Numbered from the stretch's first letter, positions 1-32,960 are shown. The stretch is 32,960 nucleotides of DNA from Thermincola carboxydiphila (GCA_016841725.1 JAENYP010000010.1:1-32960); one strand, 5' to 3'. Notes: generated from the letters alone by a model not told the origin. Program-made: numbers and translations.

Positions 1-51
1 CCCGCACTCGGGACTTGCACCCGTTAGACTGCGCCCATGCTGGGCGCACAC
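1..51 (-). mobile_element. 5' end of a group IIC intron, cut by the window edge
   Basis: Read on the minus strand from 51, the sequence begins GTGTGCGCCCAGCATGGGCG and continues with the stretch CTAACGGGTGCAAGTCCCGA. This is the layout of the 5' end of bacterial class C group II introns: a GUGYG start, a first short GC hairpin (47-41 with 37-31), and a GGGU..AGUCCCG element of domain I. It lies four T residues beyond a terminator hairpin, which is the known target preference of group IIC introns. The rest of domain I, the reverse transcriptase ORF and domains V-VI would lie left of position 1. GTGCG at 49 is an alternative boundary. Identification is by recalled family consensus, not alignment. 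Confidence 0.75.
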
Positions 52-89
52 AAAAGAGAGGCGTTGCCCCACAAGGGATAGCGCCTCTC
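52..89 (-). terminator. Rho-independent terminator of the toxin-antitoxin operon
   Basis: An 8-bp stem (56-63 with 82-89, GAGAGGCG/CGCCTCTC) is followed on the minus strand by TTTT at 55-52. It lies 14 nt downstream of the toxin stop codon. The T tract ends exactly where the group IIC intron begins, so the terminator is the intron's insertion target. Confidence 0.8.
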
Positions 90-103
90 AATATGATTTA
101 CAA

Positions 104-430
104 TTATTTGTTTAAGATGCTCTTGTCATCATCTTGACGACAATCCTGTATATCATCCACAAACACTTGATTGCCAATAATCTGATAAACGATCCGATAC
201 CTTTTGTTTAATAGTATATAACGGTATTTGCCGACTGGAAGGTATGGACGGTTATACACAGGATAACGGAACGGATCGGTTCGGAGATTCCGAATATCTT
301 TAAGCAATCCATCCAAAAGCCTGTTTGCTGCATTAACACTGACACGCGCTAAAAATTCAAAATGGTCATGCATTCTGTCATTTGCATCGGATGCAATAAT
401 TATCTGATATACCTTTTCATCACGCTCCAT
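104..430 (-). CDS. RelE/ParE-family toxin of a type II toxin-antitoxin system
   Basis: A 108-aa basic protein of RelE/ParE size. The family's core pattern is visible: an N-terminal strand, a helix pair with LLDGLLKDIRNL, then FRYPVYNRPYLPVGKYR followed by the RYRIVYQI strand that carries catalytic or binding basic residues in the fold. Family members are ribosome-dependent mRNA interferases (RelE) or gyrase inhibitors (ParE); the sequence alone does not decide between them. The ATG lies inside the 3' end of the antitoxin gene (11-nt overlap), the usual coupled arrangement. A terminator and a group II intron follow directly. Confidence 0.85.
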   Translation of the reverse strand: MERDEKVYQIIIASDANDRMHDHFEFLARVSVNAANRLLDGLLKDIRNLRTDPFRYPVYNRPYLPVGKYRYILLNKRYRIVYQIIGNQVFVDDIQDCRQDDDKSILNK

Positions 431-707
431 GCTCCGCTCCCCTGGCGATTGCTTCTCTCATGTTTTTTTCGAACTCATCAACCGTATATCCTTGAGTTCC
501 AAGCAAACGGGAACGTTCCGTCGCAAGCAAACGCTCGGCTGACGCCAAATCATCCTCGCGCCGGTTGAATGTTTCCATATCCATGATAACCGTATCGCCG
601 ACGCCATTTCTGGTTAAAAATACAGGCGCTTTCGTTTTACGGCAAATATCAGCGATGCTGTTGTAATTTTTCCGAAGCTCACTTGATGGCTTAATTATTG
701 TACTCAA
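420..707 (-). CDS. Phd/YefM-family antitoxin
   Basis: About 95 aa from the TTG start at 707, which has GGGAGTGAG four nt upstream and gives the family-typical N-terminus MSTIIKPSSELRKNYNSI. A longer reading from a TTG at 728 has no ribosome site. The N-terminal part matches the DNA-binding YefM/Phd fold (residues TRNGVGDTVIMDMETF form the conserved strand-helix). The C-terminal helix (about 60-95) would wrap the toxin. The pair probably represses its own promoter at 742-770. Confidence 0.85.
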   Translation of the reverse strand: MSTIIKPSSELRKNYNSIADICRKTKAPVFLTRNGVGDTVIMDMETFNRREDDLASAERLLATERSRLLGTQGYTVDEFEKNMREAIARGAEHGA

Positions 708-741
708 TTTTCTCACTCCCGATAGCAAAATTTATATCAAT

Positions 742-770
742 ATTATACCCTTATAAGACTAAAATAACAA
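742..770 (-). promoter_or_regulatory. SigA-type promoter of the toxin-antitoxin operon
   Basis: Minus strand: -35 TTGTTA (770-765), 17-nt spacer, -10 TATAAT (747-742), about 35 nt upstream of the antitoxin start at 707. Confidence 0.7.
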
Positions 771-878
771 GTCGAAATTGCTGACGACCTTACCTATGGT
801 TCCTACGATCACGAACCCGCGCATATCTTCACTTTTACCCAAATAATTACCTGTACAATCCAAATCCCTATCTACGGT
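759..878 (-). other. Possible gene remnant upstream of the antitoxin
   Basis: A 39-codon open stretch without a convincing start or ribosome site encodes a protein-like sequence including YLGKSEDMRGFVIVGTIGKV and ends in TAG at 759. It overlaps the toxin-antitoxin promoter. It is not recognised as a family. It may be the tail of a lost gene or chance. The rest of 771-1030 holds no gene that can be supported. Confidence 0.2.
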
Positions 879-891
879 TCAATAAAAAAAT

Positions 892-926
892 AAAGGAAAG
901 CCGCCTAAAAAGGGGGCCTTTTTTTG
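892..926 (+). terminator. Possible terminator-like hairpin
   Basis: AAAGG (892-896) pairs with CCTTT (917-921), and CCGCC (901-905) pairs with GGGGG (912-916) with one mismatch; a run of T follows. The stem is interrupted by an AAAG bulge, and no plus-strand gene is seen just upstream, so this is tentative. Confidence 0.3.
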
Positions 927-1033
927 GTTAAAGCCTTAGATGTTTAAAGCAGCAAGGCATCAAGTTTTATGTCACTAATTATGTGGATGTTCATTAGGGA
1001 GGTATAAACTGCCAATTAATACCAAAACAAATA

Positions 1034-1072
1034 TTACAATACCTACCATAATATGCTATAATATCGGTAGGT
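1034..1072 (+). promoter_or_regulatory. SigA-type promoter inside a perfect inverted repeat
   Basis: -35 TTACAA (1034-1039), 17-nt spacer, -10 TATAAT (1057-1062). The inverted repeat ACCTACC (1041-1047) / GGTAGGT (1066-1072) encloses the spacer and the -10 box, ideal for a repressor that blocks RNA polymerase. The second arm also overlaps the Shine-Dalgarno region of the small ORF at 1074. Confidence 0.6.
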
Positions 1073-1073
1073 G

Positions 1074-1253
1074 ATGAAAATGGAAAACAGAGTCGCAAAA
1101 AAGCTGGCAAAAGCCGTTGAAAATGAGGTGATTGCCAGTGAAAATTAGTACAAAAAGGCTGTATTGGTTAAGATAGAAAAACTAACAAAAAGGAAGGTAA
1201 AAAGCCTGGTTTCATGGCAGGTTCTCCGGAAAAACGTGTTAGGTATAGGTTAA
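1074..1253 (+). pseudogene. Small interrupted ORF behind the 1034 promoter
   Basis: ATG at 1074 follows GGTAGGTG and opens a frame reading MKMENRVAKKLAKAVENEV, stopped by TAG at 1146. The same frame stays open for another 34 codons (YKKAVLVKIEKLTKRK...) to TAA at 1251. The AVENEV.ASEN(stop)YKKA pattern is reminiscent of the first helix of rubrerythrin/ferritin-like proteins, but that is only an impression. Either a decayed gene cut by insertion of the RNA element that follows, or a functional 24-aa peptide. The good promoter argues that something here was recently expressed. Confidence 0.35.
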
Positions 1254-1424
1254 AACCCTGAGCCTATAGATTTTGCGGTGGCACGGTACACATTGCGAAA
1301 GGCCGTTGTCACAAGTCAGAACCCAGTGCGGTGATCCACCCGGAACATAGGCTAGAGTCTATGGCCTAGCAGTTGAATCCTGTGACACTGCCGCTCGTTT
1401 GTCGGACGAGTGAAAAGCCTACTT
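1244..1424 (+). ncRNA. Structured RNA element, HEARO/IscB omega-RNA-like
   Basis: A series of ordered helices: TATAGG 1244-1249 with CCTATA 1263-1268; a 9-bp helix with one bulge, 1278-1286 with 1303-1312; GGTG/CACC with a 3-nt loop, 1330-1340; CATAG/CTATG, 1346-1350 with 1359-1363; GCAGT/ACTGC, 1369-1373 with 1387-1391. This is far more organised than a spacer and has no coding potential. The layout and the segments AAGTCAGAACCCAGTGCGG and GGCTAGAGTCTATGG resemble HEARO RNAs, the guide RNAs of IscB (IS200/IS605-related) nucleases, as I recall them. HEARO RNA normally sits directly upstream of iscB. Here 1425-1460, with a 1-nt shift, reads IVFVVSET, similar to an IscB N-terminus, and then breaks off. 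Other structured RNAs cannot be excluded. Confidence 0.5.
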
Positions 1425-1464
1425 ATAGTTTTTGGTAGTTTCAGAAACCAGGTGTCTGAATAAT

Positions 1465-2451
1465 ATGAATTTTTTCAGAATTGGCGTTGTGGTCGTCAGT
1501 TTATCATTGTTAATCCTGCTGAGTTCCGGTACAGCAGGTGGCGGAACCTTTAAGGATGTGCCTGTAAACCATTGGGCTTATGAATCAGTGGGGGCTCTGA
1601 CAGAGGCAGGAATAATTGTGGGTTTCCCGGACGGGACCTTTAAACCCGGGCTGAAGATAACAAGGGAACAATTTGCCAAGGCGTTGGTGATTACACTGGA
1701 CATACCTCTAAATGAAAATGCCCCGCAAATCTTTTCTGATGTTAAACCAGGGCATTGGTCTTTTCTATATGTTGATGCCGCGAAATCTTATATACCCATA
1801 ACGTCCCAACAGGCCGGTCACTTTAATTTTTACGGTAGCCACGTGATTACCCGTGAAGAGGCTGCACATGCTATAGCGCTTGCTATGGGACTGGATAAAT
1901 CGCCAAAGCCTGCCGGCAGCTATCTGGCTGAAAAATTCAGGGATTATCAGAATATTTCCCCCCAATTTAGTGAAAGCGCCGCCCAGACTGCTTATTATGG
2001 TATCTTATCAGGGGATGCCAATAACAATTTCCGCAGTAAGGACGGGCTGACCAGAGCTGAGATTTCAATAATACTGAAGAGAATAATACAGGCTAAGGAA
2101 ACGCCGGCAGACCAGAGTAAAGGCAGTACGGACATTATACAGAGGCATCAGCCATGGACAATTGAGTTCATTGATTTCAAAAGGCCTGATTACGAGATGG
2201 TCCAAAAACATCCCGGATATAATAAAATTCAAACATTTTATGGTACTGTAACTGCCGGTGTATACAATGACCCCCATTTTGTTGTTCAACATAAATCATT
2301 GGATTATGAAGGGCAGCAGGTTGATATCAAAAAGGCAAAAACAGTTCATGTCTACGTTTATAAAGAAGAACTGGACCTTTTCACCAAAGGAGACAAAGTG
2401 AGTTTCTATTACGACAGGGACAATCATATTACTTCCTATGTTCTTCAATAG
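1465..2451 (+). CDS. S-layer homology (SLH) domain protein
   Basis: 328 aa from ATG 1465; the frame is open from a TTG at 1432, but only the ATG start places the signal peptide (hydrophobic residues 7-24) at the N-terminus. Three SLH repeats follow: about 28-77 (FKDVPVNHWAYESVGALTEA, with the GFPDGTFKPG and TREQFAK signatures), about 82-138 (FSDVKPGHW, TREEAA) and about 145-200 (AYYGILSGD, TRAE). SLH domains bind pyruvylated secondary cell-wall polymer, so the protein is cell-surface bound. The last ~110 residues form a separate domain that I do not recognise. Convergent with the ABC permease gene, only 15 nt apart and without an obvious terminator between. Confidence 0.9.
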   Translation: MNFFRIGVVVVSLSLLILLSSGTAGGGTFKDVPVNHWAYESVGALTEAGIIVGFPDGTFKPGLKITREQFAKALVITLDIPLNENAPQIFSDVKPGHWSFLYVDAAKSYIPITSQQAGHFNFYGSHVITREEAAHAIALAMGLDKSPKPAGSYLAEKFRDYQNISPQFSESAAQTAYYGILSGDANNNFRSKDGLTRAEISIILKRIIQAKETPADQSKGSTDIIQRHQPWTIEFIDFKRPDYEMVQKHPGYNKIQTFYGTVTAGVYNDPHFVVQHKSLDYEGQQVDIKKAKTVHVYVYKEELDLFTKGDKVSFYYDRDNHITSYVLQ

Positions 2452-2466
2452 ACGATGAATACTGTT

Positions 2467-3699
2467 CTACTCACTGCGCAGCGCCTCGATAGGGTCAAGC
2501 CTGGCAGCCTTTGATGCCGGGTAGACACCAAAAAACACACCAACCAGGAGGGCAAAAACCATTGCAATGATTACAGCAGTCAGCGATACTGCTGTTTGAA
2601 TACTGGGGAGAACAGACGGCAGCAGCTGGGCGCCGCCAATCCCTGCTGCCAAACCCAGCAAGCCTCCGATAATACTCATAAACACTGCTTCAATGAGAAA
2701 CTGGATTAGGATATCACGCCTGCTGGCCCCAATTGCCTTGCGGACCCCGATTTCCCGCGTACGTTCGGTGACCGAAACCAGCATGATGTTCATTATGCCT
2801 ATGCCGCCCACCAGTAGGGAAATTGCGGCAATGCCGCCAAGGCCTGCAGTGAGAATCCCCAGGATATTGTTAATGGCATTCAGCATATCCTGCTGCTTCA
2901 TGACTGTGAATTCGTCATCAGTATGATTCTTCTTCATTATATCATTGACAGTTTTTTCGACACCCTCCACGGCCTCTGCAGACACGGCCTTAACCAATAT
3001 CTGGCTGATGTTTTTTTGATCTTTGCGGTCAATCATCTCAGTCACGGGAAAATAAATCTTAACATTCATATCCTCACTCTGGGGTCCCATATTTTGGTTC
3101 TCTTTATATTCCAAAACACCGACAACCTTATAGTCTTTGCCATTGACCTTAAAGGTCTTGCCAACCGGGTTACCGGCAGTGAACAATTCTTTGTTGGCCT
3201 GATCGCCAATGACTGCAACCTGTTCCTTATTTACCCGCTCATCCTTGGTGATAAATCGGCCATATCTTAAGTCCAGTCCGGAAACTTTAATTAAGTCTTC
3301 ATCGGCCCCTGTGGTTGAAGCAGATATGTTAAGATCATCAAGCCGGTCTACACCGTTATATATGCATGAAACTGCAGATATTCCTTCCTGTCCCTTCAGA
3401 TTTAACACATCCTCATAGGTCAGGGTATTATTGGTCTGACCAAACCCTGCCTGCTGTACCCCCAATTTACTTTCGCCTGTCTGGGGGCCCATCTGGATTT
3501 TGCCGGGAAACACATACAACAGATTGGCCCCCAGGGATTCCACCTGTGAGGTCACCTGGTTTTTTATGCCCTCTCCTATTGAAGTGAGCATGATTACAGA
3601 AAAAATCCCGATGATAATTCCCAGCATTGTTAAAAAACTGCGCAGCTTGTTATGGAAAAGGGACTTGAAGCTGCTGCGAAAGCTTTCACGAAACCTCAT
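2467..3699 (-). CDS. MacB-like ABC transporter permease (FtsX family)
   Basis: 410 aa from ATG 3699, chosen because GGGAGG lies 6 nt upstream; a start at 3717 is possible but lacks a site. Architecture of MacB/LolE-type permeases: TM1 near residues 20-45 ([20 protein letters not shown]), a ~240-aa extracytoplasmic MacB_PCD domain, then three TM segments in the last ~130 residues, including the FtsX-domain signature [15 protein letters not shown]. Such permeases couple ATP hydrolysis to periplasmic or wall-side movement and export peptides, lipids or drugs. The start overlaps the end of the ATPase gene by 14 nt, so the two are translationally coupled. No HlyD/MacA-type partner is nearby. Confidence 0.9.
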
Positions 3700-4369
3700 G
3701 GGGAACCTCCCTGACAACGCCGTCTTTAATATCTACAATCCTGTTTGCTTCCCTGGCAATACCCGGGTCATGGGTGACCACAATAACAGTTCTGCCCTCT
3801 TTGTTTAGGCTCTTAAAGATATCCAGCACTTCCCTTCCGGTCCTGGAGTCCAGACTGCCTGTCGGTTCATCTGCCAGTATTATTGAAGGAGAATTGACAA
3901 TCGCCCGGGCGATGGCCACCCGCTGCTTCTGTCCTCCTGACAGTTGGTTTGGCCGGTATTTCATGCGGTCTTCAAGACCCAGTGACACGAGCGCCTTCTT
4001 GGCGCCTTCCCGGACTGTTTTGGGCTGTTGATTACCATAAAGTCCGGCCAATTCAACATTTTCCAGTGCAGTATACTGTGGCAGGAGATTAAAAGACTGG
4101 AAAACAAACCCGATATGCCTGTTTCTGATGGCAGCCAGTCTTCGGTCTCCCAATTTACCTGTGTCCTGGCCCTCGAGGTAATAGGCACCCCGGGTTGGCC
4201 GGTCCAGACAACCGATTATATTCATCAGAGTGGACTTCCCTGAACCGGAGGGACCAATTATAGCAATAAACTCACCATCTCTGACTCGCAGGTTGACATT
4301 ATGAAGGACTTCAGTTATCTGGTCACCGTTTTGGTAGCTCTTATGTAATCCATGAATTTCTATTCCCAT
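3686..4369 (-). CDS. MacB/LolD-type ABC transporter ATPase
   Basis: 227 aa, a complete nucleotide-binding domain of the MacB/FtsE/LolD group: Walker A GPSGSGKS at 39-46, Q-loop Gln91, signature LSGGQ at 143-147, Walker [12 protein letters not shown] from about 164, and H-loop His200. It powers the permease encoded immediately downstream. The upstream space holds no second gene, so the operon is two genes. The TGSLDSRTG motif after Walker B is typical of this group. Confidence 0.95.
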
Positions 4370-4459
4370 ATCTGCTCCCCTGAATTTTTAAATTATGCAA
4401 CATTCTATTTTTTCCACATTTAGCGTTTTATATGAGTTTTGTTCCCGGAACCATCAAAT

Positions 4460-4641
4460 AAACAAGAAAATTGACTTCGTCAAATTTATCTTCGATGTCA
4501 ATTTTCTTGTTCAAAGGGGGCCAGCCCCCTATGACGTCGCTTCGCTCCTGTTACCCCCGGAGAATAGGGGGCATACCCCCTATAACCCCCATTATTAAGG
4601 AAATTATCCACAACCCTGCAAAACGGTAATTTCCTTAATAA
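4460..4641 (+). repeat. 182-bp palindromic element, copy A
   Basis: Identical over its full 182 bp to the reverse complement of 13843-14024. It is built of hairpins: an outer 15-bp inverted repeat AACAAGAAAATTGAC/GTCAATTTTCTTGTT at its left end, small GC hairpins (AGGGGG/CCCCCT, TAGGGGG/CCCCCTA) in the middle, and a 15-bp repeat TTATTAAGGAAATTA/TAATTTCCTTAATAA at its right end. No credible ORF; the stop-free stretch inside is a by-product. Likely a REP/MITE-like dispersed non-coding element. Flanking bases differ at once outside the 182 bp. Confidence 0.9.
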
Positions 4642-4648
4642 TAAATAA

Positions 4649-4670
4649 AGCAGGGAGAATTTACCCTGCT
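4649..4670 (-). terminator. Terminator at the end of the radical SAM operon
   Basis: 7-bp stem AGCAGGG/CCCTGCT (4649-4655 with 4664-4670); on the minus strand it is followed by TTTATTTATT. It lies 10 nt beyond the stop of the rnk-like gene and just before the 182-bp repeat. Confidence 0.75.
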
Positions 4671-4680
4671 CAACCCAATC

Positions 4681-5100
4681 TCATAAATCTAAATCACCGG
4701 CTGCCTCCGGCTGATAAAGAATACTTTCCACTCGCAGCTGAACCATGCCGCCCGGAACTTCCCAATCTATGACATTCCCCACACTGTAACCCAGGATAGC
4801 CGTCCCGATAGGCGCCATTACAGAGACTTTATCTTCCAGAAGCTCAGCATCAGCAGGATAAACCAGTGTATAAGTCATTTCCTCCCCAGATTCCAAATCC
4901 TTTAACACCACCTTGGAATTCATGGTAATTACATCAGGAGGAACCATTTTTGAATCCACCACTAATGCCCGGCTCAATTCTCTCTCAAGATTCTCCAGGT
5001 ATCCCTTATTGCCCGGAGTAAACTCTTTAACTTCATCAATAAGCTTCTGCAGTCTATTTTTGTCCACCTCAGTAATGAAAATTTGCCTGTTCACGTTCAC
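4681..5100 (-). CDS. Rnk-like / GreA-GreB C-terminal-domain factor
   Basis: 139 aa; GTG start at 5100 behind GGAGGGATGA. The C-terminal two thirds match the GreA/GreB C-domain and Rnk (regulator of nucleoside diphosphate kinase) fold: VVLKDLESGEEMTYTLVYP, then VSVMAPIGTAILGYSVG and VIDWEVPGG. The N-terminal ~50 residues are a short helical region rather than the long coiled coil of GreA, which favours Rnk. Such factors bind RNA polymerase in its secondary channel. It starts 14 nt after the preceding radical SAM gene and ends just before the terminator, so it is the last gene of that operon. Confidence 0.8.
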   Translation of the reverse strand: MNVNRQIFITEVDKNRLQKLIDEVKEFTPGNKGYLENLERELSRALVVDSKMVPPDVITMNSKVVLKDLESGEEMTYTLVYPADAELLEDKVSVMAPIGTAILGYSVGNVIDWEVPGGMVQLRVESILYQPEAAGDLDL

Positions 5101-5114
5101 TCATCCCTCCGAGT

Positions 5115-6482
5115 TCATTTATTTTGTTGCTGCTTTAACCTTTTGGTAAGCTCTCTCATATATGCCTTGGCTAAATCCTTAATGTGCTGTAGGTAATTTA
5201 TATCTAAATATTTTGATTTTTTGTTGCTTAATAACAGTATAATATAGAACTTGTAAAACTCATAATAAAACTGAAGTTTTCCCATACTGCCCGGTTCCGC
5301 CACCAAATGCAGGAAATCCCAGTGCTGCGGATTTTTCGTATTAATCCGCTGCTGATATTTTTCATACTGGGAGGTGCCGGGTAATGGAGTTAGAATAGCT
5401 GCCGTCGCGACCATTAATTGATGCTTTTTTACATAGTCCCTTAAGTTTTTAAAATCCTTTTTTGTGGCATCGATGTCTACGATGAACAGCCCGGTACATT
5501 CAATTTCATGCTTTCGTAAGATTTCCAGGCAGCGCTCATTGACTGCCTTAGAGGTCAATTTATGGTAATCAGATAAAATATCGTCATCAAAGGACTCCAA
5601 CCCCACCAGTACTACCTTTAAACCTGCCTCTTTCAAGGTAATAATAACTTCTTCGTTATCGGCAATAAAATCGGCGCGGTAATACAAGATAAAATTCTTC
5701 TTAATACCCTGCTGCAGAAGCAGCCGGGCAAACTCCTGCACCTTTTGCCGGTCTGTGTAAAAGGTATCATCTACAATCCAGATATTCTCACAATTGATGC
5801 CGGCAATTTCCTCAACCACCCTGGCCACATTACGGCAGACATACTCACCGTTATTTAACAGGCAGCAATAGCAGAAATTACACCTGTGTGGACAGCTATA
5901 TGCTGCCTTGACCACTGCACAGGGACTTAAATTTATGTATCTGAAGTGTTGCCGGTTGGCATAAAAGAAAGAGCGGTCCGGTATCGGCAGGTCATCCGGA
6001 TTAATATAACTGCGTTCATTGACTATCCAGGATGAATCTCCGGACCGGTAACAGATTCCTTTGATATCTCCCAGTTTTTTTCCCGAGACAGGAAGGGTTA
6101 TTATTTCCCGAAAAGGGACGATACCGCCGGAGTGTACGATAAAATCCACTGCCGGCACATAGAAATCATGATAATTCAGCTCAGCATGGACTCCGCCCAT
6201 AATCACCTGAACTGCGGGGTTGTGTTCTTTAGCCTGTTTTGCATATCCAATCATTACATCTCTGTGAGTAATATAACCTGTGACAGCCACAATATCCGGA
6301 TTATATTCCTTTAATACCTTATGAATACCGGTGCGCTGGATTACGGCATCATAAATCAGGCAGTCATGTCCTGCTTCTTTAGCTGCCGTATACAGGTACT
6401 CCAGTTCAAGGGGCTCCACATTGACTATATTAATATTGGCAAAGAGATTTTCATACCCTGGTCTGACCAATAATACCCTCAT
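5115..6482 (-). CDS. B12-binding-domain radical SAM protein (fourth of the operon)
   Basis: 455 aa. The N-terminal ~130 residues form a Rossmann-like cobalamin-binding-type domain (MRVLLVRPGY, NVEPLELEYLYTAAKEAGHD, IVAVTGYITH, IMGGVHAEL). The radical SAM core follows, with the cluster motif C197-x3-C201-x2-C204 (CPHRCNFC) and the downstream IVDDTFYTD and VLVGLESFDDD strands. A ~100-aa C-terminal helical tail ends in basic residues. Members of this class methylate or rearrange unactivated carbons using 5'-deoxyadenosyl radicals, often with methylcobalamin. It is a paralogue of the genes at 9087-10451 and 10514-11878 (454-455 aa, same opening). Its start lies 3 nt after the psd-like stop, so it is co-transcribed. 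Substrate unknown. Confidence 0.9.
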   Translation of the reverse strand: MRVLLVRPGYENLFANINIVNVEPLELEYLYTAAKEAGHDCLIYDAVIQRTGIHKVLKEYNPDIVAVTGYITHRDVMIGYAKQAKEHNPAVQVIMGGVHAELNYHDFYVPAVDFIVHSGGIVPFREIITLPVSGKKLGDIKGICYRSGDSSWIVNERSYINPDDLPIPDRSFFYANRQHFRYINLSPCAVVKAAYSCPHRCNFCYCCLLNNGEYVCRNVARVVEEIAGINCENIWIVDDTFYTDRQKVQEFARLLLQQGIKKNFILYYRADFIADNEEVIITLKEAGLKVVLVGLESFDDDILSDYHKLTSKAVNERCLEILRKHEIECTGLFIVDIDATKKDFKNLRDYVKKHQLMVATAAILTPLPGTSQYEKYQQRINTKNPQHWDFLHLVAEPGSMGKLQFYYEFYKFYIILLLSNKKSKYLDINYLQHIKDLAKAYMRELTKRLKQQQNK

Positions 6483-6485
6483 TGA

Positions 6486-7181
6486 CTATCCTTCCTCCCG
6501 GTAGTAGGCAATTATGCTTTCCCCTGCCTTAACCTTCCGGCCAACCTCAATGTTAAGAGTTAAGCCCGCAGCCATGGGGAGCAGCACATCAACCTGGGAA
6601 CCCATTTTAATCATCCCTAAGCGCTGCCCCTTGCTTACCCGGTCTTGTTCTTTTACCCAGCACTCAATCTTATTTACATATATATCAGCAATTTGAATGA
6701 CCAGCACCCTTAACCTGCCTCTAATGCCAATGATGTTCCTCTCATTGGAGAATAGGTGTCCGGCGTATTTTTCATATGGCTTCAGGCCTAAAACGGCTCG
6801 CCACCAGGTCAGGGTCATGGGAAGGTTTTTACCCTGCAGATAATCAATTTTCTCAATTTCCCCGGAGATGGGGGCCCGGTTTACATGAACACCGGTGGGG
6901 TGCATAAAAATGCCCACTAAATAACAGGGAGCCTGGAACTCCTGGGCTGCACAATATTCCTGCAAACTAATCTTTCTGCCCAGTTTAGTACAAAACAACA
7001 CTTCATCAGTGAGAACTTCTTTAATATATATGACTGTACCGTCTGCCGGAGAAACCAGGGCTGACTCATCCTGAGTAATTACCCGGTGAGGGTCCCGAAA
7101 AAAGTAAAAATATCGCCAGTAAACATAAGTTACCCCGAACACAGCCAGCAGTCCCGCCAATAATACCATGAATAATTCCAT
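6486..7181 (-). CDS. Phosphatidylserine decarboxylase-like proenzyme (short type)
   Basis: 231 aa from ATG 7181 (numbering below counts a preceding TTG codon at 7184 as 1). One N-terminal TM segment (about 5-25) is followed by SPADG (Asp48), FMHPTGVHVNRAP (His100) and the self-cleavage site MGS (Gly195-Ser196) inside GMIKMGSQVDVLLP. Cleavage there would give a beta chain and a short alpha chain with an N-terminal pyruvoyl group. This is the short bacterial/archaeal Psd form. In most relatives the HVNR segment is preceded by P-x-D; here it is P-T-G, a small departure that may reflect a different substrate. Its place between a FeeM-like acyltransferase and a radical SAM gene suggests decarboxylation of a seryl-type lipid or acyl intermediate. 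Housekeeping phosphatidylethanolamine synthesis is the alternative. Confidence 0.88.
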   Translation of the reverse strand: MELFMVLLAGLLAVFGVTYVYWRYFYFFRDPHRVITQDESALVSPADGTVIYIKEVLTDEVLFCTKLGRKISLQEYCAAQEFQAPCYLVGIFMHPTGVHVNRAPISGEIEKIDYLQGKNLPMTLTWWRAVLGLKPYEKYAGHLFSNERNIIGIRGRLRVLVIQIADIYVNKIECWVKEQDRVSKGQRLGMIKMGSQVDVLLPMAAGLTLNIEVGRKVKAGESIIAYYREEG

Positions 7182-7198
7182 CAAAAATTACCTCTGCT

Positions 7199-7720
7199 TT
7201 AACCTTTCATGCTTTTCATTAAACCTATTGAGTTAGGACTTTTCTGATTGTATAAGTCTACCGAATAATCATAGAAGGGTTCATCGAAAGTGGTAAACCC
7301 CAGGAACCGGTATAAGCGAACGGTTTCCAATAGTGATTCAATCACAAGATGAGTAAAACCTAAAGAACGGATAGTCTCCTCGAAGAAGGACAATCCTTTA
7401 CAGGTGATATTGAAATTGCGAAAGCCGGTTAAGCAGGCCAGCCGGGACACCTCTGCCAGTTTGACCTCATTACTTCTTAAAGGTGACAGGTCAATAAACT
7501 CCTCGATGGGGAGCCCCAGTTCTGCATCAGGAATGACCCTTAGTGCCGCGATTACCTCGGAGTCCTGAACAGCAATGAGATAATGGGCTATCTGGTCAAA
7601 CTGATCTATGGTCATCTGCCGATAATTCAGTTCATCCACAAACACCCGTTGAATGACTTGTCTGGCTTGGCGTTGTTCCGCAATTGTTTCTGCTGTCTTA
7701 AAGGTCAATTGCCGGGTCAC
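7199..7720 (-). CDS. FeeM-like N-acyltransferase (N-acyl amino acid synthase type, GNAT fold)
   Basis: 173 aa; GTG start at 7720 with GGGGTGAA just upstream. The pattern resembles the FeeM/LuxI-related group of N-acyl amino acid synthases and the exosortase-associated acyltransferases: an N-terminal RQVIQRVFVDELNY segment, a central VIAALRVIPD strand, EVSRLACLTGFR, and the closing LVIESLLETVRLYRFLGF. These enzymes take acyl chains from acyl carrier protein and put them on the amino group of an amino acid or amine. It lies 17 nt upstream of psd. The 129-nt gap before it is the largest within the operon. An ordinary GNAT acetyltransferase cannot be ruled out. Confidence 0.7.
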   Translation of the reverse strand: MTRQLTFKTAETIAEQRQARQVIQRVFVDELNYRQMTIDQFDQIAHYLIAVQDSEVIAALRVIPDAELGLPIEEFIDLSPLRSNEVKLAEVSRLACLTGFRNFNITCKGLSFFEETIRSLGFTHLVIESLLETVRLYRFLGFTTFDEPFYDYSVDLYNQKSPNSIGLMKSMKG

Positions 7721-7849
7721 TTTTGGTTCACCCCTTAGATTAGGTTAGCAGGTTCATCCTTTAGATTATGTTGGGCGGTATGCCCTTCCTGATGTCCTGC
7801 CGGTATTTCAGATTAACTAAAAAATAAAACAACTGCTGTATTGGGTTAG

Positions 7850-9082
7850 TCAGAAATTTCGGGTTAACAGCGTTCTCTTGATAATGGAGGTCCAGCTATA
7901 GACCCGGTTATAAAGTTCCCAGTAGGCTTTGGTTAACTGCTGTGGACTCATCCGGGCCGGAACATGGACAGCTTCCGTACCGTTATAAGAGTAGATATTT
8001 TCATTGCAAATCCGGCCCTCGCCGCGCAGCTGCTCAAATAAATCTGTACCTGGAATAGGTGTTAAAATATAAAACCGCGGGACAGAAATCTTATTGGCTG
8101 CGATGAAATGGGCAGTAGCTAAAATGCTTTCCACCGTATCGGCATCTGTGCCCACCACCATCTCAGTACTGACTTCAATACCGGCTTGGCGAATCCTTTG
8201 AATCTGGTCGGGATAATGCTGCACTTTGGCCCAGGCTTTATTCAGGCTGTCCAGGCTTTCCTGGCTGATGCTTTCCAGACCAAAGCTTAAGACCAGACAG
8301 CCGCTGTCTTTAAGAGCCTTTAACAAAACGGGATTATTGGCTGCCGTAATATCACACTGACTAAACCACTGCATCTTCAGTTTGGCGATTTCGCGCACCA
8401 GCTCCAGCATATACCCTTCATCTGAGACAATGTTGTCATCCAGAAGTAAAAACCTGTGATACCCTAAGGACTTAACATATTTAATATCCCGAATCACCTC
8501 CGGGATATTGCGTTTCAGGTACTTCCCCCGGTACAGGCAGTGAACTGAACAAAAGCTGCAGCTGCGGGGGCATCCCCTCCCGGCCTGAACAGGAAGAAAA
8601 TCGCCAATGGCTTTATCTGTCAGCAAATCATAGCGCGGCAGAGGTAAATTTTCTAAGGAATCCAGCTCAGCCCGGTAAGTTTTTTTTAGCTGCCCCGCTT
8701 CCCAGTCCAGGAGCAGTTCCCGCCAAACTCCCTCGGCATCACCGATGACCACAGCATCACAGTACTGACCGGCTTCCTCTGCCATCAAACTCACCATGTA
8801 CCCGCCCATAATGACGGTTTTGCCTCTGTTCCGGTACTCCTTAGCCAATTCAATGGCTCTGATCACACTGTGTCCCATGCTGCTGATGCCGATTACCTGG
8901 GCATCTGTTTCCAGGTCGACATCCTCAATGGTTTCCAAAGCCAATTCAATCTCCCAAGCCTCAGGTGTCAAGGCAGCCAGCAGTGGCAAGGCCAAACCCA
9001 CAAAATACAGTTTGCGTCTTTTAATCAAACTGCTGCTGCTGTCATAGGGAGTGGGTTGAATTAAGAGTAATTTTTTTTTCAT
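7850..9082 (-). CDS. B12-binding-domain radical SAM protein, divergent type (third in order)
   Basis: 410 aa. It has an N-terminal cobalamin-type domain (VIGISSMGHSVIRAIELAKE, IMGGYMVSLMAEEAG, VVIGDAEGVW), then the radical SAM motif C171-x3-C175-x2-C178 (CPRSCSFC), LLLDDNIVSD, LSFGLESISQESLD and VPRFYILTPIPGTDLFEQL near the end. It is shorter than the other three and differs in detail (GDAEGVW, SMGH), placing it in the BchE/HpnJ-like branch rather than with its neighbours. It starts 4 nt after the preceding radical SAM gene. This enzyme probably does chemistry different from the paralogous trio. Confidence 0.9.
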   Translation of the reverse strand: MKKKLLLIQPTPYDSSSSLIKRRKLYFVGLALPLLAALTPEAWEIELALETIEDVDLETDAQVIGISSMGHSVIRAIELAKEYRNRGKTVIMGGYMVSLMAEEAGQYCDAVVIGDAEGVWRELLLDWEAGQLKKTYRAELDSLENLPLPRYDLLTDKAIGDFLPVQAGRGCPRSCSFCSVHCLYRGKYLKRNIPEVIRDIKYVKSLGYHRFLLLDDNIVSDEGYMLELVREIAKLKMQWFSQCDITAANNPVLLKALKDSGCLVLSFGLESISQESLDSLNKAWAKVQHYPDQIQRIRQAGIEVSTEMVVGTDADTVESILATAHFIAANKISVPRFYILTPIPGTDLFEQLRGEGRICNENIYSYNGTEAVHVPARMSPQQLTKAYWELYNRVYSWTSIIKRTLLTRNF

Positions 9083-9086
9083 CTCA

Positions 9087-10451
9087 TTAGCCCTTTAACA
9101 TTAGTTTAGTATAGGTCCAACCAAATTTTAATGACCCTTTGAGCAAACGCACCATAGTCCTCCATCCGAATTTTCTTACTAAATAGGTCGAATTGTTCAG
9201 ACAGAGGTTTACATACAGGTTTGTCCGCATCACTTCCAGGTAATAACGTCTTAAACTCATCTGGCTTGGTCTGATGGATACAACCGAAAAACTCCACTGG
9301 TCATAGGCCTCCTTGGGAAACAGCAGCCTGTCCTGATACTGCCGGTAAAGCAGCCCGGCGGGAAATGGTGTCATTGGAGATAAGAAGGAAATCTCCGGCT
9401 TAAGCTGTTTTAAGCAGCGGCGAAATTCCCCGAAATCCTTTGCGCTCCAGTCAGGGTGCAGAATAAATGATGCCCAGCAATCAATCCCGGCCTCCTTTAA
9501 AATGCGGGCTGCCTCTAAATTCACCGCGACAGTTGACTGCTTTTGATAACTGGCCAGATCCTCATCGCGAAAAGATTCATAGCCAACCAGCACTGCCCTT
9601 AGGCCAATCTTACCCAGGCGCTGCATCAGCTCAGGCTGAGCGGCAATACTCCGGGCGCTGCCATAGCAGATGAAATTCTTCCTGATGCCCCTGGTTTCAA
9701 TGGCATCGCAAAAATCTTCCAACCGCCTGGGGTTATATAGAAAATTATTATCATAAAACATGATGCTGGGTTCCGCGATCCCGGCAATCTGGTCAATAAC
9801 CTCTGTCATGGGCCGGTCCTGTTCCACCGGTCCTTCAATTTTCCAGCGCAGGCAGAACTTACAGTGAGTGCTGCAGCCCATAGATGTCTGCATGATGGCA
9901 CAGGGCTTGTACCCGAAATAACTGTAATGCCGGCGGTATCCGGCAGTTGAGCTGCGCTCGGGAATTATATAGTCATTTATGCCCTTTGCTCCTGTGCCCA
10001 GATAATTGTCCCTGCGGCTGCGTACCCCCGCAATTGGCGGGATTTCCTCTCCCCGGCTTAAGGAGTCAAAGAATTCAAGCAGATTTTCTTTGGTGGTATA
10101 TTCAAAAATGTGATCAATATATTCGTTATAAAAACTTTCCGGGGCCAACAAGGCCTGTGTGCCGCCTGCCAGGGTGATGAATCCGGGATTAATTTTCTTT
10201 GCTGCTTTTGCCAATTCCAGTACGGCCAATACATCAATACAATAGGAAGTAAATCCGACAACATCGGGGCGAAAATCCTGCAGCTCTTTGGTGAATTCCT
10301 GCCCCTCTATCATCAGATCCAGAATCTTAACCTGACAGGTATCCTTCAGGACACTATAGACACACTCCAGACCGATGGGTTCCGCAAACATGAATTCTCC
10401 CAGAGTAATGGCCTGTTTTCTCCGCCCTGGCCGGACCAGTAAAACCCGCAT
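9087..10451 (-). CDS. B12-binding-domain radical SAM protein (second in order)
   Basis: 454 aa from ATG 10451. That start has AAAGGGGTG upstream, gives the MRVLLVRP opening shared with the paralogues and makes the length equal to theirs; a GTG at 10517 overlapping the previous stop only adds a charged 22-aa leader. Cobalamin-type N-domain (FAEPIGLECVYSVLKD, FITLAGGTQALLAPE), radical SAM motif C193-x3-C197-x2-C200 (CSTHCKFC), then IMFYDNNFLYNP and VLVGYESFRDEDL. The GGTQA sequence replaces the GGVHAE of the two sister proteins. The C-terminal ~90 residues are aromatic and basic (KFGWRTMVRLLKGSLKFGW), perhaps membrane-associating. Confidence 0.9.
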   Translation of the reverse strand: MRVLLVRPGRRKQAITLGEFMFAEPIGLECVYSVLKDTCQVKILDLMIEGQEFTKELQDFRPDVVGFTSYCIDVLAVLELAKAAKKINPGFITLAGGTQALLAPESFYNEYIDHIFEYTTKENLLEFFDSLSRGEEIPPIAGVRSRRDNYLGTGAKGINDYIIPERSSTAGYRRHYSYFGYKPCAIMQTSMGCSTHCKFCLRWKIEGPVEQDRPMTEVIDQIAGIAEPSIMFYDNNFLYNPRRLEDFCDAIETRGIRKNFICYGSARSIAAQPELMQRLGKIGLRAVLVGYESFRDEDLASYQKQSTVAVNLEAARILKEAGIDCWASFILHPDWSAKDFGEFRRCLKQLKPEISFLSPMTPFPAGLLYRQYQDRLLFPKEAYDQWSFSVVSIRPSQMSLRRYYLEVMRTNLYVNLCLNNSTYLVRKFGWRTMVRLLKGSLKFGWTYTKLMLKG

Positions 10452-10513
10452 CAAAACACCCCTTTCTTGATTGGCATCTCTTACTACCCCTTGCTTATTA
10501 CCCCTTGCCTGCT

Positions 10514-11878
10514 TCACTTTGCCTGCTGCCCTTTGATGATTTTCTGCAGATACTGCCAGGTTATTTTGGTTACTCCAAGAGATAGTTTCAGGTTTGGCCG
10601 CAGACCATAGCGTAAATTTTTAAAAAGACTCCCGGGACTGAGGGTTATTTTAAAGTAAACCCATAACATCTGCAGGTAATAACTGCGTACAGAAAGTGCG
10701 GTAGGTCTAACCACCAGGTTGGCCAGGTCCCACCTGGCATAATCAGTTGGGTCAATAAGCAGATCATTATATTGCCCCTCTAAAGCTGTACCCGGAAGGG
10801 GGGTTAGGGGCTGCAGGTTCACAAACTGCAGTTTGTTTTTGGACAGCCACCGGAAGAGACGGTCAAAATCCCGCTTATCCCAGTCCAGGCCCATAATCAT
10901 GGTAGCATAGCAGTCAACGTGATATTGCTCCAAAATGGCAATCGCCCGTTCGTTGATTTCCACACTGCTCTGCTTATTATACTGTGCCAATTCGGTGCTG
11001 TCAGGTGACTCGATACCCACGATAACAGCCCGCAGCCCAACTTGAGCAAATTTAGCCACAGTTTCCTCATGTTCAGCAATAAAATCAGCCCGTCCATAGA
11101 TGAGAAACCTTTTATCCAAACGGTGTTTTTGCAGTAATTCACAAAATCTCTCTACCCTGATGGGGTCAACCAGGAAATTATCATCAACAATATAGATCTC
11201 CCGCTCTTTAATCAGGAGAAGCTCTGCAATAACCTCCTCCAGGTCCCGCACATAATAGCTCCCCCCGGTGATTTCTCTGCAAAAACAAAAATTACAGCTA
11301 AAGGGACACCCATAGGAAGTCTTCAGCAGAGCACAGGGTTGGTGATACATATAGTAATACTGACCACGATACCTGGCAGTGATGGTCCGGTCAGGAAATA
11401 CCATTGGAAGGTCCCTGTTATCAGCCGGAACCTTCGGCTGACCTTCACTTAGAACACCCGGCAGACTTACCCGGGAGCCTGCTTCCAATTCTCCAATTAG
11501 CAGACTGAAATTTGCTAAGCCTTTAGCATAGACCACATAATCGATGTTTTCATCAGAAAAATCCTCCGGCACTACCTCGGCATGAACCCCTCCCGCCACT
11601 ACAGTAATGGCGGTATCAAACTGTTTGACTGCTTTGGCATATTCTTTGACAACCGGTACGTGTGATATATATGCTGTTACAGCAACCACATCAGGCCGGT
11701 ATCTGACCAGGAAATGCTCTAATGAATTCTTCTCCAGAATCATATCCACTAATTCAACCTGATGGCGCTCTTTAATAGCTGCGGCCAGATATTCCAGTTC
11801 CAAAGGCTCACAGACCATGATACTCTGGAGACCAATGGTATCCGGGTGAGGTTTGGGTCTAACCAGTAATACCTTCAT
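10514..11878 (-). CDS. B12-binding-domain radical SAM protein (first in order)
   Basis: 454 aa. Cobalamin-type N-domain (MKVLLVRPKP, CEPLELEYLAAAIKE, VVAVTAYISH, VVAGGVHAEVVPEDF), radical SAM cluster motif C191-x3-C195-x2-C198 (CPFSCNFC), IYIVDDNFLVDP and VIVGIESPDSTEL. Closest in the window to the protein at 5115-6482. The start codon lies within the 3' end of the methyltransferase gene (20-nt overlap), and the stop overlaps a GTG of the next reading frame, so translation is tightly coupled. The C-terminal LSVRSYYLQMLWVYFKITL segment is shared with the sister proteins. Confidence 0.92.
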   Translation of the reverse strand: MKVLLVRPKPHPDTIGLQSIMVCEPLELEYLAAAIKERHQVELVDMILEKNSLEHFLVRYRPDVVAVTAYISHVPVVKEYAKAVKQFDTAITVVAGGVHAEVVPEDFSDENIDYVVYAKGLANFSLLIGELEAGSRVSLPGVLSEGQPKVPADNRDLPMVFPDRTITARYRGQYYYMYHQPCALLKTSYGCPFSCNFCFCREITGGSYYVRDLEEVIAELLLIKEREIYIVDDNFLVDPIRVERFCELLQKHRLDKRFLIYGRADFIAEHEETVAKFAQVGLRAVIVGIESPDSTELAQYNKQSSVEINERAIAILEQYHVDCYATMIMGLDWDKRDFDRLFRWLSKNKLQFVNLQPLTPLPGTALEGQYNDLLIDPTDYARWDLANLVVRPTALSVRSYYLQMLWVYFKITLSPGSLFKNLRYGLRPNLKLSLGVTKITWQYLQKIIKGQQAK

Positions 11879-12533
11879 GAGGCACCCGCTTTCTGGAAAT
11901 AGTCAATATCAGACTGGGGATGAGGCTGTAGACCGGGACCCTGACCTGGGTGATTAATTCCGCTCCGGATATAGCTGCTAACTCCCTCATCCCGGCCTTT
12001 GATGGATAATTCCCAGGCCCTGTAGTTGCCTTCACTAAACTCATCATCACCCGGTCATAGAAACTGTTCACTGAAGCATTAACCAAAAACAATAACCCGC
12101 CCGGTCTGAGGACACGGTAAAATTCCTGAACTGCCAGTGGCTGGTTATGGTAATAGGGTAACGAATGACAACAGGTGACCAGGTCAAAAGAGGCGTCATC
12201 AAAAGGCAGTTGATGAGCATCACCCGGATAAAATTGGGCAGTCAAGCCTTTATCCCTGGCTTGCTCAATCATCTTCACAGAGGCATCAATTCCGCTGCAG
12301 ATGATAGCTTCAGGAGTAAATGCGTCAATTAGCCCGGCAATTAACTGACCACTGCCGCACCCAACATCCAGATGCCGCACCGGCCTCCCCACCGGGGCTT
12401 TGTGAATCCCCAGCAAACCCTCCAACTCCTTGATAACCAGCTTCCTGGTCGGTCCAAGAGAATAGGTCTGCACCCAGAGGCGGTCATAGTATTTGGCCCA
12501 AAAATCCCATATCCTGCTCATCATATACCTCAT
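11859..12533 (-). CDS. Class I SAM-dependent methyltransferase (UbiE/Methyltransf_11 type)
   Basis: 224 aa. Motif I VGCGSGQ follows HLD at about residues 55-64; then SGIDASVKMIEQA (acidic ribose-binding loop), GDAHQLPFDDASFDLVTCCH (motif II/III) and LRPGGLLFLV (post-II). A complete Rossmann methyltransferase of the small-molecule kind. The start may be 12533 or the ATG at 12521, which has GAGG 6 nt upstream. Lies 6 nt downstream of the FemAB-like gene and overlaps the first radical SAM gene. Probable role: methyl transfer to O, N or a quinone/lipid-like carbon in the same pathway. Confidence 0.9.
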   Translation of the reverse strand: MRYMMSRIWDFWAKYYDRLWVQTYSLGPTRKLVIKELEGLLGIHKAPVGRPVRHLDVGCGSGQLIAGLIDAFTPEAIICSGIDASVKMIEQARDKGLTAQFYPGDAHQLPFDDASFDLVTCCHSLPYYHNQPLAVQEFYRVLRPGGLLFLVNASVNSFYDRVMMSLVKATTGPGNYPSKAGMRELAAISGAELITQVRVPVYSLIPSLILTISRKRVPHEGITG

Positions 12534-12539
12534 ATTTTA

Positions 12540-13550
12540 TTAATTCTCTGTATTCTGCCCCCCGGTTTTGAACACCCGGTACGGCGCTGACGGCGCCCGG
12601 TAACTGAGCGCCCCCAGGACACGATTGGCAGCCCAATTGATGATGGGGTTGGAATGGCCGATGTACATTGCAAAATCAAATAGCTGGGCTCCCAATTTCA
12701 GTTTAGTCTCTTCTGCCGTCTGCCCGAAATCAATAACGGCATAGCTGTTTGCAATTCCGAAACGAAGTATTTCCAGTAAAAGATTATAATAGATATCAAA
12801 TTGGTGGTTTAACTGATAATCAAAGCCGGTAAATAAAAACACCAATTCATCATCATTTTCTACTATGACGCTAAAGCCAAGCAATTGTTCCTTATATGTG
12901 GCTCTAATCAACCTGGCTTTAGGGGTTAAGCTTCTGAAAAAGTCGATAGACAGCTTCTCCAATTTGACGGTGGATCTGGTATAAACCGCTTCATAAAGCA
13001 GATACATGTTTTGATTAAACTCCGCCGGCGGCAGTATGTCCACCTGAACCCCATGCCACTTCCTGACAGCCTTGTTAGTCCGGCAGCGATAGCTGCTGCG
13101 CATAGCCTGAAGATACTCCTCAAAACTGCTCCATTTTAGCTGCAGGCGGCAGGTCGGCAAGGTCTTACCCGCTTTGCCCGGTAGTTTCTGAGAACAATTC
13201 AGAATCAGTTTTGCTCCCTTGCGGCTTTGAAAGTGCTGCCATAATTCATTTTCGCAGCCCGCAGCAGCGCTAAAGCCCGGTTTAGCCACCGAGCAGGGAA
13301 TCCCCATAATTCTAAGTGGAATCTTATGACTAACCAGGCTATAGGTAAATATATCCAGCTTTAATGTATAGTCAACATAGACAGCCTTTGGCCGGCACAC
13401 ATGATCTTCCAGCCGGTGATACGCCTGGCTGCAGGGATTAACTCTTTCCAGGTGGTAGAGAAAATCCCTGGTTAAAAAGATGTTGCTGCCAGCCAGTTCA
13501 TCCCAGTCTTTAGGGACTTGGTCAATTTTGTCATAAGTGATCCACTTCAT
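12540..13550 (-). CDS. FemAB/BioF2-like GNAT-fold acyltransferase
   Basis: 336 aa from ATG 13550, which follows GGAG by 7 nt; codons from 13568 onward belong to the remnant of the preceding gene. Two GNAT-like halves: the second contains SSYRCRTNKAVRK, LIRATYKEQLLGFSVIV, a DIYYNLLLEILRFGI helix and IDFGQTAEETKLKLGA, the closing signature of BioF2/FemAB-like proteins (PF13480). Relatives add amino acids or acyl groups to cell-wall, polysaccharide or lipid precursors. First gene of the radical SAM operon. Its expression probably comes from the SigH-like promoter at 13671-13700, reading through the decayed GNAT gene. Confidence 0.8.
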   Translation of the reverse strand: MKWITYDKIDQVPKDWDELAGSNIFLTRDFLYHLERVNPCSQAYHRLEDHVCRPKAVYVDYTLKLDIFTYSLVSHKIPLRIMGIPCSVAKPGFSAAAGCENELWQHFQSRKGAKLILNCSQKLPGKAGKTLPTCRLQLKWSSFEEYLQAMRSSYRCRTNKAVRKWHGVQVDILPPAEFNQNMYLLYEAVYTRSTVKLEKLSIDFFRSLTPKARLIRATYKEQLLGFSVIVENDDELVFLFTGFDYQLNHQFDIYYNLLLEILRFGIANSYAVIDFGQTAEETKLKLGAQLFDFAMYIGHSNPIINWAANRVLGALSYRAPSAPYRVFKTGGQNTEN

Positions 13551-13551
13551 C

Positions 13552-13662
13552 CTAAAGCTCCGTTTCATAGCCTAATACCACTTTAGCTTATTCCACTGCC
13601 TTCTGCATCATCAGATCCACTGCCGGTTCCTTATGTTCAATAGCTTCAAATTTTAAATTCAT
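13552..13662 (-). pseudogene. Internally deleted remnant of a GNAT gene paralogous to 14839-15927
   Basis: From ATG 13662 a 37-codon frame reads MNLK, then FEAIEHKEPAVDLMMQKAVE, a TAA stop (13590), then AKVVLGYETEL and TAG. Each block has a counterpart in the intact protein encoded at 14839-15927: MILK at its start, FEACEHQGPAVDLMLQKAKE at residues 85-104 and FETEL at its C-terminus. Two large deletions have removed the rest. The promoter region upstream and the FemAB start downstream are also shared, so this is a true decayed duplicate. Confidence 0.88.
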
Positions 13663-13670
13663 AATGTAGT

Positions 13671-13700
13671 AAATTCGACTTATTATAACAATAGTCCTCC
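13671..13700 (-). promoter_or_regulatory. SigH-like promoter, operon copy
   Basis: Minus strand: GGAGGACTA (13700-13692), 12-nt spacer, GTCGAATTT (13679-13671). The -10 box fits the Spo0H consensus RnnGAATww exactly, and the -35 box fits RnAGGAwww with one mismatch. The remnant ATG (13662) lies only 8 nt downstream of the -10 box. Present almost unchanged before the intact GNAT gene (15934-15963). Confidence 0.6.
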
Positions 13701-13798
13701 AAATTATGAGGTCATCCTTTATTCTCCAGCTTTACACTAACCTTGTTTTTAATATACATTTCTGTATCCAAGCCCAGGAAAAGAAAAGTATAATAAAA

Positions 13799-13828
13799 CA
13801 GGCAAGCCGGATTTAATCGGATTGCCTG
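13799..13828 (-). terminator. Terminator downstream of the 14078 membrane gene
   Basis: CAGGCAA (13799-13805) pairs with TTGCCTG (13822-13828), with an inner CCG/CGG; TTTTATTATA follows on the minus strand. Nearly the same hairpin ends the cytochrome gene at 18267-18294. The 182-bp repeat copy B lies between this terminator and the gene. Confidence 0.6.
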
Positions 13829-13842
13829 TTACATTTTATTTT

Positions 13843-14024
13843 TTATTAAGGAAATTACCGTTTTGCAGGGTTGTGGATAATTTCCTTAATAATGGGGGTT
13901 ATAGGGGGTATGCCCCCTATTCTCCGGGGGTAACAGGAGCGAAGCGACGTCATAGGGGGCTGGCCCCCTTTGAACAAGAAAATTGACATCGAAGATAAAT
14001 TTGACGAAGTCAATTTTCTTGTTT
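13843..14024 (-). repeat. 182-bp palindromic element, copy B
   Basis: Exact reverse complement of 4460-4641, without a single difference in 182 bp. The two copies enclose the complete radical SAM operon together with its terminator and promoter. The identity suggests recent spread or ongoing gene conversion; homologous recombination between them would invert the 9.2-kb interior. Confidence 0.9.
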
Positions 14025-14077
14025 GCTAATACATAGTCATATTAAACTTGAAGTCTGTTAAAGAAGTCCTTCTATTC

Positions 14078-14698
14078 TTAATCTTCCTCAATAGATTTCA
14101 CTATCCTAAACGAAGTCACTTTCAGTTTCTTGGCAGGTTTAGGGGTTATTTTGAACACCCTTTTGTTACGGTCTGTTGATGGCAAACTAACCTTGTCCCT
14201 TGTGGATTGCCGAAAGCCGATATTCTCTGTTAATTCGTTTATAGGTACTCCGAACCTTCCAATAATTAAAGCCGATACTGTCAAATATACAAGATGGGCA
14301 CCATAAAATAAAACTGATGACAGCAAGTCAGGGTTATTCCCGGAAGCTACGCCTAAAGCACGAAACAACATACCAACTCCTACTATCCAACCAAGAGTGG
14401 TAACTGCAAAACTTTTCAACCAAAAGTATCGCCACCCCGTTATATCAAGGATTGTCACAAATGCTAAAGCATGAAGTCCTCCCATTCCGAAACTCATTAA
14501 GTTTCCGAATATAAAGCCTAATATTGTATGGATTTGCTTCGGGCGAACAAATAATTCTACGGCAGCTTCAGGCATAACTATTGTTAGTGGATAAAAGCTC
14601 TTGGAAATATACCCAAATGTATTGGCAACTGCCGCCGAAACAGTTCCCGATAAAAGTACTAAAATTACCCGGTCACTTATTCTAAATTTATTGTTCAT
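14078..14698 (-). CDS. Unknown integral membrane protein
   Basis: 206 aa from ATG 14698, with AAAAGGGTGA about 8 nt upstream (a GTG at 14710 is the longer alternative). Four to five hydrophobic spans: about 10-30, 55-75, 75-90, 95-115 and 130-155. A hydrophilic, lysine-rich C-terminal tail of ~55 residues (TPKPAKKLKVTSF) probably faces the cytoplasm. No family recognised. It sits alone between the two halves of a duplicated GNAT-FemAB pair and next to a repeat copy, as if inserted there. Confidence 0.75.
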   Translation of the reverse strand: MNNKFRISDRVILVLLSGTVSAAVANTFGYISKSFYPLTIVMPEAAVELFVRPKQIHTILGFIFGNLMSFGMGGLHALAFVTILDITGWRYFWLKSFAVTTLGWIVGVGMLFRALGVASGNNPDLLSSVLFYGAHLVYLTVSALIIGRFGVPINELTENIGFRQSTRDKVSLPSTDRNKRVFKITPKPAKKLKVTSFRIVKSIEED

Positions 14699-14795
14699 TA
14701 ATGAATTCACCCTTTTTATTGTTTTGTCCCCAACCCATAAAGTGTCCTGCTAAAAATTTTTTGTCCCACCAATTCTTACTCCATTCCATAATTCT

Positions 14796-14837
14796 TTAAT
14801 AAAATTCCCCGAATTTACAAATAGAATTCAATTTCAT
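14796..14837 (-). pseudogene. Start fragment of a second FemAB-like gene
   Basis: Immediately after the stop of the intact GNAT gene comes the same junction as before the FemAB gene: ACGGAGCTTTAGGATGAA. The frame opened by this ATG (14837) reads MKLNSICKFGEFY and stops at 14796. The shared stop, ribosome site and start context show that a FemAB homologue once followed the GNAT here. Only the first ~13 codons remain, with drifted sequence. Confidence 0.65.
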
Positions 14838-14838
14838 C

Positions 14839-15927
14839 CTAAAGCTCCGTTTCAAAGGCCTTATACTGCTTATATTCCTGACAGCCCAGGTCCCGCCAGC
14901 GACCGGCAAAACCCCGGGACAGCAGGTTATCTGCGGCAATCCAACCGCCCTCACCATAATTGAACCGGCCTTTAACCAAGGTCTGCAGCCTCTCAAACAG
15001 ACCCAATATTACGCCCGTCCCCTGAAACTTCGGATGAACGGCAATATCGGCAATTTTAAAGCGATCAATCCGGCGCCCACCGCCCAGCTTTAGCTTGATC
15101 AGGGTGGAAATACCTAGACACTGCCCAGGAGCAACCAGTTGATTAAAATCCGGATACCACAGAAGCAGCCCGACAGGTTCTCCGTCTTTTTCGGCAATAA
15201 TCAGATTCTCTCCGCTGAGGAACCACCTAAAGGGATACAAAAGTTCCTTATCTTCTGCAAAGGTGCGCTCAGTCCACCACTTCTGCCCCCGGTAACTGAG
15301 ATTGTTTAAGCTGGTGAAAATGGCAATCTCCCGGTCCAAGTGAGAGAAGTCGGCTGTTCTAAAGGTATAGTCCCTCTGTTTAATGCGTTTTAGCAAACCT
15401 TCCTCTCTGGCAAAATCAAATTTGTCGACATCAACTTGAATAGAGGTAAAGTTTATTTCTCTCATCCCCCGGAAGTAATCCAGATAATAACCGGGCGTGT
15501 AACCAAGGCCAAAACAAGGCGCCACATCAAAATGTGAAGCCAAAAAGCCTACCCCGTAATTTAAATGTGCATCCAGGCCGCAGATGATTTTCTTCAGGCC
15601 TCTGGCTTTGGCTAATTCCTTTGCCTTCTGCAGCATCAGATCTACAGCCGGTCCCTGATGCTCACAGGCTTCAAAAAAAGCGATGATCAGGCAATCTGCC
15701 AGATTGCGGTCAATGATAAAAGCGGCTCGCAGCACCGGTTTCCCCTGATCTGCAATCAGAAAGGGGGAAAACTCACCATGTTCGCTAAATACCGTCTTTT
15801 TATACAAAAACATCTTAAGAATATCAGTCATAGAATCGCGATAATAGATACAATCATGATAAATCAGTTTGGTTAGGTTAAGGTACTGTTTAATTTCTTT
15901 ATGCGTACTTACAAATTTTAAGATCAT
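14839..15927 (-). CDS. GNAT-family N-acyltransferase, YghO-like, two-domain
   Basis: 362 aa. An N-terminal half (residues 1-150) with VLRAAFIIDRNLAD and an AVDLMLQKAKELAKARGLKK helix; a C-terminal GNAT domain with LIIAEKDGEPVGLLLWYPD, FKIADIAVHPKFQGTGV (acetyl/acyl-CoA pyrophosphate loop) and LGLFERLQTLV. Resembles the uncharacterised YghO-type GNATs. The start has no Shine-Dalgarno sequence: the SigH-like -10 box ends 6 nt before the ATG, so the mRNA may be leaderless. A decayed copy heads the radical SAM operon, which links this enzyme to the same pathway. Substrate unknown. Confidence 0.82.
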   Translation of the reverse strand: MILKFVSTHKEIKQYLNLTKLIYHDCIYYRDSMTDILKMFLYKKTVFSEHGEFSPFLIADQGKPVLRAAFIIDRNLADCLIIAFFEACEHQGPAVDLMLQKAKELAKARGLKKIICGLDAHLNYGVGFLASHFDVAPCFGLGYTPGYYLDYFRGMREINFTSIQVDVDKFDFAREEGLLKRIKQRDYTFRTADFSHLDREIAIFTSLNNLSYRGQKWWTERTFAEDKELLYPFRWFLSGENLIIAEKDGEPVGLLLWYPDFNQLVAPGQCLGISTLIKLKLGGGRRIDRFKIADIAVHPKFQGTGVILGLFERLQTLVKGRFNYGEGGWIAADNLLSRGFAGRWRDLGCQEYKQYKAFETEL

Positions 15928-15933
15928 AATGAT

Positions 15934-15963
15934 AAATTCGACCTTTTTTTACAATAGTCCTCC
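15934..15963 (-). promoter_or_regulatory. SigH-like promoter of the GNAT gene
   Basis: Minus strand: GGAGGACTA (15963-15955), 12-nt spacer, GTCGAATTT (15942-15934). Same boxes and spacing as at 13671-13700, while the spacer itself has diverged. The conserved surroundings (CTGGAGAATAAAGGA further upstream) show common origin. A start point 7-8 nt beyond the -10 box would fall on the start codon. Confidence 0.6.
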
Positions 15964-16050
15964 AAATTGAAAGGCTCCTTTATTCTCCAGCTTTCAGCTT
16001 TTACCCAACCAGACCGCCTGCTTGCACCTCTGCCGGCAGCGGTAAAAAAG

Positions 16051-16078
16051 CAAAAAAAAAGCTACAAAAAGTAGCATT
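16051..16078 (-). terminator. Terminator of the cold-shock gene
   Basis: GCTAC (16061-16065), 5-nt loop, GTAGC (16071-16075); on the minus strand nine T residues follow (16060-16052). Between this hairpin and the cspA stop lies an AT-only near-palindrome (16094-16131, arms TTCTATAATTATAAATTT and AAAATTATAACTATAGAA) that overlaps the stop codon and may stabilise the 3' end. Confidence 0.75.
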
Positions 16079-16123
16079 AAAAAACAAATTTGGTTCTATA
16101 ATTATAAATTTACAAAATTATAA

Positions 16124-16324
16124 CTATAGAAGATTAACATTAGCGGCTTGTGGGCCACGTTGACCTTTTTCTATATCAAACTCAACCTTTTGCCCCTCAT
16201 CAAGGGATTTATATCCTGCTGTATTAATAGAAGAAAAGTGTACAAATACGTCTTCCCCACTGCCTTCTTGTTCAATAAACCCGAAACCTTTTTCAGCGTT
16301 AAACCATTTTACTGTACCCAACAT
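16124..16324 (-). CDS. csp: Cold-shock protein, CspA family
   Basis: 66 aa, the standard length. One cold-shock OB-fold domain with both RNA-binding motifs: GFGFIEQEG (RNP1) and VFVHFSSI (RNP2); also WFNAEKG and the ending [11 protein letters not shown] nucleic-acid chaperone that melts RNA structure. ATG behind AGGGAGGTGAG. The upstream 190 nt hold an AT-rich leader with no other gene. Monocistronic, with its own terminator. Confidence 0.97.
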
Positions 16325-16465
16325 TTTAAACTCACCTCCCTAATGATTATGATGATATGATGCTGATTAAATTCATATTTATTATGTTAATACAAATAAT
16401 AAGATATACTTAGACAATTATGCTAATAAGTCCCCCAATAATTGGCATCCAAATGAATTGGGGAT

Positions 16466-16505
16466 TTAAAAAACCACCCATAGACATCTATGCTACAGGT
16501 GGTTT
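16466..16505 (-). terminator. Terminator of the acyl-CoA synthetase gene
   Basis: AAACCACC (16471-16478) pairs with GGTGGTTT (16498-16505), with an inner ATAGA/TCTAT; on the minus strand the stem runs into TTTTTTAAA. It begins 7 nt after the stop codon. Confidence 0.85.
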
Positions 16506-16511
16506 GTTTAA

Positions 16512-18146
16512 TTATCTTTCAGTTTGAGCCGCCACTAAACTTATGGCCCCGTATTTTTCCCTTAACCGCGGTTTTTCAATCTTGCCGGTGGGATTACGCG
16601 GGACTTCATCAAAAATGATTTTCCGCGGACGTTTATAGCGCGGCATGGGAGCGCAGAATGTCTGTATTTCTTCTTCAGTGCATCTGCAGCCCGGTTTTAG
16701 TTCTATGATAGCTGCCGCTATTTCCCCCAGACGCTGATCAGGCAAGCCAATGACTGCTACATCCTTAATTGCATTATGAGCGCGGAGAAAATCTTCAATT
16801 TGTACCGGATATAAGTTCTCTCCACCGCTGATAATTACATCTTTTTTCCGGTCAACCAAATATATAAAACCGTCTTCATCCATCCGGGCCATATCTCCGG
16901 TAAATAACCAGCCATCCTTGATTGCTGCCGCGGTCTCTTCCGGGTCGTTGTAGTAGCATTTCATCACACCCGGTCCCCTGACAACCAATTCTCCAACCTG
17001 TCCCTGGGTTACAGTGCATCCATTCTCATCGGTAATCTTGACTTCCCAATTGTGGCCCGGTATCCCGATAGCGCCGACTTTATGAATATTCTCAACACCT
17101 AAATGGACACATCCGGGGCCGATAGATTCGCTCAGGCCGTAGTTGGTATCATAAAGATGGTCAGAAAAATACTTTTTCCAGCGATGTATTAGGCTGGGTG
17201 GAACCGGCTGGGCACCGATATGCATGAGTCTCCACTGGGAAAGGTGATAATCTTCCAGTTTTACATCTCCACTTTCAATGGCATCTAATATGTCCTGGGC
17301 CCAGGGAACCAAAAGCCAGACAATGGTAATTCTTTCTTCAGAAACTGTTTTAAGTATCCATTCAGGCTTAACTCCGCGAAGTAATACGGCTTTGCTCCCT
17401 GACAGCAAACTGCCGAACCAGTGCATCTTGGCGCCGGTATGATAAAGCGGCGGAATACACAAAAAATTATCTTCATGCTTTTGACCGTGGTGTTTACTTT
17501 CCGTATAACATGCTGACATCAGACTTAGGTGTGTATGTAAAATTGCTTTTGGAAATCCCGTAGTCCCTGAGGAGAAATATACTGCCGCATCATCTTCATC
17601 CGTAAGTTCAATATGCGGGGCTTCAGAGGAACAATTGGCAGTAAGGCGATCATAGTTTTCAGCAAAAGTTGGACGGTTTTCTCCCGCAAAGAAGAGTGTC
17701 TTCACTTTAGGTATCTGATCATAAATCGCTTCCACCCGGCCGATAAATTCAGGCCCGAAAATCAAGACAATGGTTTCGGATAAATCTAAACAATATTTTA
17801 TTTCATCAGCCGTATAGCGAAAATTTAATGGCACTGCGATAGCGCCGGTTTTTAATATTCCAAAATAAATCGGCAGCCACTCCAGGCAATTCATTAAAAG
17901 AACAGCTACCTTATCCCCTTTTTTTATACCCCTCTTCAGCAGTAGATTGGCCATTCGATTTGCTTTCTCGTCAAAAACACGCCAGGTCATTTCCCGCCGG
18001 TATTCACCAGCCGGGTTGTTTTCAATCAATTCATACTCACGCCAGGTGACATTATGACTTTCCTGGAGATCCAAATTAATCTCAGTCAGGCATATTTCCT
18101 GTCCATACATTGCGGCATTACGTGCTAGTATTTCTGTGATAGGCAT
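16512..18146 (-). CDS. AMP-forming acyl-CoA synthetase (fatty-acid/aryl-CoA ligase family)
   Basis: 544 aa from ATG 18146 behind GGGAGG; 18170 is a weaker upstream alternative. ANL-superfamily motifs in order: the P-loop-like YFSSGTTGFPKA near residue 180, YGLSESIG, FTGDMARMDEDGFIYLVDR, the hinge KKDVIISGGENLYP, and the C-terminal catalytic lysine in RNPTGKIEK. It activates a carboxylic acid through an acyl-adenylate to the CoA thioester. The close match to medium/long-chain ligases suggests a fatty or aromatic acid, but specificity cannot be read. Monocistronic. Confidence 0.93.
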   Translation of the reverse strand: MPITEILARNAAMYGQEICLTEINLDLQESHNVTWREYELIENNPAGEYRREMTWRVFDEKANRMANLLLKRGIKKGDKVAVLLMNCLEWLPIYFGILKTGAIAVPLNFRYTADEIKYCLDLSETIVLIFGPEFIGRVEAIYDQIPKVKTLFFAGENRPTFAENYDRLTANCSSEAPHIELTDEDDAAVYFSSGTTGFPKAILHTHLSLMSACYTESKHHGQKHEDNFLCIPPLYHTGAKMHWFGSLLSGSKAVLLRGVKPEWILKTVSEERITIVWLLVPWAQDILDAIESGDVKLEDYHLSQWRLMHIGAQPVPPSLIHRWKKYFSDHLYDTNYGLSESIGPGCVHLGVENIHKVGAIGIPGHNWEVKITDENGCTVTQGQVGELVVRGPGVMKCYYNDPEETAAAIKDGWLFTGDMARMDEDGFIYLVDRKKDVIISGGENLYPVQIEDFLRAHNAIKDVAVIGLPDQRLGEIAAAIIELKPGCRCTEEEIQTFCAPMPRYKRPRKIIFDEVPRNPTGKIEKPRLREKYGAISLVAAQTER

Positions 18147-18266
18147 TTCTCTATCCTCCCGTTCTACCAATACAAAAAAAGATAGTATATATTTACTCCA
18201 TTCTAAATTATAAAACGTTACAAGCTGTTAATCAACTACAATGCCTTGAATTTATTAAAATTAAAA

Positions 18267-18294
18267 CAGGCAACCCGAGTCTTCGGATTGCCTG
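18267..18294 (-). terminator. Terminator of the hexaheme cytochrome gene
   Basis: CAGGCAA (18267-18273) pairs with TTGCCTG (18288-18294), with an inner CCGA/TCGG; TTTTAATTTT follows on the minus strand. The outer stem is the same as that of the terminator at 13799-13828. Confidence 0.85.
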
Positions 18295-18301
18295 CTTGCT
18301 T

Positions 18302-19390
18302 TTATTTTGCCAGATCTGGAAATGCCTTCTCGACCAGATCAACATATGCAGGATTTTTAATTTCAATCTCTTTAGTCGCCGGATCATCACCCATATCTTC
18401 ATACTTCATAGCTCCGAAGCTGTGATCAGCAGTAATATGGCCATGGGGGTCTGTTGGATTTTTCCACATTAGCTTCTCCAAATCAAAATCGGTCCCTTCA
18501 TGACAGGTCGCACAAACATCCTCAGCGCTGTCTTTTTGCAGCAGCTGACCATTGGCATTTGCCTTATGGGAAGTGTGACAACTCATACAACCGGCAAGCT
18601 TTTCACTTTGCGCATGTTTGCTGGCAAACCAGTTGCGTGTTCCATAGTGGTTATTTGCAATCAAAGTTCCCTTATCATCTTTCTCCGGGTCAGATCTGTG
18701 ACATCCAAGACAGGTCTCTGTATCAGGCAAATCACTTTCCGCCGATGCCTTAATGGAGCCCTTCTTCTTCTCTGGCGCTGCATCTACGTGATTGCTGCCA
18801 GGCCCATGGCACGATTCACAGGAAACTCCCTGGGTCGGTGATTCAGTCAAAACTCCGGGTGCATGGCACTTGGCGCAGCTTGTTCCGTCTGCAGCCTGCC
18901 AATCCTCTTTGCCATCTTTGTCCACATCTACAGATTTGGCAGCTTGCAGATCATATTTATCCCCGTTTTTAACAAGCTTGGCAACCCGGTATATCTTGGC
19001 TTTGAAATCAGGGACTTCTGCCAACAGATATTCATTCACCATGACACCGTAAAGTTTTGCTTTAGATAAATTTAATTCAGTAGGTTTTGTGTTGTCCGGG
19101 TCTGCTCCGTCAAACAGTGTAACCGTTGGCAACTCGCCGGTCAGCTCATAATCAGAAATGGGCTTCAATGCTTCTGAGTGTTTCGTTGCCTGAAACTCCG
19201 TGATTACATTGCCATGGCAGGATTTACAGGCATCGTCACCAACATATGTGGCCTTTGCTTCCGTTTTTGGAGCTGCTTTTTCATTATCCTCTTTTTTGGT
19301 ATCATTTTGATTTGTTTCACACCCGGCCAAAGCAAAGACAAGCATCAATAGCAGCCCTGCACTTAAAATGAAATGCCAAAATTTTTTCAT
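18302..19390 (-). CDS. Hexaheme c-type cytochrome lipoprotein
   Basis: 362 aa. Signal peptide with lipobox LAGC (Cys24), so it is anchored to the outer face of the membrane. Six CxxCH haem sites: Cys55, 172, 191, 227, 268 and 293, each with its His. A ~110-aa stretch without haem (60-170) separates the first from the other five. The closing arrangement (CESCHGPGSNHVD, HYGTRNWFASKHA, CMSCHTSH) resembles cytochrome c554/NrfA-related multihaem electron-transfer proteins. Likely carries electrons between the membrane pool and an extracytoplasmic acceptor. The upstream region (19391-19627) is a divergent promoter space shared with the yyaL gene. Confidence 0.9.
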   Translation of the reverse strand: MKKFWHFILSAGLLLMLVFALAGCETNQNDTKKEDNEKAAPKTEAKATYVGDDACKSCHGNVITEFQATKHSEALKPISDYELTGELPTVTLFDGADPDNTKPTELNLSKAKLYGVMVNEYLLAEVPDFKAKIYRVAKLVKNGDKYDLQAAKSVDVDKDGKEDWQAADGTSCAKCHAPGVLTESPTQGVSCESCHGPGSNHVDAAPEKKKGSIKASAESDLPDTETCLGCHRSDPEKDDKGTLIANNHYGTRNWFASKHAQSEKLAGCMSCHTSHKANANGQLLQKDSAEDVCATCHEGTDFDLEKLMWKNPTDPHGHITADHSFGAMKYEDMGDDPATKEIEIKNPAYVDLVEKAFPDLAK

Positions 19391-19627
19391 AGTTTCTTCT
19401 CCCTCCAGCTAGTTTTTATTAACAGAGTTTCTACATCAGGTGGAGTTTGTCATGCTCCCCTCCGTCATCAAGGTTAGGGTTAGTATGTTACTGTTTGCTA
19501 ATATATAGTCATATTTAAATGAATTGGCTCCACCATTTAAGTGCTTATTTCATGGGAAATATTTAAATAAGTTATTTTGTTTTTGGATATTATAGATTAG
19601 AAATTAATATTAAGGAGGTGATGCCCA

Positions 19628-21671
19628 ATGAAAATCACAGATACACCCAATAGACTTATAAATGAGAAAAGCCCTTATCTTCTGCAACACGCTAATAATC
19701 CTGTGGATTGGTTCCCTTGGAGTGAGGAAGCGTTTGCCAAAGCAAAGTCAGAAGATAAGCCGATTTTCCTGTCTATTGGGTATTCGTGATGTTTACCTGC
19801 CGACTTGTCACTGGTGTCATGTTATGGAACGTGAATCCTTCGAAGATGCGGAAGTGGCTGAAATTCTTAATAAGCACTTTGTTTCAATTAAAGTTGACCG
19901 TGAGGAGCGCCCTGATATAGACACAATTTACATGGCAGTCTGCCAGGCCATAACAGGGCACGGCGGCTGGCCGCTGACGGTAATTCTGACCCCTGATAAA
20001 AAGCCCTTTTTTGCCGGGACATATTTTCCCAAGCAGGATTCACGGGGGATGCCAGGTTTGATAAGCATGTTAACCCGGATTACCGGGCTGTGGCAAAATG
20101 ACAGGGAAAAGCTGCTGCAAACTGTTGATGACATCACAAGTGCCATCGAAAATAACTTTTTTACCCACGACAGGGGCGCAATCACTGAAGACACCCTGTC
20201 CAGGGCATACCGTTACTATGAGAACTCCTTTGACCCGGAATACGGCGGGTTTGGGAGAGCTCCCAAGTTCCCCGCCCCCCACAACCTGTCCTTCCTGTTG
20301 CGCTGCTGGAAGATGACGGGCAGGGAACAGGCATTGCAAATGGTTGAAAAGACCCTGGATTCTATGTACCTGGGCGGCATATATGACCACATCGGTTTTG
20401 GTTTTTCCAGGTACTCCACTGACAGGCGGTGGCTGGTCCCCCATTTTGAGAAAATGCTTTATGACAATGCCCTGCTGGCAATAGCATATCTGGAAACTTA
20501 TCAGGCCTCGAAAAAAGAAAAATGGGCCAAAATAGCGCGCGACATATTCACATATGTACTTAGGGACATGACCTCCCCTGAAGGAGCTTTTTACTCTGCC
20601 GAGGATGCTGATTCAGAGGGTAAGGAAGGCAAATTCTATGTGTGGACACCTGATGAAATCAAAGACGTTCTTGGGAAGGAAGAGGGAGAGGGATTTTGTC
20701 AACAGTATGACATCACCCCCGAAGGTAATTTTGAAGGGGAAAGCATCCCCAACCTGATCAGCACGGGTTACAAAAACGGTGACCCCCAGGCCTTGAAGCA
20801 GCTCTTCCTTTTTAGAGAGCAACGGGTACATCCGTTTAAGGATGACAAAATACTGACCGCATGGAATGGCCTGATGATTGCCGCTCTATCCCTGGGGGCC
20901 CGAGTGCTGGATGAACCGGAATATGCGGAAGCAGCCGAAAAAGCTGTTGAATTTATCAGGCAAAAACTAAGGAGAGAGGATGGGCGCCTGCTGGCCCGGT
21001 ACAGGGATGGTGAGGCTGCATTCCCTGCTTATGTTGACGATTATGCCTTCCTGGTTTGGGGACTGATCGAATTGTACCAGGCGACTTTTAAACCTGGCTA
21101 TCTCTCACTGGCCCTGGAGCTTAACCGCGATATGTTAAAGTATTTCTGGGATGAAGCCAACGGCGGTCTTTTTCAGTACGGTTCTGACGCAGAAAACCTC
21201 ATCAGCCGGCCCAAGGAGACCTATGATGGGGCCATACCCTCAGGAAACTCAGTGGCAGTCCTTAATCTGCTTAAATTGGCCGGACTCACCGGGGACAGTG
21301 ACCTGGAAGAAAAATCACAGCAGCAGTTGAAAACCTTTGGGGGATCTATCAACGAGGCCCCTATGGGTCACTCCCATTTCCTGATGGGCGTCTGGTTTGA
21401 TATGGTTCCACCAATTGAAGTAACTCTGGCCGGGGACCCGAATTCCGGTGAAATGAAAGAAATGCTGCGGACAATCAACAGCAGTTTCAGGCCCGAACTG
21501 CTCCTTACGGTTAAGGCTCCCGGCGAGGCAGGTGAACAGATTTCGGATATTGTTCCTTTTACCAGGGAGAGGAAGCCCATAGACGGGAGGGCGGCAGCTT
21601 ATGTATGTACTAATTATGCCTGTCAGCAGCCAATTACAGGTGTAAAGAACCTCACGGAACTGCTGGGGTGA
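19628..21671 (+). pseudogene. YyaL/DUF255 thioredoxin-domain protein gene, frameshifted by a 16-nt insertion
   Basis: ATG 19628 follows AAGGAGGTGATG and encodes [20 protein letters not shown] and onward to LSIGYS, then TGA at 19787. The protein resumes 16 nt later in another frame with TCHWCHVMERESFEDAEVAE and stays open to 21671. In intact relatives YSTCHWCHVM is continuous, so 19787-19802 is an insertion at the conserved thioredoxin-like CxxC. The rest is full length (about 620 aa) with the alpha/alpha-barrel region of the N-acylglucosamine 2-epimerase type. Together about 676 aa, the usual size. Internal start codons could still give a protein, but one lacking the N-terminal strand. Confidence 0.88.
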
Positions 21672-21705
21672 ATTTACGAATATACGATAAAACGATAAAA
21701 AAAAT

Positions 21706-21740
21706 CAGCGGGCTGCAGTCGCTCTAACTACAGTCCGCTG
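21706..21740. terminator. Bidirectional terminator between convergent genes
   Basis: CAGCGGGCTG (21706-21715) pairs with CAGTCCGCTG (21731-21740) with one G-T wobble. A-rich sequence precedes it and TATTTATT follows, so it can act on both the yyaL and the corC-like transcripts. Confidence 0.8.
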
Positions 21741-21743
21741 TAT

Positions 21744-23078
21744 TTATTCGAGGGTCTCTTCTTCTTCAGGACTCCTTCTGGGGTCATTTTCTTTGACCAC
21801 CTCTACCCGTTTTACCCTGTTACCCTGCATTTGCATAACTTTAATGGAGGCACAATCCACAGATACCCCGTCACCGGCCTGAGGCTTGTTTCCCAGTTGA
21901 TGAAAAACCAGTCCGCCTATAGTTTCATATGTATCCTCAAGAGGAAGGTCAAGGCTCAGGTTTTCATTGACTTCCTCAACCCTGACTCTGCCATCAAAAA
22001 TACCGTGATTTGGGGAAATGATTTCAACCCTTTTCGCTTCATCCTTGTGTTCATTATACTCGTCATCAATATCGCCGACTATTTCCTCCAGCAGGTCCTC
22101 TACAGTAACAATACCTGCCGTCCCCCCGTATTCATCCAGGACAACAGCCATATTCATCCTTCTTTTCTGGAGTTCTTTTAATAATTCCGCTACATTTTTT
22201 GATTCAGGGATAAAGTGTGTCTCACGTTTAATTTCCCTGACCTGCATCTCCCCATGGCCTTTTTTTACGGCCTTCAGAAGGTCCTTGATAGTTGTGATAC
22301 CGGTAATGTTATCTATGCTGCCCTCAAAAACCGGGTATCTGGAAAACCCATGCCTGATTATCTCCTCCAGAGCTGTATTTACTGTCAGGCTGCATTCCAG
22401 TGAAGCAATCTCAGTCCTCGGTATCATTACTTCCTTGGCAACAGTGTCCCCAAATTCGAAGATACCTTCAATCAGTTCTTTTTCGTCTTCATCGAGTGCC
22501 CCTTGCTCAGAAACCATTAGCCTGATTTCCTCTTCATTAAGCTTCTGCTCCCTATGCTTGACCTCACCGCCCAGCAGCCTTACCACCAAATTGGTTGAAG
22601 CCGTCAGAAACGCTATGAAAGGTCCGGCAGCTTTCGCAAGAATAACGATAGGCTGGGCAATTACAAGAGATATCCGCTCAGCCTTCTGCATGGCCATTCT
22701 TTTAGGAACCAATTCCCCGAGAACCAGGGTAAAATACGAAATAATAATGGTGACTATAATAACTGCAGCCAACTGGGCATATCTTTCCATCACCGGTATC
22801 TTACTGAAAAAATCTGCAAGAACTCCGGAAATACTGACAGCAGCAGCGGCGCTTGCCAAAAACCCGGCTAAGGTCACTCCTACCTGAATCGTTGCCAGAA
22901 GCCGGCTGGGATCCTTTAGCAGGGCTTCCACAGCCCTGGCGGATTTACTGCCCTGTTTTGCCAGCTGTCTGACGCGGCTTCTTCTGAAGGTCACCAGTGC
23001 AATTTCAGACCCCGCAAAAAACGCATTAATAAGGATTAAAACGAAAATTATTAAAAACTCGTTCCAAAGCTCTGCCAT
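21744..23078 (-). CDS. CorC/HlyC-family membrane protein (DUF21, two CBS domains, CorC_HlyC domain)
   Basis: 444 aa. N-terminal DUF21 transmembrane domain (four hydrophobic segments in 1-160, with FFAGSEIALVTFRRSR and LVLGELVPKRMA), then a CBS pair (about 200-320, VMIPRTEI and VAVVLDEYGG-type ending MAVVLDEYGGTAGIVT), and the C-terminal CorC_HlyC domain (about 345-430). Relatives are the bacterial CNNM-like proteins linked to Mg2+ or Co2+ export; 'hemolysin' in the older name is misleading. Monocistronic; convergent with yyaL. Confidence 0.93.
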   Translation of the reverse strand: MAELWNEFLIIFVLILINAFFAGSEIALVTFRRSRVRQLAKQGSKSARAVEALLKDPSRLLATIQVGVTLAGFLASAAAAVSISGVLADFFSKIPVMERYAQLAAVIIVTIIISYFTLVLGELVPKRMAMQKAERISLVIAQPIVILAKAAGPFIAFLTASTNLVVRLLGGEVKHREQKLNEEEIRLMVSEQGALDEDEKELIEGIFEFGDTVAKEVMIPRTEIASLECSLTVNTALEEIIRHGFSRYPVFEGSIDNITGITTIKDLLKAVKKGHGEMQVREIKRETHFIPESKNVAELLKELQKRRMNMAVVLDEYGGTAGIVTVEDLLEEIVGDIDDEYNEHKDEAKRVEIISPNHGIFDGRVRVEEVNENLSLDLPLEDTYETIGGLVFHQLGNKPQAGDGVSVDCASIKVMQMQGNRVKRVEVVKENDPRRSPEEEETLE

Positions 23079-23331
23079 TTAGCCCCCCGGCAAAATAAAT
23101 ATTTTTTGACATTATTCTACTATTATACGTTATTTCCTTTTTTATTATCTCTACTTTTTGATGAGCCATGGCCATCGCCCTGCTTAACAGCATGTGAATT
23201 ATTGCTAAATCGAATTTTATGTCGAATAATGAAGGATTTACATATTTTTCAGGGAATATATTAAGGGAATATATTATATGTAATATATGGAATGCTTATT
23301 GAAAAAACATACTAACAGAAAGGTGTTATTT
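23079..23331. other. Intergenic region between divergent genes
   Basis: No gene seen in 250 nt. It holds two SigH -10-like words (ATCGAATTT at 23209-23217 and GTCGAATAA about 15 nt later) without a matching -35 box, and a direct repeat GGGAATATATTA just before the receptor gene. Confidence 0.4.
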
Positions 23332-24837
23332 ATGAAAGTTAAGCTGGCTTTTAAGATTTGCTTCACCTTTGCGGTTATGTTCTGGTTACTGGTTATTACA
23401 GCTATAGCAGCCTATATTAATGTTTCCGGACTGGAAACCTCTCTAATGAAAACGGCTGCAGAAAATCCTGAAATTAGCCGGATAATTGACGACCGGCTGC
23501 AGATCCTGGCCCTGGAAACCGGCATCTTGATCGCTGCTGCTCTCATTATTTCCCTGGCATTTACCGTATACATAATTCGAAATGTTAATAGGCCGGTCAA
23601 AGTGCTGGATGAAATAATCCACCGGATTTCCAAAGGGGACCTTTCTACTCCGGTAAAAGATATCACGATTATTAAAACCGGTGACGAACTGGAAAACCTC
23701 GGCATGTCCTTTGCAGAAATGTATAAAAACCTCAAGAAATATATGTATGATGTATTTGTCGCGACTGATCACATGGTTGAAATCAGTGACACCCTAAACA
23801 CAAATGCAGCCAAAAACCTGGAAACAATAGAACAGGTAACCATGGCTATTGAACAGATATCTGTGGGCACCCAGGAACAGGCAAAAGACATGCAGAAAAC
23901 CACTGATATGACCAATAAGCTGGGCCAGGTAACAGCTGCCATTCAGGAAAATGCTGTTAAGCAAAATGAAAATGTTGACACTACTGTTCAGCTGATTAAC
24001 CAGGTCTCCGCAGCAACCGACAATGTTGTGGAAAACACCAAACTTATAAATGACGATATCGGCAACTGTTACGGCGCCGCTAATGAAGGCAAAGACCTTG
24101 TGGACGAAACCATTAGTGATATGAAATCAATCAAAGAGGTGGTCAATAACCTTTCACAGAAGGTAGCCTCACTGGGTGAGCGCTCCCAGCAAATCGGAGA
24201 TATTATCCAGGTGATTGACGATATTGCCGAACAGACAAACCTGCTTGCCTTAAACGCAGCCATTGAAGCCGCAAGGGCCGGAGAACACGGCAAGGGATTC
24301 GCCGTAGTAGCCGATGAAGTACGCAAACTGGCGGAAAACAGCAGAAAATCAACTGAGGAAATCAGAGAACTGATTACAGGTATACAGGCGGAAACCAAGA
24401 ACGTGGTCGACGAAACAGGCAAAGCCACTCTAGACGTGGAAGAAGGAAGCAAGGTTGCCTATAAGGCCGGCACAGCCTTGAGAAATATCATCAAAGCTGT
24501 AAACCAGGCGGTCAGCAGACTGGATGAAATTAATGCCTCAATGGAAGATATGAAGGTCCAGAGCCGTGAAATTGCTCGAGCCACAGATGTAATTGCCGGG
24601 ATTACGGCAGAAAATGCCCGGATTACTGAAGATCTGGCCGTGGAAACCGAATCGGCCACAGAAGCTGTCATGAATATTTCCGCCATCTCTCAGGAAAATG
24701 CAGCTTCTACGGAAGAAGTCAGTGCATCAGCCGGTGAAGTCACCACATTCACCAAGCATATTCAGACTGAAATCAGCAACCTCAACCAACAGCTGAAAAA
24801 CCTTCAGGAATCGTCAAAATTTTTCAGACTAAGGTAA
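23332..24837 (+). CDS. Methyl-accepting chemotaxis protein with minimal sensor loop
   Basis: 501 aa from ATG 23332 (GAAAGGTG upstream); a start at 23287 would add 15 residues before the first TM. TM1 at about 9-30, an outside loop of only ~37 residues, TM2 at about 65-88, HAMP domain (about 88-145, [19 protein letters not shown]) and a full signalling coiled coil with the invariant hairpin tip [19 protein letters not shown] and [13 protein letters not shown]. The loop is too short for a normal ligand-binding domain. Such receptors tend to sense membrane state, pH or energy, or act through partner proteins. No che genes nearby. Confidence 0.94.
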
Positions 24838-24874
24838 AAGCGCCCTTAAGTATGCTTATAGACAGAACCAACTT

Positions 24875-25030
24875 TCTTTTAACTATGAAAGCAAGGAGGG
24901 GCAGATACATTCCTCCACGATGGCAACGATTCCGCTTGTTACCGGCTCCTGCATCCGCAGCTCGCCGACAAGCGGACATCAGACTCATCGTTCCGGAACA
25001 TATCTGCCCCTCCTTATTTTTAGTTAAAGA
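24875..25030. repeat. Long rod-like inverted-repeat element
   Basis: Nested pairing over 156 nt: TCTTTTAACTA 24875-24885 with TAGTTAAAGA 25021-25030; a 21-bp stem with two mismatches, 24893-24913 with 24995-25015; ACGATG 24917-24922 with CATCGT 24986-24991; TCCGCTTGT 24931-24939 with ACAAGCGGA 24968-24976; CGGC 24943-24946 with GCCG 24964-24967; and apical CTGC-ATCC-GCAG 24949-24960. Lies between convergent genes. It could be a structured RNA, a MITE-like element or a very large terminator. An open frame crossing it is not credible as a gene. Confidence 0.8.
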
Positions 25031-25101
25031 TAATTATGTCTATCTCCAAACATTTAGCTTAGGGGCCCTCCTACCTTATTCTTGGAGCCTTTATAGACCA
25101 C

Positions 25102-25764
25102 TCATGGGCCGGGAGTGGGCAGTTCAGTTTCTTGTTCCGGTTGAGGCGCCGGTTGTTCAGGCTGCCGTTCCGGTTCCGGTTCCGGCTGCGGCTGCGGCTG
25201 CGGCTGGCGTTCCGGCGCTGCTTTCTGGTCCGGCTTTACCTGTGGCTGTTTAGTTTTGGTTTCCGGAGCCGCTTTTTTATTTGTGTCTTCCTCTTCAGCT
25301 GCTTCAATCCCCGAACGGTATCCGGCCAGGGGGTATTTTTTTATCCCTGATACGCCATTGGTTTCTACAGTATGACAGGCGTAACAGCGCCCTTCCTGCT
25401 CACTGTAAAAACTTTCGCTTTCCCAGTGGACCTTATGAATTCCCCGGTAAAATTTTTTATAGAGGGAGTAGTCCTTTTCGGCTTCATGACACCGGTAGCA
25501 TTCATTGACAGTTGCCTCTTTGACTTCCGGGTGTCCGGAAATTCTTGATACATAGGCCGGAAGGGATTGGTCCACCTGAGCCGTTTTTTTGTGACAGGAC
25601 ACACATCCATCTTCATATGGGTCAGCGGCAGCAGCATCCAGCATTGTCTTATGTGCCGCCGGCGCCTGCTCCCGGGGGAGGGGTTTCTTTTCAGGTTCCT
25701 CACCTACGCATCCGATTACCAGCAAGAGTGACACCGTCATAAGGTAGAAAATGCGTTTAATCAT
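25102..25764 (-). CDS. Triheme c-type cytochrome lipoprotein with Pro/Gln/Glu tail
   Basis: 220 aa. Lipoprotein signal with LVIGC (Cys19). Three CxxCH haem sites at Cys54, 89 and 127, each in a short HPE/YKKF-type context as in small periplasmic electron carriers. From about 165 to the end the protein is low-complexity, rich in Pro, Gln and Glu (QPQPQPQPEPEPERQPEQ), an extended tail likely to cross the wall or reach partners. The tail DNA is a CCGGTT/GGCTGC repeat tract and may vary in length. Second multihaem lipoprotein in the window; probably an external electron carrier. Confidence 0.88.
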   Translation of the reverse strand: MIKRIFYLMTVSLLLVIGCVGEEPEKKPLPREQAPAAHKTMLDAAAADPYEDGCVSCHKKTAQVDQSLPAYVSRISGHPEVKEATVNECYRCHEAEKDYSLYKKFYRGIHKVHWESESFYSEQEGRCYACHTVETNGVSGIKKYPLAGYRSGIEAAEEEDTNKKAAPETKTKQPQVKPDQKAAPERQPQPQPQPEPEPERQPEQPAPQPEQETELPTPGP

Positions 25765-25782
25765 TCAAGTGCCTCCTTTAAT

Positions 25783-25818
25783 ATTTTACCTAGTTTCCCC
25801 AGTCCCCGCAGGTAAAAT
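25783..25818 (-). promoter_or_regulatory. Inverted repeat upstream of the triheme cytochrome gene
   Basis: ATTTTACCT (25783-25791) and AGGTAAAAT (25810-25818) form a perfect 9-bp inverted repeat, 19 nt before the start codon at 25764. Either an operator or a 5'-leader hairpin controlling translation. Confidence 0.4.
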
Positions 25819-25915
25819 TCCATATTTTTTTACATCAATCCTGGAATAATTAACTTCAATCTTGAAATACTAATGTTCAGATTCACCAATAATCCTTGGA
25901 GGTGTTGTGTTAATA

Positions 25916-26251
25916 ATGTATTCACAAGTCAGCCAGATTCAAAGCAACCTGAGCCAGATTGCCCAAATCTGTCAACAGCTCAGCCAGAGTGAAAGCGCTC
26001 ATGCGACCCAGCTACACCAGATTGAGCAGTCTGAACGCAATGCGGCTCAGCAGCTGCAGCAAGCTGCCCAGCTTTGCCAACAGGCAGCTTCCCAAATGCA
26101 GTCAATGATGAGCAGTGTTCAATTCGGTACCATTGGGCAGCAGCAGTTTGGATCCCCATATCAGGGTTCTATTACTACCGGCAGTTGGGCTAACCGGCCA
26201 ATTAATACCAGCCAGTTCGGACCAACCGGACAATATGTGAGCACTTACTAG
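25916..26251 (+). CDS. Small Gln/Ser-rich helical protein
   Basis: About 111 aa from ATG 25916 (GGAGGTG 11 nt upstream; GTG at 25907 is closer to the site and equally possible). The first ~70 residues are a Q/S/A-rich amphipathic helix with heptad spacing (QIQSNLSQIAQICQQLSQ; AQLCQQAASQMQSMM). The last 40 are G/S/T/Q-rich with aromatic residues and look disordered. No signal peptide or membrane segment. The composition recalls small spore-coat or self-assembling proteins, but no family is recognised. Two Cys in the helix could pair or bind. Confidence 0.75.
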   Translation: MYSQVSQIQSNLSQIAQICQQLSQSESAHATQLHQIEQSERNAAQQLQQAAQLCQQAASQMQSMMSSVQFGTIGQQQFGSPYQGSITTGSWANRPINTSQFGPTGQYVSTY

Positions 26252-26274
26252 CATCCAGTTTAATAGATCCATGC

Positions 26275-26325
26275 TTAAGGGAACGCCGCCTTCAACATTC
26301 ACATTATGAAGGGACGTTCCCTTAA
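26275..26325 (+). terminator. 11-bp hairpin downstream of the Gln-rich gene
   Basis: TTAAGGGAACG (26275-26285) pairs perfectly with CGTTCCCTTAA (26315-26325); an inner TTCA/TGAA extends it. No T tract follows, so termination is likely but weak; an mRNA-stabilising stem is the alternative. Confidence 0.5.
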
Positions 26326-26498
26326 TCGTTCTAATCGGGATCTACCGATTTAGGTAGTGTATTTTTATGACACCGCCTAAGGGAACTCTACCCATTTTTT
26401 CTAAACACCCTCAAATTACCTGCCATTTAAAGTAACCTTTCGAATACATAATTCATAGTTTAGACTGCAGGAAATAAATTCTTGAGAGGAGAGAACTT

Positions 26499-27281
26499 AT
26501 GCTCAATGAAATCACAATTCTTCCCGGCACAGACAAACTAGACGTCAGGGAAAACTTCGTTGAGATCACACTAAGGGCAGGAGAAACCGTATCTATTGTC
26601 GGCCCCACAGGAAGCGGGAAAACCGCTTTTATTACTGATATTGAGCTGCTGGCCCAGGGGGATACCTCAACAGGCCGAACTATTCTTGTTAACGGAAATA
26701 ACCCAACAGATGACATCAGATATAACCCCTCACTTAAGCCCATTGCTATGATTACCCAGAACACCAAATGCTTTGCAGATCTCACCACAGAAGAGTTCCT
26801 GGAGATTCATGCCCGCGCCCGTTGTATTAATGATAATGGCGTAATTGCGGAAACTATTAAATTAGCCAATAGTTTCACAGGTGAAAAAATCCATAAGGAC
26901 AACAAGGTAACCATTCTATCCGGAGGACAGACCAGGTCCCTCCTAATCGCAGATGCAATTATGATTGGGGCAGCTCCTATTATACTCCTTGATGAAATTG
27001 AAAATGCCGGTATCTTCAAACAAGAGGTTATTGACATAATTAAAGGCACCGGGAAAATAATTGTATTCGTAACTCACGACCCGGTGATCGCACTTCTGAC
27101 CAAGATGCGGATTATAATCGAAAACGGAGCTGTAAAAAAGGTACTGCATCAAAATGAAGTGGAAATCATGGCTGCCCAGAACCTTCTGGAAATAGACCGC
27201 AGGGTGGGCAGCATCAGGGAGCAGCTCCGGGCAGGAGATGTAATCACCAATGATGTATTTGCCGTAAATTTCGCTTCCTGA
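26499..27281 (+). CDS. ABC-type ATPase, stand-alone
   Basis: 260 aa; ATG behind GAGAGGAGAG. One ABC nucleotide-binding domain: Walker A GPTGSGKT (about 35-42), Q-loop in MITQNTK, signature LSGGQ (about 139), Walker B IILLDEIENAG, and the H-loop in VTHDP. The sequence between Q-loop and signature and the C-terminal ~40 residues are unlike transport ATPases, and no permease gene is near. Followed by a GTPase and an Fe-S protein in the same direction. It recalls soluble ABC proteins used in enzyme activation (for example the methanogen component A2 or SufC types). Role inferred only from company. Confidence 0.85.
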   Translation: MLNEITILPGTDKLDVRENFVEITLRAGETVSIVGPTGSGKTAFITDIELLAQGDTSTGRTILVNGNNPTDDIRYNPSLKPIAMITQNTKCFADLTTEEFLEIHARARCINDNGVIAETIKLANSFTGEKIHKDNKVTILSGGQTRSLLIADAIMIGAAPIILLDEIENAGIFKQEVIDIIKGTGKIIVFVTHDPVIALLTKMRIIIENGAVKKVLHQNEVEIMAAQNLLEIDRRVGSIREQLRAGDVITNDVFAVNFAS

Positions 27282-27342
27282 AGAGATATTTATCTGAATT
27301 GAGACAGATGTTTACTCTAACAAAAAAGGCGGTGAATGTTTT

Positions 27343-28053
27343 TTGAAGCTTTTGGTTATTGCCGGCCCCCCCTCCGCAGGCAAGACCGCACTTACTAAAC
27401 AAATTGTAAAGCACTTTAACAACGAACTGCGGATAGCTTTTCTTAAAATTGATGTTGTCAGGGCTTATGAGGATATTGAGTTAAACAAGGAATTCAATAT
27501 CTTGACCAAAAAAATATACTCAGGCGACCTCTGCCCTGACCACGCCGGAGTTATGGTTCTCGGTGATGCCGTAGAATGGGCTGAGAGTAATGGGGCAGAC
27601 CTATTTATAGTAGAAAGTGCCGGGCTTTGCCTGCGCTGCTCACCATACCTTAACCAGGGACTGGGGGTAATTGTATTAAGTTCAATCTCGGGGATTCATG
27701 CCCCGGAAAAAATGGGTGCCATGGTCAGCCTTGCCGATATAGCTGTAGTGACAAAAATCGACCTGGTGAGCCAGGCAGAAAGAGAGGTCCTTATTCAGAA
27801 AATCAAGGAAGTCCACCGCAAGATTGTATTAATGGAAACCAATGCCCTGCAGGGGACATCCCTGAACCGGTTATATAATCTGATCAGCAGCTCCGCAGAT
27901 ATTGACAAAAATAATCTTTACCTGAAGGGTAATCCTCCCCTCGGCACCTGCACAATCTGTGTCGGCAAAAAAGAAATTGGCTGGAAGCACCATTTTGGTG
28001 TAATTCAGAAGCTTGACGGCTGCATCGCAGATTACCTGTATAGGGGTGAGTAG
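27343..28053 (+). CDS. HypB/CobW-like GTPase
   Basis: 236 aa; TTG start at 27343 with GGCGGTG upstream, which places the Walker A motif GPPSAGKTALT near the N-terminus as in the family. Further G-motifs: VESAGLCLRC (a switch-II position carrying two Cys) and TKIDLVSQ (NKxD variant). Near the C-terminus CTICVGKK gives a CxxC pair. SIMIBI-class GTPases of this kind (HypB, UreG, CobW, MeaB, CooC relatives) deliver metals or cofactors. It starts 61 nt after the ABC gene and ends 1 nt before the Fe-S gene. Confidence 0.82.
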   Translation: MKLLVIAGPPSAGKTALTKQIVKHFNNELRIAFLKIDVVRAYEDIELNKEFNILTKKIYSGDLCPDHAGVMVLGDAVEWAESNGADLFIVESAGLCLRCSPYLNQGLGVIVLSSISGIHAPEKMGAMVSLADIAVVTKIDLVSQAEREVLIQKIKEVHRKIVLMETNALQGTSLNRLYNLISSSADIDKNNLYLKGNPPLGTCTICVGKKEIGWKHHFGVIQKLDGCIADYLYRGE

Positions 28054-28054
28054 A

Positions 28055-28717
28055 ATGAATGCCATAAGTGCCTGGCTGCCCCCCGGAAAAAACTGCGGTT
28101 TATGCGGCGAAGACAGCTGTAAAAGCTTTTTAAGAATGATAAATTCTTCCCAGAAAAATTATTCGGACTGCCCCTACTATAACGAACTGCAAAGGCCTGC
28201 AAGTCCCGGGGATTTAACCGGAATAGAAATTAAGGCCATTTATCCACAGAGGGATGTACTGGGGCATGAATACGACTTTGTTCTTGAACCGCTTCCAGGC
28301 GAGGTCTCAGCCAGAAAAATTATTCTCCCTTTCCGGCCCGATATGGTGGAAAAAATGGACATCAAAAAGGGGGATTACGTCCTGGGCCGGCCCATGGGCG
28401 CCGGCTGCCCCATCCCGCATGTACTGCAGGTAATTGAGGCCGAACAAGTCACCGGGCTCCTGTACACCTGGGTTATCGGCCCAAAATACTCCCGGGAACA
28501 TGAGATCAAAGATGTAATCGCTTACCACATGATAGGATTTGAAGGTATTGCCGCACACATCAGAAAAGAACCTGAATTCGGCTGCCGGGTAACCTTCCTG
28601 CCAGGTTTTTGCATGATGTCCCTTAACCATACAGGACTCGTCAACATGGTTCTGGAGAAAAGCTGTGGACTACATTTGCGGTTGGAAGATATCCGGATTC
28701 TGGCGGGAAAAGAATAA
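28055..28717 (+). CDS. [4Fe-4S] protein with N-terminal CxxC-x4-C-x16-C domain
   Basis: 220 aa from ATG 28055; the upstream ATG at 28013 lies inside the GTPase gene and is not needed. The N-terminal motif Cys14-x2-Cys17-x4-Cys22-x16-Cys39 is the 4Fe-4S domain (PF04060) known from the corrinoid iron-sulphur protein and from RnfB-like proteins. The remaining 180 residues (GHEYDFVLEPLPGEVSARK, GRPMGAGCPIPHVLQVIEAE, VIGPKYSREHEIKDVIAYHM) form a beta-rich domain that I cannot name. With the ABC ATPase and GTPase it forms a probable three-gene operon ended by a terminator. Confidence 0.82.
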   Translation: MNAISAWLPPGKNCGLCGEDSCKSFLRMINSSQKNYSDCPYYNELQRPASPGDLTGIEIKAIYPQRDVLGHEYDFVLEPLPGEVSARKIILPFRPDMVEKMDIKKGDYVLGRPMGAGCPIPHVLQVIEAEQVTGLLYTWVIGPKYSREHEIKDVIAYHMIGFEGIAAHIRKEPEFGCRVTFLPGFCMMSLNHTGLVNMVLEKSCGLHLRLEDIRILAGKE

Positions 28718-28721
28718 GAAA

Positions 28722-28751
28722 GTAGTGTTCCCTAATTAAAGGGGACACTAC
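28722..28751. terminator. Bidirectional terminator
   Basis: GTAGTGTTCCCT (28722-28733) pairs with AGGGGACACTAC (28740-28751) with a G-T pair; lies between the convergent Fe-S and kor operons, with CCTTCTTGCTTTT following. Confidence 0.85.
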
Positions 28752-28783
28752 CTTCTTGCTTTTAGGGCAATTCCTATTTCACT

Positions 28784-29305
28784 TTACATTAGCTCCATAC
28801 CAAGGCTGAGACACCGGCTGTTTACAGCCAAGGTTTCTCCCTGGAAATGACTGCTCAAGGCCTTGTTAAGCATGTCCTCAGGGACAATAGCGGTTATCCT
28901 TACCGCAGCGCCAAGAGCAGCTATAGAAATCCCCAGGGAATTGCACGCCCTGCGTGAAGTTTTATTAAAAGGGAAACTTCTGATTAGTTCTGCTTCTTTT
29001 CCCTGCACAAGTTCACTGTCACAAATCATCACCCCATCAGGAGCCATTAAGGGCAGGTGAATATCATAAGCCTTCTGGGACAAGGCAATTACCAGGTTTG
29101 GCTCCACAACAAAGGGATACACTATTTCTTCAGGACTGATGACCACAGACGACTGGCTGTAACCACCCCGGGCACGGGCGCCATAGCTTTGGTTATGGGC
29201 AGCATGAAGCCCTGCAGACAGGGCTGCCTCTGCCAGAATCCGACCGGCAAGACCAAGGCCCTGTCCCCCGGAACCCGCTATGATGACATTCCATGTTTTG
29301 TTCAT
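28784..29305 (-). CDS. korC: 2-oxoacid:ferredoxin oxidoreductase, gamma subunit
   Basis: 173 aa, the usual length. GSGGQGLGLAGRILAEAAL is the conserved N-terminal loop; SYGARARGGYSQSSVVIS and the GISIAALGAAVRI helix are family hallmarks. The gamma subunit helps bind CoA. It overlaps the beta gene by 4 nt (ATGA). Last gene of the delta-alpha-beta-gamma operon. Confidence 0.93.
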   Translation of the reverse strand: MNKTWNVIIAGSGGQGLGLAGRILAEAALSAGLHAAHNQSYGARARGGYSQSSVVISPEEIVYPFVVEPNLVIALSQKAYDIHLPLMAPDGVMICDSELVQGKEAELIRSFPFNKTSRRACNSLGISIAALGAAVRITAIVPEDMLNKALSSHFQGETLAVNSRCLSLGMELM

Positions 29306-30153
29306 TTGTTTTCACCCCCGCAGGTAACTGCCCCAGGACCAGCCGGTGAATCCTCCACCTGAAGGCCTGAACGCTCTAAGAAACCTGGTCTGCTGTGGTC
29401 AGCGAGGCAGCCCCGCCAGAAGAAGTTCACCTGTTCTTCCATAGGCAGCTGCCGGTGTTTTTCCAAAGGAATAACATTGTGTTTAAACCAATCCATCATT
29501 TGCGGCGGTGCCCCAAGCTTATTGTAACGACCATAATATGTCGGGCAGTTACTCATTACTTCAACAAGTGAGAAACCTTTTTTCTGCAAAGCTTCCCTGA
29601 GGAAACGCTTTAATTCTGTGACATGGTATACTGTTGACCTGGCAACATAGTTGGCTCCCGCCCAGTTTGCCAGGGAACAGATGTCCATAGGCACATCAAC
29701 CGTTCCCTGACGGGAAGTGCTGGAAATGCTGTTAGCAGGCGTAAGCGGCGAATATTGCCCTCCGGTCATCCCATAGTTGAAGTTATTGGAAACCACAGCT
29801 GTGACATCCATGTTCCGCCGGGCGGCATGCAAAAGGTGGTTTCCACCTATGGCCGAAGCATCGCCGTCACCCATTACACAGACAACCTTCATTTCCGGGC
29901 GGGCCAGTTTCGCTCCTGTGGCAAAGGCCAGGGTGCGTCCATGGGTTCCCTGGAAACGGTGGCAGGTCACATAGTCCCCGCTGCGCCCCGCACAACCGAT
30001 TCCGGTTGCCAGCAGTATCTTTTCCGGGGGCAGGCCGATTTCTGCCAGTACCCCTGTCAGGGCCTTGAGAATGATACCGTGGCCGCACCCGGGACACCAA
30101 AGGTGAGGCAGCCGTTCCCAGGCGATATAATCACGGTAACTGTAATCAGTCAT
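29302..30153 (-). CDS. korB: 2-oxoacid:ferredoxin oxidoreductase, beta subunit (TPP-binding)
   Basis: 283 aa. CPGCGHGIILKAL at the N-terminus, GIGCAGRSGDYV with HRFQGTHGRTLAFATGAKLA, and the thiamine pyrophosphate/Mg motif GDGDASAIGGNHLLHAARRN through NNFNYGMTGGQYSP. This is the KorB form: it oxidatively decarboxylates 2-oxoacids to the acyl-CoA. Stop and start codons are shared with its neighbours (1-nt overlap with alpha, 4 nt with gamma). Confidence 0.95.
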   Translation of the reverse strand: MTDYSYRDYIAWERLPHLWCPGCGHGIILKALTGVLAEIGLPPEKILLATGIGCAGRSGDYVTCHRFQGTHGRTLAFATGAKLARPEMKVVCVMGDGDASAIGGNHLLHAARRNMDVTAVVSNNFNYGMTGGQYSPLTPANSISSTSRQGTVDVPMDICSLANWAGANYVARSTVYHVTELKRFLREALQKKGFSLVEVMSNCPTYYGRYNKLGAPPQMMDWFKHNVIPLEKHRQLPMEEQVNFFWRGCLADHSRPGFLERSGLQVEDSPAGPGAVTCGGENK

Positions 30154-31283
30154 TATACCACCTCCCGCAGTTTCTGGACAATCTGTTCCGGAGTAATTAT
30201 TCCGGTATCTGTGCGTGAAAGCAGATGAATCTCTGCTTTCCCTTCATTAACCCGCCTGACTTCACGGACCACCTGACCCAGATTCATTTCAGGAACAAGC
30301 GCCTTCTTAACTTTTTCCAGGTATTCTGTAACTGCCTGATCAGGGAAAGGCCATAATGTCCTTAACTGCAGAAGGCCTACAGAAATACCAGCTTCCCGGG
30401 CTTTGATAATAGCTGCACGGGCTGCCCTGGCAATAACCCCATAGGCAACCAAGAGTATCTCGGCATCCTGGTCGCCCCAATACAGAGGTTGTGGAAGCTC
30501 GGCCGAATAATTCTCAATTTTGCCTGCCAGCCTGCGCAGCAGGTTATCAGCAGTCTTGCCATCTGCGGTGGAATAACCTCTTTCATCATGAACCAATCCG
30601 GTAACCCGCATGATGTGAGGATCGCCATAAGCCGCCATTGATGATACCAGTTCCGGACCCGGACCATACGGCAGGTATTCCCCGGGAGGGCAGCCGGGTT
30701 TCTTTCGGTCCACAACCCTTAGGTCACCGGGTATCACCACCTGTTCCCTCAGGTGTGCCAGAGCGGCATCTGAGAGTAGTATCACCGGGGTGCGGAAACG
30801 TTCTGCCAGGTTAAAGGCTTCCACTGTCAGTTCATAACACTCCTGTACTGAACTGGGCACAAGAACAATTATTTCATAATCACCGTGAGTCCCATAGCGT
30901 GACTGCATCACATCAGCCTGTGCCGGCTTAGTGGCAATACCTGTCGCTGGGCCAAAACGCTGGACGTTTATAATTACACAGGGTACCTCTGCCATAACGG
31001 CCATCCCCAGGTTTTCCTGCATCAGGGAAAACCCGGGGCCGCTGGTAGCCGTAAAGGACTTCATCCCTCCGAGACTAGCCCCGATAACTGCAGCAATTGA
31101 AGCAATTTCGTCTTCCATCTGGATAAAAACACCTCCATGTTCAGGAAGCATTTGAGAACAAAGTTCCGCAATTTCAGTAGACGGGCTGATAGGGTATCCG
31201 GCATAAAAGGCAGCTCCGGCAGCAAGGGCTCCCCGGACGCAAGCTTCGTTACCCTGCAAAAACAGTTTTTCATCCAAATTCAA
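30153..31283 (-). CDS. korA: 2-oxoacid:ferredoxin oxidoreductase, alpha subunit
   Basis: 376 aa; TTG start at 31283 overlapping the ferredoxin stop (TTGA). Conserved: GNEACVRGALAAGAAFYAGY with PISPSTEIAE, EDEIASIAAVIGASLGG, TSGPGFSLMQENLG and the KPAQADVMQSRYGTHGDYE block typical of KorA. In a Wood-Ljungdahl or fermentative anaerobe, Kor uses reduced ferredoxin to make 2-oxoglutarate from succinyl-CoA or runs the reverse reaction. A branched-chain (Vor) substrate cannot be excluded, because the four-subunit order is shared. Confidence 0.93.
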   Translation of the reverse strand: MNLDEKLFLQGNEACVRGALAAGAAFYAGYPISPSTEIAELCSQMLPEHGGVFIQMEDEIASIAAVIGASLGGMKSFTATSGPGFSLMQENLGMAVMAEVPCVIINVQRFGPATGIATKPAQADVMQSRYGTHGDYEIIVLVPSSVQECYELTVEAFNLAERFRTPVILLSDAALAHLREQVVIPGDLRVVDRKKPGCPPGEYLPYGPGPELVSSMAAYGDPHIMRVTGLVHDERGYSTADGKTADNLLRRLAGKIENYSAELPQPLYWGDQDAEILLVAYGVIARAARAAIIKAREAGISVGLLQLRTLWPFPDQAVTEYLEKVKKALVPEMNLGQVVREVRRVNEGKAEIHLLSRTDTGIITPEQIVQKLREVV

Positions 31284-31480
31284 GACCCCTGCACCTCCAC
31301 TTCGATGGCAAAATCAGGACACCTGTCGAAACAGGCCAGGCATCCAGCACATTTGTGCAAGGCCTGAACCTTGGGAAGTTCCCCCGGCGCACCTGTGAGT
31401 ACTTTTTGAGGACAGAAATGAACACACAACCCACACTTTTTACAAAGGTCAGGGTTAATTTTAATTGACACTGACGACAT
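31280..31480 (-). CDS. korD: 2-oxoacid:ferredoxin oxidoreductase, delta (ferredoxin) subunit
   Basis: 66 aa with two 4Fe-4S motifs: CKKCGLCVHFCP and CAGCLACFDRCP. It passes electrons from the TPP centre to soluble ferredoxin. ATG behind AAGGAGGT. First gene of the operon; it overlaps korA by 4 nt. A longer reading in another frame over the same stretch is not coding. The promoter region (31481-31667) is shared with the divergent DUF2680 gene. Confidence 0.93.
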   Translation of the reverse strand: MSSVSIKINPDLCKKCGLCVHFCPQKVLTGAPGELPKVQALHKCAGCLACFDRCPDFAIEVEVQGS

Positions 31481-31679
31481 AAATTACCTCCTTCCGGCGG
31501 TTTTTCTACTATTTCTACAATTACTGCGTCATTACCTTCCGGCAGGTAATGGAAACAATTGTTCACAATTTCTTAACATTTTTAACCTATTTTGCACACA
31601 ACATTGGGCTATACTTAGTATATCAGAAACAATAAATTTACCCGGCCTCGTATTAGCTAAAAAGGAGGTGACAACAGAC

Positions 31680-32063
31680 ATGAAAAAGAAACTTCTTATT
31701 GCCTTAACCGTTGTTTTAGTCCTGGCTTTTGCTGTACCGGCTTTTGCAGCCCTTACGGATACACAGAAGCAGGACGTTCTTGACCTGCAAAAGCAGATGG
31801 TTGAACTGAGGAAGCAGTTGGTTGACAAATATGTGGAATCAGGGGAAATCACGACTGACCAGGGTCAGGCCATTAAAGACAGGATGGACCAGGCTGAACA
31901 ATACCGTCAGGAAAACGATATCCTGCCGGGAGCCGGCTTTAGAAACGGAGGCGGCGGCTGCGGTGGTTACGGCGCCGGCGGCGGCTGCGGTGGCGGAGCA
32001 GGCTTCAGAGGCGGCTTTGGCGCCAACGCCAATCTCCAGGGCGCTGGGGGAGTACTTAACTAA
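31680..32063 (+). CDS. Secreted DUF2680 (YckD-like) protein with Gly/Cys-rich tail
   Basis: 127 aa from ATG 31680 (GTG at 31668 is the longer reading; AAAGGAGG lies before both). Signal peptide 1-22 ending PAFA, then the DUF2680 helix pair: LTDTQKQDVLDLQKQMVELR with KQLVDKYVESGEITTDQGQA. From about 85 the chain is Gly-rich with two Cys, in GGGGCGG and GGGCGGG, and aromatic residues. YckD-like proteins are secreted or envelope proteins of sporulating Firmicutes with unknown job. The Gly tail is an addition, perhaps for polymerising or metal/surface binding. Monocistronic with terminator. Confidence 0.88.
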   Translation: MKKKLLIALTVVLVLAFAVPAFAALTDTQKQDVLDLQKQMVELRKQLVDKYVESGEITTDQGQAIKDRMDQAEQYRQENDILPGAGFRNGGGGCGGYGAGGGCGGGAGFRGGFGANANLQGAGGVLN

Positions 32064-32090
32064 ATACCGGGATAGTGTACTATCCGAAAC

Positions 32091-32119
32091 AAAGAACCGG
32101 TAGCTTATACCGGTTCTTT
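32091..32119. terminator. Bidirectional terminator
   Basis: AAAGAACCGGTA (32091-32102) pairs perfectly with TACCGGTTCTTT (32108-32119), with T-rich ends on both strands. Serves the DUF2680 gene and the first tiny minus-strand gene. Just before it, GGATAGT-GT-ACTATCC (32070-32085) is a second perfect palindrome. Confidence 0.9.
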
Positions 32120-32171
32120 ATTTGGCAAACCTTTTGCCTTGTTTCTACTGCCTTAAGTTATGTGGCTGCAA

Positions 32172-32261
32172 TTACCACCTTCCTCCTCCTAAGAAAAGCC
32201 ACAAAATAAGGAAAAGGAAAAGTATGCCTATAAATCCTCCACCTATTTGAGCATTAGCCAC
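32172..32261 (-). CDS. Tiny membrane protein, YjcZ/SscA-like (1)
   Basis: 29 aa; GTG start at 32261, six nt after a run of seven G. Sequence: short Gly-rich head (ANAQIGGGF), one hydrophobic span (IGILFLFLILWLFL), end GGGRW. This is the form of YjcZ-type sporulation proteins, single-span peptides of 25-50 aa made in the developing spore. Below the length limit of ordinary gene callers. Only its family resemblance and ribosome site support it. Confidence 0.75.
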   Translation of the reverse strand: MANAQIGGGFIGILFLFLILWLFLGGGRW

Positions 32262-32376
32262 TTAAATCCCCCCCCTTTACGCAAAGTTTTACCTCAGGCT
32301 GTGCTATATATTACGTCATCCAATACCAAAAAGTTCATGACATATCTCAGTTTTGCCGGTAGTATATATCAAACAA

Positions 32377-32404
32377 ATATCCGCCTCACTAAGGAAGCGG
32401 ATAT
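32377..32404 (-). terminator. Terminator of tiny gene 2
   Basis: ATATCCGC (32377-32384) pairs with GCGGATAT (32397-32404), 13 nt after the stop of the gene at 32417-32509 on the minus strand. Confidence 0.65.
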
Positions 32405-32416
32405 AAAAAGCTATCA

Positions 32417-32509
32417 CTAGCAGCCATCGACTCCTGACCACAAAAGAATCAGAATCAGGAAAAGGAAAATCGGGAAATTACTGCCGCCTATTCCACATCC
32501 GTCAGCCAT
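32417..32509 (-). CDS. Tiny membrane protein, YjcZ-like (2)
   Basis: 30 aa from ATG 32509 behind GGAGGAGGTGA. Head MADGCGIGGSN, hydrophobic span FPIFLFLILILLW, tail SGVDGC. The core FLFLILILLW-x-GVDG is shared with the next two genes. It carries two Cys, one on each side of the span, which the others lack. Confidence 0.8.
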   Translation of the reverse strand: MADGCGIGGSNFPIFLFLILILLWSGVDGC

Positions 32510-32537
32510 TAACATTCACCTCCTCCGTAAAGGTTGT

Positions 32538-32562
32538 AAGCCCCGGAATGGACCCGGGGCTT
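32538..32562 (-). terminator. Terminator of tiny gene 3
   Basis: AAGCCCCGG (32538-32546) pairs with CCGGGGCTT (32554-32562); between gene 3 and gene 2, so each tiny gene forms its own transcription unit or the hairpin sets the ratio. Confidence 0.65.
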
Positions 32563-32614
32563 TATAACCAGTTCCGGCTATGACATGCTAAGTATTACTT
32601 TAATTGTTCTGCTT

Positions 32615-32716
32615 CTACCACCAACCACCATCTACTCCTGCCCACAGGAGTATGAGGATCAGGAAGAGGAAAAACGGAGCTGTTGCCCCCCATTGCTGGG
32701 ATTTAAAATCAACCAT
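32615..32716 (-). CDS. Tiny membrane protein, YjcZ-like (3)
   Basis: 33 aa from ATG 32716 behind AAAGGAGG. Head MVDFKSQQWGATAP, span FFLFLILILLWA, tail GVDGGWW. Differs from gene 2 mainly in the head. A longer plus-strand open frame over the same DNA is a shadow. Confidence 0.82.
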   Translation of the reverse strand: MVDFKSQQWGATAPFFLFLILILLWAGVDGGWW

Positions 32717-32819
32717 TCTTTTGCCTCCTTTCGGAATACTATAAAAAGATTCTCTATCGACCTTTGCTACATACTATGTGTAAATTTCCGAAAAGGTTCA
32801 TTAGCAACACATTCATGCT

Positions 32820-32848
32820 CAAGCCCGCTTAATAAATAAGCGGGCTTG
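32820..32848 (-). terminator. Terminator of tiny gene 4
   Basis: CAAGCCCGCTTA (32820-32831) pairs perfectly with TAAGCGGGCTTG (32837-32848), about 40 nt beyond the stop of gene 4. Confidence 0.75.
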
Positions 32849-32888
32849 ATAGTAGGGAATATACCTATCAGTTTAACAGCCGGTATTT

Positions 32889-32960
32889 TTACCAGAAACC
32901 GCCGTCTACTCCTCCCCACAGGAGTATCAGAATCAGGAACAGGAAAAACGGGAAAGTTGC
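32889..32960 (-). CDS. Tiny membrane protein, YjcZ-like (4), cut by the window end
   Basis: The last 23 codons and the TAA stop (32889) are present: ATFPFFLFLILILLWGGVDG followed by GFW. The start lies beyond 32960. Same core and tail as gene 3, confirming a tandem family. Confidence 0.8.
   Translation of the reverse strand, partial: ATFPFFLFLILILLWGGVDGGFW

Follow-up and report, generated by a model that had tools for sequence, protein, structure and literature searches.

We describe a conserved gene cluster with several cobalamin-type (B12-type) radical SAM enzymes in a stretch of 32,960 nucleotides from Thermincola carboxydiphila, hereafter the window. Very probably, its enzymes first make a small molecule or lipid with an amide linkage, which the B12-type radical enzymes then modify. 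Reactions at carbon catalysed by cobalamin radical SAM enzymes rank among the hardest known, and only a small number of the pathways that use them have been characterised. Curated families and the open literature (subscription journals and preprints lay outside this scope) gave no description of the gene set, and its linkage is kept over many genera and several phyla. The claim of one new pathway, made in an earlier sequence-only reading, thus holds for a cluster that is undescribed and conserved, while the argument for a lipid is weakened.

That reading had taken eight tightly spaced minus-strand genes as an operon. All eight are present at 5115-13568, overlapping or 3-14 bp apart, with a wider gap at 7721-7849 that results from a 1-bp deletion relative to a congener (G002). 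They are transcribed in the order FemAB-like (also termed FemX-like here), methyltransferase (MT), rSAM-B, rSAM-C, rSAM-D, FeeM-like, Psd-like and rSAM-A, followed by an rnk-like gene (Table 1). Pfam backs every assigned gene name among the eight, including Psd, FeeM, methyltransferase and FemAB-like. The borders of the operon did not stand, as a near-universal tandem-GNAT gene had been missed; this gene is a member of the cluster. The rnk-like gene is present as reported and lies directly downstream of rSAM-A in G002 as well; at locus L020 no rnk match was found directly downstream of rSAM-A. It is probably a mere neighbour. Two gene starts need adjustment: judging from the junction sequence, the FemX-like gene probably starts near 13550 (ATG AAG TGG) and not at 13568, and the true start of rSAM-C is probably internal, at Met23. 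The window genes compared with G002 have most of their differences at third codon positions and are therefore coding sequences under constraint.

Table 1. Features of the cluster and its surroundings in the window
Feature	Position	Strand	Remarks
Tandem-GNAT acyltransferase, 362 aa	14839-15927	-	first gene of the cluster; PF00583
Insertion between GNAT and FemAB-like	13574-14832		missing in congener G002
FemAB/FemX-like amide-bond-forming transferase	12540-13553 (called to 13568)	-	PF13480 (Acetyltransf_6)
Class I SAM methyltransferase (MT)	11859-12533	-	PF08241; mostly directly upstream of rSAM-B
rSAM-B, cobalamin-type radical SAM enzyme	10514-11878	-	core; PF02310+PF04055
rSAM-C, cobalamin-type radical SAM enzyme	9087-10517	-	PF02310+PF04055
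rSAM-D, cobalamin-type radical SAM enzyme	7850-9082	-	core; PF02310+PF04055
FeeM-like acyltransferase	7199-7720	-	accessory; PF21926/PF13444
Psd-like pyruvoyl decarboxylase	6486-7184	-	accessory; PF02666
rSAM-A, cobalamin-type radical SAM enzyme	5115-6482	-	PF02310+PF04055; behind Psd in the window's lineage
rnk-like gene (GreA/GreB C-terminal domain)	4681-5100	-	NF004396 above cut-off

The proposal of four B12-type radical SAM enzymes is confirmed. All four proteins match both the B12-binding domain and the radical SAM domain above curated cut-offs, the weakest B12-binding score being that of rSAM-D (36.0 against a cut-off of 32.1 bits). The CX3CX2C motif is found in 123 of 123 radical SAM sequences from the clusters, and in a tree of these sequences each type corresponds to one side of a branch, with support of 96 for B, 100 for C, 100 for D and 62 for A. 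For rSAM-A, rSAM-B and rSAM-C the best NCBIfam models, aligned nearly full length, are HpnR (hopanoid C-3 methylase) and BchE (Mg-protoporphyrin ester cyclase), yet the scores are far under the cut-offs (175, 174 and 150 bits against an equivalog cut-off of 650 for HpnR; 92-142 bits against 481 for BchE) and rule out both identities. By profile, rSAM-B is related to CysS, AprD4, TokK and OxsB, and rSAM-D to AprD4, MiaB and CysS. Some B12-type radical SAM proteins work without methylation.

We scanned an alignment of rSAM-D against 84,980 species genomes and obtained 80 loci, mostly in Clostridia and also in Kiritimatiellota, Lentisphaerota, Gastranaerophilales and Spirochaetales. Of these loci, 47 span 19 kb or more; among them rSAM-B is present in all 47, GNAT in 44, the FemX-like gene in 43, rSAM-A in 40, MT in 25, rSAM-C in 22, and FeeM and Psd each in a single locus. 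The set of tandem GNAT, FemX-like, rSAM-B and rSAM-D occurs together in 42 of the 47, and we define it as the core, to which rSAM-A, rSAM-C and the class I methyltransferase are frequent extras. Because these loci were chosen via rSAM-D, we performed a second test without it, using a profile of the FemX-like protein on 398 genomes of the phylum; all 7 strong matches lie within the same cluster. The earlier reading's own test, that the genes stay linked in related genomes, thus supports a single pathway. The four core proteins also co-evolve over 57 loci, with r of 0.81-0.95 compared to a maximum of 0.15 on label permutation (pair tested).

All seven families are present in loci from Kiritimatiellia (L023), Lentisphaerales (L085) and Gastranaerophilales (L064 and L086), and a Spirochaetales locus (L087) has the four-gene core. 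Some carriers outside Bacillota are metagenome bins and could be misassigned. The distribution is patchy, since one of the three genomes of the window's own genus is without the cluster. A cluster with two to about six cobalamin radical SAM enzymes is kept together in Lachnospiraceae of the gut and rumen, in clostridia of soil and sediment and in several other phyla, which suggests that anaerobes make a product not yet recognised. Among the carriers are several named isolates (Acetoanaerobium, Clostridium tunisiense, Anaerovirgula, Alkaliphilus and Sedimentibacter), in which the product can be sought directly. Candidatus Electrothrix carries rSAM-B/D pairs with no GNAT or FemAB-like gene nearby; in one of them the two genes are separated by an MmeI-type restriction-modification gene (L071:6472-9207). 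These pairs were excluded from the core claim.

The composition of the cluster varies. The MT type consists of GNAT, FemX-like, rSAM-A, MT, rSAM-B, rSAM-D and rSAM-C in varying order. The main Lachnospiraceae type has an AMP-ligase, a carrier protein with a GL[NS]SFD site, GNAT, FemX-like, rSAM-B, two or three rSAM-A-like genes and rSAM-D, and the minimal type has the four core genes, in several loci with an AMP-ligase. The AMP-ligase adjoins GNAT in 17 loci, 13 of which also have the carrier protein there, and is never found in one locus with MT (39 loci). This exclusion is only suggestive of functional replacement because the pattern largely tracks lineage. Beside some clusters stand a PLP decarboxylase (L033, L064 and L086) or an EamA/DMT-type exporter (adjoining in L002, L043 and L072, 208 bp off in L041).

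The acyl-CoA ligase at 16512-18170 of the window might have corresponded to the AMP-ligase of Lachnospiraceae, but we rejected this match: a cold-shock-like ORF lies in the gap to GNAT, the protein scores as an ordinary long-chain ligase, and the Lachnospiraceae-type ligase beside GNAT was found in no MT-type locus. An apparent NRPS link in an Alkaliphilus bin (L029) proved to be a single locus of fatty-acyl-AMP-ligase/ketosynthase PKS genes (L029:11665-21215), which begin 357 bp downstream of the cluster.

The GNAT gene adjoins the FemX-like gene in nearly all related loci. The AF2 model of the GNAT protein (pLDDT 95) has as its nearest folds other tandem GNATs, such as glucosamine N-acetyltransferase and a tandem GNAT of the clavulanate pathway (TM ~0.6). 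The closest solved structures to the FemX-like model (pLDDT 94) are the aminoacyl-tRNA-dependent peptide synthases Sbb17/Sba18 (streptothricin type) and FemX, of the double-GNAT FemX fold, with Foldseek E values of 2e-11 to Sbb17 and 8e-11 to FemX and TM of 0.5-0.6; identity to these proteins is only 10-15%. Overall the fold matches of the two models are moderate (TM ~0.6, 14-16% identity). Tandem GNATs and FemX folds also serve in sugar acetylation or cell-wall building. The FemX-like protein had no match to PDB sequences at E <=1, and in NCBIfam the window GNAT and FemX-like proteins had no match and other members only scattered weak ones. The FemX-type fold class occurs in several antibiotic pathways (review PMC12945691).

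The FeeM-like and Psd-like genes had been proposed as defining partners, a role that the survey takes from them: both occur only in the window, the congener G002 and two of the 80 scanned loci (L020 and L021), and they are an accessory add-on. The add-on, FeeM-Psd-rSAM-A, is found in the window, G002 and L020, and the L021 contig ends inside Psd. The FeeM-like protein passes the Pfam FeeM model (PF21926) with 43.1 bits against a cut-off of 27 and shares this domain with the FeeM N-acyl amino acid synthase, but its gene is only accessory here. A direct scan of genome contigs with the FeeM-like protein as query gave no match, and neither this protein nor the Psd-like one matched a PDB sequence. 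The Psd-like protein matches PF02666 with 155 bits and shares with phosphatidylserine decarboxylase the SPADG, HPTxVHVNRxP and LGS-type motifs, which hold the catalytic Asp/His and the self-cleavage site in an alignment with the genome's other Psd (on contig C10). It differs in scoring below the cut-off of the best NCBIfam equivalog model (155 against 183 bits) and in two insertions that are common to L020 and missing in the other Psd. These conserved insertions, together with the separate genomic paralog, suggest that the Psd-like enzyme has another substrate.

From the gene set, its linkage, the domains and the predicted folds we infer donors, an order of steps and a product. We lean towards reading the locus as a biosynthetic cluster whose product is a secondary metabolite or specialised lipid with an amide link. 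In it the two GNAT-fold enzymes would join acyl and aminoacyl groups into an amide scaffold. An acyl-CoA or acyl-ACP would donate the acyl group, since the Lachnospiraceae versions bear their own AMP-ligase and carrier protein, and the aminoacyl donor may be an aminoacyl-tRNA, given the fold of the FemX-like model. rSAM-B and rSAM-D would act on unactivated carbons to bring about the core changes (C-methylation, C-C bonds or rings), to which rSAM-A and rSAM-C would add further carbon modifications, and MT would methylate O or N. In the window's lineage, the FeeM-like transferase could attach one more acyl group, and the Psd, having taken on a new function, could decarboxylate a carboxylate, leaving an amine; the PLP decarboxylase may fill a similar place beside some other clusters. 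Against this pathway, exporters and decarboxylases adjoin only few loci. We judge the chances about even that the clusters define a new and widespread class of natural products or lipids from anaerobes. In these, two to six cobalamin radical SAM enzymes would rework several unactivated carbons of an amide scaffold made by two GNAT-fold transferases, with at least two activation strategies (methyltransferase versus AMP-ligase/carrier protein).

One alternative is that the cluster makes a membrane lipid, either a sphingolipid-like amide or a phosphatidyl-amine, with the chain methylated or joined by the radical SAM enzymes. The weak resemblance of rSAM-A, rSAM-B and rSAM-C to HpnR is in line with this, as are the FeeM-like and Psd-like genes of the window; the rarity of these two genes elsewhere means that an unusual lipid cannot rest on them. 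In Lachnospiraceae the fatty-acyl-type AMP-ligase, carrier protein and GNAT, which keep the lipid reading open, resemble the genes of Caulobacter ceramide synthesis, with the acyl-ACP synthetase AasR, AcpR and an N-acyltransferase (PMC11324152). The bacterial ceramide pathway (Spt, AcpR, AasR, CerS and CerR) likewise unites an acyltransferase-type protein with an AMP-ligase and a carrier protein dedicated to it, but the clusters have several radical SAM enzymes and no serine palmitoyltransferase (alpha-oxoamine synthase) was seen among the window genes scanned with Pfam or the listed adjacent genes read by eye. The amino-acid/metabolite-type exporters beside several clusters also argue against a membrane lipid, and presence in 7 of 398 genomes is unlike a structural lipid. 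We consider it rather unlikely. The unusual lipid or N-acyl amine modified at sp3 carbons that was proposed from the sequence remains compatible with the core, having lost the support of FeeM and Psd, and a small molecule that is aminoacylated and exported fits about equally well. Secretion of a metabolite is favoured by the exporters, by the aminoacyl-tRNA-type fold and by the patchy distribution.

Such a metabolite could also be a modified amino acid or dipeptide that has no fatty acyl chain, for which the FemX-like enzyme would add an amino acid from tRNA, the GNAT would acetylate, and the radical SAM enzymes would yield a C-methylated or cyclised non-proteinogenic residue. The nearest folds of the FemX-like protein, which are natural-product aminoacyl-tRNA-dependent synthases (PMC12945691 for the fold class), the nearby exporters and PLP decarboxylases and the core-only clusters with no carrier protein are consistent with this. 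The AMP-ligases adjoining GNAT score best against menE/fatty-acyl-type ligases and not amino-acid adenylation domains, which speaks against it, and we regard this product as distinctly unlikely. Several B12-type radical SAM families act on peptides, and RiPP and P-methylase models are among the weak NCBIfam matches. Modification of a ribosomal peptide or protein is nevertheless very improbable, as no recurrent family of small precursor peptides was found among clustered neighbours of at least 70 aa and the carrier protein is the sole recurrent small ORF beside the cluster.

The copy of the cluster in the window departs from that of G002 in two places. While GNAT runs straight into the FemX-like gene in G002 with nothing intervening, an insertion of ~1.26 kb, flanked by a duplicated 21-bp junction, parts them in the window. 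The insertion is outside the pathway; it contains an ORF at 14078-14710 with no Pfam match. It also holds a GNAT-coding-like scrap near 13600 and, at ~13890-13970, G and C runs that are apparently stem-forming. The 1-bp deletion, at ~7853 in a CC run (7850-7860), removes the C-terminal 30 residues of rSAM-D, which has 438-441 residues in G002 and most other homologs. The deletion may be a mutation or a sequencing error and the insertion may likewise be real or an assembly error. Together they suggest that this copy of the cluster may be impaired.

Further genes of the window deserve mention. Consecutive plus-strand genes at 26499-28717 encode an ABC-type ATPase, a CobW/HypB-like GTPase and an Fe-S protein (PF04060), and are a possible corrinoid or metallocluster helper set. 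The trio is 48-53% identical to three genes at L031:6700-8794, which in a Lachnospiraceae bin lie between rSAM-C and rSAM-D of the cluster; no other fetched locus has such a trio. A multihaem cytochrome-like protein with paired CXXCH motifs and cytochrome C554/c7 matches is encoded near the cluster at 18302-19390, and the same genome encodes an S-layer-homology protein at 1432-2451.
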